64,000 nucleotides of DNA from Streptomyces sp. ICC1 (GTDB lineage Bacteria; Actinomycetota; Actinomycetes; Streptomycetales; Streptomycetaceae): the NCBI RefSeq assembly GCF_003287935.1, contig NZ_CP030287.1, positions 4,678,267 to 4,742,266 on the forward strand, given 5' to 3'. The translations under genes and the position numbers were made by a program. The first letter of the stretch is position 1, and each line of letters starts with the position of its first letter. The notes below the pieces were generated by a model. The model ran no database searches, was not told where the DNA came from, and worked only from the letters and a program-made list of their open reading frames with translations. Shown here in pieces: positions 1 through 64,000 of this stretch.

Positions 1-670
1 GGCCGTAGGTGTCGTGGAAGTGCACGCCGATCCGGTCGGTGCCGACGCCCTCCTCGTTGAGCGCGGAGAGGAGGGTCCGCACGTGTCCCGGGGTGGCGAC
101 GCCGATGGTGTCGCCGAGGCTCAGCTCGTCACAGCCGAGGTCGAGCAGGGCCTTGGCGACGCCGACCACCTGGTGGACCGGGACCGGCCCCTCCCAGGGG
201 TCGCCGAAGCACATCGAGAGATAGCCGCGCACGTGCGCCCCGTGCTCCTTGGCCCGGGCCACGACGGGCTCGAACATGGCGAGGGACTCGGCGACGGTGC
301 GGTTGAGGTTGCGCGAGGCGAAGGTCTCGGTGGCCGAACCGAACACGGCGATACGGGTGGCACCGAGCGCGAGCGCGCGGTCGAGGCCGCGCTCGTTGGG
401 CACGAGGACGGGCAGCGCGGCCTTCACGTCGGCGAGGAGCGGGAACAGTTCCTCGGCGTCGGCCAGCTGGGGGACCCACTTGGGGTGCACGAAGCTGGTG
501 GCCTCGATGGTGGTGAGCCCGGCGGCGGCCAGCCGGTGGACGAACTCGGCCTTGACGGCGGTGGGGACGGCCGTCTTCTCGTTCTGCAGCCCGTCGCGGG
601 CGCCGACCTCGTGGATGCGGACGCGCGCCGGGAGTCCGGCCGCGGGGACGGTCATGGGCAGCCCGTTCAC
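1..670 (-). CDS. mvaB: Hydroxymethylglutaryl-CoA lyase (3' end outside window)
   Basis: Cleaves HMG-CoA to acetoacetate and acetyl-CoA, the last step of leucine breakdown in the cytoplasm. About 223 residues are present, running off the left edge. The TIM-barrel start carries the catalytic GARDGLQNE loop (R25, D26). Further on are RGYLSMCFGDPWEGPV and LSLGDTIGVATP, and the metal-binding VHFHDT motif lies just inside the window edge; these are family signatures. The start is GTG at 670, chosen because it overlaps the TGA of the upstream carboxylase fragment (GTGA), which implies coupled translation. Leucine/isovalerate degradation operons commonly pair this gene with an acyl-CoA carboxylase. 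That partner is broken here, so the lyase may lack its normal operon promoter. Confidence 0.93.
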   Translation of the reverse strand, partial: MNGLPMTVPAAGLPARVRIHEVGARDGLQNEKTAVPTAVKAEFVHRLAAAGLTTIEATSFVHPKWVPQLADAEELFPLLADVKAALPVLVPNERGLDRALALGATRIAVFGSATETFASRNLNRTVAESLAMFEPVVARAKEHGAHVRGYLSMCFGDPWEGPVPVHQVVGVAKALLDLGCDELSLGDTIGVATPGHVRTLLSALNEEGVGTDRIGVHFHDTYG

Positions 671-1275
671 TTGGCCTCCTCCTCGGTCGCGGGGGTGACC
701 ACGGCCAGGACCTGGTCCATGGCGACGGTGGTGCCGGGGGTGACGTCGATTTCGGTGACGGTGCCGGCGTGCGGGGCGGAGATGACGTGCTCCATCTTCA
801 TGGCCTCGACGACGAGCAGGCTCTGCCCGGCGATGACCGTGTCCCCCACGGCCACCTTGACGACGGTGACGGTGCCGGGCATCGGCGCGGCGAGGGTTCC
901 GGCGCCGGTGTGCCCCCGGCCGCTGAGGGCTGCTGCCACGGGGTCGTGGTCCTGGACGTGCCAGGAGTCGCCGTCGCGCCCGAGCCAGGTCCCCTCCGGG
1001 GAGGTGGCGTGGCTGAACCGGTGGGTGACCCCGTCGAGTTCGACCGTGAGCCGATCGGAGGTCAGCTCGACGATCCGTCCCCGGGCCGGTGCGCTGGGGG
1101 CGTCGCCGTCGAGTGCAGGTGCGAGGAGCAGTTCTGTGTCAGAACCGGACGGCCGGGTGCGGATCGTGACCGGGTCCTGGCCCGGGAGGCGGAAGTGGTG
1201 GACCGTCCAGGCGGGCGTCCCGCCGAGGCGCCAGCCGTTGGCGGAGTCGAACGGGTCGACCCACCTCTTCGGCCC
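667..1275 (-). pseudogene. Acyl-CoA carboxylase alpha subunit, C-terminal remnant with biotinyl domain
   Basis: The frame ending at 667 encodes the C-terminal part of a biotin-dependent carboxylase alpha chain of the methylcrotonyl/acyl-CoA type. A stretch containing DPFDSANGWRLGG is followed by the linker domain and a complete biotinyl domain with EAMKMEH, whose lysine would carry biotin. The ATP-grasp biotin carboxylase half, about 450 residues in this family, is absent. The frame stays open only to a stop at 1387-1389 and has no start before GTG 939, which would yield just the 90-residue biotinyl domain. Family-like sequence ends near 1275, where a Streptomyces dispersed intergenic repeat begins. 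The fragment cannot be an active carboxylase. It either lost its front in a rearrangement or sits at an assembly join. Confidence 0.85.
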
Positions 1276-1334
1276 GTCCGGCGTTCGAGGACCGGGGTCC
1301 GGGGCGGAGCCCCGGTTTCGGGAAGGGGCGGGGT
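1268..1334. repeat. Streptomyces-type dispersed intergenic repeat, copy 1
   Basis: This segment contains the gcccgtccggcgttcgagg core followed by a GC-rich tail with the short hairpin gggg-cggag-cccc. It resembles a short repeat often seen between Streptomyces genes (from memory, not searched). Here it lies between two truncated genes. A related copy is at 2147-2200, so the exporter ATPase fragment is bracketed by two copies. Confidence 0.6.
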
Positions 1335-1400
1335 ACCACCACCCCCACGCCTGTCCCGCAGGTCCCGGACACCCGTGTCCCGACCGTCATCGCGGACGAC

Positions 1401-2132
1401 GTGCACGTGATCTACAAGGTGCACGGCACCGGCGGCCGCAAGGGCGGCGCCACCGCGGCCCTGAGTCGGATCTTCTCCCGCAAGCCCGCCCCCGGCATCC
1501 GCGAGGTGCACGCCGTCAAGGGTGTCAGCTTCACCGCGTACAAGGGCGAGGCCATCGGCCTGATCGGCACCAACGGCTCCGGCAAGTCCACCCTGCTGTC
1601 CGCCATCGCCGGCCTCCAGCCGGTCGCGCGCGGCCGGATCTTCTCGCACGGCCAGCCGTCCCTGCTCGGCGTGAACGCCGCGCTGATGAACGACCTGACC
1701 GGCGAGCGCAACGTCGTCCTCGGCGGCCTCGCGATGGGCATGACCAAGCAGCAGATCCGCGAGCGCTACCAGGGCATCGTCGACTTCTCCGGGATCAACG
1801 AGAAGGGCGACTTCATCTCGCTTCCCATGCGGACCTACTCCTCCGGCATGGGCGCCCGGCTGCGCTTCTCCATCGCCGCCGCCAAGGACCACGACGTCCT
1901 GATGATCGACGAGGCCCTGGCCACGGGCGACGCCGCCTTCCAGCGGCGCAGCCAGGCCCGCATCGAGGAGCTCCGCGAACAGGCCGGCACCGTCTTCCTC
2001 GTCAGCCACGGCATCGGCACCGTCCGCGAGACCTGCGACCGCGCGATCTGGCTGGAATCGGGCGTCCTGCGCATGGACGGCCCCGCGGACGAGGTCTGCG
2101 ACGCGTACGAGGAATTCACCAACAGCCGCTGA
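1401..2132 (+). CDS. ABC transporter ATPase, teichoic-acid/polysaccharide export type, start region lost
   Basis: ATP-binding subunit of a TagH/Wzt-like exporter of cell-wall polymers at the inner face of the membrane. It carries Walker A GTNGSGKST, the signature YSSGMGARLRFS, Walker B DVLMIDEALATGD and the switch histidine in VSHG, and ends at the usual TagH length. Codons that look native continue upstream of 1401 to about 1335 (RVPTVIADD precedes the annotated start), but no ATG, GTG or TTG occurs in frame there and GTG 1401 has no Shine-Dalgarno. The true start, about 20-25 codons earlier, has been replaced by the repeat at 1268-1334. A permease partner, expected next to such an ATPase, is not in the window. 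The ATPase core is intact, but expression is doubtful. Confidence 0.8.
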   Translation: MHVIYKVHGTGGRKGGATAALSRIFSRKPAPGIREVHAVKGVSFTAYKGEAIGLIGTNGSGKSTLLSAIAGLQPVARGRIFSHGQPSLLGVNAALMNDLTGERNVVLGGLAMGMTKQQIRERYQGIVDFSGINEKGDFISLPMRTYSSGMGARLRFSIAAAKDHDVLMIDEALATGDAAFQRRSQARIEELREQAGTVFLVSHGIGTVRETCDRAIWLESGVLRMDGPADEVCDAYEEFTNSR

Positions 2133-2146
2133 CACATCCGGCCACC

Positions 2147-2200
2147 TTTCAGCCCCGCCGGCGTTTGAGGCGCGGGGGTCCGGGGGCAGCGCGCCCGGCA
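2147..2200. repeat. Streptomyces-type dispersed intergenic repeat, copy 2
   Basis: Contains the ccccgccggcgtttgaggcg core and a GC-rich tail related to 1268-1334. It starts 15 bases after the exporter ATPase stop, a normal intergenic position. Confidence 0.6.
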
Positions 2201-2233
2201 ACGGCGCCGCACCCGCCCACGACGGGACGCCGA

Positions 2234-2278
2234 ACGGGCCGGGCCCGGGAACCCTCAGGGGTCCCGGGCCCGGCCCGT
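2234..2278. terminator. Terminator hairpin between convergent ABC ATPase and gdh
   Basis: A near-perfect stem of about 20 bp (acgggccgggcccggg pairing with its complement, loop tcag) lies between the two converging stop codons. It is stable and has no U tract, as is usual for Streptomyces terminators, and could serve both strands. Confidence 0.75.
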
Positions 2279-2300
2279 ACTCGTACAGCGGCCCGCAGGG

Positions 2301-5300
2301 CTACACGTGCGCCCGCAGCAGCGACCGCATCGTCCGCATCGCGACCGACAGGTTCGCCAGGTCGAAGTCGTCCGACCCCTGGATCTCGTCCAGCGTCGTC
2401 CGCGCCCGCCCGATGATCGCCGTGTTCTTCTCCTCCCACGCCTTGAAGCGCTCCTCGGGAGTCGACGTGCCGTTGCCGACCGTCAGCACGTCGGCGGTCA
2501 GCGCCGCGTGCGCCGAGAACAGGTCCTCGCGGATGGACGCGCGGGCCATCGACTGCCAGCGGTCGGCCCGCGGCAGCTCGATGATCCGGTCCATCAGCTT
2601 CGTGATCTCCAGCCGGTCCGCGAGGTCGTAGTACACCTCGGCCACCGCCAGCGGCTCGACGCCCGTGCGGTCCGCGATCGCGACGATGTCCAGCGTCGGG
2701 AAGGCCGAGGAGAACCCGGCCACCTTGGCCGCCAGCTCCTCCGGCACGCCCTCGCCGATCAGCTCGGCCATGACCGCCTCGTACCACTCCAGGTCCGCGC
2801 CGCGAACGAGCTTCGGCACGTCCGACCAGACCCGCGCCACCCGCTCGGCGAAGAGCTCGATGGTCTCGGTGATCTGGAGCGGCTGCGGCCGGTTGTTCAG
2901 CAGCCAGCGCGTACCGCGCTCGACCAGGCGCCGCGAGTGCAGCCGCACCCGGGTCTGGACGTTGGCGGCGACCTCGTTGTCGAGCGCCTCGACGGCGTCC
3001 CACACGTCGGCCAGTCCGAAGATCTCGCGGGCGGCGAGCTGCGCCCGGACGATCTCCTCCAGGGAGGCCCCGGTCTCCTCCCGCAGCCGGTGCAGGAAGG
3101 TCGAGCCGCCGCTGTTGACCGTGTCGTTGACCAGCACCGTGGTGATGATCTCGCGGCGCAGCGCGTGCCCGTCGACCTGCTCCGGGAACTTCGCGCGCAG
3201 CGCGCCCGGGAAGTAGGCGTGCAGCAGGCGGGCCATGTACGGGTCGTCCGGCAGCCCGGTGTGGATGAGCTCGTCCGCCACCGTGATCTTGGTGTAGGCG
3301 AACAGGACGGCCAGCTCCGGCTGGGTCAGGCCCTTGCCGTTGTTCAGCAGTTCGCGGATCTGCCGGTCGTTGGGCAGGAACTCCAGCGCCCGGTCCAGCA
3401 GGCCGTCCCGGCCCAGGCGGCGCATGAAGCGCTGCTGGGCGTGGAGCAGGCTGGGCGCCTGGGCCGCGCCGTTGGACAGCGCCACGTTCTGCGCGTAGTT
3501 GTTGCGCAGCACCAGCCGGCCGACCTCGTCGGTCATCTGGGCGAGGAACTTGTTGCGCTGCTTGACGGTCAGGTCCCCGTCGGCGACCACCGAGTTCAGC
3601 AGGATCTTGATGTTCACCTCGTGGTCGGAGGTGTCCACGCCGGCGCTGTTGTCGATGGCGTCGGTGTTGATCTTGCCGCCCTCGCCGCCCGCGCCGCTGC
3701 GCGCGAACTCGATGCGGCCGAGCTGGGTCAGACCCAGGTTGCCGCCCTCGCCGATGACCTTGGCCCGCGCGTCGGAGCCGTTGACGCGGATGGCGTCGTT
3801 GGCCTTGTCGCCGACGTCCGCGTGCGTCTCGGCCGTCGCCTTGACGTACGTACCGATGCCGCCGTTCCACAGCAGGTCCACCGGGGACTGCAGGATCGCC
3901 TTCATCAGGTCGGCCGGGGTCATCTTCGTGACGCCCGCCTCGATGCCGAGGGCCGCGCGGACCTGCGCGTTGACCGGGATGGCCTTCGCGCTGCGCGGGT
4001 GGATCCCGCCGCCCTGCGACAGCAGCGAGGTGTCGTAGTCCGCCCACGAGGAGCGCGGCAGGTCGAACAGGCGCCGGCGCTCGGCGTAGGAGGTGGCCGC
4101 GTCCGGGTTCGGGTCGATGAAGATGTGCCGGTGGTCGAAGGCGGCGACCAGGCGGATGTGCTCGGAGAGCAGCATGCCGTTGCCGAAGACGTCGCCGGAC
4201 ATGTCGCCGACGCCGACGACCGTGAAGTCCTGCGTCTGGGTGTCGTGTCCCAGCTCGCGGAAGTGCCGCTTGACGGACTCCCAGGCGCCGCGGGCGGTGA
4301 TGCCCATGCCCTTGTGGTCGTAGCCGGCGCTGCCGCCGGAGGCGAAGGCGTCGCCCAGCCAGAAGCCGTAGGACTCCGCGACCCCGTTGGCGATGTCGGA
4401 GAAGGTCGCGGTGCCCTTGTCGGCGGCGACGACGAGGTAGGTGTCGTCCTCGTCGTGGCGGACCACGGCCTTGGGGTGCACGACCTCGCCGCCGACCATG
4501 TTGTCGGTGATGTCGAGGAGCGCCGAGATGAAGATCTTGTACGAGGCGATGCCCTCGGTGAGCCAGGCGTCGCGGTCCACCGAGGGGTCCGGCAGGTTCT
4601 TGGCGACGAAGCCGCCCTTGGCGCCGACCGGCACGATGACGGTGTTCTTGACCATCTGCGCCTTGACCAGGCCGAGGATCTCCGTACGGAAGTCCTCGCG
4701 CCGGTCGGACCAGCGCAGGCCGCCTCGGGCGACCTTGCCGAAGCGCAGGTGGACGCCCTCGACGCGCGGGGAGTACACCCAGATCTCGAAGGCCGGGCGC
4801 GGGGCCGGCAGCTCCGGGATGGCCTGCGGGTCGAACTTCATCGACACGTACGAGTGCTGCTCGCCCGCGCTGTTCAGCTGGAAGAAGTTCGTGCGCAGGG
4901 TGGCCTTGATGAGGGTGAGGAAGGACCGCAGGATCCGGTCCTCGTCCAGCGAGGCGACCTGGTCCAGGGCCCCGTCCAGCTCTTCCAGCATCGCGTCGAC
5001 GAGCTCGCTGCCCGCGGACTGGCGGCCGGGCGACATGCGGGCCTCGAAGAGCGAGATCAGCAGCCGGGTGGTGTGGACGTTGTTGCGGAGGGTGTCCTCC
5101 ATGTAGTCCTGGCTGAAGGTGGCACCGGCCTGGCGCAGGTACTTGGCGTACGCGCGCAGCACCACGGCCTGGCGCCAGGTCAGCCCGGCGCCCAGCACCA
5201 GGGTGTTGAAGTTGTCGTTCTCGGCGTCGCCCTGCCAGACCGCCGAGAAGGCGTCCTGGAACCGCTCGCGGGCGTCGTCGCCGAGGTAGTTGGACGCCGC

Positions 5301-7292
5301 GGCGCCGTCCCCGTTGCCCGTCGGGAGCGGCATCCGCAGGCCGAAGTCGTAGATCCACGCGTTGCTGCGGTCGCTGCAGCGCAGCTCGTAGGGCCGCTCG
5401 TCGGTGACCTCCACGCCCAGGCGCTGCAGGACCGGCAGCACCGCGGAGAGCGAGACCTGCTCGCCGGTGCGGTAGATCTTGAACCGGCGTTCGCCGGGGC
5501 CCGCGCCGACCGGCTCGTACAGCGACAGCGCGAACGCGCGGTCGCTCGCGGACAGCCGCTCGAGGTGGCACAGGTCGGCCACGGCCGCGCGCGGCGAGTG
5601 GTCGGCCTTGTAGCCCTCGGGGAAGGAGTTCCCGTACTTGCGCAGCAGCTCGGCGGCGCGCTCCTCGCCCAGCTCGGCGACGAGCGCCTCGCCGAAGCCG
5701 TCGGCCCAGGAGCGGGCGGCCTCGACCAGCCGGCCCTCGATCCGCTCCACGTCGGCGTCGGTCAGCACGGGCAGCTCGGTGCCCTGCGGGACGCGGACGA
5801 CGAAGTGGATGCGGGAGAGGATCGACTCGGTGTTCCAGGCGGTGAAGTCGACGCTGATGCCGTCGAGCTCCTCCTGCAGGATCGCGATCAGGCGCAGCCG
5901 CACGCCGGTGGTGTAGCGGTCGCGCGGCAGGTAGACGAGCGCGGAGTAGTAGCGCCCGTACTCGTCCTGGCGCAGGTACAGCCGCAGCCGGCGGCGCTCC
6001 TGGAGGTAGAGCACGGAAGTGGCGATGGCCTGGAGCTGGTCGACCGGGGTCTGGAACAGCTCGTCGCGCGGGTAGGTCTCCAGGATCTGCAGCAGGTCGC
6101 GGCCGTCGTGGCTGGACGCCGCGAAGCCGGCGCCTTCGAGGACCTCGGCGACCTTGCGGCGGATGACGGGGACGCGGCGCACCGACTCGGTGTACGCGGC
6201 GGAGGAGAACAGTCCGAGGAAGCGGCGCTCGCCGACGACGTTGCCCTCGGCGTCGAACTTCTTCACGCCCACGTAGTCGAGGTACGAGGGGCGGTGCACG
6301 GTGGAGCGGCTGTTGGCCTTGGTCAGCACCAGCAGGCGGTGCTCGCGGGCCTTGGCGCGGGCGTCGGCCGGCAGCCGGTTGAAGGACGGCGAGACGGGGT
6401 GGCCGTCGTCCTTGCCGCTGTGGTGCGGGTCGGAGCGCAGGATGCCGAGGCCGGTGCCGGGCACGGCGGACAGGGAGTCGCCGTCGACGAGGTTGTACTC
6501 GCGGTAGCCGAGGAAGGTGAAGTGGTCGTCGGCGAGCCAGCGCAGCAGCTCGCGGGCCTCTTCGAGCTCGTACTCGCGCAGGTCGGGCGCGGTGGGCTCG
6601 GCGGGCAGGCCCTCGGCGATGCGCAGCGCGGCGTCGCGCATCTTCTCCCAGTCCTCGACGGACTCGCGGACGTCGGACAGGACGCGCAGCAGGTCGGCGT
6701 TGATCTGCTTGAGGTCGGCCTTGTCGGTCTCGCGGTCGATCTCGACGTGGATCCAGGACTCGACGAGGGAGTCGTGGGGGCGCGCGGTGCGGGGGCCGTG
6801 CGCGTCGCAGTCGGGGCCGAGGATCTCGATCAGCTTGCCGGTGACGTCGCGGCGGACGACGACCTGCGGGTGGATCACGACGTGGATGCCGCGGCCCTGG
6901 CGGGACAGCTCGTTGGTGACGCTGTCGACCAGGAACGGCATGTCGTCCGTGACCACCTCGACGACGGAGTGGCTGGAGGTCCAGCCGTTCTCCTCCACCG
7001 TGGGGGTGTGCACGCGGACGTTCGCGGTGCCCTGCGGGCGCTTCTCCGCGATCCGGTAGTGGGAGAGCGCTGCCCCGAACACGTCGACCGGATCCCGGTC
7101 CAAGAGGTCCTCGGGGGCGGTGTGCAGGTAGTAGCGCTGGAGGTAGGAGAGCATCGCGTCCCGGTCTGGACGGTCAGCACGCTCCCCTGGCTCGGACCCA
7201 GTCGGAAGTAGCCCCCCGGCCGGGCTGTTCTCGGCTACCCGGGCCGCCCGCGAAAGCAGCTCGGCCTTTGCTTCGTCCAGCTTGGTCTGCAT
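2301..7292 (-). CDS. gdh: NAD-specific glutamate dehydrogenase, large (180-kDa) class
   Basis: Interconverts glutamate and 2-oxoglutarate plus ammonium with NAD in the cytoplasm, usually in the catabolic direction. It has 1663 residues, typical of the large Streptomyces/Pseudomonas class. A long N-terminal regulatory region (with KANSRSTVHRPSYLDYVG) precedes the catalytic region: GKVARGGLRWSDRREDFRTE near residue 850, GAKGGFVAK near 890, the nucleotide-binding VVGVGDMSGDVFGNG near 1030 and later VIGEGGNLG. ATG 7292 was chosen because it has an AGGAG about ten bases upstream and starts with the family-like MQTKLDEAKAELL. An upstream GTG at 7349 would add 19 unconvincing residues. The gene is monocistronic, with a 368-bp leader and promoter region. 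Confidence 0.96.
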   Translation of the reverse strand: MQTKLDEAKAELLSRAARVAENSPAGGLLPTGSEPGERADRPDRDAMLSYLQRYYLHTAPEDLLDRDPVDVFGAALSHYRIAEKRPQGTANVRVHTPTVEENGWTSSHSVVEVVTDDMPFLVDSVTNELSRQGRGIHVVIHPQVVVRRDVTGKLIEILGPDCDAHGPRTARPHDSLVESWIHVEIDRETDKADLKQINADLLRVLSDVRESVEDWEKMRDAALRIAEGLPAEPTAPDLREYELEEARELLRWLADDHFTFLGYREYNLVDGDSLSAVPGTGLGILRSDPHHSGKDDGHPVSPSFNRLPADARAKAREHRLLVLTKANSRSTVHRPSYLDYVGVKKFDAEGNVVGERRFLGLFSSAAYTESVRRVPVIRRKVAEVLEGAGFAASSHDGRDLLQILETYPRDELFQTPVDQLQAIATSVLYLQERRRLRLYLRQDEYGRYYSALVYLPRDRYTTGVRLRLIAILQEELDGISVDFTAWNTESILSRIHFVVRVPQGTELPVLTDADVERIEGRLVEAARSWADGFGEALVAELGEERAAELLRKYGNSFPEGYKADHSPRAAVADLCHLERLSASDRAFALSLYEPVGAGPGERRFKIYRTGEQVSLSAVLPVLQRLGVEVTDERPYELRCSDRSNAWIYDFGLRMPLPTGNGDGAAASNYLGDDARERFQDAFSAVWQGDAENDNFNTLVLGAGLTWRQAVVLRAYAKYLRQAGATFSQDYMEDTLRNNVHTTRLLISLFEARMSPGRQSAGSELVDAMLEELDGALDQVASLDEDRILRSFLTLIKATLRTNFFQLNSAGEQHSYVSMKFDPQAIPELPAPRPAFEIWVYSPRVEGVHLRFGKVARGGLRWSDRREDFRTEILGLVKAQMVKNTVIVPVGAKGGFVAKNLPDPSVDRDAWLTEGIASYKIFISALLDITDNMVGGEVVHPKAVVRHDEDDTYLVVAADKGTATFSDIANGVAESYGFWLGDAFASGGSAGYDHKGMGITARGAWESVKRHFRELGHDTQTQDFTVVGVGDMSGDVFGNGMLLSEHIRLVAAFDHRHIFIDPNPDAATSYAERRRLFDLPRSSWADYDTSLLSQGGGIHPRSAKAIPVNAQVRAALGIEAGVTKMTPADLMKAILQSPVDLLWNGGIGTYVKATAETHADVGDKANDAIRVNGSDARAKVIGEGGNLGLTQLGRIEFARSGAGGEGGKINTDAIDNSAGVDTSDHEVNIKILLNSVVADGDLTVKQRNKFLAQMTDEVGRLVLRNNYAQNVALSNGAAQAPSLLHAQQRFMRRLGRDGLLDRALEFLPNDRQIRELLNNGKGLTQPELAVLFAYTKITVADELIHTGLPDDPYMARLLHAYFPGALRAKFPEQVDGHALRREIITTVLVNDTVNSGGSTFLHRLREETGASLEEIVRAQLAAREIFGLADVWDAVEALDNEVAANVQTRVRLHSRRLVERGTRWLLNNRPQPLQITETIELFAERVARVWSDVPKLVRGADLEWYEAVMAELIGEGVPEELAAKVAGFSSAFPTLDIVAIADRTGVEPLAVAEVYYDLADRLEITKLMDRIIELPRADRWQSMARASIREDLFSAHAALTADVLTVGNGTSTPEERFKAWEEKNTAIIGRARTTLDEIQGSDDFDLANLSVAMRTMRSLLRAHV

Positions 7293-7660
7293 GTCCTCTG
7301 GCTCCTGTCGCGCGCCATTGCGTGACGTAGGTGAAGGAAGGAATGGCACAGCACCGCGAGGCGGGATGTCCGGTCGGGATCGACGCTATGCCGTCGAGAG
7401 AATCGCCTGGGAGGGAATCGGCCATGATCGGCAAGAGGTCCCGGCGACGGGGATCAGCGATGGCCCGGGCACGGTCGTGCGCCGGGCGCTTGCCGGAGGC
7501 TTCAGTGCCTCCGAGGACTATCGCGCTGATCACGGGTACCAGGCTATCTCGCTCCACCCCCGACTCGTCATGAGCTGTATGTGTACAAATCCAGGGGGGG
7601 AAGTTTGACACTCTGGACAGCGACGCGCCCGGGACGGCGTGCCCGGTCACGATCCGGTCG
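7293..7660. other. Gene-free region upstream of gdh
   Basis: These 368 bases separate the gdh start from the HAD hydrolase stop, so they must hold the gdh promoter and leader and the terminator of the HAD gene pair. Two hairpins can be drawn: 7495-7512 (ggaggc/gcctcc) and 7463-7487 (a bulged gcccgg...ccgggc stem). Short frames here lack Streptomyces codon bias. No confident -10/-35 pair was identified. Confidence 0.5.
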
Positions 7661-8386
7661 CTATCCGGCCAGTTCGCGAGCAGTGCGTACGGCCTCCGCC
7701 AGGCTGTCGACCACGGGGACACCGGCCGATTCCAGACTGCTGCGGCTGTGCGAACCGCCCGTGTAGAGGACGGCCCGCGCTCCCACGTGCGCCGCGGCCA
7801 GCGCGTCGTCCACGGCGTCTCCGATGAGTACCGTACGCACGGCCGTCACCCCCGTCCCCTCCAGGGCCTCCAGGTGGCGTACGAGGTGTCCCGCCTTGCT
7901 GGTGTGGGAGGGGCCGATGCGCCCGTCGACGCGCAGGAAGTGCAGGTCGATGCCGTGCGCCCGGACGAGCGGGACGAGCTTGTCGTGGGGCGCGAGGGAC
8001 AGCAGGGACTGGGTGAGCCCGTCCGCCTGCCAGTCCCGGAGCAGCTCCCGGGCGCCTTCGGCGAGCCCGGCGGTCCCGGCGGCGGCCCAGTAGTGGCGGT
8101 GGAAGGTCTCGTCCATGACCAGCCACTCGGCCTCCGTGGGGAGCCGGCCCATGAGGCGTTCGTAGAACTTCGGCACCGGTACGACGTACAGCTCGCGGTA
8201 CCGCTCCAGGGTGATCGGCGCGAAGCCCAGCTCGGCGAAGGAGGCGTTGGTCGCGTCGATGACGGCGTCGATGTCGTGGAGCAGCGTGCCGTTCCAGTCC
8301 CAGACGATGTGCGAGGAGGCGGATCCGGCCGGGGACACGGGGGCCTGCGGGGCGGACGCGGGGCTCCGAGGGCTCTCCCGGCTCAT
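7661..8386 (-). CDS. HAD-superfamily hydrolase with DWNGT motif
   Basis: A 241-residue haloacid-dehalogenase-fold protein, cytoplasmic, substrate unknown. Motif I is VWDWNGTLL: D30 is the nucleophile, but the usual second aspartate (+2) is asparagine N32. Motif II/III (SKAGHLV with its lysine) and motif IV IGDAVDDALAA are present, and the cap region looks like the phosphoglycolate-phosphatase type. ATG 8386 overlaps the stop of the upstream DUF6912 gene (ATGA), so the two are translationally coupled. The first 25 residues are low-complexity and precede the fold. It is probably a small-molecule phosphatase, but the N32 change weakens a confident phosphatase call. Confidence 0.85.
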   Translation of the reverse strand: MSRESPRSPASAPQAPVSPAGSASSHIVWDWNGTLLHDIDAVIDATNASFAELGFAPITLERYRELYVVPVPKFYERLMGRLPTEAEWLVMDETFHRHYWAAAGTAGLAEGARELLRDWQADGLTQSLLSLAPHDKLVPLVRAHGIDLHFLRVDGRIGPSHTSKAGHLVRHLEALEGTGVTAVRTVLIGDAVDDALAAAHVGARAVLYTGGSHSRSSLESAGVPVVDSLAEAVRTARELAG

Positions 8387-8883
8387 TTCAGCAGCCCCGG
8401 AATCTCCTGCACCCCGAACCAGAGCAGCTCGTGGTCCTCGGCTCCGTCGACGGCGGACCCCGCGGCCTCGTCCCCCAGGTCCGCGGCCGGGACGGCCAGC
8501 GCGGCGGCCGTCACGTCCTCCACGGCGTCCTGCGCGTCCACGTGCACGGCGGCGGCCACGGCGAGCCGTACGGCCCCGGCGAGGGCCACCCGGCCGAGCG
8601 CGGCCTCCTCGTCCCCGGGGACGGCGGTGGCGGCCTCGTCGTCCACGTCGACGGCGACGACGACCCGCTTGCGGGGCGCGCCGGAGTCCTCGGCGATCAG
8701 GCGCAGCGAGGCGGCCGCGGCCCGGCCCAGGGCGGCGTACTCCAGTTCCTCGATGTCGTCCGACACGAACCACTCGCGCAGCTCCGGCGTCACGGCGTAG
8801 GCCCGCAGCGGAGCCGGACCCAGCTCACCCGCCTCGTGCGCCGCGGCGAGCCCGGGGAGGGTCAGGGGGACGTACACGCGCAT
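8383..8883 (-). CDS. Conserved actinobacterial protein, DUF6912-like
   Basis: A 166-residue soluble protein conserved in Streptomyces next to secA, with no known function. It starts MRVYVPLTLP and has an acidic, alanine-rich body, ending HELLWFGVQEIPGLLK. ATG 8883 was chosen because family-like sequence begins there; an upstream GTG at 9009 would add 42 proline/arginine-rich residues of shadow-frame character. The stop overlaps the HAD hydrolase start, so the pair forms one operon. No signal peptide, membrane segment or catalytic motif is visible. Confidence 0.75.
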   Translation of the reverse strand: MRVYVPLTLPGLAAAHEAGELGPAPLRAYAVTPELREWFVSDDIEELEYAALGRAAAASLRLIAEDSGAPRKRVVVAVDVDDEAATAVPGDEEAALGRVALAGAVRLAVAAAVHVDAQDAVEDVTAAALAVPAADLGDEAAGSAVDGAEDHELLWFGVQEIPGLLK

Positions 8884-9197
8884 GGCCGGCTGCTTTCGGT
8901 AGTCGGAAACGCCCTCAGGATACGACCGTTCCGCGCCGGGGTCCGGACTCCGTCCGTGACGGGTCCCGTCCCCCTTCGGGGTGCCGGGGTGCGGCCGGCG
9001 GGCGTCCACCCCGGTCCGCGCGGCACCGGGTCGGGGGCCCGGGGGCCCGGGCTCCCGACCCGGATAGGTGAAGGCCGCCCCGGCCGCGGCGGCCGCGCGG
9101 GGCCGTTGCGGAGCGTGTTCGCGGACCCGTAGAAGTGCCCTGAAAAGTTACCGCCCGGTACCCGATCCGGGCCCCGACTTCCAAGGGGACGACCGCC
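8884..9197. other. Divergent promoter region with long GC hairpin
   Basis: These 314 bases lie between the divergent DUF6912 and Rv3235-like starts. They contain a strong hairpin at 9027-9062 (cgggtcggg...cccgacccg arms around repeated gggcccg). It could act in either transcript leader. No gene is seen here. Confidence 0.5.
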
Positions 9198-9653
9198 ATG
9201 ACCACAAGGACGACCATGCCCACAAGGACCACCAAAACCGCCAAGACCACCAGGGCCGCCAGGACCGCCAGGGCCGGGAACACCGCCCGGCCCCCCGGCC
9301 GCCACGACCAGCGCCGCCCGGGGGCCGCCGTCCACCGCGGCCCGCACCACTGGTTCGCCGACCGGCTCCTCGCGGTGCTCAGCGGCCGCCGGCCGGTCCA
9401 CTCCCTGATGGGCCACACCGTCGGCCCCGCCTACGACCAGCTGATCGCCCTGGCCCCCGCGGACCCCCTGTGCGACCGGCTCACCCCCGTGGTCCACCGG
9501 TGCGGCCGCTTCACCCCCGGCCCGGGGGTCATCGAGGCCTTCGCCCGCATCGCCACGGGCGACCGACTGACGGCGCTGGCCTTCCGCCTGGAACAGGGCA
9601 CCGACCTGCGCTGGCGCTGCGCGGCCGTCGAACTCCAGGGCATGCGGCCGTGA
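9198..9653 (+). CDS. Rv3235-family protein
   Basis: A 151-residue protein of the actinobacterial Rv3235 family, function unknown, typically encoded close to secA. The N-terminal 50 residues are basic and threonine-rich (MTTRTTMPTRTTKTAKTTRA). The conserved fold starts near HHWFADRLLAVLSGRRPVHS and includes the C-terminal ALAFRLEQGTDLRWRCAAVE stretch. The start ATG 9198 has AAGGGGA eight bases upstream. It converges on secA across the hairpin at 9691-9735. Confidence 0.8.
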   Translation: MTTRTTMPTRTTKTAKTTRAARTARAGNTARPPGRHDQRRPGAAVHRGPHHWFADRLLAVLSGRRPVHSLMGHTVGPAYDQLIALAPADPLCDRLTPVVHRCGRFTPGPGVIEAFARIATGDRLTALAFRLEQGTDLRWRCAAVELQGMRP

Positions 9654-9690
9654 CCGCGCGCGGCGCCCGGAGCGCCCGCACCCCCCACGA

Positions 9691-9735
9691 CGCCGGGGCC
9701 GGACCCCACGTACGACGTGGTGTCCGGCCCCGGCG
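9691..9735. terminator. Bidirectional terminator between Rv3235-like gene and secA
   Basis: Thirteen-base arms (cgccggggccgga with tccggccccggcg) extend through ccac/gtgg to a small loop. The hairpin sits between two converging stop codons. Confidence 0.85.
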
Positions 9736-9757
9736 GGGAGGGTACGAGCCGTGCCCG

Positions 9758-12532
<2,775 letters not shown>

Positions 12533-12771
12533 CGAGGTTTGTCTCCTTGCCGGTCGGGCCTGGCACTGGTTCGTACACGGGCACGGAGGGTGGGCCCCAC
12601 CGCAACGGCCATCGTAAGCGAGGACGCGGTCGCGTCGGGAGGTCCGTACCATCCGCGGGGCACGAGTGCCCGGAATGAGAACGTGCGGAGGGTGCCGAAG
12701 GTGCCGCCACCGGCGGCCCCTCTTCCCGAAATCTGTTCGCCGCGTGGCTTCGCGGGCAGCAGAATCCGCGC

Positions 12772-13410
12772 ATGGACCCGATCGACTTGACCACCGAGCG
12801 CCTGGTGCTGCGCCCCCTCGCCCCCTCCGACACCGACGAGGTGTACGCGGCGTGCCAGGACCTGGGCATCCAGCGCTGGATCCCCGTGCCCCTCCCGTAC
12901 GGGCGCTCGGACGCCGAGGCCTTCACGGCCCGGTCCCCGGGCGGGTGGCAGGACGGCTCGGAGTACAACATCGCGGTCCGGCTCGGCGCCGACGGCCCGC
13001 TCGTCGCCTGCATGGGCGTCGTCCCGGACGGCGCGCACGCGCACGAGGTCGGCTACTGGACCGTCCCCGGGCACCGCGGCCGCGGCTACATGACCGAGGC
13101 CCTGCCCGCCGTGGTGCGCTGGGCCTTCACCGAACTCGGCTGCGTACGGATGGTCTGGCGCGCCGGGGTCGGCAACGACGCCTCCCGCACGGTCGCCGAG
13201 AAGGCCGGCTTCACCATCGAGGGCGTCCAGCGCGCGGCCATGGAGCACCGCGGGACCCTGCGGGACTGCTGGATCGGCGCCATGCTCCCCTCGGACCTCG
13301 GCCTCCCCTCCCGTCTCCCGTACCTGCCCGCACCCGCCGACGAACGGGCCCGGCGTCCTCGGGCGGCCCTCGCGTCCGCGCCCGGCCCCGTTGTCAGAGG
13401 GGCGGTCTAG
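12772..13410 (+). CDS. GNAT N-acetyltransferase, RimJ/RimL type
   Basis: A 212-residue acetyl-CoA-dependent acetyltransferase, cytoplasmic, substrate unknown (protein N-terminus or small amine). It begins with the RimJ-like [15 protein letters not shown], has the acetyl-CoA loop [13 protein letters not shown], and the [17 protein letters not shown] stretch typical of this subgroup. The start ATG 12772 has no clear Shine-Dalgarno. The C-terminal 30 residues are low-complexity. It lies divergent from secA with 239 bases between and ends ten bases before the YcaQ-like gene, so the two may be co-transcribed. Confidence 0.88.
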
Positions 13411-13419
13411 GGTGCCGTC

Positions 13420-14604
13420 ATGACGACCGCCACGCCCGGGCCCAGGCCGACCGCCTCCCTGTCCGCCGACGATGCCCGCCGCATCGCGCTGCGCGCGCAG
13501 GGGTTCATCGGAACCCCCGACCGCCGCGGCGGGGTACGCGGAATCCTGCGCCACCTGGGCGCCGTCCAGCTGGACACCATCTCCGTACTGGCCCGCTCCC
13601 ACGAGCTCATCCCGTACGCGCGCCTGGGCGCGGTCGGCCGGGCCGGCGTCGAGGCGGCGTACTGGTCGGACCAGCACGCCTTCGAGTACTGGTCGCACGC
13701 GGCCTGCATCCTGCCCATCGAGGAGTGGCCGCACTTCGCCTTCCGCCGCCGGGCCCGCAAGGCCCGCGGCCACCGCTGGCACGTCCTGGAGGACAAGGAC
13801 CGCTCGACGAAGACCGTCCTGGACCGCCTGGCTGCCGAGGGGCCGCTCACCTCCACCGAGCTGGGCGGCGCCAAGAACGGCGGCGAGTGGTTCGAATGGT
13901 CCGAGACGAAGATCGCGGTGGAGTGGCTGCTCGACATCGGCGAGGTCGTCTGCACCGAGCGGCGGGGCTGGAAGCGGGTCTACGACCTGCCCGGACGGGC
14001 GGTCCCCGACGAGCTGCTCCACGACGACCTGGACGACCGCGAGTGCGTGCGCCGCCTGGTGGACCTGGCCGGCCGGAGCCTGGGCGTGGGCACCCGGTCG
14101 GACATCGCGGACTACCACCGCCTGACCGGCTCGCAGTTCGATGCGGTGATCGCCGACTCGGGCCTGGTCCCGGTGGAGGTGGAGGGCTGGGGGAAGCCCG
14201 CCTGGGCCGACCCGGCGGCCCTGGCCACCGCGCCGCGCGGCCGCCACCGCACCACCCTGCTCTCCCCCTTCGACTCCCTGGTCTGGGAGCGTCCGCGCAC
14301 CGAGCGGATCTTCGGCTTCACGCACCGCCTGGAGGCGTACGTCCCCAAGCCCCGGCGGATCCACGGGTACTTCGCGATGCCGCTGCTGGCCGGCGGGCAC
14401 CTCCAGGGCCGCGTCGACCCGGGCCGCGAGGGCACGACCCTGGTGGCCCGCCAGCTCTCCCTGACCACCCCGAAGGCGGCGGGCGCGATGGCGCGGGCCC
14501 TGCGCGAGGCGGCGGAGTGGGTCGGCTGCGACGCGGTCCGCGTCGAGCGGGCCGCCTCCCCCGCGGAATGGGCGGCGGTGACCTCGGAGCTGGCCGCCCT
14601 CTGA
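13420..14604 (+). CDS. Winged-helix YcaQ/AlkX-like DNA glycosylase
   Basis: A 394-residue member of the HTH_42 (YcaQ/AlkZ) family, winged-helix proteins that in studied members excise bulky or crosslinked alkyl-purines. The family catalytic pair QxD/Q is present as Q50-L51-D52 in GAVQLDTISVLARSHELI, which fits the YcaQ/AlkX subtype rather than the AlkZ (QxQ) self-resistance type. FEYWSHAACILP and the C-terminal GYFAMPLL block are also conserved. ATG 13420 follows the GNAT stop by nine bases. No antibiotic cluster is adjacent, so a general DNA-repair role is inferred. Confidence 0.85.
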   Translation: MTTATPGPRPTASLSADDARRIALRAQGFIGTPDRRGGVRGILRHLGAVQLDTISVLARSHELIPYARLGAVGRAGVEAAYWSDQHAFEYWSHAACILPIEEWPHFAFRRRARKARGHRWHVLEDKDRSTKTVLDRLAAEGPLTSTELGGAKNGGEWFEWSETKIAVEWLLDIGEVVCTERRGWKRVYDLPGRAVPDELLHDDLDDRECVRRLVDLAGRSLGVGTRSDIADYHRLTGSQFDAVIADSGLVPVEVEGWGKPAWADPAALATAPRGRHRTTLLSPFDSLVWERPRTERIFGFTHRLEAYVPKPRRIHGYFAMPLLAGGHLQGRVDPGREGTTLVARQLSLTTPKAAGAMARALREAAEWVGCDAVRVERAASPAEWAAVTSELAAL

Positions 14605-14631
14605 CGGGCGGGGCCCGGGCCGAAGCACTGC

Positions 14632-14676
14632 GCGGTGCGGTGCGGTGCGGCGCGGTGCGGTGCGGTGCGGTGCGGG
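14632..14676. repeat. Pentanucleotide tandem repeat (gcggt)n
   Basis: About nine copies of gcggt with one gcgcg variant lie between the convergent YcaQ-like and response-regulator stops. The tract is probably slippage-prone and length-variable, and it does not affect a protein. Confidence 0.85.
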
Positions 14677-14683
14677 ACCCGCC

Positions 14684-15412
14684 CTAGCGGATCTCGAGGA
14701 TCTTCTCCCGCATCGCGTACACCACCGCCTCCATCCTGGAGTGCAGTTGCAGCTTCTCCAGGATGTTGCGCACGTGGTTCTTCACGGTGTTCTCGGAGAT
14801 GAACAGCTCCTTGGCGATGTCGCGGTTGTTCATCCCCGTGGCCACCAGCTTGAGGACCTCCAGCTCCCGGTCCGTGAGCCTGGGCGCCGGCACCAGCCGC
14901 CGCTCGTCCGTCCGCTGGATCATCGACTTGAACTCCGTCAGGAGCTTCGACGCCATCGACGGGCTGATCTGCGACTGCCCGTCCGCCACCGCCCGGATCG
15001 CCGTGGCGACCTCGTCCGTGGAGATCTCCTTCAGGAGGTACCCCGTGGCACCCGCCTTGATCGCGTCGTAGAGGTCCGCCTCCTCGTCGCTGATCGTCAG
15101 CATGATGATCTTCGCGGAGGGCGCCACCTCCTTGATCGAGGTGCACGCCTCGATCCCGCCGCGCCTGGGCATCCGCACGTCCATCAGCACGATGTCCGGC
15201 AGCAGGTCCGCCGCCTTGTCGACGGCCTCCGCACCGTCCCCGGCCTCGCCGACGACCTGGATGTCCTCCTCCTGCGCGAGGACGATCTCCAGTCCGCGCC
15301 GGAACAGCGCGTGGTCGTCGACCACGAGCACCCGGATCGGCTCTGCGGCCCGTCCTTCCTCACGGCAGCCCGCACCGTCGTCCTCGCGCACCGGCCCGAA
15401 GCTGTCCGCCAT
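14684..15412 (-). CDS. Orphan NarL/LuxR-family response regulator
   Basis: A 242-residue DNA-binding response regulator. The receiver domain (25-145) has the acidic pair D32-D33, phospho-acceptor D78 in PDIVLMDVRMP and K128 in GYLLKE. The LuxR-type helix-turn-helix (178-240) reads LTDRELEVLKLVATGMNNRDIAKELFI with the recognition segment SENTVKNHVRNIL. No histidine kinase is adjacent, so it is an orphan here. ATG 15412 is preceded by GGAGG at five bases; starts further upstream (15490, 15610) would add unconserved residues. It lies downstream of hpf on the same strand, but the hairpin at 15563-15600 suggests separate transcription. Confidence 0.93.
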   Translation of the reverse strand: MADSFGPVREDDGAGCREEGRAAEPIRVLVVDDHALFRRGLEIVLAQEEDIQVVGEAGDGAEAVDKAADLLPDIVLMDVRMPRRGGIEACTSIKEVAPSAKIIMLTISDEEADLYDAIKAGATGYLLKEISTDEVATAIRAVADGQSQISPSMASKLLTEFKSMIQRTDERRLVPAPRLTDRELEVLKLVATGMNNRDIAKELFISENTVKNHVRNILEKLQLHSRMEAVVYAMREKILEIR

Positions 15413-15562
15413 CGTTCCTCCCCCTGCACCGCATGTGCTGAGCTGCTGGGTCAATCCGACGGGAGCGGCCGACGGCTGACTGCCCGACATGATTCCATGC
15501 CCGCGCGACGATTCGGGGGTCGGTGAATACCGGCCGACGGTTACCGGCCATCGCGTCGTACG

Positions 15563-15600
15563 GGTGCCCCCGCGCCCGCCGAAGCGAACGCGGGGGCACC
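15563..15600 (-). terminator. Terminator downstream of hpf
   Basis: Perfect 12-bp stem ggtgcccccgcg/cgcgggggcacc with a 14-base loop, 27 bases past the hpf stop and before the response-regulator leader. Confidence 0.85.
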
Positions 15601-15626
15601 GCACGGACATCCGGTAGGGCGCGGCG

Positions 15627-16322
15627 TCAGCCGCCGAGCGCGCCTCCCGCTCCCGCGCCGTCGAGCTCGTTCGAGCCGGAGGCGTCCGGGTTCAGGTGAA
15701 TCACGCCGTAGTCGTAGCCGTGGCGCCGGTAGACGACGCTCGGCATCTTGGTGTCGGAATCGACGAACAGGTAGAAGTCGTGGCCGACCAGTTCCATCTC
15801 GTAGAGGGCCTGGTCGAGCGACATGGGTGCGGCCGAGTGGGTCTTCTCGCGGACGATGAGCGGGCCTTCGCCCTGCACTTCGAGCGATCCGATCCGGGTG
15901 GTCGGGACCGCGTCCGTCTTCTCGCCGTTGACCGGCTCGCCGTTGCCGTTCAGGGTCGCGGCGTCCGGAACCGCGTCGGCGACCTCGGCCGCCGAGAGCC
16001 GTCCGCTGCCGCGCCGGGTGTGGCGCTTGTCGTGCTGCTTGCGCAGCCGGGCCTCCAGCTTGTCCTGAGCGAGGTCGAGCGCCGCGTACGGGTCGGCGGC
16101 GGCGGCCTCGGCCCGGATCACCGGGCCCCGCGAACGCAGGGTGATCTCCACGCGGTCGGAACGGTCGGCCTGGCGCGGGTTGTGCTCCTTGGACACCTCG
16201 ACGTCCAAGCTGATCACCTTGGCGTCGAGCCTCTGGATCCGCTCCGGATTCAGCTTCTCGGCCACGTGCTTGCGGAACCGGTCGGGCACCTCGGTCTTAC
16301 GGCCCTTGACGACGATGTCCAC
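15627..16322 (-). CDS. hpf: Ribosome hibernation-promoting factor, long form
   Basis: A 231-residue long HPF, which dimerises 70S ribosomes into inactive 100S particles in stationary phase or stress. The N-terminal S30AE domain (1-105) begins MDIVVKGRKTEVPDRFRKHVAEKL and a variable linker follows. The C-terminal dimerisation domain (about 165-215) has MSLDQALYEMELVGHDFYLFVDSD and the VVYRRHGYDYGVIHL block. The start is GTG 16322 with ACGGAG six bases upstream. The 5' region holds a perfect palindrome at 16383-16400. In Streptomyces this gene follows comF, as it does here, but only the 3' half of comF remains. Confidence 0.95.
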   Translation of the reverse strand: MDIVVKGRKTEVPDRFRKHVAEKLNPERIQRLDAKVISLDVEVSKEHNPRQADRSDRVEITLRSRGPVIRAEAAAADPYAALDLAQDKLEARLRKQHDKRHTRRGSGRLSAAEVADAVPDAATLNGNGEPVNGEKTDAVPTTRIGSLEVQGEGPLIVREKTHSAAPMSLDQALYEMELVGHDFYLFVDSDTKMPSVVYRRHGYDYGVIHLNPDASGSNELDGAGAGGALGG

Positions 16323-16382
16323 GCAGAACTCCGTTCCCGGATAGCCACGCCCAGGGGCGAAGCGTCTCCCTTTCGCACCAGA

Positions 16383-16400
16383 CTCCGGTGAACACCGGAG
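16383..16400. promoter_or_regulatory. Perfect palindrome in the hpf upstream region
   Basis: ctccggtg-aa-caccggag, eight-base arms with a two-base centre, 61 bases upstream of the hpf start. Such a tight symmetric site fits a dimeric operator better than an RNA hairpin, whose loop would be too small. The regulator is unknown. Confidence 0.45.
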
Positions 16401-16601
16401 CCTCGGACTTGGCGACTTTCACCTCCTCCTCCCCCATCGGCAAGATCAACACCCCACCGACTTCGGAGTCGAGAGACAGCCTCTGACACGAAGATTCCGA
16501 AACGTACGAACGCTCGGAACATGCGATCCGATGCGTGGGGCCCAAGGCTCGCCAGTTCCTTACAACCGAACATATCCCTCTATGGCGGTTGTCGGCACCC
16601 G

Positions 16602-18260
16602 CTACCGGAACGTACCTCCGTTCAGGTGGCTGTTCCCTCTTACTACCTGCAACGATGCGCCTTCCCCGCCAGTTCCAAATCTATTCACAAGTTTTTTGCC
16701 CCGTACGCGTTGCGGACCGGATCCGCCCGGATCGGACCGGTCCCGTCCGGGCGCGCCGGGACGGCCGAAGGAACCGGCCGTGGCGGCCACCACGGCCGCC
16801 CCGCACACGGGTCCGGCCCCGGCCGCGCGCAGCGCCCGCGCGGCCTCCGCCAGCGTGGCCCCGGTGGTCACGAGATCGTCCACGAGCACGATCCGGGCCG
16901 CCCCGGCCGTCACCCGCACGGCGTCCGGCCCGGCCTCCATGGCCCCCGCGAGGTTCTCCCGGCGCTCCGGCGCCCCCAGGCCCGCCTGGTCGGCCACCGC
17001 CCGCCGCAGCCGCAGTACGGGCGCCACGCGCGCGGGCACACCGGCCCGCCGCAGCCGCGCCGAGGCGGCCAGCGCGATCCTGCGCGCCGGATCGTGTCCG
17101 CGCGCCCGGACCCGGTGGCGCGCGGAGGGCGCGGCGACCAGGACCACCTCCCCCGACTCCCCCCCCACATCGAACGTCCCCCCGCCGCCATGCGGCCCCT
17201 CCACGCCCCGGCCCCGCTGAGCCCCACCGCCGCCGGCGGGGCCCCGAGGGGCGGGGCGGGCGGCGGAGGGGACCTGCTGGGTGATGCAGTGGACGCCGCC
17301 ACCGCCGTACGCGATCACGCGCGAGCGGACCCCGACGACCTTGCGGCCGGGCAGCGCGGCCGCGATGACGGCGAGCGCGCCCTCGTCCTCGGAGGTGCCG
17401 GCGACCGGGACGACGACCCCGCCGTTGGCGATGTAGAAGTTCAGGTAGCCGACCTCGGTCTCCCGGCCGTCGACCTCGACGAACGCGCTCTGCGGCAGGT
17501 CGATGATCTCGAACGGTCGCCCGGCGGCGTCGGTGGCCGCCTCCAGGACGGCGCGGTTCGCGCGCATGCGCTCGTGGTCCGGATGTTCGGGGTCGCCCGG
17601 CAGGGTCACGATCACCTTGCCGGGGGCGACGAAGGCGCAGACGCCGTCCACGTGCCCGTCGGTCTCGGTGTCCAGCAGGCCGCCGTACGGCAGCCAGATC
17701 ACCTTGGTGACACCGAGGCGGGCGATCAGCTCGGCCTCGATCTCCGCCTTGGTCATGTCCGGGTTGCGGTTCGGGTGCAGGAGGCACTGCTCGGTGGTGA
17801 TCAGCGTGCCCTCGCCGTCGACGGTGATCGCGCCGCCCTCGAGGATCATCCGGGAGTCGATCCGGTCCACGCCGAAGTGCTGCAGCAGGGCCGCGGCGAT
17901 CTTGTCGTCGGTGTCGTAGGGGAAGTGCTTGCCGCCCCAGGCGTTGAAGCGGAAGTCCACGCCGGCCCGCTGCCCGTCGGGACCGAGGACGAAGATCGGC
18001 CCGGAGTCCCGGAACCAGGAGTCGTCCAGCGGAAGCTCGATCACCTCGACGCCGTCCCCGCACAGCGCGCGGGCCTCGTCCCCGCTGCCGGGCAGGGCCA
18101 CCATGGTGACCGGCTCGAACGCGGCGATCGCGGCCGCGACCTGGGCGTACTCGGCCTTGACCTCGTCGAAGACTTCGCCCCACAGCTCCTGGCGGGTGGG
18201 CCACGCCATCAGACAGCCTTCGTGGTCGGTCCACTCGGCGGGCATCCGGAACGTCGTCAT
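16602..18260 (-). CDS. Agmatine deiminase fused in frame to a ComF-like phosphoribosyltransferase remnant (chimera)
   Basis: One open frame of 552 codons. Residues 1 to about 338 are a complete agmatine deiminase (agmatine to N-carbamoylputrescine plus ammonia, cytosolic). The catalytic D85 is in DSWFRDSGP, H203 in TDGHVDG, and C325 in GGGGVHCITQQ close to the normal C-terminus. After a glycine-rich stretch (about 338-366), residues 367-552 are the C-terminal half of a ComF-type protein, with the PRPP loop IVLVDDLVTTGATL; its zinc-finger front half is missing. Start ATG 18260 has AGGAG six bases upstream. The join at about 17162-17246 is very G-rich. ComF next to hpf is normal Streptomyces order, so the break lies inside comF. 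Either a rearrangement created a read-through fusion, or this is an assembly join. Confidence 0.85.
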   Translation of the reverse strand: MTTFRMPAEWTDHEGCLMAWPTRQELWGEVFDEVKAEYAQVAAAIAAFEPVTMVALPGSGDEARALCGDGVEVIELPLDDSWFRDSGPIFVLGPDGQRAGVDFRFNAWGGKHFPYDTDDKIAAALLQHFGVDRIDSRMILEGGAITVDGEGTLITTEQCLLHPNRNPDMTKAEIEAELIARLGVTKVIWLPYGGLLDTETDGHVDGVCAFVAPGKVIVTLPGDPEHPDHERMRANRAVLEAATDAAGRPFEIIDLPQSAFVEVDGRETEVGYLNFYIANGGVVVPVAGTSEDEGALAVIAAALPGRKVVGVRSRVIAYGGGGVHCITQQVPSAARPAPRGPAGGGGAQRGRGVEGPHGGGGTFDVGGESGEVVLVAAPSARHRVRARGHDPARRIALAASARLRRAGVPARVAPVLRLRRAVADQAGLGAPERRENLAGAMEAGPDAVRVTAGAARIVLVDDLVTTGATLAEAARALRAAGAGPVCGAAVVAATAGSFGRPGAPGRDRSDPGGSGPQRVRGKKLVNRFGTGGEGASLQVVRGNSHLNGGTFR

Positions 18261-18269
18261 GATCTCTCC

Positions 18270-18287
18270 TGTTTGAAAATTCAGTCA
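18270..18287. promoter_or_regulatory. Putative TetR operator O1 (agmatine deiminase leader)
   Basis: tgtttgaa-aa-ttcagtca, an imperfect copy of the palindrome tgactgaa-aa-ttcagtca. It ends ten bases from the deiminase ATG, over the ribosome-binding region, so binding would block expression directly. Confidence 0.7.
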
Positions 18288-18354
18288 GTATTCGTGTCGA
18301 GGGTGTGGGCTCGTCACGGGCGATGGGGTGTGGTGGTTGCCCGAATCCTCCACC

Positions 18355-18372
18355 GAACTGAAAATTCAGTCA
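18355..18372. promoter_or_regulatory. Putative TetR operator O2 (between the divergent genes)
   Basis: gaactgaa-aa-ttcagtca, with the same right arm and centre as O1 and O3. It lies 200 bases upstream of the tetR start and 95 upstream of the deiminase start, well placed for joint control. Confidence 0.7.
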
Positions 18373-18572
18373 ATGGTTCTGGCCAAGCTGATGCGGAATC
18401 GGACACACCGGGTGTCAGGCGGGAGGAACCACACCCCTGCTCCGGGGGCAGGCGGGGCAAGGGGGTGCATCGATATGGCCCTGATCACGGCATTGCTACC
18501 GGAAGCAGCGGCCCTGATGTTACGGTCAGGAAAAGCCCCAGGTGACGGACCCGACGGGTAGAGTGACTCCTC

Positions 18573-19145
18573 GTGTCAGACCGTCGAACAGAAATACTCA
18601 GGGCCGCCACGCGCGTCATCGCGCGCCGCGGCGTGCGCGGGCTCCGCGTGGGAGAGCTGGCAGCCGAGGCCGGCGTGTCCACCTCGCTGATCTACTACCA
18701 CTTCACCGACCGCGCCGGGATCCTCCGCCGGACGCTGGAGTTCATCAGCGACCGCGCCGAGCGCTACACCGCCGAGCGCGAGGCCGGCGCGGACGGCGGC
18801 GAGAGCCCCCGCGACGAACTGACGCAGGTCCTGCTCCTCGAGCTCCAGGACACCCCGGAGGTCCGCGAGAACAGCACGGCCTGGGGCGAGCTCCGGGCCA
18901 GCGCCGTCTTCGATCCGGACCTGCGCGAGGAGGTGGCGAAAGCCACCCACAGCTGGGTGCACGAGATCTCCTACCTCCTGGCCCAGGCCAGGCCCGTCGG
19001 CACGGCCCCCGAGCACGCGGCCGCCGCCGAGCGCCTGACGGCCCTCCTCGAGGGCCTCAGCGTCCGCTGGCTCAGCGGCTCGCTGCCCCTGGAGCACGCA
19101 CGCCGTCTCCTCTCCGACGCGATCACGGCAGAACTGGACGCCTAG
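18573..19145 (+). CDS. TetR/AcrR-family regulator of the agmatine deiminase/urease block
   Basis: A 190-residue repressor-type protein. The N-terminal helix-turn-helix (about 5-50) reads RTEILRAATRVIARRGVRGLRVGELAAEAGVSTSLIYYHF, and an all-helical ligand/dimer domain follows. It is divergent from the agmatine deiminase, and three matching palindromes in the neighbouring promoters are its likely operators; the ligand is unknown. GTG 18573 lacks a Shine-Dalgarno but has a TAGAGT hexamer eight bases upstream, compatible with a leaderless or near-leaderless transcript. Its TAG stop is formed by the CTAG end of the palindromic element at 19142. Confidence 0.88.
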   Translation: MSDRRTEILRAATRVIARRGVRGLRVGELAAEAGVSTSLIYYHFTDRAGILRRTLEFISDRAERYTAEREAGADGGESPRDELTQVLLLELQDTPEVRENSTAWGELRASAVFDPDLREEVAKATHSWVHEISYLLAQARPVGTAPEHAAAAERLTALLEGLSVRWLSGSLPLEHARRLLSDAITAELDA

Positions 19146-19310
19146 GCCGTCTCTTTCGGATCTTGTCGGCCGAGCCCGCGGCGTCTGGTGCCGTGCCTGG
19201 CAAGGCGGAGGGGCGCTGCGTGTACTGGACGTACTCGGGCGTTCCGACAACGCGGCCAGGCGCGGTGCCAGGCGCCGCGGGCCCGGCAAGATCCGAAAGA
19301 GACGGCCTAG
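19142..19310. mobile_element. MITE-like palindromic element, copy A (169 bp, CTAG ends)
   Basis: The terminal inverted repeats begin ctaggccgtctctttcgg and continue near-perfectly for about 58 bases on each side. There is no coding capacity. The core shares caaggcggagg, gtactggacgtac and tccgacaacgcggc with copy B (43638-43802, reverse orientation). The element fills the whole space between the convergent tetR and ureC genes, and its CTAG ends supply both TAG stops. As RNA it would fold into a very long hairpin and probably terminates both genes. Mobility by a transposase encoded elsewhere is inferred from the structure. Confidence 0.85.
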
Positions 19311-21070
19311 AGGAAGTAGAGGCGGCCGAGCGAGATGGAGTCGGCCGGTTCCGAGACCAGGGGCTCGCCGTCCAGGGACACCAGGCCGGTGCCGGGGTGC
19401 ACGTCGACGCTGCCGGTACGGGAGTTGCGGAGCATGTCCTTCGGCCCGATGCCCCGGGTCCCGCGGACCGCGACGCGGCGGCGCCGGGTGGGCATCAGGT
19501 CGCCGTTCTGCACGGCGGCCTCCGCGACGAACGCCACCGATATGTCGGCCGCGGTCGCCCCGTACGAGCCGAACTGCGGCCCGAGGACCAGCGGTTCGCA
19601 GCGGTCGGTGGAGGCGTTCGGATCGCCGGTGACCCCGTACGCCGGGAAGCCGCCCTTGAGGACCAACTGCGGCTTGGCGCCGAAGTACTGGGGCCACCAC
19701 AGCACGAGGTCGGCGAGCTTGCCGACCTCGATCGAGCCGACCTCGTGCGCGAGGCCGTGGGCGATCGCCGGGTTGATGGTGAGCTTGGCCATGTAGCGCA
19801 GGACGCGCTCGTTGTCGTCGCCGCTCTCGGCGGTGCCGTAGGACCCTTCGCCGTCCAGCGGGCCGAGCTCGGTCTTCATCTTCCCGGCCATCGCGAAGGT
19901 GCGGCGTACGGTCTCGCCCGCGCGGCCCATGCCCTGCGCGTCGGAGGAGGTGATCCCGATGACCCCGAGGTCGTGCAGGAGGTCCTCGGCGCCCATGGTG
20001 CCCGCGCGGATCCGGTCGCGGGCCATGGCGGCGTCACCGGGCAGGTCGACCTTCAGGTCGTGCGCCGAGACGATCATGCCGAAGTGCTCGCCGAGCGCGT
20101 CCCGGCCGAAGGGCAGGGTGGGGTTGGTGGAGGAGCCGATCACGTTCGGCACGCCGGCCATCTTCAGGACGTTGGGGACGTGTCCGCCGCCGCAGCCCTC
20201 GATGTGGAAGGCGTGGATGGTGCGGCCGTCCAGCACCCGCAGGGTGTCCTCGACGGACAGGCACTCGTTCAACCCGTCCGTGTGCAGGGCGACTTGCACG
20301 TCGTGTTCCTCGGCCACGCGCAGGGCGGTGTCCAGGGCGCGGGTGTGGGCGCCCATGTCCTCGTGGACCTTGAAGCCGCTCGCACCGCCCTCGGCGAGGG
20401 CCTCGACGAGCGGAGCCGGGTCGGAGGACGAACCGCGGGCGAGGAAGCCGATGTTGACGGGCCAGGCGTCGAAGGCGTTGAAGGCGTGCTTGAGCGCCCA
20501 CGGGGAGTTGACTCCGACGCCCCATACCGGGCCGAACTCCTGGCCGATGATCGTGGTGACCCCGGACGCGAGCGAGGCCTCCATGATGCGGGGGGACAGC
20601 AGGTGCACGTGGGTGTCGACGGCGCCGGCGGTGACGATCATGCCCTCGCCCGAGACGATGGTCGTACCCGTGCCGACGACCACCTCCACCCCGTCGAGGG
20701 TGTCGGGGTTCCCGGCGCGGCCGATCGCGTGGATGCGGCCCTCGCGGATGCCGATGCTGGTCTTGCGGATGCCGAGCACCGCGTCGATGACCAGTGCGTT
20801 GCTGATCACGATGTCGCAGGTGTCGCGGACGGCGGCGGCCTTCAGGTGCAGTCCGTCGCGGGCGGTCTTGCCGAAGCCGGCGAGGAACTCGTCGCCGGGC
20901 TTCTGGGAATCGGACTCGACGCGGACGATGAGCCCGGAGTCGCCGAGCCGGATGCGGTCCCCGGCGCGGGGGCCGTGCACCGCCATGTAGTCGTACGGGT
21001 CCGTGCTGTCCGCCGGAGCGCCGCCCGGGCGGCCGTGACAGCCCGCGGAGTCGAAGATGCTGCCGCTCAT
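19307..21070 (-). CDS. ureC: Urease alpha subunit, divergent (second-locus type)
   Basis: Catalytic subunit of a nickel urease-type amidohydrolase, 587 residues, cytoplasmic. The metal ligands are all recognisable: H154 and H156 (DTHVH), K234 for carbamylation (GFKVHED), H263 (ALHTDGLNE), H289 (AFHIEG) and D377 (SSDAQGMGR). The mobile flap differs from classical ureases: the CHH triplet reads A336-H337-D338, keeping the acid histidine but losing the flap cysteine. ATG 21070 overlaps the ureAB stop (ATGA). No accessory genes (ureD, E, F, G) are nearby, so nickel loading would need genes elsewhere. Upstream genes and the shared operator suggest TetR control. It may act on urea or on a ureido compound; urea is the default. 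Confidence 0.9.
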   Translation of the reverse strand: MSGSIFDSAGCHGRPGGAPADSTDPYDYMAVHGPRAGDRIRLGDSGLIVRVESDSQKPGDEFLAGFGKTARDGLHLKAAAVRDTCDIVISNALVIDAVLGIRKTSIGIREGRIHAIGRAGNPDTLDGVEVVVGTGTTIVSGEGMIVTAGAVDTHVHLLSPRIMEASLASGVTTIIGQEFGPVWGVGVNSPWALKHAFNAFDAWPVNIGFLARGSSSDPAPLVEALAEGGASGFKVHEDMGAHTRALDTALRVAEEHDVQVALHTDGLNECLSVEDTLRVLDGRTIHAFHIEGCGGGHVPNVLKMAGVPNVIGSSTNPTLPFGRDALGEHFGMIVSAHDLKVDLPGDAAMARDRIRAGTMGAEDLLHDLGVIGITSSDAQGMGRAGETVRRTFAMAGKMKTELGPLDGEGSYGTAESGDDNERVLRYMAKLTINPAIAHGLAHEVGSIEVGKLADLVLWWPQYFGAKPQLVLKGGFPAYGVTGDPNASTDRCEPLVLGPQFGSYGATAADISVAFVAEAAVQNGDLMPTRRRRVAVRGTRGIGPKDMLRNSRTGSVDVHPGTGLVSLDGEPLVSEPADSISLGRLYFL

Positions 21071-21780
21071 GCCTGTTCCTGCTCCTGCTCCTGGTATGCG
21101 GTGAGGTACCCCGTGGCGCGGGCCTTGGCCAGGGCGGCCTCCCGGGCGCCGGGCGCGTCCAGGGGGCCGTCGACGAGGCCGGCGAAACCGATGGTGACGC
21201 GCGCCCCGCCGATGGGCAGCAGCTCCACGGCGACGGAGGACCCGGCGTCGAACCGGACCGAGGCGCCCGCCGGCGCGGCGAGCCGGGTGCCGTAGGCCGC
21301 GGCGCGGTCGAAGGCGAGGCGCGGGTTCGCCTCGAAGAAGTGGAAGTGCGAGGTGACGCTGATGGGCACGCTCGCGGTGTTGCGCACGAGCAGCCGCACC
21401 GTCGGCTCGACCCGCTGATAGCCCGCGCCGTCCCCGGGCAGGCCGGCGCCGGGGGCGTCGGGCCCGAGCGAACCCGCCTCCCGGAAGGGGTCGTCGATGA
21501 CGCAGAGCCGCGTACCGTCGTCGAAGACTGCCTCGACCTGGATCGAGGTGACCACGTCGGGCACCCCGGGCAGGACCTCGTCCGCGCTCAGCACGTGTCG
21601 CCCCGCTTCGATCGCCTCGGCCAGCCGGCGGCCGTCCCGGGCCGCCTCGCAAACGGTGTCGGTGATCAGCGCGGTCGCCTCGGGGACGTTGAGCTTCACG
21701 CCGCGGGCCCGGCGGGCACGGGCCAGTTCCGCCGCCGTGAAGATCAGCAGCCGGTCCCGCTCGGTCGGTGTCAGTCGCAT
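21067..21780 (-). CDS. ureAB: Fused urease gamma/beta subunit
   Basis: A 237-residue fusion of the two small urease subunits. The gamma part (1-100) starts MRLTPTERDRLLIFTAAELARARRARG and has LNVPEATALI. The beta part (about 112-225) has VRLLVRNTASVPISVTSHFHFFEANPRLAFDR. The C-terminus is a QEQEQEQA tail. The chain forms the structural trimer with UreC. ATG 21780 lies 77 bases after the stop of the exported deiminase gene, with which it is probably co-transcribed. The gamma-beta fusion is known from the second urease loci of Streptomyces. Confidence 0.9.
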   Translation of the reverse strand: MRLTPTERDRLLIFTAAELARARRARGVKLNVPEATALITDTVCEAARDGRRLAEAIEAGRHVLSADEVLPGVPDVVTSIQVEAVFDDGTRLCVIDDPFREAGSLGPDAPGAGLPGDGAGYQRVEPTVRLLVRNTASVPISVTSHFHFFEANPRLAFDRAAAYGTRLAAPAGASVRFDAGSSVAVELLPIGGARVTIGFAGLVDGPLDAPGAREAALAKARATGYLTAYQEQEQEQA

Positions 21781-21845
21781 ACGGCCTCATCTGTGAAGGG
21801 GGGCGGGGCGGAGCGGCTCCGGCCGGGGCGGCCTGCGGCCGCCTG

Positions 21846-21861
21846 CCGGTCACAGCACTAG
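21846..21861. mobile_element. Isolated end of the CTAG palindromic element
   Basis: ccggtcacagcactag matches the terminal inverted repeat of copy B (ctagtgctgtgaccgg, reversed). No second end or core is seen within 200 bases. It is either a relic of an excised or deleted element or a coincidental target-like sequence. Its CTA provides the stop of the exported deiminase. Confidence 0.6.
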
Positions 21862-23024
21862 GCGAGCGGTTCCTGCATCGTGGAGCAGTGGATGCCGCCG
21901 CCCCCGGCCATCAGCCGGTCGACGTCCAGCTGCACCACGGTCCGGCCGGGGAAGGCCTCCGCCAGGGTCCGCTTGGCCGCCGCGTCCTTCACGGCGTCCC
22001 CGAACTGGGCGGTGATGACAGCCCCGTTGACCACGTGGAAGTTCATGTACGAGTCGACGAAATCGGACTTCTTCGAGCGCACGGTGTCGGGGCCCTCGAC
22101 CTTGACGACCGTCAGGCGCCGCCCCCGGGCGTCCGTGGCACCGGAGAGGATCGAGAACTGCTCGCGGGCGTCGCGCGCCCAGACGTCGTCGCGGTCCGCC
22201 GGCGGCACCTGCACCATCACGACACCCGGCCGGATGAAGCGCGAGGTCACGTCGATGTGGTCGTCGGTGATGTCCTTGCCCTTGATGCCGGGCACCCAGA
22301 TCATCTTGTCCGCGCCGTACGCCCGCAGGACGGCGTCCTCGACCTCGGCCCGGCTCATCCCGCGGTTGCGGTTCTTGTTGACCAGGCTGCTCTCCGTGGC
22401 CATCACCGTGCCGTCGCCGTCGGTCTCGATCGCCCCGCCCTCGCCGACGAACTCGGTCCGGCTGAAGGGGAGATGGTTGTCGTACGCGATGGTCTCGGCG
22501 ACATCGGCGTCGTAGGAGTGGGCCTGCTTGTTGCCCCAGCCGTTGAAGTTCAGGCCGATGGCGTCGAGTCCGCCGCGGCCGTCCCGGCGGAAGACCGGGG
22601 CGATGTCGCGCATCCAGAGGTCGTCGGTGGGAACCGAGGTGATCACGGTGACCGCGGGGCCGCACCAGGAGCGGGCGGTGGCGGCCGTGTAGGAGTCCGG
22701 CGCGCACATCACGACGGGCTCGTGGCGGGCGATCGTCTTCGCGATCAGCGCGATGTCCTCCTGGACCCCGGTCAGTGCGCGGCCGCCCCAGATGGACGAG
22801 CGCGAGGGCCAGGACATCCAGGTGCGGGCGTGGGGGACGTCGTCCCGGTCCACCCGCCAGCGCGGGACCGCAGGGTTCACGGGCCGGGGCACCGCCGCGG
22901 CCGCGGAGCCCAGCACGGCTCCCGCCGCCCCGAGGCCGACGGTCCCCAGGACGCGCCTGCGGGAGGGTGCGGAGCCGAAGAGCCGGCCGAGGACGGTGCG
23001 GCCGGTTCCGGGGGACTCGCTCAT
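21858..23024 (-). CDS. Tat-exported agmatine deiminase/peptidyl-arginine-deiminase-like enzyme
   Basis: A 388-residue guanidino-modifying enzyme with an export signal: twin arginine SRRRVLG (21-27), then a hydrophobic helix ending near AAAAVPRP (about residue 48). The mature part keeps the catalytic residues D140 (DDLWMRDIAP), H256 (TDDHIDV) and C380 (GGGGIHCSTMQEP). It likely deiminates agmatine or arginine-like groups outside the cell, with the product unknown. The palindrome at 23093-23110 lies 68 bases upstream and matches those near the cytosolic deiminase, so co-regulation by the TetR protein is inferred. It is followed by ureAB-ureC on the same strand. The stop codon falls in a CTAG element end, but the conserved C-terminus is intact. 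Confidence 0.88.
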   Translation of the reverse strand: MSESPGTGRTVLGRLFGSAPSRRRVLGTVGLGAAGAVLGSAAAAVPRPVNPAVPRWRVDRDDVPHARTWMSWPSRSSIWGGRALTGVQEDIALIAKTIARHEPVVMCAPDSYTAATARSWCGPAVTVITSVPTDDLWMRDIAPVFRRDGRGGLDAIGLNFNGWGNKQAHSYDADVAETIAYDNHLPFSRTEFVGEGGAIETDGDGTVMATESSLVNKNRNRGMSRAEVEDAVLRAYGADKMIWVPGIKGKDITDDHIDVTSRFIRPGVVMVQVPPADRDDVWARDAREQFSILSGATDARGRRLTVVKVEGPDTVRSKKSDFVDSYMNFHVVNGAVITAQFGDAVKDAAAKRTLAEAFPGRTVVQLDVDRLMAGGGGIHCSTMQEPLA

Positions 23025-23092
23025 GGGTGTGTCTCCCTATCGAGTGGGATCAAGTGGGTGTGCCGGTTCCGGCGATGACCCGACTCTGTCAC

Positions 23093-23110
23093 TGACTGAA
23101 AATTCAGTCA
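23093..23110. promoter_or_regulatory. Putative TetR operator O3 (exported deiminase-urease promoter)
   Basis: tgactgaa-aa-ttcagtca has perfect eight-base arms and is the best copy of the three. It overlaps the last codons and stop of the neighbouring ABC ATPase gene. Confidence 0.75.
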
Positions 23111-24330
23111 AGATCTGAGACGTGCGCGGCCCCGGAGAGCCGATGGGACGGCAGGGGCAGCGGGCGTGGAGGGGGTGGCGAAGTGTGGAGGGGGGTGCGC
23201 ACCGGTTCCTGGGGCTGGGCGGGGCCGGGGGAGGGCGCGGCCCCGGCGAGCTCGCCCGGGCTGCCGGGCATCAGGAACGGCCGCCCGTCCGTCCCGGGCG
23301 GCGGGGGCGCGAAGAACCCGGCCTGCGGGACCTCGACGGCGGCGGCCGCCGCCTCCTCCTCCCACTTCGGGACGGACAGCGGCTCGGGCTCCCACAGCTC
23401 GGCCCGGGGGTCCTCGGTGGAGGTGTACTCGACGGAGGACTGCGTCATCCGCATGTAGGCCTCCTCCAGCGAGGCCCGGTGCGGCGACAGCTCCCACAGC
23501 CGTACGCCGGCGGCGTGCGCGAGGTCCGAGATCCGGGCCAGCTCCAGCCCGGTCACCCGCAGCGCCCCGTCGGGCTCCTTGAGCACCCGGCCCCCCGCCC
23601 TGCTGAGGACGGAGCCCAGGGTGTCCCAGCCGTCGGGGTCGGTGTCGGCCGTGCGGACCCGCGCGAATCCGGCCGAGTTGTGCGTGATGAAGTCCGCGGT
23701 GCTCATGTCGGCCAGCAGCCGGCCCCGGCCGATCACGATCAGGTGGTCGGCGGTCAGCGCCATCTCGCTCATCAGGTGCGAGGAGACGAAGACGGTGCGG
23801 CCCTCGGCGGCGAGCCGGCGCATCAGGTTGCGGACCCAGAGGATGCCCTCGGGGTCGAGCCCGTTGACCGGCTCGTCGAAGAGCACCACCTGCGGGTCTC
23901 CGAGCAGGGCGGTCGCGATGCCCAGCCGCTGGCCCATGCCGAGCGAGAAGCCCTTCGTGCGCTGCCGGGCGACGTCCTGGAGGCCCACGACGCCCAGGAC
24001 CTCATCGACCCGCTTCTCGGGGATCCCGGAGAGCTGGGCGATGGACAGGAGGTGGGTGCGGGCCCGGCGGCCGCCGTGCACGGCCTTGGCGTCGAGCAGG
24101 GCGCCGACGTGCCGCTGGGCGTTGGCCAGCTCACGGAAGGGCAGGCCGTTGATGGTGACCCGGCCGGAGGTGGGGCGGTCCAGGCCGAGGACCAGGCGCA
24201 TGGTGGTGGACTTCCCGGAGCCGTTGGGCCCCAGGAATCCCGTCACGTGACCGGGCCTGACCTGGAAGGACAGGTCGTCGACGGCGGTCTTCGCGCCGAA
24301 GCGCTTGGTCAGCCCGACTGCCTCGATCAT
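23104..24330 (-). CDS. ABC transporter ATPase with proline-rich tail
   Basis: ATP-binding subunit of an ABC-2-type exporter, 408 residues. It has Walker A GPNGSGKST, signature FSLGMGQRLGIA, Walker B VVLFDEPVNGLDP and VSSHLMSE. ATG 24330 begins the family-standard MIEAVGLTKRFGAK. After about residue 300 the tail becomes proline- and alanine-rich (GFFAPPPPG, then a segment rich in P, L and H), and the TGA stop lies inside the TetR operator. The ATPase is close to the one at 25249-26244, and with the permease at 24467 they form one transporter set. The very end of the tail may mark another synteny break. Confidence 0.88.
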   Translation of the reverse strand: MIEAVGLTKRFGAKTAVDDLSFQVRPGHVTGFLGPNGSGKSTTMRLVLGLDRPTSGRVTINGLPFRELANAQRHVGALLDAKAVHGGRRARTHLLSIAQLSGIPEKRVDEVLGVVGLQDVARQRTKGFSLGMGQRLGIATALLGDPQVVLFDEPVNGLDPEGILWVRNLMRRLAAEGRTVFVSSHLMSEMALTADHLIVIGRGRLLADMSTADFITHNSAGFARVRTADTDPDGWDTLGSVLSRAGGRVLKEPDGALRVTGLELARISDLAHAAGVRLWELSPHRASLEEAYMRMTQSSVEYTSTEDPRAELWEPEPLSVPKWEEEAAAAAVEVPQAGFFAPPPPGTDGRPFLMPGSPGELAGAAPSPGPAQPQEPVRTPLHTSPPPPRPLPLPSHRLSGAAHVSDLD

Positions 24331-24466
24331 GTGCTCTGCCCCTTGCCAGGCCGGGGCGAGTTTCGCCCCTGTAAGGGTTAAGAGGATAACGAGGTTCCTA
24401 CGGTTCCGTCCCGGGCCTGATCCCTGAGCTGCCCCTGAGATCGACCCGGGCATTCCCCGTAGTACC

Positions 24467-25252
24467 TCAGGCGTCCCTCTTCCTGAGGACGAGGTAGCCG
24501 CCGAGAACGGCCGCCAGCACCCACAGGGCCATGATCCCGAAGCCGCCCCAGGGTCCGTAGGGCACCTTCTCGCTGCCCATCGCCCCCGGGATCACCTGCA
24601 TGACCTTGGATCCGGCCTGGTCGGGGAAGTACTGGGCGACCTTCCGGGTCGCCGGCACCGCTCCGAGGATGTTCGAGACCAGGAGGAAGAACGGCATCAG
24701 GATGCCCAGCGAGAGCATCGAGCTGCGCAGCATGGTGGCCACGCCCATGGAGAACAGCGCGAGCATCCCCATGTACAGCCCGGCGCCGAAGACGGCGCGC
24801 AGGACGTTCGGCTCGCTGATGGCGATGCTCCGGTCGCCCAGGATCGCCTGTCCGAGGAAGAAGGACGCGAAGCTGGTGATCAGGCCCACGGCCAGCGCGA
24901 GCCCGGTGGCGACGAGCAGCTTTCCGGCCAGGAAGGACCCGCGCCGCGGTACCGCGGCCAGGGAGGTGCGGATCATGCCCGAGCTGTACTCGGTGCCCAC
25001 GACGAGCACACCGAAGACGATCATCGCGAGCTGGCCCAGGGACATGCCCGCGAAGCTGGCCAGGGTCGGGTCGAAGGTGGCCTGCTCCTGCGGGGGCATG
25101 TCCTCGAAGGACGAGTTGATGAAGACGCAGATCAAGGAGCTGATGCCGACCGTGACGAGGGCGGCGGCGGCCAGGGTCCAGAGGGTGGAGGCGACGGAGC
25201 GGATCTTGGTCCACTCGGACTGCAGGACGGCGGGGAAGGAGGACATGGTCAC
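24467..25252 (-). CDS. ABC-2-type transporter permease
   Basis: A 261-residue membrane protein with six predicted hydrophobic segments (TLWTLAAAALVTVGISSLIC; LAMIVFGVLVVGTEYSSGMI; LAVGLITSFASFFLG; and three more to MALWVLAAVLGGYLVL). It would form the membrane channel for the adjacent ATPases; the substrate is unknown. GTG 25252 overlaps the upstream ATPase stop (GTGA), and an alternative ATG lies six bases later. The SEWTKIRSV start and the GTEYSSGMIRTSL loop are typical of actinobacterial ABC-2 permeases. Confidence 0.88.
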   Translation of the reverse strand: MTMSSFPAVLQSEWTKIRSVASTLWTLAAAALVTVGISSLICVFINSSFEDMPPQEQATFDPTLASFAGMSLGQLAMIVFGVLVVGTEYSSGMIRTSLAAVPRRGSFLAGKLLVATGLALAVGLITSFASFFLGQAILGDRSIAISEPNVLRAVFGAGLYMGMLALFSMGVATMLRSSMLSLGILMPFFLLVSNILGAVPATRKVAQYFPDQAGSKVMQVIPGAMGSEKVPYGPWGGFGIMALWVLAAVLGGYLVLRKRDA

Positions 25253-26244
25253 TCGCCGCCCTTGTGCTTCGCGTCGAAACCGGCGCCCCAGGCGGGCACG
25301 TCGGCCGGCCGGGCCGGGTTGTCGGGAGCCATGCCCGGTGCGTGGGCGTGGTACTCGACGGAGTCCGCCGTCATGCGCATGAACGCTTCCTCCAGTGAAG
25401 CCCGTTGCGGGCTGAGTTCGTGCAGCACGATCTGGTGCTGGGCGGCCAGCTCGCCGAGCCGCTCCGCGCCCGCGCCGTCGATCTCCAGCGCGCCGGTGGC
25501 CGGGACGCTGATCGCGTCGATCCCGGCGTCGTGCAGGACGTCCTTCAGCCGTTCCTGCTGCGGCGAGCGCATGCGGACGTAACTGCGGGAGTTCTGCTGG
25601 ATGAAATCGGCCATGGACAGGTCGGCCAGCAGCTTTCCTTGTCCGATGACCACCAAATGCTCTGCGGTCAGCGCCATTTCGCTCATCAGGTGAGAGGAAA
25701 CGAAGATCGTCCTTCCCTCTGCCGCGAGCCCCTTCATGAGATTGCGGATCCAGAGAATTCCCTCCGGGTCCAGACCATTGACGGGTTCGTCGAACATCAG
25801 GATCTCCGGGTCACCGAGCAGCGCGGAGGCGATTCCGAGCCGCTGGCCCATGCCCAGCGAAAATCCTTTCGACTTCTTGTGCGCCACGGCCGTCAGGCCG
25901 ACCAGGTCGAGCACCTCGGAGACCCGGCTGCGCGGAATCCGGTTCGACTGCGCAAGACAGAGAAGGTTGTTGTACGCGCTGCGGCCGCCGTTCATCGCCT
26001 TCGCGTCCAGCAGTGCCCCGATGTACTTCAGTGGCTCCGGCAGGTCCCGGTAGTGCTTCCCGTCGATCCTGACCGTCCCGCTGGTCGGGTTGTCGAGGTC
26101 GAGCATCATGCGCATGGTCGTGGACTTGCCCGCCCCGTTGGGGCCGAGGAAGCCGGTCACCACCCCCGGTCTGACCTGGAAGCTGAGGTGGTCCACGGCG
26201 GTCTTCGCGCCGAATCGTTTCGTAAGGCCCTCAAGCTCGATCAT
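25249..26244 (-). CDS. ABC transporter ATPase coupled to the permease
   Basis: A 331-residue ABC-2-type ATPase: Walker A GPNGAGKST, signature FSLGMGQRLGIA, Walker B ILMFDEPVNGLDPEG, H-loop VSSHLMSE. The C-terminal extension (about 220-331) ends in an HAPGMAPDNPARPADVPAWG-like segment. ATG 26244 starts MIELEGLTKRFG. It heads the transporter operon downstream of filP, after the strong hairpin at 26267-26303, and its stop overlaps the permease start. It resembles the ATPase at 23104 closely enough to suggest duplication within the cluster. Confidence 0.9.
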   Translation of the reverse strand: MIELEGLTKRFGAKTAVDHLSFQVRPGVVTGFLGPNGAGKSTTMRMMLDLDNPTSGTVRIDGKHYRDLPEPLKYIGALLDAKAMNGGRSAYNNLLCLAQSNRIPRSRVSEVLDLVGLTAVAHKKSKGFSLGMGQRLGIASALLGDPEILMFDEPVNGLDPEGILWIRNLMKGLAAEGRTIFVSSHLMSEMALTAEHLVVIGQGKLLADLSMADFIQQNSRSYVRMRSPQQERLKDVLHDAGIDAISVPATGALEIDGAGAERLGELAAQHQIVLHELSPQRASLEEAFMRMTADSVEYHAHAPGMAPDNPARPADVPAWGAGFDAKHKGGE

Positions 26245-26266
26245 TCCGCCACGCTAGAACGCCGAA

Positions 26267-26303
26267 GGGCCCCACGCCACCTCTTGGAGGTGGCGCGGGG
26301 CCC
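26267..26303 (-). terminator. Terminator downstream of filP
   Basis: Seventeen-base arms with a single mismatch (gggcccc...gccacctc, loop ttg, then the complement) lie between the filP stop and the ABC ATPase start. Confidence 0.9.
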
Positions 26304-26335
26304 CGGGTGTCGAAGCGGAGTACTGCCCTCCGCGA

Positions 26336-27274
26336 CTAGCGGCTCTGCTGCGCGGGAACGCCGCGGGTGACCGGCTCGTCGTCGATCGGCGCGGAGGCGG
26401 CCGCGACCGCGGCACCCGTCAGCGTCGCCAGCATCTCGCGGACGTTGGTGAGCTGCGCGTTGATCGAGTCGCGGCGGTTGGTGAGCGCCGCCAGCTCGCG
26501 CTCGGACTCGCTGCGGATCCGGTCGGCCTTCGCGTTGGCGTCGGCCACGATGTCCTCGGCCTGGCGCTGCGCGGTCTCCACGGTCTGGCGGGCGCGGCGC
26601 TCGGCGTCCGTACGGAGCTTCTCGGCCTCCAGGCGCAGCTGCTCCGCGCGGTGCTCGATCTCCGCCAAGCGCTTCTCGGCCTTGGCCTGGCGGCCCGCCA
26701 GGTCGCGCTCGGACTGCTCGCGGCGCTTGGCCAGGTTGGTCTCGAAGTCCGCGGCGGCCTGGGCGGCCTTGGCGCGGGTCTCCTCGAAGAGCGCGTCGGC
26801 CTCCTCGCGCTTGGAGGCCGCGTCCTTCTGGGCCTCGTTGCGCAGGGTGGAGGCGTCGCCCTTGGCCTTCTCGACGATCCGGACGCCCTCGTCCTCGGCG
26901 GTCGACTTCCGGTCGGCGGCGAACGACTCGGCGTCGTTGCGCACCTGCTGGGCGGCCGACTCGGCGAGCTCGCGGTGCTGCTCGGCCGCGCGACGGGCCT
27001 CCTCGCGCAGGTCCTTCGCCTCCTCCTCGGCCAGGCGCAGGATCTTCTCGACCCGGGCGCCGAGGCCGGCGTACGACGGCTCGGCGTCGTTCACCTGGGC
27101 CTGGGCGTTCTGCGTCTCGAGGTGCAACTCCTCGATCCGCTTTTCCAGAGAGTTGATTCGTCCGAGGGCGCTGTCACGGTCGGAGACCAGCTTGGTGATG
27201 CGGTCGTCCACCTGACCGCGGTCGTAACCACGCCGCACGAGCTCGAAGCCGAAGGGGGAGGAAGTGTCGCTCAT
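26336..27274 (-). CDS. filP: Intermediate-filament-like coiled-coil protein FilP
   Basis: A 312-residue cytoskeletal protein that forms filaments near growing hyphal tips and stiffens the cell. It begins MSDTSSPFGFELVRRGYDRGQ with a short DivIVA-like head. It is then almost wholly alpha-helical coiled coil, rich in E, A, R and K with no proline until the PIDDEP tail. Length and position next to scy match S. coelicolor FilP. ATG 27274 has CAGGA four bases upstream. The 202-base gap to the scy stop contains its promoter. Confidence 0.95.
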   Translation of the reverse strand: MSDTSSPFGFELVRRGYDRGQVDDRITKLVSDRDSALGRINSLEKRIEELHLETQNAQAQVNDAEPSYAGLGARVEKILRLAEEEAKDLREEARRAAEQHRELAESAAQQVRNDAESFAADRKSTAEDEGVRIVEKAKGDASTLRNEAQKDAASKREEADALFEETRAKAAQAAADFETNLAKRREQSERDLAGRQAKAEKRLAEIEHRAEQLRLEAEKLRTDAERRARQTVETAQRQAEDIVADANAKADRIRSESERELAALTNRRDSINAQLTNVREMLATLTGAAVAAASAPIDDEPVTRGVPAQQSR

Positions 27275-27476
27275 GGGGTTCCTGTCGAATGAGACCGATG
27301 AGGTACTACGCGAGGTGTTAGGTGTTAAGGGGAATCCTAGGCGCCAGGACGGCGTGTCATCGAGTCAATCCACGTTTGATCTGGACAATGACACCCCTTT
27401 TGAGTGGCAAGGCGCCAGAACGCTTGTCACTCGTTCGCCTGAACCTCCATCAGGAGCACACATCCAGGCGCACTGA

Positions 27477-30400
27477 CTAGCCCTCTGACGTCTTGCCACC
27501 CGAACGAGTGGAACCCGCTGTCGCACCGGCCTTCACGCCCCCCGCGCCCTGGCCGCCGACCCCGGGCTTCGTGCCACCCGAAGGCGCCTCGAATGATTCC
27601 AACGCCTCAAGAACGTCCTGGACACGGGAGATCTCCGCCTGAATGTCCTCACGGCGCCGCACCAGGACTTCGAGCTCGCGCCGGCCCCCGTCGACGAGCC
27701 GCTCGGCCTCCGCGGTCGCCTCCGCGAGGCGGCCTTCGGCCACCCGCACCAGCTCGGCCTTCTTCTGCTCGGCCTCCTTGAGCAGCGCCTCCGCCTTGCG
27801 CACCGCGGCGATGCGGACCTTGCTCGCCTCGCTGCTCGCGTCCGACACCAGCTCCTTGGCCTTCGCCTCGGCCTCGACGCTCTGCTCGGTCGCCGCCCGC
27901 ACCAGCTTGTCCACGCGCTCGCCGGCCGACTTCATCTGCTCGGCCGACTCCCGGCGGGCCCGCTCGTGCAGCTCCTCGACCTCCGCCTCGACGCGGCCGC
28001 GCAGCTCCTCCGCCCGCTCCCTTATGGCCGACGCGTCGGTGCGCGCCCCCACCAGCAGCTCGTCGGCGTCCGTACGGGCCTTCTCCACCAGGGAGTTGCC
28101 CTCGACGGTCGCCTCGGACGTGATCCGCGCGGCTTCCTTGCGCGCCGCGTCGACCATCGCGTCCGCCTGCTCCTCGGCCGCCGTGGTGGCGGCCAGGGCC
28201 TGCTTCTGCGCGTCCCCGGTCAGCTTCTCGGCCTCCGAGGAAGCCTCCGTGATGAGCCGGTCGACCTGCGTCGCGGCCTCGCTGCGGCGCTTGTTGGCCT
28301 CCTCGCGGGCCTCGTCCAGCAGCCGCTCCGACTCCGCGCGGGCCTCGGCCCGTACGCGCTCCGCCTCGGTGGCGGCCTCCGCCTTGACCCGCTCGGCCCC
28401 GGACCGGGTGCGGGTGGCGTGCTCCTGCGCCGAGGACAGTGCCTCGGACGCCTCGGCGCGCAGCCGCTCGGCCTCGTTCGCCGCTTCCGCGACCGTGCGC
28501 TCGTTGTCCTTGCGCGTCTGCTCGGTGAGCCGGTCCGTCTCCGCGACGGCCTCCCCGACCAGGTGGTCGGCCTGCTCGGCGGCCTCGGTGCGGATCCGGC
28601 CCGCCTCGGCGCGCGCCTCGTCCAGCGTCCGCTCGGACTCCCGCTCGGCGCCCGCCAGCGTCTCGTTGGCCGCGACCGTGACCCGGTCCGCCTCCGCGGT
28701 GGCCTCGCCGATGATCCGGCCGCCCTCCGCGCGGGCGTCGTCCAGCACGCCCGCCGCCTCGGCACGCAGCCGGCCCGCTTCCGCCAACGCCTCGCCGACG
28801 GTCGCCTCGTTGGCCGCGCGGGTCTCGTCGACCAGCCGGTCGCCCTCGGTCCGCGCGTCGACCAGGATCCCCGTCGCGTCCCGCTCGGCCCCGGCCAGCG
28901 TCTGCGCCGCCTGGGCCGTGAGCCGCTCCGCCTCGGCGCGGGCCGTGTCCAGCACGGCCGCCGCCTCGGTGCGCAGGCCCTCGGCCGCGGTCTCGGCCGC
29001 GCCGACGGTCAGCGCGTTCGCCGCGCGGGTCTCCTCGGTGTGCCGCTCGGCTTCCGCGGTGGCCTCGGAGACCAGCCGGTCGGCCTGCTCCGCCGCCTCC
29101 GTGCGCAGCCGGTTCGCCTCCGACCGGGCCTCGTCCAACGTGCCCGCCGCCTCGGCGCGGGCCGCCTCGGAGGCGGCCTCGGCCTCGGCCGTGAGGCGCG
29201 CAGCCTCCTGCTCGGCCGCGGCGACGGTCAGCGCGTTCGCCGCGCGGGTCTCCTCGGTGTGCCGTTCGGCCTCCGCCGTCGCCTCCGCGACGATCCGGCC
29301 GCCCTCGGCGCGCGCGGCCTCCAGGGCCTCCGCCGCCTCGCCGCGGATCCGGTTCGCGTCCTCCCGGGCGTCCGCCTTCGTACGGGCGGCGTCGCGCTCG
29401 GAGGCGGCCAGCGCGTCCGTGGCCTCCGTACGCACCCGCTGCGCGTACTCCGCGGTGTCGGTGCGCAACTGCTCGGACTCGGCGATCGCGTCGCCGACCG
29501 TCCGCTCGGCCAGGGCCTTCGCCGCGTCCGTCTCGGTGCGCGCCTCGCCGCGGATCCGGTTCGCGTCCTCGGTGGCCCGCTCCCGCTCCGCGTACGCGTC
29601 GGCGCGCACCCGGTCGGCCTCTTCCCCGGCCTCCGTCTTCGTACGGTCGGCCGCGTGCTCGGCCGCGCTGCGCAGCCCCGCGACCTCTTCCTCGGCCTGC
29701 TCGTGCAGCCCGGCCACGGAGTCGTGCACCTGCTGGGCGGTGGCCTCGGCGGCCGCGACCACCTCGGACGCGCGCCGCTCGGCCTCCTCGGTGAGCCAGA
29801 CCGCCTCGGCCTGGGCCTCCTCGGAGCGCTTGCGCGCCTGGGCGAGGAGCTCCTCGCTCTCCTCCCGGGCCTGCGCCCGCTCGCTCTCCGCGTCCGTGCG
29901 CGCCGAGGCCAGGGTCTCCTCGGACTCCCGGCGCCGCCGCGCGGCCTCCTCCTGGGCGGCGGCCAGCGCTTCCGCGGCCTCCTGCCCGACCCGCTCGGCG
30001 GCGGCCTTGGCCTCCGCGCGCAGCCGGTCGGCGGTCTCCTGCGCCTCCGTGCGCAGCCGCTCCGCCTCGGCCTCGGCCTCGCCGGTCAGCCGCACCGCGG
30101 CCTGCTCGGCCTCGGCGCGGGCCCGGCCGGCGTCCTGCGCCGCGTCCGTGCGCAGCTGGTCGGCTTCCGCCTCCGACTGCGCCTGCAGGGCGCGGATCCG
30201 CTCCGCGGACTCCGCGCGCAGCCGGTCGCTCTCCTCGGTGGTCTCCCTGCGGATGTTCTCCGCGGCCGCCCGGGCGTCGCGCAGGGTCTGCTCGGCCGTC
30301 GTGAGGCGGCCCTCGGCATCCGTGTGCAGGCGGACGAGCTCTTCGTCGGCCTCGGCCCGCTTCGCGGCCAGCGCCTGCTCGGTCTCCTGGCGCCGCACGG

Positions 30401-32066
30401 CCGCCGCGGCGTCCGCCTCGGCCCGGACCGACTCGGCCTGCTCCTCGGCCTCCGCGCGCAGCCGCTCGGCTTCGGCGCGGGTCCGCTCCAGGGTCTCCTC
30501 GGCCTGCTTGCGCAGCGTGGTGGCCCGCTCGACGGCCTCGCCGCGGACCCGCTCGCTCTCGGTGTTCGCGCTGCCGCGCACCTCGTCGGCGTCGGCCCGG
30601 GCCTTGCCCAGCAGCTCCTCGGCGGTGCGGGCCGCCTCCTCGATCTGGTGGACCGCCTCGCGGCGGGCCTCGCCGCGGATCCGCTCGCCCTCGGCGACGG
30701 CCTCCGCGCGCAGCTGCTCGGCCTCGCCGCGCAGCCGGCGGGCCTCTTCCTGGAGTTCGACCGTACGGGCCCGGTACTCCTCCGTGTCGTCCTTCGCGGC
30801 GCCCTTGAGCTCATCGGCCGTGGCCGCGGCCTGGGCACCCAGCCGCTCGGCCTCCGCCTCGGCCTCGCCGCGGATCCGCTCGGCCTCCTCGGACGCCGCC
30901 CGGGTGGTGGCGCGGGCGTCCTCCGAGGCCTTGTTCAGGACTTCCTCGGCGGTGCGGGCGGCCTTCGCCAGCTGGGCCGCCGTGTCCTCGGCAGCCGCCG
31001 TACGGGCCTGCTCGCCGGCCTCGGTGCGCAGCCGCTCCGCGGATCCGCGGGCATCGGCCAGCAACTGCTCGGCCTCGGCCTTGAGGACCTCGGCCTCCTT
31101 GGTGGCCTGGCCGACGAGCCGGGCCACCTGCTCCTTGGCCGTGCGGGTGCGCTGCTCGTTGACGGATTCCGCGGAGGCGAGCTGCCGTGCGGCGCTCTCC
31201 TTGGACTCGGCCAGCAGCTTCTCCGCGGCCGCGCGGGCCTCGCGCAGGGCCGCGTCGGCCTCCTGGGTGCGCTGTTCGGCGACCCGGCCCAGGTCCATCG
31301 TCTGCTGCCGGGTCTGCTCGGCCTCGGCGGACGTGGTGGAGCGCAGCCGCTCCGCGTGCTCGGTGGCCTCCTGGGCCTGCGCGGAGGCGGCGGTCAGCAG
31401 CCGCTCGGCCTCCTTGCGGGCGCGCAGCAGGGTGGACTCGGCCTCGGCGCGCGTCGCCTCGTTCTCGGCGGCGAGCCGGCGGGTGGCCTCGGAGGCGACC
31501 CGGGCGGCCTCGGCGCGGGCGGCGTTCAGGGTCTGCTCGGCCTCGGCGCGGGACTCGTCCATGAGCCGGCGGGCCTGCGACTCGGTGCGGGCGCGCAACT
31601 GCTCGGCCCAGGCCACGTTCTCGTTGACGTGGGCTTCCACCGTCTGGCGGCGCTCGCCCAGCTCCTGGTCCAGGCGCTGGCGGCGGTTGACGGCCTCGGC
31701 GTGCAGTTCGGCCTGCAGGCGCGCCTGGTGCTCGGCGTGCTCCTGGAGGATGCGCTGGGTCTGCGCCCGTACGTCGCGCAGCTCGCGCTCGGCGTCGGAA
31801 CGCATCTGGTCGGCCTGGATCTGGGCATTGCGGAGCAGCTGCTCCGCCTGGTAGCCCATGTCCGCGCCGTCGTAGGCGGGGCGGGACGCCAGGTTGCGGC
31901 GTACCTCGTGGAGCTTGGCGCGCAGCACTTCGACCTGGTACCCCAGGTCATCGGCGTGCTGGACGGCCTTCCCGCGTTCCTTCTTCAGCCGCTCCATCTC
32001 GGCTTCGAAGAGCGAGAGATGGTCGGCCTCGGCCTGATGGCTCTCCTGGCTTTCGTAGCCCCGCAC
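27477..32066 (-). CDS. scy: Polarity scaffold coiled-coil protein Scy, enlarged
   Basis: A 1529-residue coiled-coil scaffold that organises the Streptomyces tip-organising centre together with DivIVA and FilP. It starts VRGYESQESHQAEADHLSLFEAEM, then the conserved DDLGYQVEVLRAKLHEVRRNLASRP head, and continues as uninterrupted A/E/R-rich hendecad-type repeats. It ends with a DIQAEISRVQDVLEALESFE segment and a glycine/serine-rich tail. GTG 32066 is selected because the head similarity begins there. From memory, S. coelicolor Scy is about 1326 residues, so roughly 200 extra residues are present, apparently from internal duplication around 28.4-29.5 kb. The composition makes long open frames on the opposite strand; these are artefacts. 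Confidence 0.94.
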   Translation of the reverse strand: MRGYESQESHQAEADHLSLFEAEMERLKKERGKAVQHADDLGYQVEVLRAKLHEVRRNLASRPAYDGADMGYQAEQLLRNAQIQADQMRSDAERELRDVRAQTQRILQEHAEHQARLQAELHAEAVNRRQRLDQELGERRQTVEAHVNENVAWAEQLRARTESQARRLMDESRAEAEQTLNAARAEAARVASEATRRLAAENEATRAEAESTLLRARKEAERLLTAASAQAQEATEHAERLRSTTSAEAEQTRQQTMDLGRVAEQRTQEADAALREARAAAEKLLAESKESAARQLASAESVNEQRTRTAKEQVARLVGQATKEAEVLKAEAEQLLADARGSAERLRTEAGEQARTAAAEDTAAQLAKAARTAEEVLNKASEDARATTRAASEEAERIRGEAEAEAERLGAQAAATADELKGAAKDDTEEYRARTVELQEEARRLRGEAEQLRAEAVAEGERIRGEARREAVHQIEEAARTAEELLGKARADADEVRGSANTESERVRGEAVERATTLRKQAEETLERTRAEAERLRAEAEEQAESVRAEADAAAAVRRQETEQALAAKRAEADEELVRLHTDAEGRLTTAEQTLRDARAAAENIRRETTEESDRLRAESAERIRALQAQSEAEADQLRTDAAQDAGRARAEAEQAAVRLTGEAEAEAERLRTEAQETADRLRAEAKAAAERVGQEAAEALAAAQEEAARRRRESEETLASARTDAESERAQAREESEELLAQARKRSEEAQAEAVWLTEEAERRASEVVAAAEATAQQVHDSVAGLHEQAEEEVAGLRSAAEHAADRTKTEAGEEADRVRADAYAERERATEDANRIRGEARTETDAAKALAERTVGDAIAESEQLRTDTAEYAQRVRTEATDALAASERDAARTKADAREDANRIRGEAAEALEAARAEGGRIVAEATAEAERHTEETRAANALTVAAAEQEAARLTAEAEAASEAARAEAAGTLDEARSEANRLRTEAAEQADRLVSEATAEAERHTEETRAANALTVGAAETAAEGLRTEAAAVLDTARAEAERLTAQAAQTLAGAERDATGILVDARTEGDRLVDETRAANEATVGEALAEAGRLRAEAAGVLDDARAEGGRIIGEATAEADRVTVAANETLAGAERESERTLDEARAEAGRIRTEAAEQADHLVGEAVAETDRLTEQTRKDNERTVAEAANEAERLRAEASEALSSAQEHATRTRSGAERVKAEAATEAERVRAEARAESERLLDEAREEANKRRSEAATQVDRLITEASSEAEKLTGDAQKQALAATTAAEEQADAMVDAARKEAARITSEATVEGNSLVEKARTDADELLVGARTDASAIRERAEELRGRVEAEVEELHERARRESAEQMKSAGERVDKLVRAATEQSVEAEAKAKELVSDASSEASKVRIAAVRKAEALLKEAEQKKAELVRVAEGRLAEATAEAERLVDGGRRELEVLVRRREDIQAEISRVQDVLEALESFEAPSGGTKPGVGGQGAGGVKAGATAGSTRSGGKTSEG
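29004..29300 (-). repeat. 73-codon internal duplication in scy
   Basis: The segment beginning gacggtcagcgcgttcgccg at 29004 recurs at 29223, exactly 219 bases on, with at least 37 identical bases before divergence. It encodes two copies of AEATAEAERHTEETRAANAL spaced 73 residues apart. Near-identity at DNA level points to a recent in-frame duplication. Confidence 0.8.
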
Positions 32067-32247
32067 AGCGCGGTCCCATCCGTCCCCTGGTCGCAAGCTC
32101 ACTCCCAAATGAGCATCGTCCGCCCGCTGAACGACGCCCCCGGGGAATGGTGTCAGATGGCGGGGCTGGGGATACAGGCCCCGACCCCGTCTCCGCACCG
32201 AACCCCGGCCGAGCCAGAGCCACTCTACCGGCCGGGGAAACGGGACA

Positions 32248-32682
32248 TCAGTGGTCGGGGTTGCTCGTGACCAGTTCGGTCAGGACTCCGTGGCAGTCCT
32301 TGGGGTGCAGGAAGGTGATCTGAGACCCCATCGAACCCGTGCGGGGCTGGTCGTAGAGGACCCGGACGCCCTTGCCGCGGATGGCCTCCGAGTCGCCCTG
32401 GACGTCCTCGGTGCCGAAGGCGATGTGGTGGACGCCCTCGCCGTTCTTGGCCAGCCACTTGCCGACCGCGGAGTCCTCGCGGGTGGGCTCGAGGAGCTGG
32501 AGGTAGGAGGCGCCGCCGTCGGAGGTCTCGTTGATCTTGAGCATGGCCTCGCGGACGCCCTGCTCCTCGTTGACCTCGGAGTGGAACACCTCGAACCCGT
32601 AGGTGGCACGGTAGAACTCAACCGTCTTGTCCAGGTCGAAGCAGGCGATCCCGATGTGGTCGATTCTTGTCAGCATGGACAC
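32248..32682 (-). CDS. mce: Methylmalonyl-CoA epimerase
   Basis: A 144-residue enzyme interconverting (R)- and (S)-methylmalonyl-CoA, linking propionyl-CoA metabolism and polyketide precursor supply. It is a double VOC (glyoxalase-fold) protein. Predicted metal ligands are H9 (RIDHIGIA), Q62 (YLQLLEP), H86 (VHHIAFG) and E136 (LTELV). GTG 32682 has GGAG nine bases upstream; ATG 32676 is an alternative. It is divergent from the thiolase, and meaB beyond it belongs to the same methylmalonyl-CoA pathway, so the cluster is functionally coherent. Confidence 0.94.
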   Translation of the reverse strand: MSMLTRIDHIGIACFDLDKTVEFYRATYGFEVFHSEVNEEQGVREAMLKINETSDGGASYLQLLEPTREDSAVGKWLAKNGEGVHHIAFGTEDVQGDSEAIRGKGVRVLYDQPRTGSMGSQITFLHPKDCHGVLTELVTSNPDH

Positions 32683-32812
32683 AGTGCAGCGCTCCGGAGG
32701 TGGTTACGCAACGTGCGCGCGATCACACTGACGGGCCGATGACGGCACGGGTACCGCTCAGTACATTCGGGTAAACCCTCGTTCACTCCTCATCTTCAAG
32801 GGGCTGTGCTCC

Positions 32813-34009
32813 ATGTCCGGAACGAACAACACCACGTCAGTGATCGTCGCCGGGGCCCGCACGCCCATGGGACGGCTGCTGGGCTCGCTGAAGTCCTTCT
32901 CGGGCGCCGACCTCGGCGGCTTCGCCATCAAGTCCGCGCTGGAGCGGGCCGGGATCTCCGGCGACCAGGTCCAGTACGTGATCATGGGCCAGGTGCTCCA
33001 GGCCGGCGCGGGACAGATCCCCGCCCGCCAGGCCGCCGTCAAGGCCGGCATCCCGATGAACGTGCCCGCGCTCACCATCAACAAGGTGTGCCTGTCGGGC
33101 CTCGACGCCATCGCCCTGGCCGACCAGCTCATCCGCGCCGGCGAGTTCGACATCGTGGTCGCGGGCGGCCAGGAGTCCATGACCAACGCCCCGCACCTGC
33201 TGCCGAAGTCCCGCGAGGGCTTCAAGTACGGCGCCATCGAGATGCTCGACGCGATGGCCTACGACGGCCTCACCGACGCCTTCGAGAACATCCCGATGGG
33301 CCTGTCCACCGAGACGCACAACACCCGCCTGGGCATCGAGCGGGCCCCGCAGGACGCGTTCGCGGCCACCTCCCACCAGCGGGCCGCCGCCGCGCAGAAG
33401 AACGGCGTCTTCGAGGCCGAGATCACCCCGGTCGAGATCCCGCAGCGCAAGGGCGAGCCCGTGGTGTTCTCGCAGGACGAGGGCATCCGTGCCGAGACGA
33501 CGGTGGAGTCCCTCGGCAAGCTGCGTCCGGCCTTCGCCAAGGACGGCACCATCACCGCCGGCACCTCCTCGCAGATCAGCGACGGCGCGGCCGCCGTGGT
33601 CGTGATGAGCAAGGCCAAGGCCGAGGAGCTGGGCCTGGAGTGGCTCGCCGAGATCGGCGCCCACGGCAACGTGGCCGGCCCGGACAACTCGCTCCAGTCG
33701 CAGCCGTCCAACGCGATCCTGCACGCCCTGAAGAAGGAGGGCCTGGGCGTCGAGGACCTGGACCTGATCGAGATCAACGAGGCCTTCGCGGCGGTCGCCG
33801 TGCAGTCAATGAAGGACCTCGGCGTGACCCCGGAAAAGGTGAACGTCAACGGCGGCGCCATCGCCCTGGGCCACCCGATCGGCATGTCCGGCGCCCGCGT
33901 GGTGCTGCACCTGGCGCTGGAGCTCAAGCGCCGCGGCGGCGGGGTCGGCGCGGCCGCGCTGTGCGGCGGCGGCGGGCAGGGCGACGCCCTGATCGTCCGC
34001 GTCCCCTAG
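32813..34009 (+). CDS. Acetyl-CoA acetyltransferase (thiolase II type)
   Basis: A 398-residue thiolase condensing two acetyl-CoA to acetoacetyl-CoA or the reverse, cytoplasmic. It has the nucleophile C93 in [16 protein letters not shown], the [10 protein letters not shown] histidine H354, and the second cysteine C384 in CGGGGQGDA. The usual C-terminal motif is CxGGGxG; here an extra glycine run is present but the cysteine is kept. ATG 32813 is preceded by AAGGGG at ten bases. It is followed by meaB after 99 bases that contain a short acccgcggg tandem repeat (about 34060-34088). Confidence 0.95.
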
Positions 34010-34108
34010 TGGACGGGCGGCCGGACGGCCGGCCGCCCGACCGCACCCGTACCCGTACGAGACCCGCGGGACCCGCGGGACCCGCGAGAACGAAGGAGCG
34101 CAGCACGT

Positions 34109-35104
34109 ATGACGGCGGTGGACGTCCCCCAGCTGGTGGCCCAGGCCCGTGAGGGCAGGCCGCGAGCGGTCGCCCGGCTGATCTCGCTGGTCGAGGGGGC
34201 GTCCCCGCAGCTGCGCGAGGTGATGGCGGCGCTGGCGCCGCTCACGGGCAACGCGTACGTGGTGGGCCTCACGGGCTCCCCGGGCGTCGGCAAGTCCACG
34301 ACCACCTCGGCGCTGGTGTCCGCCTACCGGCAGGCCGGCAAGCGGGTCGGCGTGCTCGCCGTCGACCCGTCCTCGCCGTTCAGCGGGGGCGCGCTGCTCG
34401 GCGACCGGGTGCGGATGTCCGACCATGCCTCCGACCCGGGGGTGTACATCCGCTCCATGGCCACCCGCGGGCACCTGGGCGGCCTGGCCTGGGCCGCCCC
34501 GCAGGCGATCCGGGTGCTGGACGCGGCCGGCTGCGAGGTGATCCTGGTCGAAACGGTCGGGGTCGGGCAGTCGGAGGTGGAGATCGCCGCGCAGGCCGAC
34601 ACCTCGGTGGTGATGCTGGCCCCCGGGATGGGCGACGGGATCCAGGCCGCGAAGGCGGGCATCCTGGAGATCGGCGACGTCTACGTGGTGAACAAGGCCG
34701 ACCGGGACGGCGCGGACGCCACCGCCCGGGAGCTGAACCACATGCTGAGCCTGGGGGAGTCCCGGGGCAAGGGCGACTGGCGGCCGCCGATCGTGAAGAC
34801 GGTCGCGGCCCGGGGCACGGGCATCGACGAGCTGGTCGAGGCGCTGGAGAAGCACCGGGCGTGGATGGACGAGCGCGGGGTGCTGGCGGAGCGCCGCACG
34901 GCCCGGGCGGCGCGCGAGGTCGAGACGATCACGATCACCGCTCTGCGGGCGCGGCTGGCGGACCTGCGCGGCGACGCCCACCTCGACGCCCTGGCGGCGC
35001 GGGTCGCGGCGGGCGAGCTCGATCCGTACGCGGCCTCGGACGCGCTGCTCGCGACCCTGACGGAACCGGCGGAACCGGATGCGGAGCCCGCGGGCCGGTC
35101 ATAG
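34109..35104 (+). CDS. meaB: Methylmalonyl-CoA mutase-associated GTPase MeaB
   Basis: A 331-residue G3E-family GTPase that protects and reloads the B12-dependent methylmalonyl-CoA mutase. It has P-loop GSPGVGKST (56-64), the VETVGVGQSEVEI switch region, base-recognition NKAD, and an extended C-terminal dimerisation arm ending in an alanine/proline tail. It is encoded just after the thiolase and near the epimerase, consistent with a propionate/methylmalonate set. The mutase itself is not in the window. Confidence 0.95.
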   Translation: MTAVDVPQLVAQAREGRPRAVARLISLVEGASPQLREVMAALAPLTGNAYVVGLTGSPGVGKSTTTSALVSAYRQAGKRVGVLAVDPSSPFSGGALLGDRVRMSDHASDPGVYIRSMATRGHLGGLAWAAPQAIRVLDAAGCEVILVETVGVGQSEVEIAAQADTSVVMLAPGMGDGIQAAKAGILEIGDVYVVNKADRDGADATARELNHMLSLGESRGKGDWRPPIVKTVAARGTGIDELVEALEKHRAWMDERGVLAERRTARAAREVETITITALRARLADLRGDAHLDALAARVAAGELDPYAASDALLATLTEPAEPDAEPAGRS

Positions 35105-35144
35105 ACTGGCGAACGCCCGGAATGCCCCGACGCAGGGAGGTTTC

Positions 35145-35219
35145 ATGGCGAAGCGCGGCAACAAGAAGCGAGCCCGCAAGAAGAAGAAGGCCAACCACGG
35201 AAAGCGTCCCAACGCCTGA
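35145..35219 (+). CDS. 24-residue ribosomal protein bL37
   Basis: A tiny highly basic protein, MAKRGNKKRARKKKK followed by ANHGKRPNA, with a strong Shine-Dalgarno (GGGAGG, four bases before ATG). The sequence matches, from memory, the 24-residue mycobacterial 50S protein bL37 (MAKRG...ANHGKRPNA). That protein sits in the large subunit near the peptidyl-transferase region. It lies 40 bases after meaB and ends before a perfect terminator, so it is either a tail gene of the meaB transcript or has its own promoter. At 75 bases it is easily missed by automated annotation. Confidence 0.85.
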   Translation: MAKRGNKKRARKKKKANHGKRPNA

Positions 35220-35236
35220 CCGTGAGGACTGACCAC

Positions 35237-35278
35237 ACACGGAAGCCGCACCCCGTCCGCGGGGTGCGGCTTCCGTGT
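35237..35278. terminator. Strong terminator after the bL37 gene
   Basis: Perfect 18-bp stem (acacggaagccgcacccc and complement) with a six-base loop. It lies between the convergent bL37 and PepSY genes and could act on both strands. Confidence 0.92.
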
Positions 35279-35295
35279 GCGGGGCTCAGCGGGGC

Positions 35296-35886
35296 TCAGT
35301 TGTTCCCGTCGTTGTCGTTCTCGTCGCTGTTGTCGTCCGAGTCGGACTGGGTCGCGGTGGCCTTGCCCGAGGTCGGGTCCACGTGCACGTTCTGCGTCCC
35401 GGAGGCGGTCTTGACCTCGACGTTCCAGTAGCGCTCGGTGCCGCTGCCGTTGTTGTCGTCGTCGTCCCAGCTCACCGACCAGACGGTGCCCGCGTGGGCC
35501 GCGAGGGCGGCCTTCATGGCCTCCTGGGCGGTGAACTTCGCGGCGATCAGGGCGGCGTCCTCGGCGCCGTCGTCATCGTTCTGGTCGGTGTTCTCGACGG
35601 TGACCGTGCCGCTGGGTTCGTCGACGAGCAGCTCCGTGTTGCTGCCGTCCTTGCCGATCACGTTCACGTGCCAGACCGAGCCGTCCTTGTCGAGGGACTC
35701 GATGACTCCGGGATGGCTCTTGAGGGCCGCTGTGGCGGCCCCGTCGGCATCGACCGCGGCGCGCAGGAGCGCGGAGACGGAGACGGCACCAGCTCCGGTG
35801 GTGGACGCGACGGCGGCCGCCACCGGCCCCGCCACCAGCAGGACCGCGGCGGCCGCGGCCGCCGAGACGTACAGGGTGCGCTTCAT
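35296..35886 (-). CDS. Secreted PepSY-domain protein
   Basis: A 196-residue exported protein: signal peptide MKRTLYVSAAAAAAVLLVAG with probable cleavage near residue 27. Two PepSY-like repeats follow (about 38-98 and 110-172), each with a helix and a WxVxV-type strand (VWHVNVIGKDG; YWNVEVKTASG). PepSY domains inhibit or modulate proteases and sensor proteins outside the membrane. The C-terminus is a D/N/S-rich tail (DSDDNSDENDNDGNN), possibly binding cations. ATG 35886 has GGAGG seven bases upstream. Confidence 0.88.
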   Translation of the reverse strand: MKRTLYVSAAAAAAVLLVAGPVAAAVASTTGAGAVSVSALLRAAVDADGAATAALKSHPGVIESLDKDGSVWHVNVIGKDGSNTELLVDEPSGTVTVENTDQNDDDGAEDAALIAAKFTAQEAMKAALAAHAGTVWSVSWDDDDNNGSGTERYWNVEVKTASGTQNVHVDPTSGKATATQSDSDDNSDENDNDGNN

Positions 35887-36012
35887 GGCTTGACCTCCTC
35901 AGGCCGGCCATGGCGCTTACGGTTGCTCGGCGGCGGCCGGCGAGCGAGCGTTACCGCCCATTCTCCGGCCTCCGGCCGAGGACCGCGCCCCGGGCCCGTC
36001 CGGGCCCGTCCG

Positions 36013-36091
36013 GGCCCGGGTTCGGGCCCCGGGTCAGGCCCCGGGTTCGGGCCCCGGGTCAGGCCCCGGGTTCGGGCCCCTGGTTCAGGCT
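36013..36091. repeat. 25-bp GC tandem repeat
   Basis: About three units of gggtcaggccccgggttcgg plus cccc, degenerating at the right end. It lies directly downstream of the marR stop (36097) and could form alternative hairpins ending that transcript. Confidence 0.8.
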
Positions 36092-36096
36092 CCCGG

Positions 36097-36582
36097 TCAG
36101 GCCTTGCCGCGGCCCGCGCGCAGATGGTCCGCGACCGGGCCGAGCGCGGCGCGCAGGGCCGCGATGGCGTCCGGCGGGAGCAGGTCGATGAAGTGCCGGC
36201 GCACGGACGCCACGTGGTGCGGGGCGACCTTGCGCATCATCTCCATGCCCTCGGGGGTGAGGACGGCGTAGAGCCCCCGGCGGTCGGACTCGCAGTTCAT
36301 GCGCCGGACCAGGCCCGCGGATTCCATGCGGGTGATCTGGTGGGAGAGCCTGCTCTTGGACTGCAGGGTCGACGTCGCGAGGTCGCTCATCCGCATCCGG
36401 TGGTCCTCGGACTCGGAGAGGTTCACGAGGATCTCGTAGTCGTTGTTGGTGAGCCCGAAGGGCTGGAGATCCTTCTCCAGCTGGTGCATCAGCAGTCTGC
36501 TGACGTCCAGGTGGGTGCGCCAGGCGCACTGTTCGGCGTCGTTCAGCCAGCTCGTGGCCGTCTCGGTCTCGATGGTCTCCAT
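36097..36582 (-). CDS. MarR-family transcriptional regulator
   Basis: A 161-residue winged-helix regulator: DYEILVNLSESEDHRMRMSDLATSTLQSKSRLSHQITRMESAGLVRR is the DNA-binding core, with the wing ESDRRGLYAVLT. MarR proteins usually repress their own or a neighbouring gene and respond to phenolics, oxidants or metals; the signal is unknown here. ATG 36582 is preceded by an unusually AT-rich stretch (36583-36620, aagaagttgaattgcgtac), a likely promoter/operator. It lies downstream of the AIM24 gene set on the opposite side of that gap, on the same strand. Confidence 0.92.
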   Translation of the reverse strand: METIETETATSWLNDAEQCAWRTHLDVSRLLMHQLEKDLQPFGLTNNDYEILVNLSESEDHRMRMSDLATSTLQSKSRLSHQITRMESAGLVRRMNCESDRRGLYAVLTPEGMEMMRKVAPHHVASVRRHFIDLLPPDAIAALRAALGPVADHLRAGRGKA

Positions 36583-36649
36583 GAAAGAACTCTACCTAAG
36601 AAGTTGAATTGCGTACAAAGCTACGAGCGGCCTGGCACGGGAGGGGCCC

Positions 36650-37468
36650 CTAGAGGCCGAAGCGGCGCTGGAGATCACCCAGCTGCCCCGGCATCCGCGG
36701 AACGCCCAGCTGCCCGAGCGGACCCTGGCCGGCCCCCGGGACGCCCTGGGCGTTGCCCGTGGCCGCTCCGGCGCCCACGGCCCCGACCGCCTGCTCCGCC
36801 ATCAGCATCTCCGAGGACTGCAGCAGCACGGTCCCGGCCCCGACGAACTCGAACTGGTGCTCCTCGCCCGAGGAGCCCCCGATGCCCGTCAGCGAGCGCA
36901 GGCCCCCGATCACGCCCGCCATGTACCCGTGGTCGTAGTGGTGGCAGGGGGAGGGGCAGTCCGCCCACCCCACCAACGCCTGCGGGTCCACGCGCAGCGG
37001 CGGCTCCATGAACACCACCGGCCCGTTCGAAGCCGCCACGAACTTCCCGGTCCCGATCAGGGTGAGGAAGCCCGGCACGATCGACTGCTTGAGCGCGAGC
37101 GTGGGCTCGTAGGCGAGCAGGTTGCCCGACCTGATGGTCAGGTTCCCCTTGTCCAGGTCGTACGAGTTCACGTCGAAGGCCCGGTCGGCGAGCAGCATCT
37201 TGCCCTGGCCCTCGGCGACCACCCAGTCGCTCGCGTGCAGCGGCGAGTGGAAGCTGGTGCGCAGCAGCCGGTCGAAGCGGCCGTGGCCGATGCCGTTGAA
37301 CTCGATGCGCCCGTAGTAGGCGATCATCTTGCCCTTCTGCAGGAACCACTGGCTCCCCTTGAGCTCCACGCAGAAGGTGTAGGCGTTGACGTTGTCGTCG
37401 GACGGCAGGGTGTACGGGTCGAAGACCGTCGGGGCTCCCGGCCCGGCGGTCACGGGGCCAAAGTTCAC
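36650..37468 (-). CDS. AIM24-family protein, third of three
   Basis: A 272-residue beta-rich AIM24 protein, related to yeast mitochondrial biogenesis factor Aim24 and of unknown bacterial function. The family hallmarks are a HASDWVVAEGQGKMLLADRAFDV-like central strand region and an FLTLIGTGKFVAASNGPVVF stretch. A CPSPCHHYDHGYM insertion is cysteine/histidine-rich and could bind metal. GTG 37468 overlaps the stop of the preceding AIM24 gene (GTGA), so the three genes are translationally coupled. Confidence 0.87.
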   Translation of the reverse strand: MNFGPVTAGPGAPTVFDPYTLPSDDNVNAYTFCVELKGSQWFLQKGKMIAYYGRIEFNGIGHGRFDRLLRTSFHSPLHASDWVVAEGQGKMLLADRAFDVNSYDLDKGNLTIRSGNLLAYEPTLALKQSIVPGFLTLIGTGKFVAASNGPVVFMEPPLRVDPQALVGWADCPSPCHHYDHGYMAGVIGGLRSLTGIGGSSGEEHQFEFVGAGTVLLQSSEMLMAEQAVGAVGAGAATGNAQGVPGAGQGPLGQLGVPRMPGQLGDLQRRFGL

Positions 37469-38115
37469 AGTTTCTCCTCCGAGGCCTGTACGTACACCGC
37501 GCCCTGTCCGGACAGCTCCAGCTGGAACGCCTCGCCCGAGCCGCGCCCCACCATGTCGCGCCACCCCAGCGCCGTGGACAGCTTGTTGCGGACCTCGCCG
37601 TGGTGGGCGACGTAGGCCTGCGGGTCCACGTGGACGGGCCGCTGCGGGGTGATCGGCAGCTGGATGACCCCGCCGTGGGCCATCACGGCCACCGAGCCGT
37701 GGCCCTTGAGGGTGGTGGTGAACAGGCCCTGCCCGCTCACCTGGCCGCGCACCATGCCCATGACCCCGCCCTGCGAGCCCATGAACATCGTGCCCTGCTG
37801 CAGGGTGCCGTCGAAGGCGAGCAGCCGGTCCGCCTCCACGTACAGGGTCTCGCCGGTCAGGCTGATCACCTGGATGTGGTGGCCGCCGTGGCCGAACATC
37901 ACGGTGCCGCTGCCCTCGACCTCCATCAGCGGGGTCTGCTCGTTCGCCACGCGGCGCCCGATCATGCCCATCACACCGCCCTGGCCGCCGGTCAGGCTCG
38001 GGGTGAAGGAGACCTCGCCGCGGTACGCGAGCATCGCGCCGCGCTGGCTGTACATCTTCTGCCCGGGTACGACCTGGGCCTCGACCATCTTCGAGTTGAT
38101 CTCGCGGAACGGCAT
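37465..38115 (-). CDS. AIM24-family protein, second of three
   Basis: A 216-residue AIM24 protein starting MPFREINSKMVEAQVVPGQKM. It contains repeated glycine-rich turns (GGQGGVMGMIGRRV; GSQGGVMGMVRGQV) and the GQGLFTTTLKGHGSVAVMAHGG core, ending GQGAVYVQASEEKL. ATG 38115 overlaps the upstream stop (TGATG), and its own stop overlaps the next start. The position and shared fold point to a hetero-oligomer of three paralogues; partner and ligand are unknown. Confidence 0.88.
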   Translation of the reverse strand: MPFREINSKMVEAQVVPGQKMYSQRGAMLAYRGEVSFTPSLTGGQGGVMGMIGRRVANEQTPLMEVEGSGTVMFGHGGHHIQVISLTGETLYVEADRLLAFDGTLQQGTMFMGSQGGVMGMVRGQVSGQGLFTTTLKGHGSVAVMAHGGVIQLPITPQRPVHVDPQAYVAHHGEVRNKLSTALGWRDMVGRGSGEAFQLELSGQGAVYVQASEEKL

Positions 38116-38753
38116 CAGACGTCGCCCCCGATGGTGTTGCGCTCGCTGGGCTGCACGTACACCAGGCCCTCGCCCTCGAAGCGGATCTGGAAGGACTCGC
38201 CCGAGCCCTCGCCGATCAGCGTGCGGAAGTTCACACCGGACTGGAAGGACTGCTGGAGGTTGCCGGTGTGCGCGATGTACGCCCCCGGGTCGACGGAGAG
38301 CGGGTACTGGGCGCTGACGCGCAGCACCACCGCCGGGCCGTCGGACACGATCGCCGCCTGCCCGCTGCCCTCGACGGTCGTGGTGAACAGGCCGTTGCCC
38401 GTCGTCGCACCGCGCAGGCCGGTGAAGGACGTGCCGGTGCGCAGGCCGGAGTCGGTGCACAGCAGGTTGCTGGACTCGACGTACAGCTTGTCGCCTTGCA
38501 GATCGACCAGATTGATCTCGCTCGCCCGGTCGGCGAAGAAGCAGGTGCCGTGACCCTGCACTTCCATCACGGTCATCTGCTCGCCGGTGAGCCGCCGGGT
38601 CACCATGCCGCGGAGGCCTTCGCCGCCGCCTGTCATCTTTTTGAAGGCCATCTGGCCGTCGTACGCGACCATGGAGCCGTTTTTCGCTTTCACGGCGTCC
38701 CCGGTCAGGTCGACGGCGAGCACCTTGCTGCCTTGAAGTCGGAACTGAGCCAC
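38115..38753 (-). CDS. AIM24-family protein, first of three (leaderless start)
   Basis: A 212-residue AIM24 protein with the same architecture as the second gene (GNGLFTTTVEGSGQAAIVSDG; GEGSGESFQIRFEGEGLVYVQ). GTG 38753 has no Shine-Dalgarno; instead a TANNNT hexamer TAACGT ends six bases before it, the arrangement of a leaderless mRNA. The gene heads the three-gene AIM24 operon and is divergent from the DUF3817 gene. Confidence 0.87.
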   Translation of the reverse strand: MAQFRLQGSKVLAVDLTGDAVKAKNGSMVAYDGQMAFKKMTGGGEGLRGMVTRRLTGEQMTVMEVQGHGTCFFADRASEINLVDLQGDKLYVESSNLLCTDSGLRTGTSFTGLRGATTGNGLFTTTVEGSGQAAIVSDGPAVVLRVSAQYPLSVDPGAYIAHTGNLQQSFQSGVNFRTLIGEGSGESFQIRFEGEGLVYVQPSERNTIGGDV

Positions 38754-38759
38754 GGGAAG

Positions 38760-38765
38760 ACGTTA
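38760..38765 (-). promoter_or_regulatory. Putative -10 box of leaderless AIM24 operon
   Basis: TAACGT on the minus strand, six bases before GTG 38753, matching the actinobacterial TANNNT consensus. A weak tgttcg lies about 17 bases further upstream as a possible -35. Confidence 0.6.
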
Positions 38766-38902
38766 TCCGCAGCGGGCGGGACCGAACAGGGCCCGTTGGC
38801 CGATATCCGTCCCGATCCACCGGGAACGGGCCCCGCCACAAGATCGGCCGGGGCGGCTGAGACACTGGGACGGACCCCCGGCATCCACCCCGAAGGCTCC
38901 CC

Positions 38903-39247
38903 GTGGACATCAAGACCGCTTCCGCCCTGCACCGGCTGCGCCTCATCTCCGTACCGGAGGCGCTGTCGTTCCCGGCGCTGCTGATCTTCGGGTCGGTGCT
39001 GAGCCGGATCTCGGACATCGACTACCTGATGATGCCGCTCGGCATCCTCCACGGGATCCTGTTCGTCATCTACGCGGTGCTCCTGCTGGATGTCTGGATC
39101 ACGGTGAAGTGGCCCCTGAAGAAGGTCGTGCTGTTCTTCCTGCTGGCGCTGGTGCCCTTCGGCGGGCTCTACGGCGACCGGCTGCTCAAGCGCGACGAGG
39201 CGGCGGGCGTGCTCGCGGCCCGTGCCCGTGAGGCGGCCCGCGCATGA
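38903..39247 (+). CDS. DUF3817 integral membrane protein
   Basis: A 114-residue protein with three hydrophobic helices (about 14-32, 44-63, 71-90) and a charged C-terminus, conserved in actinobacteria with unknown function. The signature [20 protein letters not shown] and [19 protein letters not shown] segments fit DUF3817. GTG 38903 has GAAGG six bases upstream. Its stop overlaps the start of the thiamine-binding protein gene (ATGA). Confidence 0.88.
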
Positions 39248-39540
39248 TGATCGCGTTCTCGGTGACCCCGCTGGGCGTCGGCGAGGAGGTCGGCGAGTAC
39301 GTCGCCGACGCCGTCCGCGTCGTACGGGAGTCCGGGCTGCCGAACCGCACGGACGCCATGTTCACCACCATCGAAGGCGAGTGGGACGAGGTGATGGACG
39401 TGGTGAAGCGCGCGGTGGCGGCCGTGGAGGCGCGTGCACCGCGCGTCTCGGTGGTGATGAAGGTCGACATCCGCCCGGGCGTCACCGACGGACTCACGTC
39501 GAAGGTCGAAACGGTCGAGCGGCACCTCGCCGCCGGCTGA
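39244..39540 (+). CDS. MTH1187/YkoF-like thiamine-binding protein
   Basis: A 98-residue ferredoxin-like-fold protein of the MTH1187 family, whose members bind thiamine or related ligands as oligomers. It begins [32 protein letters not shown] and has the [17 protein letters not shown] core. It is coupled to the DUF3817 gene by an ATGA overlap, a pairing often seen in Streptomyces, suggesting a membrane/ligand partnership. It is the last gene of this syntenic block before the cslA-glxA region. Confidence 0.87.
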
Positions 39541-39545
39541 CGCGC

Positions 39546-39737
39546 TCAGACTGCCTGGACGTGCACATCGGTCGGATTCGGTACGGCCAGATATGCGGCG
39601 ATGTCCTCCGGGTCGCTGGTGAAGATCACCGCACTCGGGGGCCACACCTGGGCCAACACGGGCCCGAGGCACCCGTACGGCCCTGTGCGGGAGGACACGA
39701 AACGGAACCGCCCGCTCGGCCGAATCCAGATCGACAC
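39546..39737 (-). CDS. Small hypothetical protein
   Basis: A possible 63-residue protein, not recognised. Starting at GTG 39737 (GGGGAG ten bases upstream) it reads MSIWIRPSGRFRFVSSRTG and ends FTSDPEDIAAYLAVPNPTDV plus HVQAV. Residue use looks protein-like and less arginine/proline-skewed than shadow frames here. It converges on the thiamine-binding gene with five bases between stops and is divergent from cslA. An alternative GTG start is at 39785. Confidence 0.45.
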   Translation of the reverse strand: MSIWIRPSGRFRFVSSRTGPYGCLGPVLAQVWPPSAVIFTSDPEDIAAYLAVPNPTDVHVQAV

Positions 39738-39795
39738 CTTCGCGAAACTCCCCTTACGTGGGGGTATCGCCTCGGTTTCGAGCACTGGAGGGACC

Positions 39796-41595
39796 GTGCC
39801 GCCGGACGCCTTCGACTACGAGACCCACAGCCTCCTCGCCGGCCCGTACGGGGAGCCGGATCCCACGGCCGCCTACCGGGTGGAGTACCGCTCCCTGCTC
39901 TCGCGCGAAGAGCTCCGCACCCGAATACGGGCCGTCGTCCTCATGACGCTCGCCCCGCTCGCCGCCGCCGGCCTGCTCCTCTACCTCGTCTGGCCGTCCC
40001 ACTGGACCGTCCGCGAGGGCGGTGACCGCTGGCTCGTCCGGCTCGACGCCGTGATGCTCGGATCCATCGCCCTGATCATGCTCTTCACGCTGGTCAACGT
40101 GGTCTCGATCGCCCACGCCACGATGGTCGCCCGGGACCCGGTCCCCGTCCCCGCCGAACCCGGCACCCGCGTCGCCTTCCTCACCACCTACGTGCCCGGC
40201 AAGGAGCCGCTCGCCATGGCGGCCGCCACCTTGCGCGGCGCGGTGGGGATCCGCCACGACGGACCGCTCGACGTCTGGCTGCTCGACGAGGGCGACGACG
40301 CCGGGGCCAAGGAGCTGTGCGCGGAGCTCGGCGTGCACCACTTCACCCGCAAGGGCGTCGCCGAGTGGAACACCGCCCGGGGCGCGCACCGGGCGAGGAC
40401 CAAGCACGGCAACTACAACTCCTGGCTGGCCCGGCACGGCGACGCCTACGACTTCCTCGCCTCCGTCGACACCGACCACGTACCGCTCCCGAACTACCTG
40501 GAGCGGATGCTCGGCTTCTTCCGCGACCCCGACACCGCCTTCGTCGTCGGCCCGCAGGTCTACGGCAACTACACCGCCTCCGTGACCAAGGCGGCCGAGT
40601 CCCAGCAGTACCTCTTCCACGCCCTGATCCAGCGCGCGGGCAACCGCTACGGCGCCCCCATGTTCGTCGGCACCAACAACGCCGTGCGGATCGCGGCCCT
40701 GCAGCAGGTCGGCGGGCTCTACGACTCCCTCACCGAGGACATGGCGACCGGCTTCGAGCTGCACCGCCGCCGCAACCCCGCCACCGGGCGGTTCTGGCGC
40801 TCCGTCTACACCCCCGACGTGCTCGCCGTGGGGGAGGGGCCGACCACGTGGACCGACTTCTTCACGCAGCAGCTGCGCTGGTCGAGGGGGACGTACGAGA
40901 CCCTGCTGAGGCAGTACTGGCGCGGCTGCTTGCGGATGCCTCCGGGCCGCTGGCTCAACTACACCCTGATGCTCGTCTACTACCCGATGACCGCCGTCAA
41001 CTGGCTGCTCGGCATCCTCAGCTGCGTCCTCTACCTGTGGTTCGGCGCCTCCGGGACCCAGGTCTCCTCCGAGGTCTGGCTGATGCTCTACACCGACGCC
41101 GCCGCCCTCCAGGTCGGCCTGTACCTGTGGAACCGCCGCCACAACGTCTCGCCCCACGAGCCCGCCGGATCCGGCGGGCTGGCCGGCATGGCGATGTCCG
41201 CGGTCTGCGCGCCCGTCTACCTCAAGTCCCTCGGCTCGGCGCTGCTGCGCACCGAGGGCCGTTTCATCGTCACCCCCAAGGGCGGCGGCGCCAGCACCGA
41301 CCGCCCGGCGGCCTTCCGCCTCCACCTGCTGTGGGCCGCCGTGCTCGCCGTCTCGCTCGCGGCCTCCGTGCGCTACGACCACACGCACGCGGCCATGCGC
41401 GTCTGGGCGGTCCTCGCGCTGGCCGTCGCCCTCGCACCGCCCGCGGTGTGGGCCGCGACGGTGCTGCGGGCCCGGGCGGCCGGGCCCGCGCGGGGCCGGG
41501 AGCCCGAGCCGGGCCGGGAGCCCGAGCCGGGCCGGGAGCCCGAGCCGGGCGGGGAGCCGGAGCCGGCGTTCGCGACGGGCACGGGAGGGAACTGA
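39796..41595 (+). CDS. cslA: Cellulose-synthase-like glycosyltransferase CslA
   Basis: A 599-residue processive GT2-family membrane glycosyltransferase making the beta-glucan-like polymer found at Streptomyces hyphal tips. Two N-terminal membrane helices (about 45-65, 80-102) precede the GT domain with ASVDTDHVP, the acceptor-site LTEDMATGFE and QQLRWSRG (QxxRW). Further helices follow. The C-terminus carries about four copies of a GREPEP hexapeptide. GTG 39796 is chosen for its GGAGG four bases upstream. It is followed after three bases by glxA, its known functional partner. Confidence 0.95.
   Translation: MPPDAFDYETHSLLAGPYGEPDPTAAYRVEYRSLLSREELRTRIRAVVLMTLAPLAAAGLLLYLVWPSHWTVREGGDRWLVRLDAVMLGSIALIMLFTLVNVVSIAHATMVARDPVPVPAEPGTRVAFLTTYVPGKEPLAMAAATLRGAVGIRHDGPLDVWLLDEGDDAGAKELCAELGVHHFTRKGVAEWNTARGAHRARTKHGNYNSWLARHGDAYDFLASVDTDHVPLPNYLERMLGFFRDPDTAFVVGPQVYGNYTASVTKAAESQQYLFHALIQRAGNRYGAPMFVGTNNAVRIAALQQVGGLYDSLTEDMATGFELHRRRNPATGRFWRSVYTPDVLAVGEGPTTWTDFFTQQLRWSRGTYETLLRQYWRGCLRMPPGRWLNYTLMLVYYPMTAVNWLLGILSCVLYLWFGASGTQVSSEVWLMLYTDAAALQVGLYLWNRRHNVSPHEPAGSGGLAGMAMSAVCAPVYLKSLGSALLRTEGRFIVTPKGGGASTDRPAAFRLHLLWAAVLAVSLAASVRYDHTHAAMRVWAVLALAVALAPPAVWAATVLRARAAGPARGREPEPGREPEPGREPEPGGEPEPAFATGTGGN
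41494..41565 (+). repeat. 18-bp tandem repeat in the cslA 3' end
   Basis: Four tandem units of ggccgggagcccgagccg (the last degenerate) encode GREPEP repeats in the cytosolic tail of CslA. In-frame units make the tail length freely variable. Confidence 0.9.
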
Positions 41596-41598
41596 GCC

Positions 41599-43641
41599 AT
41601 GGCCCACCGCCCTTCGAAGCAGTTCAGGAAGACGGCCCTGGGCACCGGCGCCGTCGCCCTGCTGGTCGCGCTCAACGCCCCCGCGGCGCTCTCCTTCGCC
41701 GAGGGCAGGTACCACTCGTACAAGATCGGACAGTCCAGCTACCGCGTGCAGTACGGCTCGTGGGCACTGGTCGGGCTGCCCGACGAGTACAAGATCAACG
41801 CCATGCACGCGGCGCTGCTGCGCACCGGCAAGGTGCTGCTGATCGCCGGCTCCGGCAACGACCAGAGGAACTTCGACAAGGGCACCTTCTCCACCGTCCT
41901 GTGGGACCCGGCGGACGACACCTTCAAGAAGATCCCGACCCCGGAGGACTTCTTCTGCTCCGGGCACAGCCAGCTGCCCGACGGACAACTGCTCGTCGCG
42001 GGCGGGACCGCGCGCTACGAGGTGCTGGGCGGGAAGGTGACCCGCGGGGGCGGCCGCATGCGGGTCAAGAACGAGAGCCCGGACAAGGCGGTGAGACTGC
42101 CGAAGGGGACCGTCTTCCGGTCCCCGTCCGGCGTGGAGTACGTCTCGAAGTTCGAGGTCTCCGTCCCCAAGGCCACCCGGCGGTTCGAGATCGCCTACGG
42201 GAGCGGCGGGCGGATGATGCCGTGGCAGACGAAGGTGGTGGCCGCCGAGGCCAGGGTCTTCGTCGAGGCCGTGGAGGAGGGCGCCGCGGGGCTGACGACC
42301 CAGGCCGCGCAGTACGCGGTGGCGGGCCTCACCGGCGGGGACGCCCGCAACGTCTACGGGCTCGCCGAGCGGCTCAGCGCCGACAAGCAGGACTTCCAGG
42401 GCATCAAGTCCGCCTACGAGTTCGACCCGGTGGCGGAGAAGTACGTCCCCGTCGACCCGATGAGGGACGCCCGCTGGTACCCGACGCTGGTGGGGCTGGA
42501 GGACGGGCGGGTGCTCGCCGTGTCCGGGCTCAACGACGTGGGCGACGTCGTGCCGGGCGACAACGAGTACTACGACCCGCGGACGAAGAAGTGGAGCAAG
42601 GGGCCCTTCCGCTACTTCCCGACCTACCCGTCCCTCTTCCTCACCCAGGGCGGCAAACTGCTCTACACCGGGTCCAACGCGGGCTACGGCCCCAAGGACA
42701 AGGGCCGCGAGCCGGGGGTGTGGGACCTGCGCACGAACGTGTTCCGCAAGGTCGCCGGACTGGCCGACCCGGACCAGCTGGAGACCTCCTCGTCCGTGCT
42801 GCTGGCCCCGGCCCAGGACCAGAAGGTGATGGTGCTCGGCGGCGGCGGGGTCGGCGAGTCCGGGCTGGCGACGGCCCGGACGGCGGTCGTGGACCTCAAG
42901 CAGGACACCCCGGTCTTCCGCTCGACCGCCCGGCTGCCCCGCGGCGTGCGCTACCTCAACAGCGTGCTGCTGCCCGACGACTCCGTCTTCACCACCGGGG
43001 GCTCCGCCGATTACCGGGGCCGCGGCGCGAGCGACATCCGCAAGGCGCAGTTCTACTACCCGCGCACCGACACCTTCGTGCCCGCGGCCGACCCGACGGT
43101 GGGCCGCAACTACCACTCCGAGGCGCTGCTGCTGCCTGACGGGCGGGTGGCGACCTTCGGCTCCGACCCGCTCTTCGCGGACAAGGACAACACCAGGCTG
43201 GGCAGGTTCGAACACCGGCTGGAGGTGTACACCCCGCCCTACCTCCACCGGGACCCGGCGCTGCGGCCGGTGCTGGGGAAGGGGCCCGAGGAGGTCGGGC
43301 TCGGCGGCTCCGCCACCTTCGAGGCGCCGGGGGCGGAGCGGATCGAGCGGGCCCGGCTGATGCGGCCGAGCGCCGTCACGCACACCACGGACGTGGAGCA
43401 GCGGTCGGTCGAGCTCGGGCTGGCGAAGACGGCGGGCGCGGTGACGGTCACCGTGCCGAAGGACCCGACGCTGGTTCCGCCCGGCTGGTACATGCTCTTC
43501 GTGACCGACGCGGACGGGACCCCGTCGGTGGCCAAGTGGGTCCGGGTGCGGGAGGCTCCCGCACCCGCCGCGGAGCCGGAGTCCGGGGACGGCTGGATGG
43601 GCTCGCCGAGGGACCGGTCGCCACGCTCCCCGCAAGGCTAG
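41599..43641 (+). CDS. glxA: Copper radical oxidase GlxA
   Basis: A 680-residue membrane-anchored mono-copper, cross-linked Cys-Tyr radical oxidase of the galactose-oxidase class. It acts outside the cell with CslA on the tip polysaccharide. An N-terminal signal/anchor (about 13-32) precedes kelch-like beta-propeller repeats. The predicted cross-link cysteine is C120 in DFFCSGHSQ and its tyrosine Y294 in ARWYPTL. Copper ligands include the Tyr-His pair in RNYHSEALLLPDG and the histidine in AVTHTTDVEQR. ATG 41599 follows cslA by three bases. The TAG stop is formed by the CTAG end of the palindromic element at 43638. Confidence 0.95.
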   Translation: MAHRPSKQFRKTALGTGAVALLVALNAPAALSFAEGRYHSYKIGQSSYRVQYGSWALVGLPDEYKINAMHAALLRTGKVLLIAGSGNDQRNFDKGTFSTVLWDPADDTFKKIPTPEDFFCSGHSQLPDGQLLVAGGTARYEVLGGKVTRGGGRMRVKNESPDKAVRLPKGTVFRSPSGVEYVSKFEVSVPKATRRFEIAYGSGGRMMPWQTKVVAAEARVFVEAVEEGAAGLTTQAAQYAVAGLTGGDARNVYGLAERLSADKQDFQGIKSAYEFDPVAEKYVPVDPMRDARWYPTLVGLEDGRVLAVSGLNDVGDVVPGDNEYYDPRTKKWSKGPFRYFPTYPSLFLTQGGKLLYTGSNAGYGPKDKGREPGVWDLRTNVFRKVAGLADPDQLETSSSVLLAPAQDQKVMVLGGGGVGESGLATARTAVVDLKQDTPVFRSTARLPRGVRYLNSVLLPDDSVFTTGGSADYRGRGASDIRKAQFYYPRTDTFVPAADPTVGRNYHSEALLLPDGRVATFGSDPLFADKDNTRLGRFEHRLEVYTPPYLHRDPALRPVLGKGPEEVGLGGSATFEAPGAERIERARLMRPSAVTHTTDVEQRSVELGLAKTAGAVTVTVPKDPTLVPPGWYMLFVTDADGTPSVAKWVRVREAPAPAAEPESGDGWMGSPRDRSPRSPQG

Positions 43642-43802
43642 TGCTGTGACCGGAAAGGTTCACCGGGTCGCGGCGCCCGGCACGGCACCTCGCCGCGTTG
43701 TCGGACCACACCGGTACGTCCAGTACGAGGCGTGGTCCTCCGCCTTGCGATGCACCGCACCGAACACCGCGACCCGGCAAACCTTTCCGGCCACAGCACT
43801 AG
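43638..43802. mobile_element. MITE-like palindromic element, copy B (165 bp, CTAG ends)
   Basis: The terminal repeats are ctagtgctgtgaccggaaag on the left and the same with one change on the right, extending imperfectly to about 45 bases per arm. The core, read on the minus strand, shares caaggcggagg, gtactggacgtac and tccgacaacgcgg with copy A, but the outer 25 bases differ, defining a subfamily. It is non-coding and placed between the convergent glxA and GH6 frames; it probably doubles as a terminator. Confidence 0.87.
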
Positions 43803-43808
43803 GCCGAC

Positions 43809-46800
43809 TTAGTCCGTGGAGCGGCGGGCCAGGCCGAGGGCGTAGTCCGGCCACCAGGTGCCGGACCGCGGGCCGCCGCGGCACGGGCCGTCGGACTCTC
43901 CGGGCCGCTTGATCCAGAGGTACGCGTCCACGAGCGGGTCGCCCGTCACGTCGGTCGGCGGCGTGCCCAGCGCCCGGCCCGGCGGGTTGCACCAGGACTC
44001 CTGCCGGCTGCCGCGCAGCGGGCCCTCGCCGTTGCGGCTGGTGTCGATGACGAAGTGCTTCCCCTTGGCGGCCTCGGAGATCGCGGCGCCGTACTCCCGG
44101 CCGGCCGCGCTGGGCTGGAAGTTGGAGACGTTGAGGGAGAAGCCGTCGGCGCGCTCCAGCCCGGCCTTGTAGAGGGGGCCGACCAGTTTCCCGGGGTCAG
44201 GGATCCAGTCCGGGTTGCCGGCGTCCAGGTAGACCTTGGTGTTCTTGTTGCGCTTGAGCCGGTCGACGGCCTCGGAGAGCAGTTGGAGGCGCTCGCCGTG
44301 GTGGCCGGCCGGGGTGCAGCCGTCGACCATGTGCGGGACCGCGTCCGGCTCCAGGATGACCAGGGCCTTCGTGTCCGCGATGTTGTCGGCGAAGGCACCG
44401 ATCCAGCGGCGGTAGGCGGTGGCGTCCCGGGCTCCGCCGGCCGAGTGCAGGCCGCAGTCGCGGTACGGGATGTTGTACGCGGTGAGGACGAGGGTGCGGC
44501 CGGCCGCGCGGGCGCTCGCGCGGGCCCGGCGGATCTCGGGGCCGGGATCGTCCCCGGATCCCCACAGGGCCATCGGCCGGTCCGAGATCCGGCGCAGCAC
44601 CTGGGCGTCGCTGTTGCGGCCCTGCGCCTCCCAGGCGGCGACCTGCCGGGCGGCGTCGCTCTGGGGGTCCACCCAGAACGGGGACTCGTCGACGATGCCG
44701 ACGGCCGCGGAGCCGGGATCCGGGCCCCCCGTCCGCCCCGCGGCCGTCGCCGCCGCGAGGGCGAGGACGGGGAAGCGGGGGGCGGGGGGCGGGGCGGGCT
44801 GGGGGGGCTTGGGCATGGGGGGGGCGAGGTGGCGGACGAAGCCCTGCTCGTGGGCGGCGGGGGGGAGCAGCTGGCTGGCGGAGAGCGCGGAGGGGAGCTC
44901 GACGGCGAGGACGGCGGCCCTGGCGCGGCGGAGCTCGCCCTCCAGGGCGTCGAGGTCGCGGTCCCAGGAGGCGATGGCGCGGGCGTCCTCCGGGGTGAGG
45001 CCGGCCGGCGCGGCGGGGCGCGGCTCCGCCGGGGCCTCGTCCCGGGCCTGCGGCCACAGGTCCTGCCCGGCGGGCGCCGGGGCCCGCGGCCAGAGGTCGC
45101 CGGCGCCGTCGTCGGCGGGAGCGGCCTCGGGCCGGAGGTCGTCGTCGGCGGGGCCGGGGTCCGGCCAGGCGGGCTCCTCCTCGTACGCCGGGTCCTCGCA
45201 GTCCGGGGGCCAGAGGTAGCCGTCCTCGTCCGGGGACGCGGACGTGTACGGGGACGGGGACGGGGACGCCTGCGTCGACGCCGGCGCCCGTGGGGAGGCG
45301 GCCGCGGCGGTCAGGTGGGATTCGACGAGGGCCGCCGCCGCGCGGCGCAGGGCCAGGGACCCGGGGTCGAGCGGGAGGGGCCAGGAGGTGTCCGGGGTGG
45401 ACTCGGTGGCCAGGGCCGGGTTCTCGGCGCCGGATTCCGGGGTGTCGGCCCAGGCCTCGATCTCGCCGTGGCCGGACACGCAGTGGTCGTACAGCGCGGA
45501 GAGGAAGGCGGAGGGGCCGCGCGGCTTCTTCTGTGTCGGACCCCACCAGTGGCCCGAGGCCAGGAGGAGCGAGCGGGGCCGGGTGAAGGTGACGTAGCCG
45601 AGGCGGAGCTCCTCGACGGCCTTGTGGGACTTGAGGGCGGACTTGAAGGCCTTCATGCCCTGCGAGGTCCACTCCGGGGCGGGCGGCAGGGTCGGCGCGT
45701 CCCCGCGCAGGGCGTACGGGAGGACCTTCGCGTACGAGGTCCAGGCCTCCGGGGCCTTCTCCTTGGGGAAGGAGCCCGCGCACAGGTCGGGGACCACCAC
45801 CACGTCCCACTCCAGGCCCTTGGACTTGTGGGCCGTGAGCACCTTGACCGTGTTCTCCCCGCCGGGCAGCGCGTGGTCCAGGCCCTTCTCGTACTGGGCG
45901 GCCGTGCGCAGGAAGGCCAGGAAGGCCAGGAGGGAGGCCTCGCCGTCGAGGGAGGCGAAGCCGGCCGCCACGTCCATGAAGCTCGACAGGGTCTCCCGGC
46001 GGCGGGCCGCCAGCGCGTGCGGGGACGCGGCCAGTTCCACATCGAGGCCGGTCGCCGACAGCACCCGGTGCAGTACGTCCATCAGCGGGTCCGCGAGTGA
46101 GCGCCGCAGGTCCCGCAGCTCCTGCGCGAGGTGGGCGAACCGGACCCGGGCGGCGGCGGAGAAGGGGAGCTCGTCGGGGCCGGAGCCCGAACCGGAGCCC
46201 GGGCCCGAACCGGAACCGGATCCGGAGCCGTCGAGGAACGTTTCGAGCGCATCGGCCAGTGACACGATCTCCGCCGGGTCCACGCCCTCCACGGCCGCCG
46301 CCAGGCGGTCGTCGGCGTCGCCCTCGCCGCCCGGCCCGCGGGCGATCAGCGTGCGCGCCCGGCGGCCCAGCAGTGCCAGGTCCCGCGCGCCGATCCGCCA
46401 GCGCGGCCCGATGAGCAGCCGGACCAGGGAGGCGTTGGCGCCCGGGTCCTGGAGGACCTCGCAGACGGCGACGAGGTCCGCGACCTCCGGGAGGTGGAGG
46501 AGCCCGGCGAGCCCGACCACCTCGACGGGGACGTCCCGCTCGACCAGGACCGCCTGGATGCGCGCGAAGTCCCCGGCCGAGCGGCACAGGACGGCGATCT
46601 CGCGCGGCTCCGTACCCGTGCGGACCAGGTGGGCGACGGAGTCGCCGAGCCAGTCGAGCTCCTGCGCGTGGGTCTCCAGCAGGGCGCAGCGCACCGTGCC
46701 GTCGTACTCGGCGCCCGGCGCGGGGCGCAGGGCCTCGACGCCCTCGTGCATCGCGCGGAGCGGGGCGGCCAGCTCGTTGGCCAGCTCGAGCAGGCGGCCG

Positions 46801-47855
46801 CCGCTGCGCCGGTTCTCGCTGAGGGAGAAGCGGGTGGCGGGGCTGCCGTCGGCGTGCGGGAAGTGCTCCGGGAAGTCGTCGAGGTTGGCCACGGAGGCGC
46901 CGCGCCAGCCGTAGATGGCCTGGCAGGGGTCGCCGACGGCGGTCACCGCGTGCCCGGTGCCCGCGCCGAACAGCCCGGACAGCAGCAGTCGCTGCGCGAC
47001 GGAGGTGTCCTGGTACTCATCGAGCAGCACCACGCGGAACTCCTCGCGCAGCAGCGCCCCGACCTCGGGCCGGGTGGTGGCGAGCTGTGCGGAGAGGGCT
47101 ATCTGGTCGCTGAAGTCGAGGAGGTCGCGGGATCGTTTGGCGGTGCGGTAGCGCTCGGTCAGTTCCAGCAGTTCGAGCCGGCCGCGCACGGCCTCGGGCA
47201 CCTTGCGCAGGTCCTCGTTGCTCAGCTTGGTGCCGGCGAGGACGGAGAGCAGCTCCGTGTCGTACGCGCGCAGCCGCTCCGGCGGTACGAGGTGCTCGGA
47301 GAGCTCCCCGTCGAGCGCGAGCAGGTCGCTGACCAGGTCGGGAAGGGATTTGGTGAGCGCCGGATACGGTCCGGGGGCCTCGCGGAGCACCCGGGCGGCG
47401 AGCTGGAAGCGGGTGGCGTCGGCGAGGAGCCGGGCGCTGGGCTCCAGCCCGATGCGCAGGCCGTGGTCCTTCAGGAGCTGTCCGGCGAAGGCGTGGTACG
47501 TCGAGATGCGGGGCTCGCCGCCCGCCGAGTCGGCCTCGGCCGGGGAGGGGTCCGGATCGCTGATGCCGGCCCGCGCCAGGGCCCCGCGCACGCGCTCGGC
47601 GAGCTCGCCGGCGGCCTTGTTGGTGAAGGTCAGGCCGAGGACCTGCTCGGGCGCGACCGCGCCGGTGCCGACGAGCCACACCACGCGGGCGGCCATGACG
47701 GTGGTCTTGCCGGATCCGGCGCCGGCCACGATGACCTGCGGGGCCGCGGGGGCCGTGACGCACGCCATCTGTTCGGGCGTGAAGGGGATCCCCAGGAGCT
47801 CCTTGAGCTGCTCGGGATCGGTGAGTACCGGAGGGGCGGGCGGACGCGCGGACAC
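43809..47855 (-). CDS. AdnB-like helicase fused in frame to a GH6 glycanase (chimera)
   Basis: One frame of 1348 codons. Residues 1 to about 1020 are a UvrD/AdnB-type helicase: Walker A VIVAGAGSGKTT, TFTNKAAGE, the DEYQDT box, AVGDPCQAIYGWRG and VLTAHKSKGLEWD. The RecB/Fe-S nuclease domain that ends AdnB proteins is missing. From about 1028 the protein is a GH6 endoglucanase with FWVDPQSDAARQVAAWEAQG, LVILEPDAVPHM, KVYLDAGNPDW, SLNVSNF and LWIKRPGESDG, beginning at a signal-peptide-like FPVLALAAATAAG. GH6 next to glxA is normal Streptomyces order. The join (about 44775-44805) lies in a run of g-rich repeats. GTG 47855 lacks a Shine-Dalgarno but has TAGCCT six bases upstream, compatible with leaderless translation. 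Confidence 0.87.
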   Translation of the reverse strand: MSARPPAPPVLTDPEQLKELLGIPFTPEQMACVTAPAAPQVIVAGAGSGKTTVMAARVVWLVGTGAVAPEQVLGLTFTNKAAGELAERVRGALARAGISDPDPSPAEADSAGGEPRISTYHAFAGQLLKDHGLRIGLEPSARLLADATRFQLAARVLREAPGPYPALTKSLPDLVSDLLALDGELSEHLVPPERLRAYDTELLSVLAGTKLSNEDLRKVPEAVRGRLELLELTERYRTAKRSRDLLDFSDQIALSAQLATTRPEVGALLREEFRVVLLDEYQDTSVAQRLLLSGLFGAGTGHAVTAVGDPCQAIYGWRGASVANLDDFPEHFPHADGSPATRFSLSENRRSGGRLLELANELAAPLRAMHEGVEALRPAPGAEYDGTVRCALLETHAQELDWLGDSVAHLVRTGTEPREIAVLCRSAGDFARIQAVLVERDVPVEVVGLAGLLHLPEVADLVAVCEVLQDPGANASLVRLLIGPRWRIGARDLALLGRRARTLIARGPGGEGDADDRLAAAVEGVDPAEIVSLADALETFLDGSGSGSGSGPGSGSGSGPDELPFSAAARVRFAHLAQELRDLRRSLADPLMDVLHRVLSATGLDVELAASPHALAARRRETLSSFMDVAAGFASLDGEASLLAFLAFLRTAAQYEKGLDHALPGGENTVKVLTAHKSKGLEWDVVVVPDLCAGSFPKEKAPEAWTSYAKVLPYALRGDAPTLPPAPEWTSQGMKAFKSALKSHKAVEELRLGYVTFTRPRSLLLASGHWWGPTQKKPRGPSAFLSALYDHCVSGHGEIEAWADTPESGAENPALATESTPDTSWPLPLDPGSLALRRAAAALVESHLTAAAASPRAPASTQASPSPSPYTSASPDEDGYLWPPDCEDPAYEEEPAWPDPGPADDDLRPEAAPADDGAGDLWPRAPAPAGQDLWPQARDEAPAEPRPAAPAGLTPEDARAIASWDRDLDALEGELRRARAAVLAVELPSALSASQLLPPAAHEQGFVRHLAPPMPKPPQPAPPPAPRFPVLALAAATAAGRTGGPDPGSAAVGIVDESPFWVDPQSDAARQVAAWEAQGRNSDAQVLRRISDRPMALWGSGDDPGPEIRRARASARAAGRTLVLTAYNIPYRDCGLHSAGGARDATAYRRWIGAFADNIADTKALVILEPDAVPHMVDGCTPAGHHGERLQLLSEAVDRLKRNKNTKVYLDAGNPDWIPDPGKLVGPLYKAGLERADGFSLNVSNFQPSAAGREYGAAISEAAKGKHFVIDTSRNGEGPLRGSRQESWCNPPGRALGTPPTDVTGDPLVDAYLWIKRPGESDGPCRGGPRSGTWWPDYALGLARRSTD

Positions 47856-47902
47856 GTAAAAAGGCTAGCCGCCCGCACCGACACTCCCCGCCGTCGGCCG
47901 GA

Positions 47903-50900
47903 CTACTCCACCGTCTGGCGGCCTTCGGGACGGGCGCTGCACGCGTTGCGGAAGGAGCAGTGGTCGCAGTGCTTGCCGAGGACGGGGGCGAAGCGCTCCT
48001 CCAGGACCCGGCCGGCGGCGGTGGCGAGGAGGTCGCCGACCCACTCCCCGGAGGAGCCGCCCTCCAGGGCCTGCTGCGCCTGGATCTTGGGGACCGTGTC
48101 GCCGCCCTCGCGCTGGGCGGCGCCCTGGCGCAGCTGCACGAGCTCGGCGCCGCCCGGTTCGGGGCGCAGTCCCTCGAAGACCTCGTCGACGGCGCCCTCG
48201 CGCACGGCGAGCTGGTAGACGGCGAGCTGCGGGTGGCGGTCGACCTCCTTGGCCGTCGGCGCGGACTTGCCGGTCTTGAAGTCGACGACGTACGCGCGGC
48301 CCTGCGGGTCCGCCTCGACGCGGTCCATGGAGCCCCGGACGCGGACGGCGTACTCGCCCGCTTCGAGCGTGACGTCGAAGTCGTGCTCCGTGGCCACGGT
48401 CGCCCGGCCCCCGCGGTCGGTGGTGTGCCAGCGCAGGAAGCGCTCCAGGGCGGCGCGGGCGTTGTCCTTCTCCTGGCGCGATTTCCAGGGGGCGTCGAAG
48501 GCGAGCGAGTCCCAGACGGTGTCGAGGCGTTCCATCAGGACGGCGAGGTCGGCGGGGGTACGGCCGGAGGCGACCTCGTCGGCGAGGACGTGGACGACGT
48601 TGCCGAAGCCCTGGGCGGCGGTGGAGGGGGCGTCGGCCTTGACCTCGCGGCCCAGGAACCACTGGAGGGAGCAGGTGTTGGCGAGCTGGTCCAGGGCGGA
48701 GCCGGACAGGGCGACGGGGCGGTCCCGGTCGCGGAGCGGGACGCTGCTGCGGGTGGGCTCGTACAGGCCCCACCAGCGCTGCGGGTGCGCGGCGGGGACG
48801 AGCGGGCGGTCCTCGTCGTCGGTGAGCACGGCGAGGCGGGCGAGGCGGCGGGCGGCGGCCTCGCGGAGCGCGGGCGAGGCGGCGGGGTCGACGGTGGTGG
48901 CGCGGAGCTCGGCGACGAGCGCGGGGACCGCCAGGGGGCGGCGGGGGCGTCCGGTGACGTCCTTGACGGGTGTGCCGAGCTCGGTGAGGAAGCGGGAGGG
49001 CTGGTCCCCGTCGTCGGCGGGGGCCTTGACGGCGGTGACGACGAGGCGGTCACGGGCGCGGGTGGCGGCGACGTAGAAGAGGCGGCGCTCCTCGGAGAGG
49101 GGCGCGCCGGGGGTGAGGGGCTCGGCGAGGCCGTCGCGTCCGATGCGGTCGGCTTCGAGGAGGGAGCCGCGGCGGCGCAGGTCCGGCCAGAGCCCTTCCT
49201 GTACGCCGGCGACGACGACGAGGGACCACTCCAGGCCCTTGGAGCGGTGCGCGGTCATGAGGCGGACGGCCTCGCGGCGGGTGGCGCGGGGGGTGAGGGT
49301 GTCGCCCGCGATGTCCTCGGCTTCGAGCTGCTCGAGGAAGTTGAGCGCGCCCGCTCCGCCGGTGCGCTCCTCCGCGCGGGCGGCGGTGTCGAAGAGCGCG
49401 CAGACGGCGTCGAGGTCGCGGTCGGCGTTGCGGCCGCCGGGCCCGCCCCGGCGGGCGCCGCGCTCCAGGCGCTGCGGCCAGGGGGTGCCGTCCCAGAGGG
49501 TCCACAGGACCTCTTCGGCGGTGCCGCCGCCGGCGAGGAGTTCGCGGGCCTTGCGCAGCAGGAGGCCGAGGCGCTGCGCTCCGCGGGCGTAGGAGGGGTC
49601 GTGCGCGACGAGCCGTTCGGGCTCGGCGAGGGCGCGGGCGAGGAGTACGTCGGAGGGGGCGGGGGTCTTGATCCCGGCGGCCCGCTCCTCGTCGCGCAGG
49701 GCGCGGCCGAGGCGGCGCAGGTCGGCGGAGTCCATGCCGCCGAGCGGCGAGGCGAGCAGGACGAGCGCGGCCTCGACCCCGATCCACCCCTCGTCCCGGG
49801 CGTCGGCGTCGGCGGGCGCGTCGGCCGGGTCCGGCGCCCGGTCGGCGTCGGCGGGCCCGGCGGCTTCCGCGCCCTCGGCGGCGTCGCCCGCCCCGGCCGC
49901 CTCGGCGGACCCGGCCGGCCCGGCGGACCCGGCCGGCCCGGCGGACCCGGCCGGCTCGGCGGCTTCGGCCCCCTCGGCGGGCTCGGCGGCTTCGGCCGGC
50001 TCGGCGGACCCGGCGACTTCGGCCGGCTCTGCTGGCTCGGCGGACCCGGCGGCTTCGGCCCCCTCGGCGGCTTCGGAGGGCTCGGCGGGTTCGGCCGGCT
50101 CGGCGGGTTCGGAGGGTTCGGCCGGCTCGGCGGGTTCGGAGGGCTCGGCGGGTTCGGAGGGCTTCGCGGCCGGTTCCGGCCCCGGGGCGGTTTCCGCTCC
50201 GGTCAGCGCGAGGATGCGCAGGGCCGTCAGGAGGGGGGCCACGGCGGGTTCGTGGCGCAGCGGGGTGTCCGTGCCGTCCGTCTCGGCCGGGACTCCCGCC
50301 GCGATCAGCGCGCGGCGCATCTGCGGGAGGGTGCGGCCGCCCGCGCGGACCAGGACGGCCATGTCCTGCCACGGCACGCCCTCCTCCAGGTGGGCCCGGC
50401 GCAGGATGTCGGCGATGTTGTCGAGTTCCGCGCCCGCGGTCGGGTAGGTGGACACCTCGACCCGGCCGCCCTCGCGGGTCGACGCGAGCGCGCGGTGGGC
50501 CCGTACCGCCGCCGAGGGCAGGCGCGGCATCGGCATGCGCGCGGTCAGCTGCCGGGTGGCGGCCAGCAGCACGGAGGACGAGCGGCGCGAGACGGTGAGG
50601 GCCCGCACGGCCGCGCCCGGGAAGGAGGTCTCGAAGTCCAGGATGTTGTTGATGTCGGCGCCGCGGAAGGCGTAGATCGACTGGTCCGGGTCGCCGAAGG
50701 CGGTCAGCCGGCCGGCCGGACCGGCCAGCGCGCGCAGCAGCCGCAGCTGCGAGGCGTCCGTGTCCTGGTACTCGTCGACGTAGATCACGTCGTACAGGGA
50801 GGACACCTCGGGCGTGCGCTCGGCCAGCAGCACGGCGCGGTGCAGCAGTTCGGCGTAGTCCAGGGTGCCCTGGAGGTCCAGGACGTCCAGGTACTCGGAG

Positions 50901-51556
50901 AGGAAGGCCGCGGCCGCCTTCCAGTCCGGGCGGCCCAGGCGCGAGGCGAAGTCGGAGAGGGCGGCCGGTCCCAGCCCCAGCTCGCGCGCGCGGGCCAGCA
51001 CCGCGCGGACCTCGTCGGCGAAACCGCGCGTGGTCAGCGCGGCCCGCAGGTCGTCCGGCCAGCGGATGGCGGCGCCGGGGCGGATCCGGCGCTGGCCCTC
51101 CAGCAGGGAGCGGACCATGACGTCCTGCTCCGGACCGGAGAGCAGCCGCAGCGGGTCCGCGAACAGGTCGGTGTCCTGGTGGGCGCGGACCAGTCCGTAG
51201 CAGAAGGAGTGGAAGGTGGTGGCCTGCGGGGCGCGGGCGCCGCCGAGCCGCAGGGCGGTCCGGTCGCGCAGTTCCACCGCGGCCTTGCGGCTGAAGGTGA
51301 GGATCAGGACGCGGGCGGGGTCGGTGCCGGCCTCCACGCGGGCGGCGACGGCCTCGACCAGTGTGGTGGTCTTGCCGGAGCCCGGTCCGGCGAGCACCAG
51401 CAGCGGGCCGCCCGTGTGGTCAACCACCGCGCGCTGTGCTGCGTCCAGCACAGGGGGATCCACCCGCTGCGGCCCGGTGCGCACCAGGCGGTACGCGTCG
51501 GGGGTCCGCATGCGCCGCCGCTCGGAGCGGTGGCCGTCGGAGGAAGAGGTGTTCAC
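47903..51556 (-). CDS. AdnA-like helicase-nuclease
   Basis: A 1217-residue UvrD-type motor with a C-terminal RecB-family nuclease, the AdnA-like partner in actinobacterial double-strand-break resection. It has Walker A LVLAGPGSGKTT, DEYQDTDASQ, FGDPDQSIYAFRG, LMTAHRSKGLEW and ATRARDRL. The nuclease VVDFKTGK motif and the cysteines NTCSL plus CDHCSFRNAC indicate a 4Fe-4S-stapled nuclease. A roughly 130-residue alanine/glutamate/proline/serine repeat (DNA 49858-50170) interrupts the region before helicase motif V. GTG 51556 (AGGA upstream) is preferred; ATG 51511 is possible. The stop is 47 bases before the AdnB-like start. Confidence 0.9.
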   Translation of the reverse strand: MNTSSSDGHRSERRRMRTPDAYRLVRTGPQRVDPPVLDAAQRAVVDHTGGPLLVLAGPGSGKTTTLVEAVAARVEAGTDPARVLILTFSRKAAVELRDRTALRLGGARAPQATTFHSFCYGLVRAHQDTDLFADPLRLLSGPEQDVMVRSLLEGQRRIRPGAAIRWPDDLRAALTTRGFADEVRAVLARARELGLGPAALSDFASRLGRPDWKAAAAFLSEYLDVLDLQGTLDYAELLHRAVLLAERTPEVSSLYDVIYVDEYQDTDASQLRLLRALAGPAGRLTAFGDPDQSIYAFRGADINNILDFETSFPGAAVRALTVSRRSSSVLLAATRQLTARMPMPRLPSAAVRAHRALASTREGGRVEVSTYPTAGAELDNIADILRRAHLEEGVPWQDMAVLVRAGGRTLPQMRRALIAAGVPAETDGTDTPLRHEPAVAPLLTALRILALTGAETAPGPEPAAKPSEPAEPSEPAEPAEPSEPAEPAEPAEPSEAAEGAEAAGSAEPAEPAEVAGSAEPAEAAEPAEGAEAAEPAGSAGPAGSAGPAGSAEAAGAGDAAEGAEAAGPADADRAPDPADAPADADARDEGWIGVEAALVLLASPLGGMDSADLRRLGRALRDEERAAGIKTPAPSDVLLARALAEPERLVAHDPSYARGAQRLGLLLRKARELLAGGGTAEEVLWTLWDGTPWPQRLERGARRGGPGGRNADRDLDAVCALFDTAARAEERTGGAGALNFLEQLEAEDIAGDTLTPRATRREAVRLMTAHRSKGLEWSLVVVAGVQEGLWPDLRRRGSLLEADRIGRDGLAEPLTPGAPLSEERRLFYVAATRARDRLVVTAVKAPADDGDQPSRFLTELGTPVKDVTGRPRRPLAVPALVAELRATTVDPAASPALREAAARRLARLAVLTDDEDRPLVPAAHPQRWWGLYEPTRSSVPLRDRDRPVALSGSALDQLANTCSLQWFLGREVKADAPSTAAQGFGNVVHVLADEVASGRTPADLAVLMERLDTVWDSLAFDAPWKSRQEKDNARAALERFLRWHTTDRGGRATVATEHDFDVTLEAGEYAVRVRGSMDRVEADPQGRAYVVDFKTGKSAPTAKEVDRHPQLAVYQLAVREGAVDEVFEGLRPEPGGAELVQLRQGAAQREGGDTVPKIQAQQALEGGSSGEWVGDLLATAAGRVLEERFAPVLGKHCDHCSFRNACSARPEGRQTVE
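49858..50170 (-). repeat. Degenerate 9-12-bp repeats coding an EPA/EPS linker in the AdnA-like gene
   Basis: Tandem ggcggacccggcc/ggcttcggcc/ggctcggcggg units encode PAEPSEPAEPAE-type and GSAGPAGSAG-type runs. The reading frame stays open throughout. It is an expanded low-complexity linker that probably varies between strains. Confidence 0.85.
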
Positions 51557-51733
51557 GTGGGGTGCCGGTCCTGGTGGGTCTGCGGGCGTCGCGGTGGTGC
51601 CGGCCGGAGCCGAAGAGGCAACGCTACGGCAACCCGCGCGCCCCGCGCAGTGCCATCCGGTCCCACGCATCCCTCGTACGGGGCTTCGGACGTCCCTTCG
51701 ACCGCCCGTTCGGGCCGCACATGGCCGAAGCTG

Positions 51734-52081
51734 TCAGATGTGACCTTCGTCCCGCGCTGCGTCCCCGCCGTGCCCGTCCCAGCGCGCCCGCCGCATGTCG
51801 AGGCGCGGTTCGCCGTCACCGGTCAGGCGCAGCGCGGTGGCCTCGGCGCGGTAGTGCTCCAGCGCGCGCGCCTCACTGCCGGGCAGCGGGCGGCCGTCCG
51901 CCCGCACCACGCGCCACCAGGGCACGGCTCCCCCGTACAGCGCCATCACGCGGCCGACCTGGCGGGGGCCTCCCTCGCCGAGCCACTCGGCGATGTCGCC
52001 GTACGTCATCACCCGGCCGGGCGGAATCCGCTCGGCCGCCTCCAGCACCCGCTCCGCGTACGCGGGCAGCTCTTCGCTCAT
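51734..52081 (-). CDS. Alkyltransferase-like protein (MGMT fold without reactive cysteine)
   Basis: A 115-residue protein of the ATL family, which binds O6-alkylguanine and flags it for nucleotide excision repair rather than removing the alkyl group. It has MTYGDIAEWLGEGGPRQVGRVM, the DNA-binding helix region. The MGMT active-site PCHR is replaced by P54-W55-W56-R57, so alkyl transfer is impossible. ATG 52081 has only a weak upstream signal; ATG 52090 is an alternative. It lies next to the adnAB-like genes, giving a small DNA-repair neighbourhood. Confidence 0.88.
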   Translation of the reverse strand: MSEELPAYAERVLEAAERIPPGRVMTYGDIAEWLGEGGPRQVGRVMALYGGAVPWWRVVRADGRPLPGSEARALEHYRAEATALRLTGDGEPRLDMRRARWDGHGGDAARDEGHI

Positions 52082-52248
52082 TCGGCCCATGGTGCCGCAC
52101 GGGACGGGCACGGGTGTGGAAGCCCGGGTTCCGTACCGGCTCGCACCCTGATGCCCCGGTCGGCCGCCGGTCCGTGCCACCATCTTCCGGGCGGTGACGC
52201 GTGATACGTGATCAAAAAGAGACGGCAGTGACGGGAAGGGAGCAGGGT

Positions 52249-55041
52249 GTGAGTCCTCCGGACGGAGACTCCAGAGACGCCGGGGACTCCACGGGCGCCG
52301 GAGACACCAAGGGCCCCGAGAACCCCGCGGCCGGGGACCCCGCGGCCGAGGACTCGCCGGGCCACCCGGACTCCACGGGCCCCACGGGCCCCACAGGCCC
52401 CACAGGCCCCACAGGCTCCCCGGCGCCCGCGGCCCCGCACGACCACACGCCGGCCGCCGTCGACCAGGTCGAAGTGGACGAACCGCTGCTGGCCGCCCGC
52501 GTGCACCGCCCGTCCGACCTCGTCCGGCTCCTCGTCGGCATCCTGGGCATCGCCCTGGTCCTCGGCATCGCCGCCTTCGCCCAGCGCACCACCGCGGGTC
52601 TGGAGCAGGACATCAGCGACGGCACCGGCCAGGCGCCGGACATGCTGATCAAGGTCGCCGGACTGGTGTCCAGCATCGCCGTGCTCCTCGTGCCGGTGGC
52701 CTTCGCCATCGAGCGGCTGATCAAACGCGACGGGCTGCGCATCGCCGACGGCGTGCTCGCCGCCGTCCTCGCGCACGGCGTCACCCTCGCCACCGACCTG
52801 TGGGTCTCCCAAGCGGCCTCCGAGACCATCCAGGACGCCCTGACCCGCCCCACCGGAGCCGGCGGGGCCCTCACCGACCCGGTGCACGGCTATCTCGCGC
52901 CCGTGATCGCGTACATGACGGCGGTCGGGATGACCCGGCGGCCGCGCTGGCGGGTCGCGCTGTGGGTGGTCCTGCTGCTGGACGCCTTCGCGATGCTGGT
53001 CAGCGGCTACACCACGCCCTTCTCGATCGTCCTGACCGTGCTGATCGGCTGGAGCGTCGCGTACGGAACGCTGTACGCGGTCGGCTCTCCGAACGTGCGG
53101 CCCACCGGGCAGAACCTCCTCGCCGGGCTGCGCCGGGTCGGCTTCCAGCCGGTCAGCGCGATGCGGGCCGAGTCCCCCGAGGGGCCCGACAGCACGGATG
53201 TCAGCGACCGCGGCCGGCGCTACCACGTCACGTTGGAGGACGGCCCGCCGCTCGACGTCACCGTCGTCGACCGGGAGCAGCAGGCCCACGGTTTCTACTA
53301 CCGGGTCTGGCGCCGGCTGACGCTGCGCGGCATCACCACCCGGCGCAGCCTGCAGTCGCTGCGCCAGGCCCTGGAGCAGGAGGCACTGCTCGCGTACGCG
53401 GCCATCGCCGCCGGGGCCAACGCGCCCAAGCTCATCGCCACCTCCGAGCTGGGCCCGGACGCCGTGATGCTCGTCTACGAGCACCTGGGCGGCCGGAGCC
53501 TGGACCAGCTGGCCGACGAGGAGATCACCGACGAGCTGAGCCGCAACGCGTGGCAGCAGGTACGGGCGCTGCAGTCGCGGCGGATCGCGCACCGGCGGCT
53601 GACCGGGGACGCCCTGGTGGTGGATCGTTCCGGCACCGGCACCACCGGCACCATCACCCTGACCGACATGCGCGGCGGCGAGATCGCGGCCGGCGACCTC
53701 GTGCTGCGCATGGACATCGCGCAGTTGCTCACCACCCTCGGCCTGCGGGTCGGCGCCGAGCGTTCGGTCGCCTCGGCGGTGTCGGTGCTCGGTCCGGACG
53801 CGGTGGCGGACTGCCTGCCGCTGCTCCAGCCGATCGCGCTGAGCCGCTCCACCCGGGCGACGCTGCGCAGGCTCGCGCGGGAGCGAGCGGACCGGGAGCG
53901 GGAAGCGGTACTAGAGTCCTCGCGGGCGGCGAAGGCGGCGCGCGGGGCCGACTCCGCCTCGTCCGCGGCGCGCTCGGCGGCCGACCGCAAGGCCGAGAAG
54001 AAGGCGCTGGACGATGCGCTCGACGGGGCCCGCGAGGAGGACCTGCTGAGCCAGATCCGCCAGCAGGTGCTGTTGATCCGCCCGCAGGCGCCGGTGGAGC
54101 CGGCCCGGCTGGAGCGGATCCGGCCGCGCACCCTGGTGTCGTTCATCGCGGGCGCCTTCGGTGCGTACTTCCTGATCACGCAGCTCGCGCACGTGGACTT
54201 CGGGACGACCATCAGCGACGCGCGGTGGGGCTGGGTCGGGGCGGCGCTGGGCTTCTCCGCGCTGACCTACTTCGCCGCGGCGATGAGCCTGCTGGGCTTC
54301 GTGCCCGAGCGGGTGCCGTTCCTGCGGACGGTACTGGCGCAGGTCGCCGGATCCTTCGTGAAGCTGGTGGCGCCGGCGGCGGTCGGCGGGGTCGCGCTGA
54401 ACACCCGCTTCCTGCAGCGGGCGGGGATCCGGCCGGGGCTGGCGGTGGCCAGTGTCGGCGCCTCGCAGCTCTTCGGCCTGGCCAGCCACATCCTGCTGCT
54501 GCTGTCCTTCGGCTATCTGACGGGGACGGAGAAGACGCCGGAGATGACCCCGTCGAGGACGGTCATCGCGGGTCTGCTCACGGTGGCGGTGCTGGTGCTG
54601 GTGGTCACGGCCGTGCCGTTCCTGCGCAAGTTCGTGGCGACCCGGGTACGGGCGCTGTTCGCCGGAGTGGTCCCGCGCATGCTGGACGTGCTCCAGCGGC
54701 CGCAGAAGCTCCTGACGGGCATCGGCGGGATGCTGCTGCTGACCGGCTGCTTCGTGATGTGCCTGGACGCCTCGATCCGCGCCTTCGGCGGCGGCGAGGC
54801 CATCAGTTACGCGAGCATCGCGGTCGTCTTCCTGGCGGGCAACGCCCTCGGTTCGGCGGCGCCGACCCCGGGCGGCATCGGCGCGGTGGAGACCACGCTG
54901 ACGCTGGGCCTGATCGCGGCGGGGCTGGACGGGCAGGTCGCCGCGGCGTCGGTCCTGCTGTTCCGGGTGATGACGTTCTGGCTGCCGGTGCTGCCGGGGT
55001 GGATCTCGTTCAACTTCCTGACGCGCAAGGAAGCGATCTAA
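52249..55041 (+). CDS. Large membrane protein: kinase-like domain plus LPG-synthase-type flippase domain
   Basis: A 930-residue membrane protein of the lysylphosphatidylglycerol-synthase TM family, actinobacterial long form. It has a disordered N-terminus with a GPT tripeptide run (about 43-55), then about seven helices (about 90-275). A cytosolic kinase-like domain follows (about 320-570; VMLVYEHLGGRSLDQLADEE, ALVVDRSG and LTDMRGGEIAAGD, without a clear catalytic HRD). The C-terminal flippase-like domain has about eight helices with the GSFVKLVAPAAVGGVALNTRF and GNALGSAAPTPGGIGAVE signatures. GTG 52249 is chosen for AAGGGAG six bases upstream; GTG 52228 and 52201 are alternatives. The substrate is probably a lipid-linked precursor, but this is unknown. 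Confidence 0.85.
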   Translation: MSPPDGDSRDAGDSTGAGDTKGPENPAAGDPAAEDSPGHPDSTGPTGPTGPTGPTGSPAPAAPHDHTPAAVDQVEVDEPLLAARVHRPSDLVRLLVGILGIALVLGIAAFAQRTTAGLEQDISDGTGQAPDMLIKVAGLVSSIAVLLVPVAFAIERLIKRDGLRIADGVLAAVLAHGVTLATDLWVSQAASETIQDALTRPTGAGGALTDPVHGYLAPVIAYMTAVGMTRRPRWRVALWVVLLLDAFAMLVSGYTTPFSIVLTVLIGWSVAYGTLYAVGSPNVRPTGQNLLAGLRRVGFQPVSAMRAESPEGPDSTDVSDRGRRYHVTLEDGPPLDVTVVDREQQAHGFYYRVWRRLTLRGITTRRSLQSLRQALEQEALLAYAAIAAGANAPKLIATSELGPDAVMLVYEHLGGRSLDQLADEEITDELSRNAWQQVRALQSRRIAHRRLTGDALVVDRSGTGTTGTITLTDMRGGEIAAGDLVLRMDIAQLLTTLGLRVGAERSVASAVSVLGPDAVADCLPLLQPIALSRSTRATLRRLARERADREREAVLESSRAAKAARGADSASSAARSAADRKAEKKALDDALDGAREEDLLSQIRQQVLLIRPQAPVEPARLERIRPRTLVSFIAGAFGAYFLITQLAHVDFGTTISDARWGWVGAALGFSALTYFAAAMSLLGFVPERVPFLRTVLAQVAGSFVKLVAPAAVGGVALNTRFLQRAGIRPGLAVASVGASQLFGLASHILLLLSFGYLTGTEKTPEMTPSRTVIAGLLTVAVLVLVVTAVPFLRKFVATRVRALFAGVVPRMLDVLQRPQKLLTGIGGMLLLTGCFVMCLDASIRAFGGGEAISYASIAVVFLAGNALGSAAPTPGGIGAVETTLTLGLIAAGLDGQVAAASVLLFRVMTFWLPVLPGWISFNFLTRKEAI

Positions 55042-55082
55042 AGCCTTGGAGTCCTGTCGGTGACCCTGCCTAGGGTGGCCGG

Positions 55083-55955
55083 ATGAACGGGATACGGATC
55101 GTCGCGGACCGGGCCGAGTGGCGCAAAGGCTTCGAGGAGCGGGTGCTCTGCGGGTACCGGGCCGCGGGCTGCTCGGAGCCGCTGGCCAGGGCCCTGCTGG
55201 ACAAGGCGCTGAAGGGGATCGACGACTGGACGGTGGCCACCGACGGCACCGGGTGGATCGCGGTCGGGGTGGACGGGGACGGCGGGGCGGCCGTCGGCCG
55301 GATCCACGATCTGACGGCGGTGGCCGGGGGCGCGGCGGCCGGACGCGCGTGGGCCGAGCGCTGGTGCGCCGGGCAGGGCGCCCGGCGGGTGGAGGTCCGG
55401 CTCACCGGCGGAGCCGGAGCGGCGGCCTTCGCCGACTACCCCGTACGGGGCCAGAACCGGATGCGGGCGGCGGCCGAGCGGCCCGGGCTGCCGGCGGGCC
55501 TGACGGTGCGCCCGCTCACCGAGGCGGAGTACCCGGGCTGGTACGCCGGCGAGGAGGCCGCGTACGTCGCGGACATCGTCCGGGCCGGAGCCCTGACCGC
55601 GGAGCAGGCCAAAGCCAAGTCCGACGAGGACTTCGCCCGCTTCCTGCCGCGGGGCATGCGGACCCCGGGGCACGCCTTCTACGCGCTGGAGGCCGGCGGT
55701 CAGGTGATCGGCACGGGCTGGGTCAACCACGGGTTCCTGCCGGGCGTGACCTTCGGCTTCTCGCTGGAGGTGTACGAGGAGCACCGCGGCAAGGGCTACG
55801 GCCGGGCGGCGATGGCGGTGGGCGAGTGGGCCACCCGGCAGGGCGGGGACGAGGCCATGATGTTCAACGTCTTCGGCGGCAACAAGGTCGCGATGGGCCT
55901 GTACGACAGCACCGGATTCGCCGTGCTGGACGAGATCCGCTCGCGCGCGCTCTGA
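55083..55955 (+). CDS. GNAT-family N-acetyltransferase
   Basis: A 290-residue protein. The N-terminal half (1-130) is a degenerate or regulatory GNAT-like region. The C-terminal half (from about LTVRPLTEAEYPGWY, residue 141) is a complete acetyltransferase with EVYEEHRGKGYGRAAMAVGEW, the acetyl-CoA loop, and NVFGGNKVAMGLYDSTGF. Substrate unknown. ATG 55083 lies 41 bases after the LPG-synthase-type gene on the same strand, so co-transcription is possible. Its stop is three bases from the convergent YwiC-like stop. Confidence 0.88.
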   Translation: MNGIRIVADRAEWRKGFEERVLCGYRAAGCSEPLARALLDKALKGIDDWTVATDGTGWIAVGVDGDGGAAVGRIHDLTAVAGGAAAGRAWAERWCAGQGARRVEVRLTGGAGAAAFADYPVRGQNRMRAAAERPGLPAGLTVRPLTEAEYPGWYAGEEAAYVADIVRAGALTAEQAKAKSDEDFARFLPRGMRTPGHAFYALEAGGQVIGTGWVNHGFLPGVTFGFSLEVYEEHRGKGYGRAAMAVGEWATRQGGDEAMMFNVFGGNKVAMGLYDSTGFAVLDEIRSRAL

Positions 55956-55958
55956 CGG

Positions 55959-56699
55959 TCAGAAGACCAGCAGGAGCGCGGTGAGCAGGCCCGCCGAGGC
56001 GGCTAGCTCGATCGCCCCGACCACCGGCACCCTGACCCCGCGCCCGGGCAGGGCGACCGCGCGGGCCAGGTAGGCCGCGAAGGGGATCGCCAGCCACGGG
56101 GAGAGCAGGGCCGCCAGGGGCACGGCCGCCGCGTGCCAGGCCACGGAACCGCACAGGTGCGTACGGGAGCCGCGCTCCCTGATCATCGTCTTCACGTACG
56201 GCACCGTGCCCCCGAAGTACAGCAGGCAGGCGGCGGCGGGCGCCCACGGCAGGCCGCCGCCGCCCAGCCGCGCGGCGACCAGCAGCATCCCGCACGCCGG
56301 GACCACCGCGGCCAGCCCGTTCACCAGGGCCCGCTCGCGGTTGCGGGAGGCGTACCGGGTGTTCACCGCGAGGAAGGGCGCCGCCGCCGCACCGGCGAGC
56401 AGCAGCCAGGGGTGCAGCACCACCAGCGGGATGCCCGCGAGCGCGCTCGCGGCGCCGAGGACGAGTGCCGGGCGGACGTGGCGCCGGGCCACCGCCGGAC
56501 GCCGCGCCGCGACCTTGCGCAGGCGCAGCCACTGCTGTGCGTGGAAGACCGCGGCGTAGCCGAGCAGCCAGGCCGCCAGGAGCGCCGCGTGCCGCGGGCC
56601 GGGGTGCGGGGAGAGGAACGTGCCCGCGAGGAACGGCACGGTGAGCATCGCCCACGCCCCGTGCTGGTCCGGGATCCAGGAGGCGTTCTTCGGCGGCAC
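55959..56699 (-). CDS. YwiC-like integral membrane protein
   Basis: A 246-residue polytopic membrane protein (about eight hydrophobic segments) of the YwiC family, which is often found beside nitrate-reductase genes. The conserved N-terminus WIPDQHGAWAMLTVPFLAG is diagnostic. Function unknown; a role in respiratory membrane or quinone metabolism is inferred from context only. GTG 56699 has GAAAGG eight bases upstream. A longer frame to 56798 adds unconserved residues. It is divergent from narG and shares its promoter region. Confidence 0.87.
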   Translation of the reverse strand: MPPKNASWIPDQHGAWAMLTVPFLAGTFLSPHPGPRHAALLAAWLLGYAAVFHAQQWLRLRKVAARRPAVARRHVRPALVLGAASALAGIPLVVLHPWLLLAGAAAAPFLAVNTRYASRNRERALVNGLAAVVPACGMLLVAARLGGGGLPWAPAAACLLYFGGTVPYVKTMIRERGSRTHLCGSVAWHAAAVPLAALLSPWLAIPFAAYLARAVALPGRGVRVPVVGAIELAASAGLLTALLLVF

Positions 56700-56811
56700 G
56701 TTCCCGGCCTTTCGCTCGACGGAATTCGGAAATTGGCATTCGGAGCCGTAATTTTCCGGTTCCGCCCCGGAGTTGACCCTTTTCAGGGTGGCATCCACTC
56801 GGCCTGTGAAA

Positions 56812-56851
56812 GACCGGAATTAGGTCATGGCCGTACGGGACCTTTGTCATC
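56812..56851. promoter_or_regulatory. Candidate hypoxia/nitrate operators upstream of narG
   Basis: Two partly symmetric sites: gaccggaattaggtc (56812-56826, gacc/ggtc arms) and gggacctttgtcatc (56837-56851), which resembles half of the DevR/DosR-type gggac...gtccc box. Both lie 90-130 bases before narG, a usual activator distance. Assignment to a regulator is inferred. Confidence 0.45.
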
Positions 56852-56941
56852 GGATTCGCCCCGGGGCCGGGCGTAGCGTCGTGTGCGGGTCATCTTGCCC
56901 GGACCGCACGCACCGCCTCTATTCCGGCCTGGAGGGTCGCC

Positions 56942-59900
56942 TTGCACGAGCGCCACGGACGTCAGGAACACCAGGACGCCGCCGATTCGCTGATCAAGGC
57001 GGGCAGCTTCTTCACCCGGGCCGAGGTCTCCGCGGACCTGCGGACCGTCCACAAGACCGGCGGCCGCGCCGCCGAGGCCTTCTACCGCGACCGGTGGAGC
57101 CACGACAAGGTCGTGTACTCCACGCACGGGGTGAACTGCACGGGCTCCTGCCGGTGGAAGGTCTACGTCAAGGACGGGATCATCACCTGGGAGACCCAGT
57201 CCACCGACTATCCCTCCGTCGGCCCCGACAGCCCCGAGTACGAGCCCCGCGGCTGCCCGCGCGGCGCCTCCTTCTCCTGGTACTCCTACTCCCCCACCCG
57301 GGTGCGCTACCCGTACGTGCGCGGCGCCCTCCTGGAGATGTACCGCGAGGCCAAGGCGCGCCTGGGCGATCCGGTCGAGGCCTGGGCCGACATCCAGTCC
57401 GACCCGGTCCGCCGGCGCACGTACCAGCAGGCGCGCGGCAAGGGCGGGCTGGTGCGCGCGACGTGGGAGGAGGCGACGGAGATCGTCGCCGCCGCGCACG
57501 TGCACACGATCAAGGAGCACGGCCCGGACCGGGTCGCCGGCTTCTCGCCGATCCCGGCGATGTCCATGGCCTCGCACGCCGCCGGCGCCCGCTTCCACTC
57601 GCTCATCGGCGCGCCGATGCTGTCCTTCTACGACTGGTACGCCGACCTTCCGGTCGCCTCCCCGCAGGTCTTCGGCGACCAGACGGACGTGCCCGAGTCC
57701 GGTGACTGGTGGGACGCCGCCTATCTGATGATGTGGGGCTCCAACGTCCCGGTCACCCGCACCCCGGACGCGCACTGGATGACCGAGGCCCGCTACCGCG
57801 GCCAGAAGGTCGTCGCCGTCTCGCCCGACTACGCGGACAACACGAAGTTCGCCGACGAGTGGATGCACCCGCACCCCGGTACGGACGGTGCGCTGGCCCT
57901 CGCGATGGGCCACGTCATCCTGAAGGAATTCTTCGTCGACCGGCAGACCCCCTTCTTCACGGACTACGTCCGGAAGTACACGGACCTCCCCTTCCTGGTC
58001 TCCCTCAAGGAGACCGAACAGGGTCTGGTTCCGGGAAAGTTCGTCACCGCCGCCGATCTCGGGCACACGGAAGGTCCGGCGGGCGAGAACGCGCGGTGGA
58101 AGACGGTGCTGATCGACGACGCGACCGGTGGGACCGTCGTCCCGAACGGCACCCTGGGCCACCGCTGGGGCAAGAACGAGAAGCCGGAGTGGAACCTCGA
58201 CCTCGGCGACACCGTCCCGCGCCTGACCCTGTACGGCACCGCCGACGAGAGCGCGGAGATCACCCTCCCCCGCTTCGAGGACGACGAACAGGGCCTCGAC
58301 GAGGACGGGAAGGCGCGCGGCACGATCCGCCGCGGCGTGCCCGTGCGGCGCCTCGCGACCGCCGGCGGGGACCGGCTCGTCACGACCGTCTTCGACCTGA
58401 TGCTCGCCCAGTACGGCGTGGGCCGCGAGGGCCTGCCCGGCGCGTGGCCCACCGGCTACGAGGACGCGAGCGCCCCGGGCACCCCCGGCTGGCAGGAGTC
58501 GCTGACCTCCGTCCCGGCGGCCCAGGCGGCGCGCGTGGCAAGGGAGTTCGCGCGGACCGCGGAGCAGTCCGAGGGCCGCTGCATGATCCTGATGGGCGCG
58601 GGCACGAACCACTGGTTCCACTCCGAGACCATCTACCGCTCCTTCCTCGCGCTGCTCACCCTCACCGGCTGCCAGGGCCGCAACGGCGGCGGCTGGGGCC
58701 ACTACGTGGGCCAGGAGAAGTGCCGCCCGGTCACCGGCTGGGCCACCCTCGCGGCCGCCTCCGACTGGTCGCGCCCGCCCCGCCAGATGATCGGCGCGGC
58801 CTGGTTCTACTTGCACACCGACCAGTGGCGCTACGACACCCTCCCGGCGGAGGCGCTGGCCTCGCCGCTCGCCACCGGCGCCTTCGAGGGCATGACGGGC
58901 TCGGACTGCCTGGCGGCGGCCACCCGGATGGGCTGGATGCCCTCGTACCCGACCTTCGACCGCAACCCGCTGGAGCTGGCCGAGGCCGAGGACCCCGTCG
59001 CGGAGACGGTCCGGCAGCTCAGGAGCGGCGAGCTGGGCTTCGCGGGCGAGGACCCGGACGCCCCGCACAACTGGCCGCGCGTGCTGAACGTGTGGCGGGC
59101 CAACCTGCTGGGATCCAGCTCCAAGGGCAACGAGTACTTCCTCAAGCACCTGCTGGGCACCCACTCCAACCTCCCCGAGGACGGGCCCCGCTGCACGCCC
59201 AAGGACGTGACGTACCGGGAGGAGGACGTGGAGGGCAAGCTCGACCTGCTCATGTCCATGGACTTCCGGATGACGTCCACGACGCTGCTGTCCGACGTGG
59301 TGTTCCCGGCCGCCACCTGGTACGAGAAGCACGACCTGTCCTCCACGGACATGCACCCCTTCCTGCACGCCTTCACCCCGGCCGTGGACCCGCCCTGGCA
59401 GGCCCGCTCCGACTACGACGCCTTCAAGGCCCTGGCCGAGCGGTTCGGCGAGCTGGCCGGCACCCACCTGGGCGTGCGCAAGGACCTGGTCGCCACCGCC
59501 CTGCAGCACGACACCCCGGGCGGCGAGATGGCCCAGCCCGGCGGCGTCGCGCTGGACTGGTCGAAGGGCGAGTGCGAGCCGGTGCCCGGCCGGACGATGT
59601 ACAACCTGACGGTCGTCGAGCGCGACTACGGGGCGGTCGGCGAGAAGTTCGCCGCGCTCGGCCCGCTCGTCGACACGCTGGGCGTGACGACGAAGGCGAT
59701 CACCTTCGACGTGGGCGAGGAGGTCGCCTACCTCGGCGCGAAGAACGGCACGGTCCGCGGCGGGGTCGCCGACGGCCGCCCGCGCCTGGAGACCGCCCAG
59801 CAGGCCTGCGAGGCGATCCTCTCGCTGTCCGGCACGAGCAACGGCCGCCTCGCCACCCAGGGCTTCGAGACCCTGGAGAAGAAGGTCGGCACCCCGATGG

Positions 59901-60661
59901 CCCACCTGGCCGCCGAGGCCGAGGGCAAGCGGATCACCTTCGCCGACACCCAGGCCCGCCCGGTCCCGGTGATCACCTCGCCCGAGTGGTCGGGCTCCGA
60001 GGCCGGCGGGCGCCGGTACACGGCCTTCACGGTCAACACCGAGCACCTCAAGCCCTGGCACACCCTCACCGGCCGCCAGCACTTCTTCATCGACCACGAC
60101 TGGCTGCACGAGGTGGGCGAATCGCTGCCCGTCTACAAGCCGCCGCTGAACATGCACACCCTGTACGGGGAGCCCGAGCTCGGCACGGTCGACGAGAAGG
60201 CGAAGTCGGTGGCCGTCCGCTACCTGACCCCGCACAACAAGTGGGCGATCCACAGCCAGTACCAGGACAACCTCTACATGATGACGCTGGGCCGCGGCGG
60301 CCAGACGGTGTGGATGTCCCCGCAGGACGCCGCCGCCATCGGCGTGGCGGACAACGACTGGATCGAGGCGGTCAACCGCAACGGCGTGATCACCGCCCGC
60401 GCGATCGTCTCCCACAAGATGCCGCCCGGCACGGTCTACATGAACCACGCGCAGGAGCGCACGGTCGGCGTCCCCAAGACGGAGAAGACCGGCCGCCGCG
60501 GCGGCATCCACAACTCGCTGACCAGGGTGATGCTCAAGCCCACCCATCTCATCGGCGGTTACGCCCAGCTGACCTGGGCCTTCAACTACCTCGGCCCGAC
60601 CGGCAACCAGCGCGACGAGGTGACGGTCATCCGCCGCCGCGACCAGAAGGTGGAGTTCTAA
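56942..60661 (+). CDS. narG: Respiratory nitrate reductase alpha subunit
   Basis: A 1239-residue molybdopterin (bis-MGD) catalytic subunit reducing nitrate to nitrite on the cytoplasmic face of the membrane. Its [4Fe-4S] site uses H62, C66, C70 (STHGVNCTGSC) and C105 (EPRGCPRG), and the molybdenum ligand is D231 in LSFYDWYADLP, equivalent to E. coli D222. The start is an unusual TTG at 56942, supported by GGAGG six bases upstream and by the absence of a better start. The narH start follows after four bases. With narH, narJ and narI it forms the complete membrane-bound enzyme for anaerobic survival. Confidence 0.97.
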   Translation: MHERHGRQEHQDAADSLIKAGSFFTRAEVSADLRTVHKTGGRAAEAFYRDRWSHDKVVYSTHGVNCTGSCRWKVYVKDGIITWETQSTDYPSVGPDSPEYEPRGCPRGASFSWYSYSPTRVRYPYVRGALLEMYREAKARLGDPVEAWADIQSDPVRRRTYQQARGKGGLVRATWEEATEIVAAAHVHTIKEHGPDRVAGFSPIPAMSMASHAAGARFHSLIGAPMLSFYDWYADLPVASPQVFGDQTDVPESGDWWDAAYLMMWGSNVPVTRTPDAHWMTEARYRGQKVVAVSPDYADNTKFADEWMHPHPGTDGALALAMGHVILKEFFVDRQTPFFTDYVRKYTDLPFLVSLKETEQGLVPGKFVTAADLGHTEGPAGENARWKTVLIDDATGGTVVPNGTLGHRWGKNEKPEWNLDLGDTVPRLTLYGTADESAEITLPRFEDDEQGLDEDGKARGTIRRGVPVRRLATAGGDRLVTTVFDLMLAQYGVGREGLPGAWPTGYEDASAPGTPGWQESLTSVPAAQAARVAREFARTAEQSEGRCMILMGAGTNHWFHSETIYRSFLALLTLTGCQGRNGGGWGHYVGQEKCRPVTGWATLAAASDWSRPPRQMIGAAWFYLHTDQWRYDTLPAEALASPLATGAFEGMTGSDCLAAATRMGWMPSYPTFDRNPLELAEAEDPVAETVRQLRSGELGFAGEDPDAPHNWPRVLNVWRANLLGSSSKGNEYFLKHLLGTHSNLPEDGPRCTPKDVTYREEDVEGKLDLLMSMDFRMTSTTLLSDVVFPAATWYEKHDLSSTDMHPFLHAFTPAVDPPWQARSDYDAFKALAERFGELAGTHLGVRKDLVATALQHDTPGGEMAQPGGVALDWSKGECEPVPGRTMYNLTVVERDYGAVGEKFAALGPLVDTLGVTTKAITFDVGEEVAYLGAKNGTVRGGVADGRPRLETAQQACEAILSLSGTSNGRLATQGFETLEKKVGTPMAHLAAEAEGKRITFADTQARPVPVITSPEWSGSEAGGRRYTAFTVNTEHLKPWHTLTGRQHFFIDHDWLHEVGESLPVYKPPLNMHTLYGEPELGTVDEKAKSVAVRYLTPHNKWAIHSQYQDNLYMMTLGRGGQTVWMSPQDAAAIGVADNDWIEAVNRNGVITARAIVSHKMPPGTVYMNHAQERTVGVPKTEKTGRRGGIHNSLTRVMLKPTHLIGGYAQLTWAFNYLGPTGNQRDEVTVIRRRDQKVEF

Positions 60662-60665
60662 CAAC

Positions 60666-62207
60666 ATGCGCGTGATGGCACAGGTCGCGATGGTCATGAA
60701 CCTCGACAAGTGCATCGGCTGCCACACCTGCTCGGTCACCTGCAAGCAGGCGTGGACCAACCGGCAGGGCACCGAGTACGTCTGGTTCAACAACGTCGAG
60801 ACCCTCCCCGGGCAGGGCTACCCGCGCCGGTGGGAGGACCAGGAGAAGTGGAAGGGCGGCTGGGAGCGCACCCGCTCCGGCAAGCTGCGCCTCAAGGCCG
60901 GCGGCCGCCTCGCCAAGCTGGGCAAGATCTTCGCCAACCCGGACCTCCCGGAGATCGACGACTACTACCAGCCGTGGACCTACGAGTACAAGAACCTCAC
61001 CGAGGCGCCGGCGGGCGACGACATGCCCACCGCCCGGCCCGTCTCGCAGGTCACCGGAGAGCCGATCGACAAGATCGAGTGGGGTCCGAACTGGGACGAC
61101 AACCTCGGCGGCGCCCCCGCGCACGCGCCGAAGGACCCGATCGTCGAGAAGATCCGCGACGAGGTCGGCGAGAAGATCCGCTTCGAGTTCGAGCAGAGCT
61201 TCATGTTCTACCTCCCGCGCGTCTGCGAGCACTGCCTCAACCCCGCGTGCGTCTCCTCGTGCCCCTCGGGCGCGATGTACAAGCGCGAGGAGGACGGCAT
61301 CGTCCTGGTCGACCAGGACCAGTGCCGCGGCTGGCGGATGTGCGTGACCGGGTGCCCGTACAAGAAGGTGTACTTCAACCATCAGACCGGCAAGGCCGAG
61401 AAGTGCACGTTCTGCTTCCCGCGCATCGAGGTCGGCATGCCGACCGTGTGCTCGGAGACGTGCGTGGGCCGGATGCGCTACCTCGGCGTGATGCTCTACG
61501 ACGCCGACAAGGTGGCCGAGGCGGCGTCCGTCGAGGACGAGCACGACCTCTATCCCGCGCAGGTCGAGTGCTTCCTGGACCCGGAGGACCCGGCCGTGAT
61601 CGCCGCCGCCCGCGCGGCCGGCATCACCGACGAGTGGCTCGACGCGGCGCGGCGCTCGCCCGTCTACGACCTGATCGCCGGCTACCAGGTCGCCCTCCCG
61701 CTCCACCCGGAGTACCGGACGATGCCGATGGTCTGGTACGTGCCCCCGCTCTCCCCCGTCGTCGAGGCCGTCGCCGCCACCGGCAGCGACGGCGAGGACG
61801 CCGGGAACCTCTTCGGCGCCATCGACGCCCTGCGCATCCCCGTCGAGTACCTCGCCGCGATCCTCACCGCCGGCGACACCCAGCCGGTGGAGGCGGTGCT
61901 GCGCCGGATGGCCGCGATGCGCGCCTACATGCGCCGCGTCAACCTCGGCGAGGAGAAGGACGAGTCGATCGCCCGGGCCGTCGGGCTGTCCGGGCAGGAG
62001 ATGGAGGACATGTTCCGCCTCCTGGCCATCGCCAAGATCGAGGACCGCTTCGTGGTGCCCAGCGCGGCCCGCGGCGAGGCCGAGGCGCTCGCCGGGTCCC
62101 ACCCGCTGGACGGGGCCGCAGCCGCCGCCGAGCAGGGCTGCCCGGTCGGCGCCCTGCCCGAGCCCCGGGTGATGCTCAACCTCGGCTCCACGAGGAGGGG
62201 CAAGTGA
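60666..62207 (+). CDS. narH: Respiratory nitrate reductase beta subunit
   Basis: A 513-residue iron-sulfur subunit carrying electrons from NarI to NarG. The first cysteine cluster is C16, C19, C22, C26 (DKCIGCHTCSVTCK). Others are CEHCLNPACVSSCPSG, CRGWRMCVTGCPYKK (tryptophan replaces one cysteine, indicating the 3Fe-4S centre) and CTFCFPR, giving the standard three [4Fe-4S] plus one [3Fe-4S]. ATG 60666 or 60675 is the start. The stop overlaps the narJ GTG (GTGA). Confidence 0.97.
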   Translation: MRVMAQVAMVMNLDKCIGCHTCSVTCKQAWTNRQGTEYVWFNNVETLPGQGYPRRWEDQEKWKGGWERTRSGKLRLKAGGRLAKLGKIFANPDLPEIDDYYQPWTYEYKNLTEAPAGDDMPTARPVSQVTGEPIDKIEWGPNWDDNLGGAPAHAPKDPIVEKIRDEVGEKIRFEFEQSFMFYLPRVCEHCLNPACVSSCPSGAMYKREEDGIVLVDQDQCRGWRMCVTGCPYKKVYFNHQTGKAEKCTFCFPRIEVGMPTVCSETCVGRMRYLGVMLYDADKVAEAASVEDEHDLYPAQVECFLDPEDPAVIAAARAAGITDEWLDAARRSPVYDLIAGYQVALPLHPEYRTMPMVWYVPPLSPVVEAVAATGSDGEDAGNLFGAIDALRIPVEYLAAILTAGDTQPVEAVLRRMAAMRAYMRRVNLGEEKDESIARAVGLSGQEMEDMFRLLAIAKIEDRFVVPSAARGEAEALAGSHPLDGAAAAAEQGCPVGALPEPRVMLNLGSTRRGK

Positions 62208-62914
62208 GCGTGCGACCGCCGAGAGGCCCGATGGGGGGCCCCGCACTGGTACGACTGGTCGCGGGCTGTGTCCTGCAGTACCCCGGCGACTACTTCCACG
62301 ATGAACTCCCGCGGCTCCGTGCGGCCCTCGCCGGGGTGCCCGCCGAACCGGCCGCACTGCTCGGCTCGTTCCTCGACGAGGCCGAGCGGCAGACCCCGAT
62401 CGAGCTGTGCGCCCAGTACACCTCGACCTTCGACACCCGCAACCGGCGCTGCCTCTACCTCACGTGGTGGGTGGACGGCGACACCCGCCGGCGCGGGCTG
62501 TCCCTGGTCCGGCTGAAGCGGATCTACCGGGACTTCGGGCTGGAGTACGCGGGCGAGGAACTGCCCGACTTCCTGCCGGTGGCCCTGGAGTTCGCCGCCC
62601 GCGTGGAGGAGGCCGGCACCGAGCTGCTCCAGGAGCACCGGGCCGGGCTGGAGCTGCTGCGGCTCGCGCTCACCGAGTCCGCCTCCCCGTACGCCCGGGT
62701 CCTCGAAGCCGTCTGCTCGACGCTGCCCGGACCCTCCCCCGAGACCAAGGCCGAGGCCAAGGCGCTGGCGAAGAACGGCCCGCCGCAGGAGCTGGTGGGC
62801 GCGGGCTCGGCGCTCGAACCGTTCGGGCCGGGCCTCGACATGCCGGCCGACCTCCCCCTGCGGACCCCCGCCGACCTCCCGTGGCCCGTGACACCCGAAA
62901 GGCAGACGGCCTGA
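62204..62914 (+). CDS. narJ: Nitrate reductase assembly chaperone
   Basis: A 236-residue cytoplasmic chaperone that holds apo-NarGH for molybdenum-cofactor insertion before membrane docking; it is not part of the final enzyme. The conserved central region ELCAQYTSTFDTRNRRCLYLTWW and GDTRRRG, followed by LPDFLPVALEF, identifies the family. The C-terminal 40 residues are proline-rich. GTG 62204 is chosen for its overlap with the narH stop, with GAGGAGGGG upstream; its own stop overlaps the narI ATG (TGATG). Confidence 0.94.
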   Translation: MSVRPPRGPMGGPALVRLVAGCVLQYPGDYFHDELPRLRAALAGVPAEPAALLGSFLDEAERQTPIELCAQYTSTFDTRNRRCLYLTWWVDGDTRRRGLSLVRLKRIYRDFGLEYAGEELPDFLPVALEFAARVEEAGTELLQEHRAGLELLRLALTESASPYARVLEAVCSTLPGPSPETKAEAKALAKNGPPQELVGAGSALEPFGPGLDMPADLPLRTPADLPWPVTPERQTA

Positions 62915-63639
62915 TGGACCTCCTCCTGTGGGGCGTGCTCCCGTACGTCTCGATCGCGCTGCTGATCGCGGGCACGGTCTGGCGGGCCCGCTTCGACAAG
63001 TTCGGCTGGACCACCCACTCCTCCCAGCTGCACGAGTCGCGGCTGCTGCGCATCGGCTCGCCGCTCTTCCACTTCGGCATGCTCTTCGTGGTCCTCGGCC
63101 ACGTGGTCGGCCTGCTGATCCCGAAGAGCTGGACCGACGCCGCGGGCCTGAGCGACCACGCCTACCACCTGCTGGCCGTCTCCACCGGCGCGATCGCGGG
63201 CGTCGCGGCCGCCGCCGGCATCGGGATCCTGGTCTACCGGCGCTTCAAGGTCCCGGCCGTGCGCAGGGCGACGCTGCGCAGCGACCACCTGATGTACAGC
63301 TTCCTGCTCGGCGCGATGGTGCTGGGCCTCACCGCCACGGTCCTCAACTCGACGGGAATGACGGACGGCTACAACTACCGTGACGGCATCTCGCCCTGGT
63401 TCCGCAGCCTGTTCACCTTCACCCCGGACCACCACCTGATGGCGGGCGCCCCGCTCGCCTTCAAGCTGCACATCCTCTTCGGCTTCACGCTGTTCGCGCT
63501 GATCCCGTACTCGCGGCTGGTCCACGCGTTCTCCGTGCCGCTGAAGTACCTGTTCCGGCCGTACGTGGTCTACCGCAAGCGGGACCCCGCGCAGCTCGCC
63601 AACCGCGAGACCAAGCGCGGCTGGGAGCGCGTGTCGTGA
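62914..63639 (+). CDS. narI: Nitrate reductase gamma subunit (cytochrome b)
   Basis: A 241-residue membrane subunit with five helices, oxidising quinol and passing electrons to NarH. Likely haem ligands are the histidines in FHFGMLFVVLGHVVGL (helix 2) and in FKLHILFGFTLFALIPYSRLVHAF (helix 5). It starts MDLLLWGVLPYVSIALL with no signal peptide. Its stop overlaps the radical-SAM start, extending the coupled operon to a fifth gene. Confidence 0.96.
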   Translation: MDLLLWGVLPYVSIALLIAGTVWRARFDKFGWTTHSSQLHESRLLRIGSPLFHFGMLFVVLGHVVGLLIPKSWTDAAGLSDHAYHLLAVSTGAIAGVAAAAGIGILVYRRFKVPAVRRATLRSDHLMYSFLLGAMVLGLTATVLNSTGMTDGYNYRDGISPWFRSLFTFTPDHHLMAGAPLAFKLHILFGFTLFALIPYSRLVHAFSVPLKYLFRPYVVYRKRDPAQLANRETKRGWERVS

Positions 63640-64000
63640 CCCCGCACCCCACCCGCGGGCCCGTTCCCGCCACGCACCGCACCATCGTGCGCCGGCCCCG
63701 GCACGCGGTCGGCGAGCGGCCCTTCATCGTGATCTGGGAGGCGACGCGGGCCTGCCCGCTGGCCTGTCTGCACTGCCGGGCCGAGGCGCAGACCGCCCGC
63801 CACCCCGAGGAGCTCGACGGCGCGGACGCCCGCCGGGTGATGGACCAGATCGCCGCCTTCGGCAAGCCCGGCCCGCTCTTCGTGATCACCGGCGGGGACC
63901 CCTTCCAGCGCGCCGACCTCACCGACCTCGTGGCGTACGGGACCTCGCTGGGCCTGCGCGTCGCCGTGTCCCCCTCCGGTACGCCCACGCTGACGCCGGA
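63636..64000 (+). CDS. Radical-SAM protein, 3' end outside window
   Basis: About 121 residues are visible. The radical-SAM [4Fe-4S] motif CPLACLHC (CxxxCxxC) follows IVIWEATRA, and the SAM-binding glycine motif reads FVITGGDPFQRADL. The type resembles SPASM/haem-modifying enzymes (NirJ/Ahb-like) often found near nitrate or haem genes; the exact substrate cannot be told from this part. GTG 63636 overlaps the narI stop (GTGA), so it is translated with the nar operon. A role in haem or cofactor supply for anaerobic respiration is inferred. Confidence 0.88.
   Translation, partial: MTPHPTRGPVPATHRTIVRRPRHAVGERPFIVIWEATRACPLACLHCRAEAQTARHPEELDGADARRVMDQIAAFGKPGPLFVITGGDPFQRADLTDLVAYGTSLGLRVAVSPSGTPTLTP

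Follow-up and report, generated by a model that had tools for sequence, protein, structure and literature searches.

Comparative genomics strongly supports the view, first put forward in a preliminary description of this DNA, that three matching palindromes in the 64-kb window (the whole stretch analysed) belong to a TetR-controlled regulon, and we consider them very likely to be operators of a TetR repressor over genes for the catabolism of guanidino compounds. Binding, repression, inducer and substrate are what we infer here. A TetR-family repressor (TetR1, and probably also its paralogue TetR2) would recognise TTGACTGAAWWTTCAGTCAA and block the promoters of the cytosolic and exported agmatine-type deiminases, of UreAB-UreC and of an AguB-type amidase encoded far away. 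Release of the repressor would come from a compound of the pathway (agmatine or its N-carbamoyl product, or a related molecule), upon which the cell could take nitrogen from that compound. The features concerned are collected in Table 1.

Table 1. Genes and putative operators of the deiminase and urease-like block (positions are those of the window).
Feature	Position	Strand	Evidence or site	Remark
deim1, cytosolic agmatine-deiminase-like enzyme	17262..18260	-	PF04371 389 bits; TIGR03380 340 bits	
Operator copy 1 (putative)	18270..18287		TGTTTGAAAATTCAGTCA, 2 mismatches	9 bases before cytosolic deiminase start codon
Operator copy 2 (putative)	18355..18372		GAACTGAAAATTCAGTCA, 2 mismatches	tetR/deiminase divergent gap
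tetR1	18573..19145	+	TetR_N and BetI-type C-terminal domain	candidate repressor
ureC-like alpha subunit	19307..21070	-	TIGR01792 626 bits; NF009686 734 bits	deiminase-linked clade
ureAB-like fused gamma-beta subunit	21067..21780	-	PF00547, PF00699; NF009671 306 bits	
deim2, deiminase	21858..23024	-	PF04371 323 bits; TIGR03380 227 bits	likely twin-arginine signal
Operator copy 3 (putative)	23093..23110		TGACTGAAAATTCAGTCA, 0 mismatches, perfect palindrome	upstream of exported deiminase-ureAB-ureC

A pattern scan of the window with TGACTGAANNTTCAGTCA, allowing up to three mismatches, returned exactly three places, compared with a mean of 0.03 sites in 100 dinucleotide shuffles of the window, none of which reached three. 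The three copies described earlier were thereby confirmed, and the gene coordinates bear out their claimed positions relative to the deiminases and tetR: the copy at 18270 has its first base 10 bases from the cytosolic deiminase start (frame 16602..18260, minus strand), the copy at 18355 lies in the divergent gap shared with tetR1, and the first base of the copy at 23093 is 69 bases from the Tat-type deiminase start. The asymmetric copy at 18270 recurs between tetR1 and the deiminase in relatives L126, L127 and L200 and, with one further change, in L199 as well; the sequence of the copy at 18355 recurs in L199 and, among others, in L129, L132, L137 and L138. The degenerate left arms of both divergent-gap sites count against the operator reading, as does a consensus promoter scan, which returned no sigma-70-type promoter at the operators. 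Read by eye, TTGACT on the minus strand of copy 2 could act as a -35 element.

The site is specific across the whole genome. A genome scan, suggested in the preliminary description as a check, gave eight places with at most three mismatches in 9.03 Mb, namely two perfect ones (one being that at 23093), one with one mismatch, two with two mismatches, both of which are window copies, and three with three mismatches. Because the reversed control pattern also gave three matches in the whole genome, the three-mismatch sites are at chance level, whereas all five sites with 0–2 mismatches precede pathway or tetR genes. Of the two outside the window, one stands 50 bases ahead of an aguB-like gene (for an N-carbamoylputrescine-amidase-like protein), which is 0.8 Mb off, and the other, with one mismatch, stands 48 bases ahead of a second tetR gene (tetR2). 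The assertion that no other copy exists is therefore true of the window and untrue of the genome as a whole, and the palindrome probably ties the block together functionally as part of a regulon, although this regulon is not confined to the block. In this genome, a BCCT transporter gene downstream of aguB was alone among the genes noted around the sites in being of betaine/choline type. A second AguB-like gene, which has no site, scores higher than the one bearing it, and this counts against our explanation. The rearranged surroundings noted before are present in the assembly but are without bearing on function, since the internal order of the block is kept in relatives and the assembly contains many adapter-like remnants.

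Within the genus, the site co-occurs strictly with this TetR and with pathway genes. Among 150 genomes, this one included, a site with 0–1 mismatches was found in 24, all of them among the 28 encoding this TetR (match at E <= 1e-20), and in 0 of the 122 genomes lacking a TetR match (Fisher 5e-24, a value that ignores the kinship of the genomes). The four TetR-matching genomes without such a site are G022, whose TetR has 37% identity only, G089, which has a two-mismatch copy, G122, which has a three-mismatch copy, and G113, which has no near-site. Fifty-nine of the 60 genus sites are followed within -60 to 450 bases by a listed gene, in overlapping classes of deiminase (37), TetR (18), UreAB (5), AguB (5), permease (4) and kinase (4) genes. 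The permease and kinase references were taken from site neighbours, and 55 of the 60 sites still precede a listed gene when these two classes are left out. The regulon thus appears larger than first seen, with the distant aguB-like gene and tetR2 in this genome and with permease and Ser/Thr protein-kinase genes following the site in others.

An independent test recruited 74 loci by the TetR protein alone, and these loci hold 98 sites with 0–1 mismatches, compared with two matches to the reversed pattern in the same loci. At least one such site occurs in 63 of the 74, and 82 of the 98 sites precede a listed gene while none lies inside one. Counting against our explanation, the other 16 precede no listed gene, and a site just before a TetR gene is found in 51 of the 74 loci with 0–2 mismatches and in 13 with 0–1. 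That the site is a chance or mobile-element palindrome with no regulatory role is nevertheless extremely improbable: its short length is the sole point in favour, and this reading was rejected through the shuffles and reversed-pattern controls, which contradict it, as does the recurrence of the site before members of the same gene families across 24 genomes. The repressor that acts could be TetR1 or TetR2. TetR1 matches PF00440 with 47.5 bits (cut-off 24) and PF13977 with 57.1 bits (cut-off 27), its closest named relative is in Streptomyces sp. ISL-43 (94%), and the recognition-helix region is nearly invariant among 15 aligned TetRs. It is conceivable, if somewhat doubtful, that the operator belongs mainly to TetR2, or to both paralogues, with tetR1 as a secondary or diverged copy sharing the site. 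TetR2, encoded at 8.18 Mb, is about 70% identical to TetR1 and has its own site upstream; outside this genome, a TetR1 orthologue (89–92%) occurs in G073, G082 and G133 alone, the remaining site-bearing genomes having only a TetR type with 59–72% identity; and in relatives L199–L201 the (deim2-)ureAB-ureC genes have a site that tetR2 directly precedes. However, both asymmetric sites of the tetR1/deim1 gap are kept in the TetR1-bearing L126, L127, L199 and L200, an indication that these sites also serve TetR1.

This genome also contains a paralogous deiminase-urease-TetR locus, L014, in which fused ureAB and ureC stand beside ilvE-like and leuB-like genes (gene names by our own reading) and which we take to be the counterpart of SCO5525-5526. 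No operator was found at L014, whose TetR shares only 31% identity with TetR1. A search of the 220 bases preceding ureAB in L014 and L209–L238 gave perfect 7+7 palindromes in 6 of 31 loci, and those of L231 and L238 are alike; none was found before ureAB of L014, and the site of a second regulator was not found.

Concerning the enzymes behind the putative operators, both deiminases carry the PAD_porph domain and the C-terminal catalytic-Cys motif GGG(V/I)HC. The deim1 frame, uninterrupted by a stop, continues as a ComF-like C-terminal half (~16602-17240; comF match), and deim2, the first gene of the putatively exported deiminase-ureAB-ureC set, scores 16.7 bits with TIGR01409, exactly at the cut-off of 16.7. 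As deim1 (340 bits) and deim2 (227 bits) both fall under the TIGR03380 agmatine deiminase cut-off of 381.8, and the remote AguB-like amidase reaches 244 bits with its best model, TIGR03381, against a cut-off of 410.25, the substrate may not be agmatine. It is a serious possibility, if short of probable, that the substrate is another guanidino compound and that the deiminases, the amidase and the urease-like enzyme form a general guanidino-to-amine route. Apart from the missed cut-offs, this would agree with the sharing of the putative operator by several distinct deiminase types and with the best solved relative of deim1, 6nib, which is titled peptidyl-arginine deiminase. On the other hand, agmatine deiminase/iminohydrolase entries come next among the solved relatives of deim1, the solved structure closest to the amidase, 5h8i (175 bits), is that of an N-carbamoylputrescine amidohydrolase, and the agmatine cut-offs may be too strict for Streptomyces.

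The label "urease" given to UreAB-UreC in the preliminary description fared less well. UreC, closest to those of Streptomyces sp. AP-93, S. avidinii and Streptomyces sp. ZAF1911 (97%), misses the TIGR01792 equivalog cut-off (626 vs. 680 bits) while passing the broader NF009686 (734 vs. 354), and it belongs to a separate clade with 96 matches in 87 of the 150 genomes. Since a deiminase adjoins the clade UreC in 30 of the 30 loci fetched from these matches, and since a survey of the maturation proteins UreD and UreF found neither UreF nor an above-cut-off UreD in the four genomes with this UreC alone (in G087 the UreD-like score is a weak 23.3 bits against a cut-off of 27), UreAB-UreC is probably not a urease of the ordinary kind. 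Among the tested genomes with canonical UreC, 12 of 12 have UreF and 10 of 12 have UreD. The active-site wall is changed in all 30 fetched loci, with the flap cysteine replaced by Val or Ala, a roof loop without a four-residue piece, and QAM turned into QGM. The metal ligands and the equivalents of His219, His320 and Arg336, whose metal-binding and catalytic roles we presume, are kept in all 30; a loss of the catalytic His320 was considered and ruled out, as pairwise alignment shows the His kept and only the preceding Cys replaced. We regard it as unlikely that ureAB-ureC encodes an ordinary nickel urease that adds nitrogen scavenging and borrows accessory proteins from other urease loci. The retained residues would fit such an enzyme, UreD and UreF are encoded at other loci of this genome, and ure(AB)C clusters are counted as ureases in the available parts of published Streptomyces studies (PMC5489568, PMC2492869); the four genomes lacking maturation proteins, the altered wall and the missed TIGR01792 cut-off speak against it. 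We suggest, very tentatively and as an idea more likely wrong than right, that this Streptomycetaceae "urease" clade may be an accessory-protein-independent ureidohydrolase acting in series with the adjoining deiminase. The deiminase would convert guanidino to ureido, whereupon the urease-fold enzyme would use its opened pocket to split a substituted urea such as N-carbamoylputrescine into amine and carbamate, a route that would replace or duplicate AguB.

If the operator reading is right, one 20-bp site predicts the genes for guanidino-compound breakdown in Streptomyces even where they lie far apart on the chromosome. If the suggestion on the urease-like clade is right, it provides a concrete prediction on a widespread and probably mis-annotated "urease" (87 of 150 genomes), and finding the urease fold with a new substrate and without maturation proteins would have implications for urease evolution. 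Gene-based counts of ureolysis would then be affected, since they include the clade at present, as in the available part of one such study (PMC5489568).

Regarding known systems, TetR1 resembles BetI-type repressors in its C-terminal domain (PF13977), although it lies far under the equivalog cut-offs (57.4 vs. 201.3 bits for TIGR03384; 52 vs. 118 for NF001978). Its palindrome, of the TTGAnTGAAnnTTCAnTCAA kind, is presumably a further BetI resemblance. Iron urease, the UreA2B2 enzyme of Helicobacter mustelae and relatives, retains the metal ligands and is not known to require accessory proteins. UreC shows no special sequence closeness to it, scoring 505 bits with 3qga ("urease subunit beta 2"), which we take to be the iron enzyme, and 522 bits with the best urease entry. 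In Helicobacter mustelae, UreA2B2 is described, in the available part of the report, as a second urease beside the nickel enzyme with iron as its cofactor (PMC11541087). The layout at L014 is like the Streptomyces ure(AB)C cluster of S. coelicolor and S. avermitilis, which consists of fused ureAB and ureC with no accessory genes as far as the accessible part of the source describes it (PMC2492869), and SCO5525-5526 of S. coelicolor is listed as ureABC in the part available of another (PMC3293853). Whereas these sources, in those parts, treat ure(AB)C as urease, the clade adjoins a deiminase, has an altered active site and is present without UreF.

TetR control of agmatine deiminase is already known from AguR of Pseudomonas, a TetR-family regulator of an agmatine-type deiminase and an AguB-type amidase that is released by agmatine, according to the available part of the report (PMC4287709). 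The putative TetR control over the same two enzyme types described here is like that of the P. aeruginosa AguR system, but aguB lies 0.8 Mb off and is joined by the operator only, and two TetR paralogues are present. Further, the predicted regulon differs from that of AguR in comprising a Tat-type deiminase and a urease-like enzyme in this genome, and in other genomes it would also take in a permease and a Ser/Thr kinase through the shared site.

We searched the whole 64-kb window with the palindrome TGACTGAANNTTCAGTCA at ≤3 mismatches and obtained matches at 18270, 18355 and 23093 only, while 100 shuffles of the window gave a mean of 0.03 matches per shuffle. These are the three places named in the preliminary description, which had seen no further copy in 64 kb, and its placement also holds, with two sites in the divergent gap between tetR1 and the cytosolic deiminase and the third upstream of the exported deiminase. 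The weak left arms of the two asymmetric copies look conserved rather than accidental, since such copies recur in the corresponding gap of relatives (TGTTTG... in L126, L127 and L200; GAACTG... in L199, L129 and others).

Genes of the deiminase–urease block (window positions)
Feature	Coordinates	Strand
Cytosolic agmatine-deiminase-like (deim1)	16602..18260	minus
tetR1	18573..19145	plus
ureC	19307..21070	minus
Fused ureAB	21067..21780	minus
Deiminase with likely twin-arginine signal (deim2)	21858..23024	minus

The genome scan, which had been proposed as a check, gave 8 sites at ≤3 mismatches in the 9.03-Mb single record (window at 4678267-4742266). As the reversed control pattern also matched three times at this threshold, the three 3-mismatch sites are no more than expected by chance. 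Of the other five, three are those of the window, one is a perfect copy (5492685) and one has a single mismatch (8184131). The end of the perfect one is 50 bases upstream of a carbon-nitrogen hydrolase gene, pinpointed by the palindrome alone and followed by a BCCT transporter gene; the top NCBIfam model of its product is TIGR03381 (N-carbamoylputrescine amidase; 244 bits, below the cut-off of 410), and its closest solved relative is the N-carbamoylputrescine amidohydrolase 5h8i (175 bits). This AguB-like hydrolase would catalyse the second step of the agmatine deiminase route, its gene lying 0.8 Mb from that of the first enzyme. A second AguB-like gene (L202) scores higher (260 bits), and the surrounding 14 kb contain no site at ≤3 mismatches. 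The one-mismatch copy stands 48 bases upstream of tetR2, whose product shares ~70% identity with TetR1; the acting repressor could be the product of either gene.

Among 150 genomes of the genus, the site at ≤1 mismatch was present in 24, including ICC1 itself, and the reversed control in 3. TetR1 matches (E ≤ 1e-20) occurred in 28 genomes, which included all 24 site-bearing ones, and 0 of the 122 others carried the site (Fisher 5e-24, with kinship ignored). The four genomes with TetR and no 0-1-mismatch site were G022, whose TetR has only 37% identity, G089 and G122, with a 2-mismatch and a 3-mismatch copy, respectively, between tetR and deiminase, and G113, with no copy in that gap. The DNA around all 60 sites of these genomes, one of them covered by the window itself, was compared by tblastn; 59 of the 60 are followed at -60 to 450 bases by a gene of a listed class, a count that is partly circular because the references, proteins of ICC1 and two other genomes (permease L066, kinase L073), derive from site-bearing loci. 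The classes overlap: deiminase 37, TetR 18, UreAB 5, AguB 5, permease (cytosine/purine/allantoin kind, PF02133) 4 and Ser/Thr kinase (PF00069) 4. The permease and kinase references were selected since both stood behind sites, and without these classes 55 of 60 sites are still upstream of a listed gene; ICC1 itself contributes 3 of the 60 sites and one of the five AguB cases. The lone exception (L045) is a site 3' of a TetR gene near a contig end. The Ser/Thr protein kinase genes, 10-176 bases behind the operator in L054, L065, L067 and L073, are an unexpected presence in a catabolic regulon.

Recruitment by the TetR protein only (the best 80 of 237 relatives in named genomes) gave 74 distinct loci from Streptomyces, Kitasatospora, Streptacidiphilus, Streptantibioticus, Embleya and one record named Saccharothrix. 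These loci held 98 sites at ≤1 mismatch versus 2 for the reversed pattern, not all independent since some loci overlap on one contig, and 157 versus 26 at 2 mismatches; at least one site was found in 63 of 74 loci at 0-1 mismatches and in 66 at 0-2. Upstream of a listed gene were 82 of the 98 sites, and none lay inside one (60-base margins). Against the association, 16 of the 98 had no listed gene downstream, and a site directly before a TetR gene was found in only 51 of 74 loci at 0-2 mismatches and only 13 at 0-1. The 151 distinct sites of both sets have the consensus TTGACTGAAWWTTCAGTCAA, whose core is sharp by design, because sites were selected at 0-1 mismatch; the outer T/A and central A/T were left free in the selection.

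Concerning the urease-like enzyme, the window UreC shares 88% identity with the UreC of a second deiminase–urease–TetR locus of ICC1 (L014) and 46-47% with two canonical UreCs of this genome among the matches listed. The matches listed from the 150 genomes form two sets with a gap between them, at ≥76% (96 in 87 genomes by our count of those listed) and at 45-48% (known from the matches listed only). In all 30 of the 96 close matches fetched as loci, a deiminase gene adjoins the urease genes; 26 have the L014 layout (ureAB, ureC and deiminase, most also with TetR and permease in the flanks), whose conservation may derive largely from one ancestral locus, and 4 have that of the window. In all 30, HEDM replaces HEDW (HEDL in a further member, L052, aligned separately), MIVS(V/A)H replaces the flap-cysteine motif, QGM replaces QAM, and at NS-PW the sequence is four residues shorter than in canonical enzymes; all keep the metal ligands, catalytic His and Arg equivalent; we take residue roles and numbers to be those of urease structures. 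From the replaced residues, the pocket is probably wider. The product of the adjoining deiminase should be a substituted urea, and therefore ureido hydrolysis is the natural guess for the deiminase-linked UreAB–UreC.

A clade member is the sole UreC match (E ≤ 1e-100) in G087, G093, G111 (only 91% complete) and G147, and neither UreF nor above-cut-off UreD was found in these four, although in G087 a UreD-like sequence scored weakly (23.3 bits, cut-off 27). UreF was found in 12 and UreD in 10 of 12 canonical-UreC genomes tested, and neither in 7 genomes without any UreC. Maturation in this clade is therefore probably independent of the usual accessory proteins.

L014 (G000:C1:982000-1001000) carries deiminase, ureAB, ureC, TetR and permease genes beside ilvE-like and leuB-like genes, is without the operator, and its TetR has 31% identity with TetR1. 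Three more urease loci of ICC1 (L016, L017, L018) are canonical, for a total of five full UreC loci. A fourth deiminase (L015:8625-9884), with a twin-arginine signal by eye, stands behind ABC-transporter genes; it shares 55-58% identity with the window's exported deiminase, and the genome-wide list at ≤3 mismatches has no operator near it.

The preliminary description had also regarded the surrounding chromosome as rearranged. The deim1 frame has no stop of its own and is fused to a ComF-like phosphoribosyltransferase (C-terminal half), which precedes an hpf-like gene, and the comF N-terminal half is at 8.81 Mb (L206); the fusion arose either by translocation or as an assembly chimera. In the relatives L199-L201, the deiminase has a stop, followed by a gene resembling a lipoprotein by eye, and the block is flanked by tetR2 and a further deiminase, whose ICC1 counterparts are at 8.18 and 7.69 Mb. 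The record contains 162 scattered adapter-like (Nextera-mosaic-end-like) 19-mers at ≤3 mismatches (74 and 88 per strand; control 0 and 1), one beside tetR2 (L002), so that the displacement may stem from faulty assembly, and the single contig has the look of a scaffolded draft in which adapter sequence remains. The window's own junctions have neither N nor an adapter-like word. As G073, G082 (deim2 mostly missing) and G133 have the same gene order within the block, the regulon inference is independent of the displacement. An ABC-transporter ATPase frame (23104-24453) adjoins the block with its TGA stop within the perfect operator, as if joined there.

Classical repression by a TetR protein at the predicted operator is the likely mode of control. 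By eye, the minus-strand TTGACT of the operator, 17 nt before GAGGAT (deim1) and CAGAGT (deim2), could serve as a -35 element, which we infer only, since a consensus promoter scan at the operators gave no promoter. The PMC titles and abstracts listed, which cover few subscription papers and leave out full texts such as PMC9206652 and PMC3534580 (words agmatine deiminase and Streptomyces), contained no report of a TetR agmatine regulon in Streptomyces, of this operator or of a urease–deiminase pair. According to the portions available, Streptomyces ure(AB)C clusters are regarded as ureases (PMC2492869, PMC5489568), SCO5525-5526 showed no effect of ArgR or arginine (PMC3293853), and a review gives AguA–AguB for P. 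aeruginosa, with no such Streptomyces system in those portions (PMC9397018). In P. aeruginosa, according to PMC4287709, the TetR repressor AguR stays on the aguBA promoter and is released when it binds agmatine.
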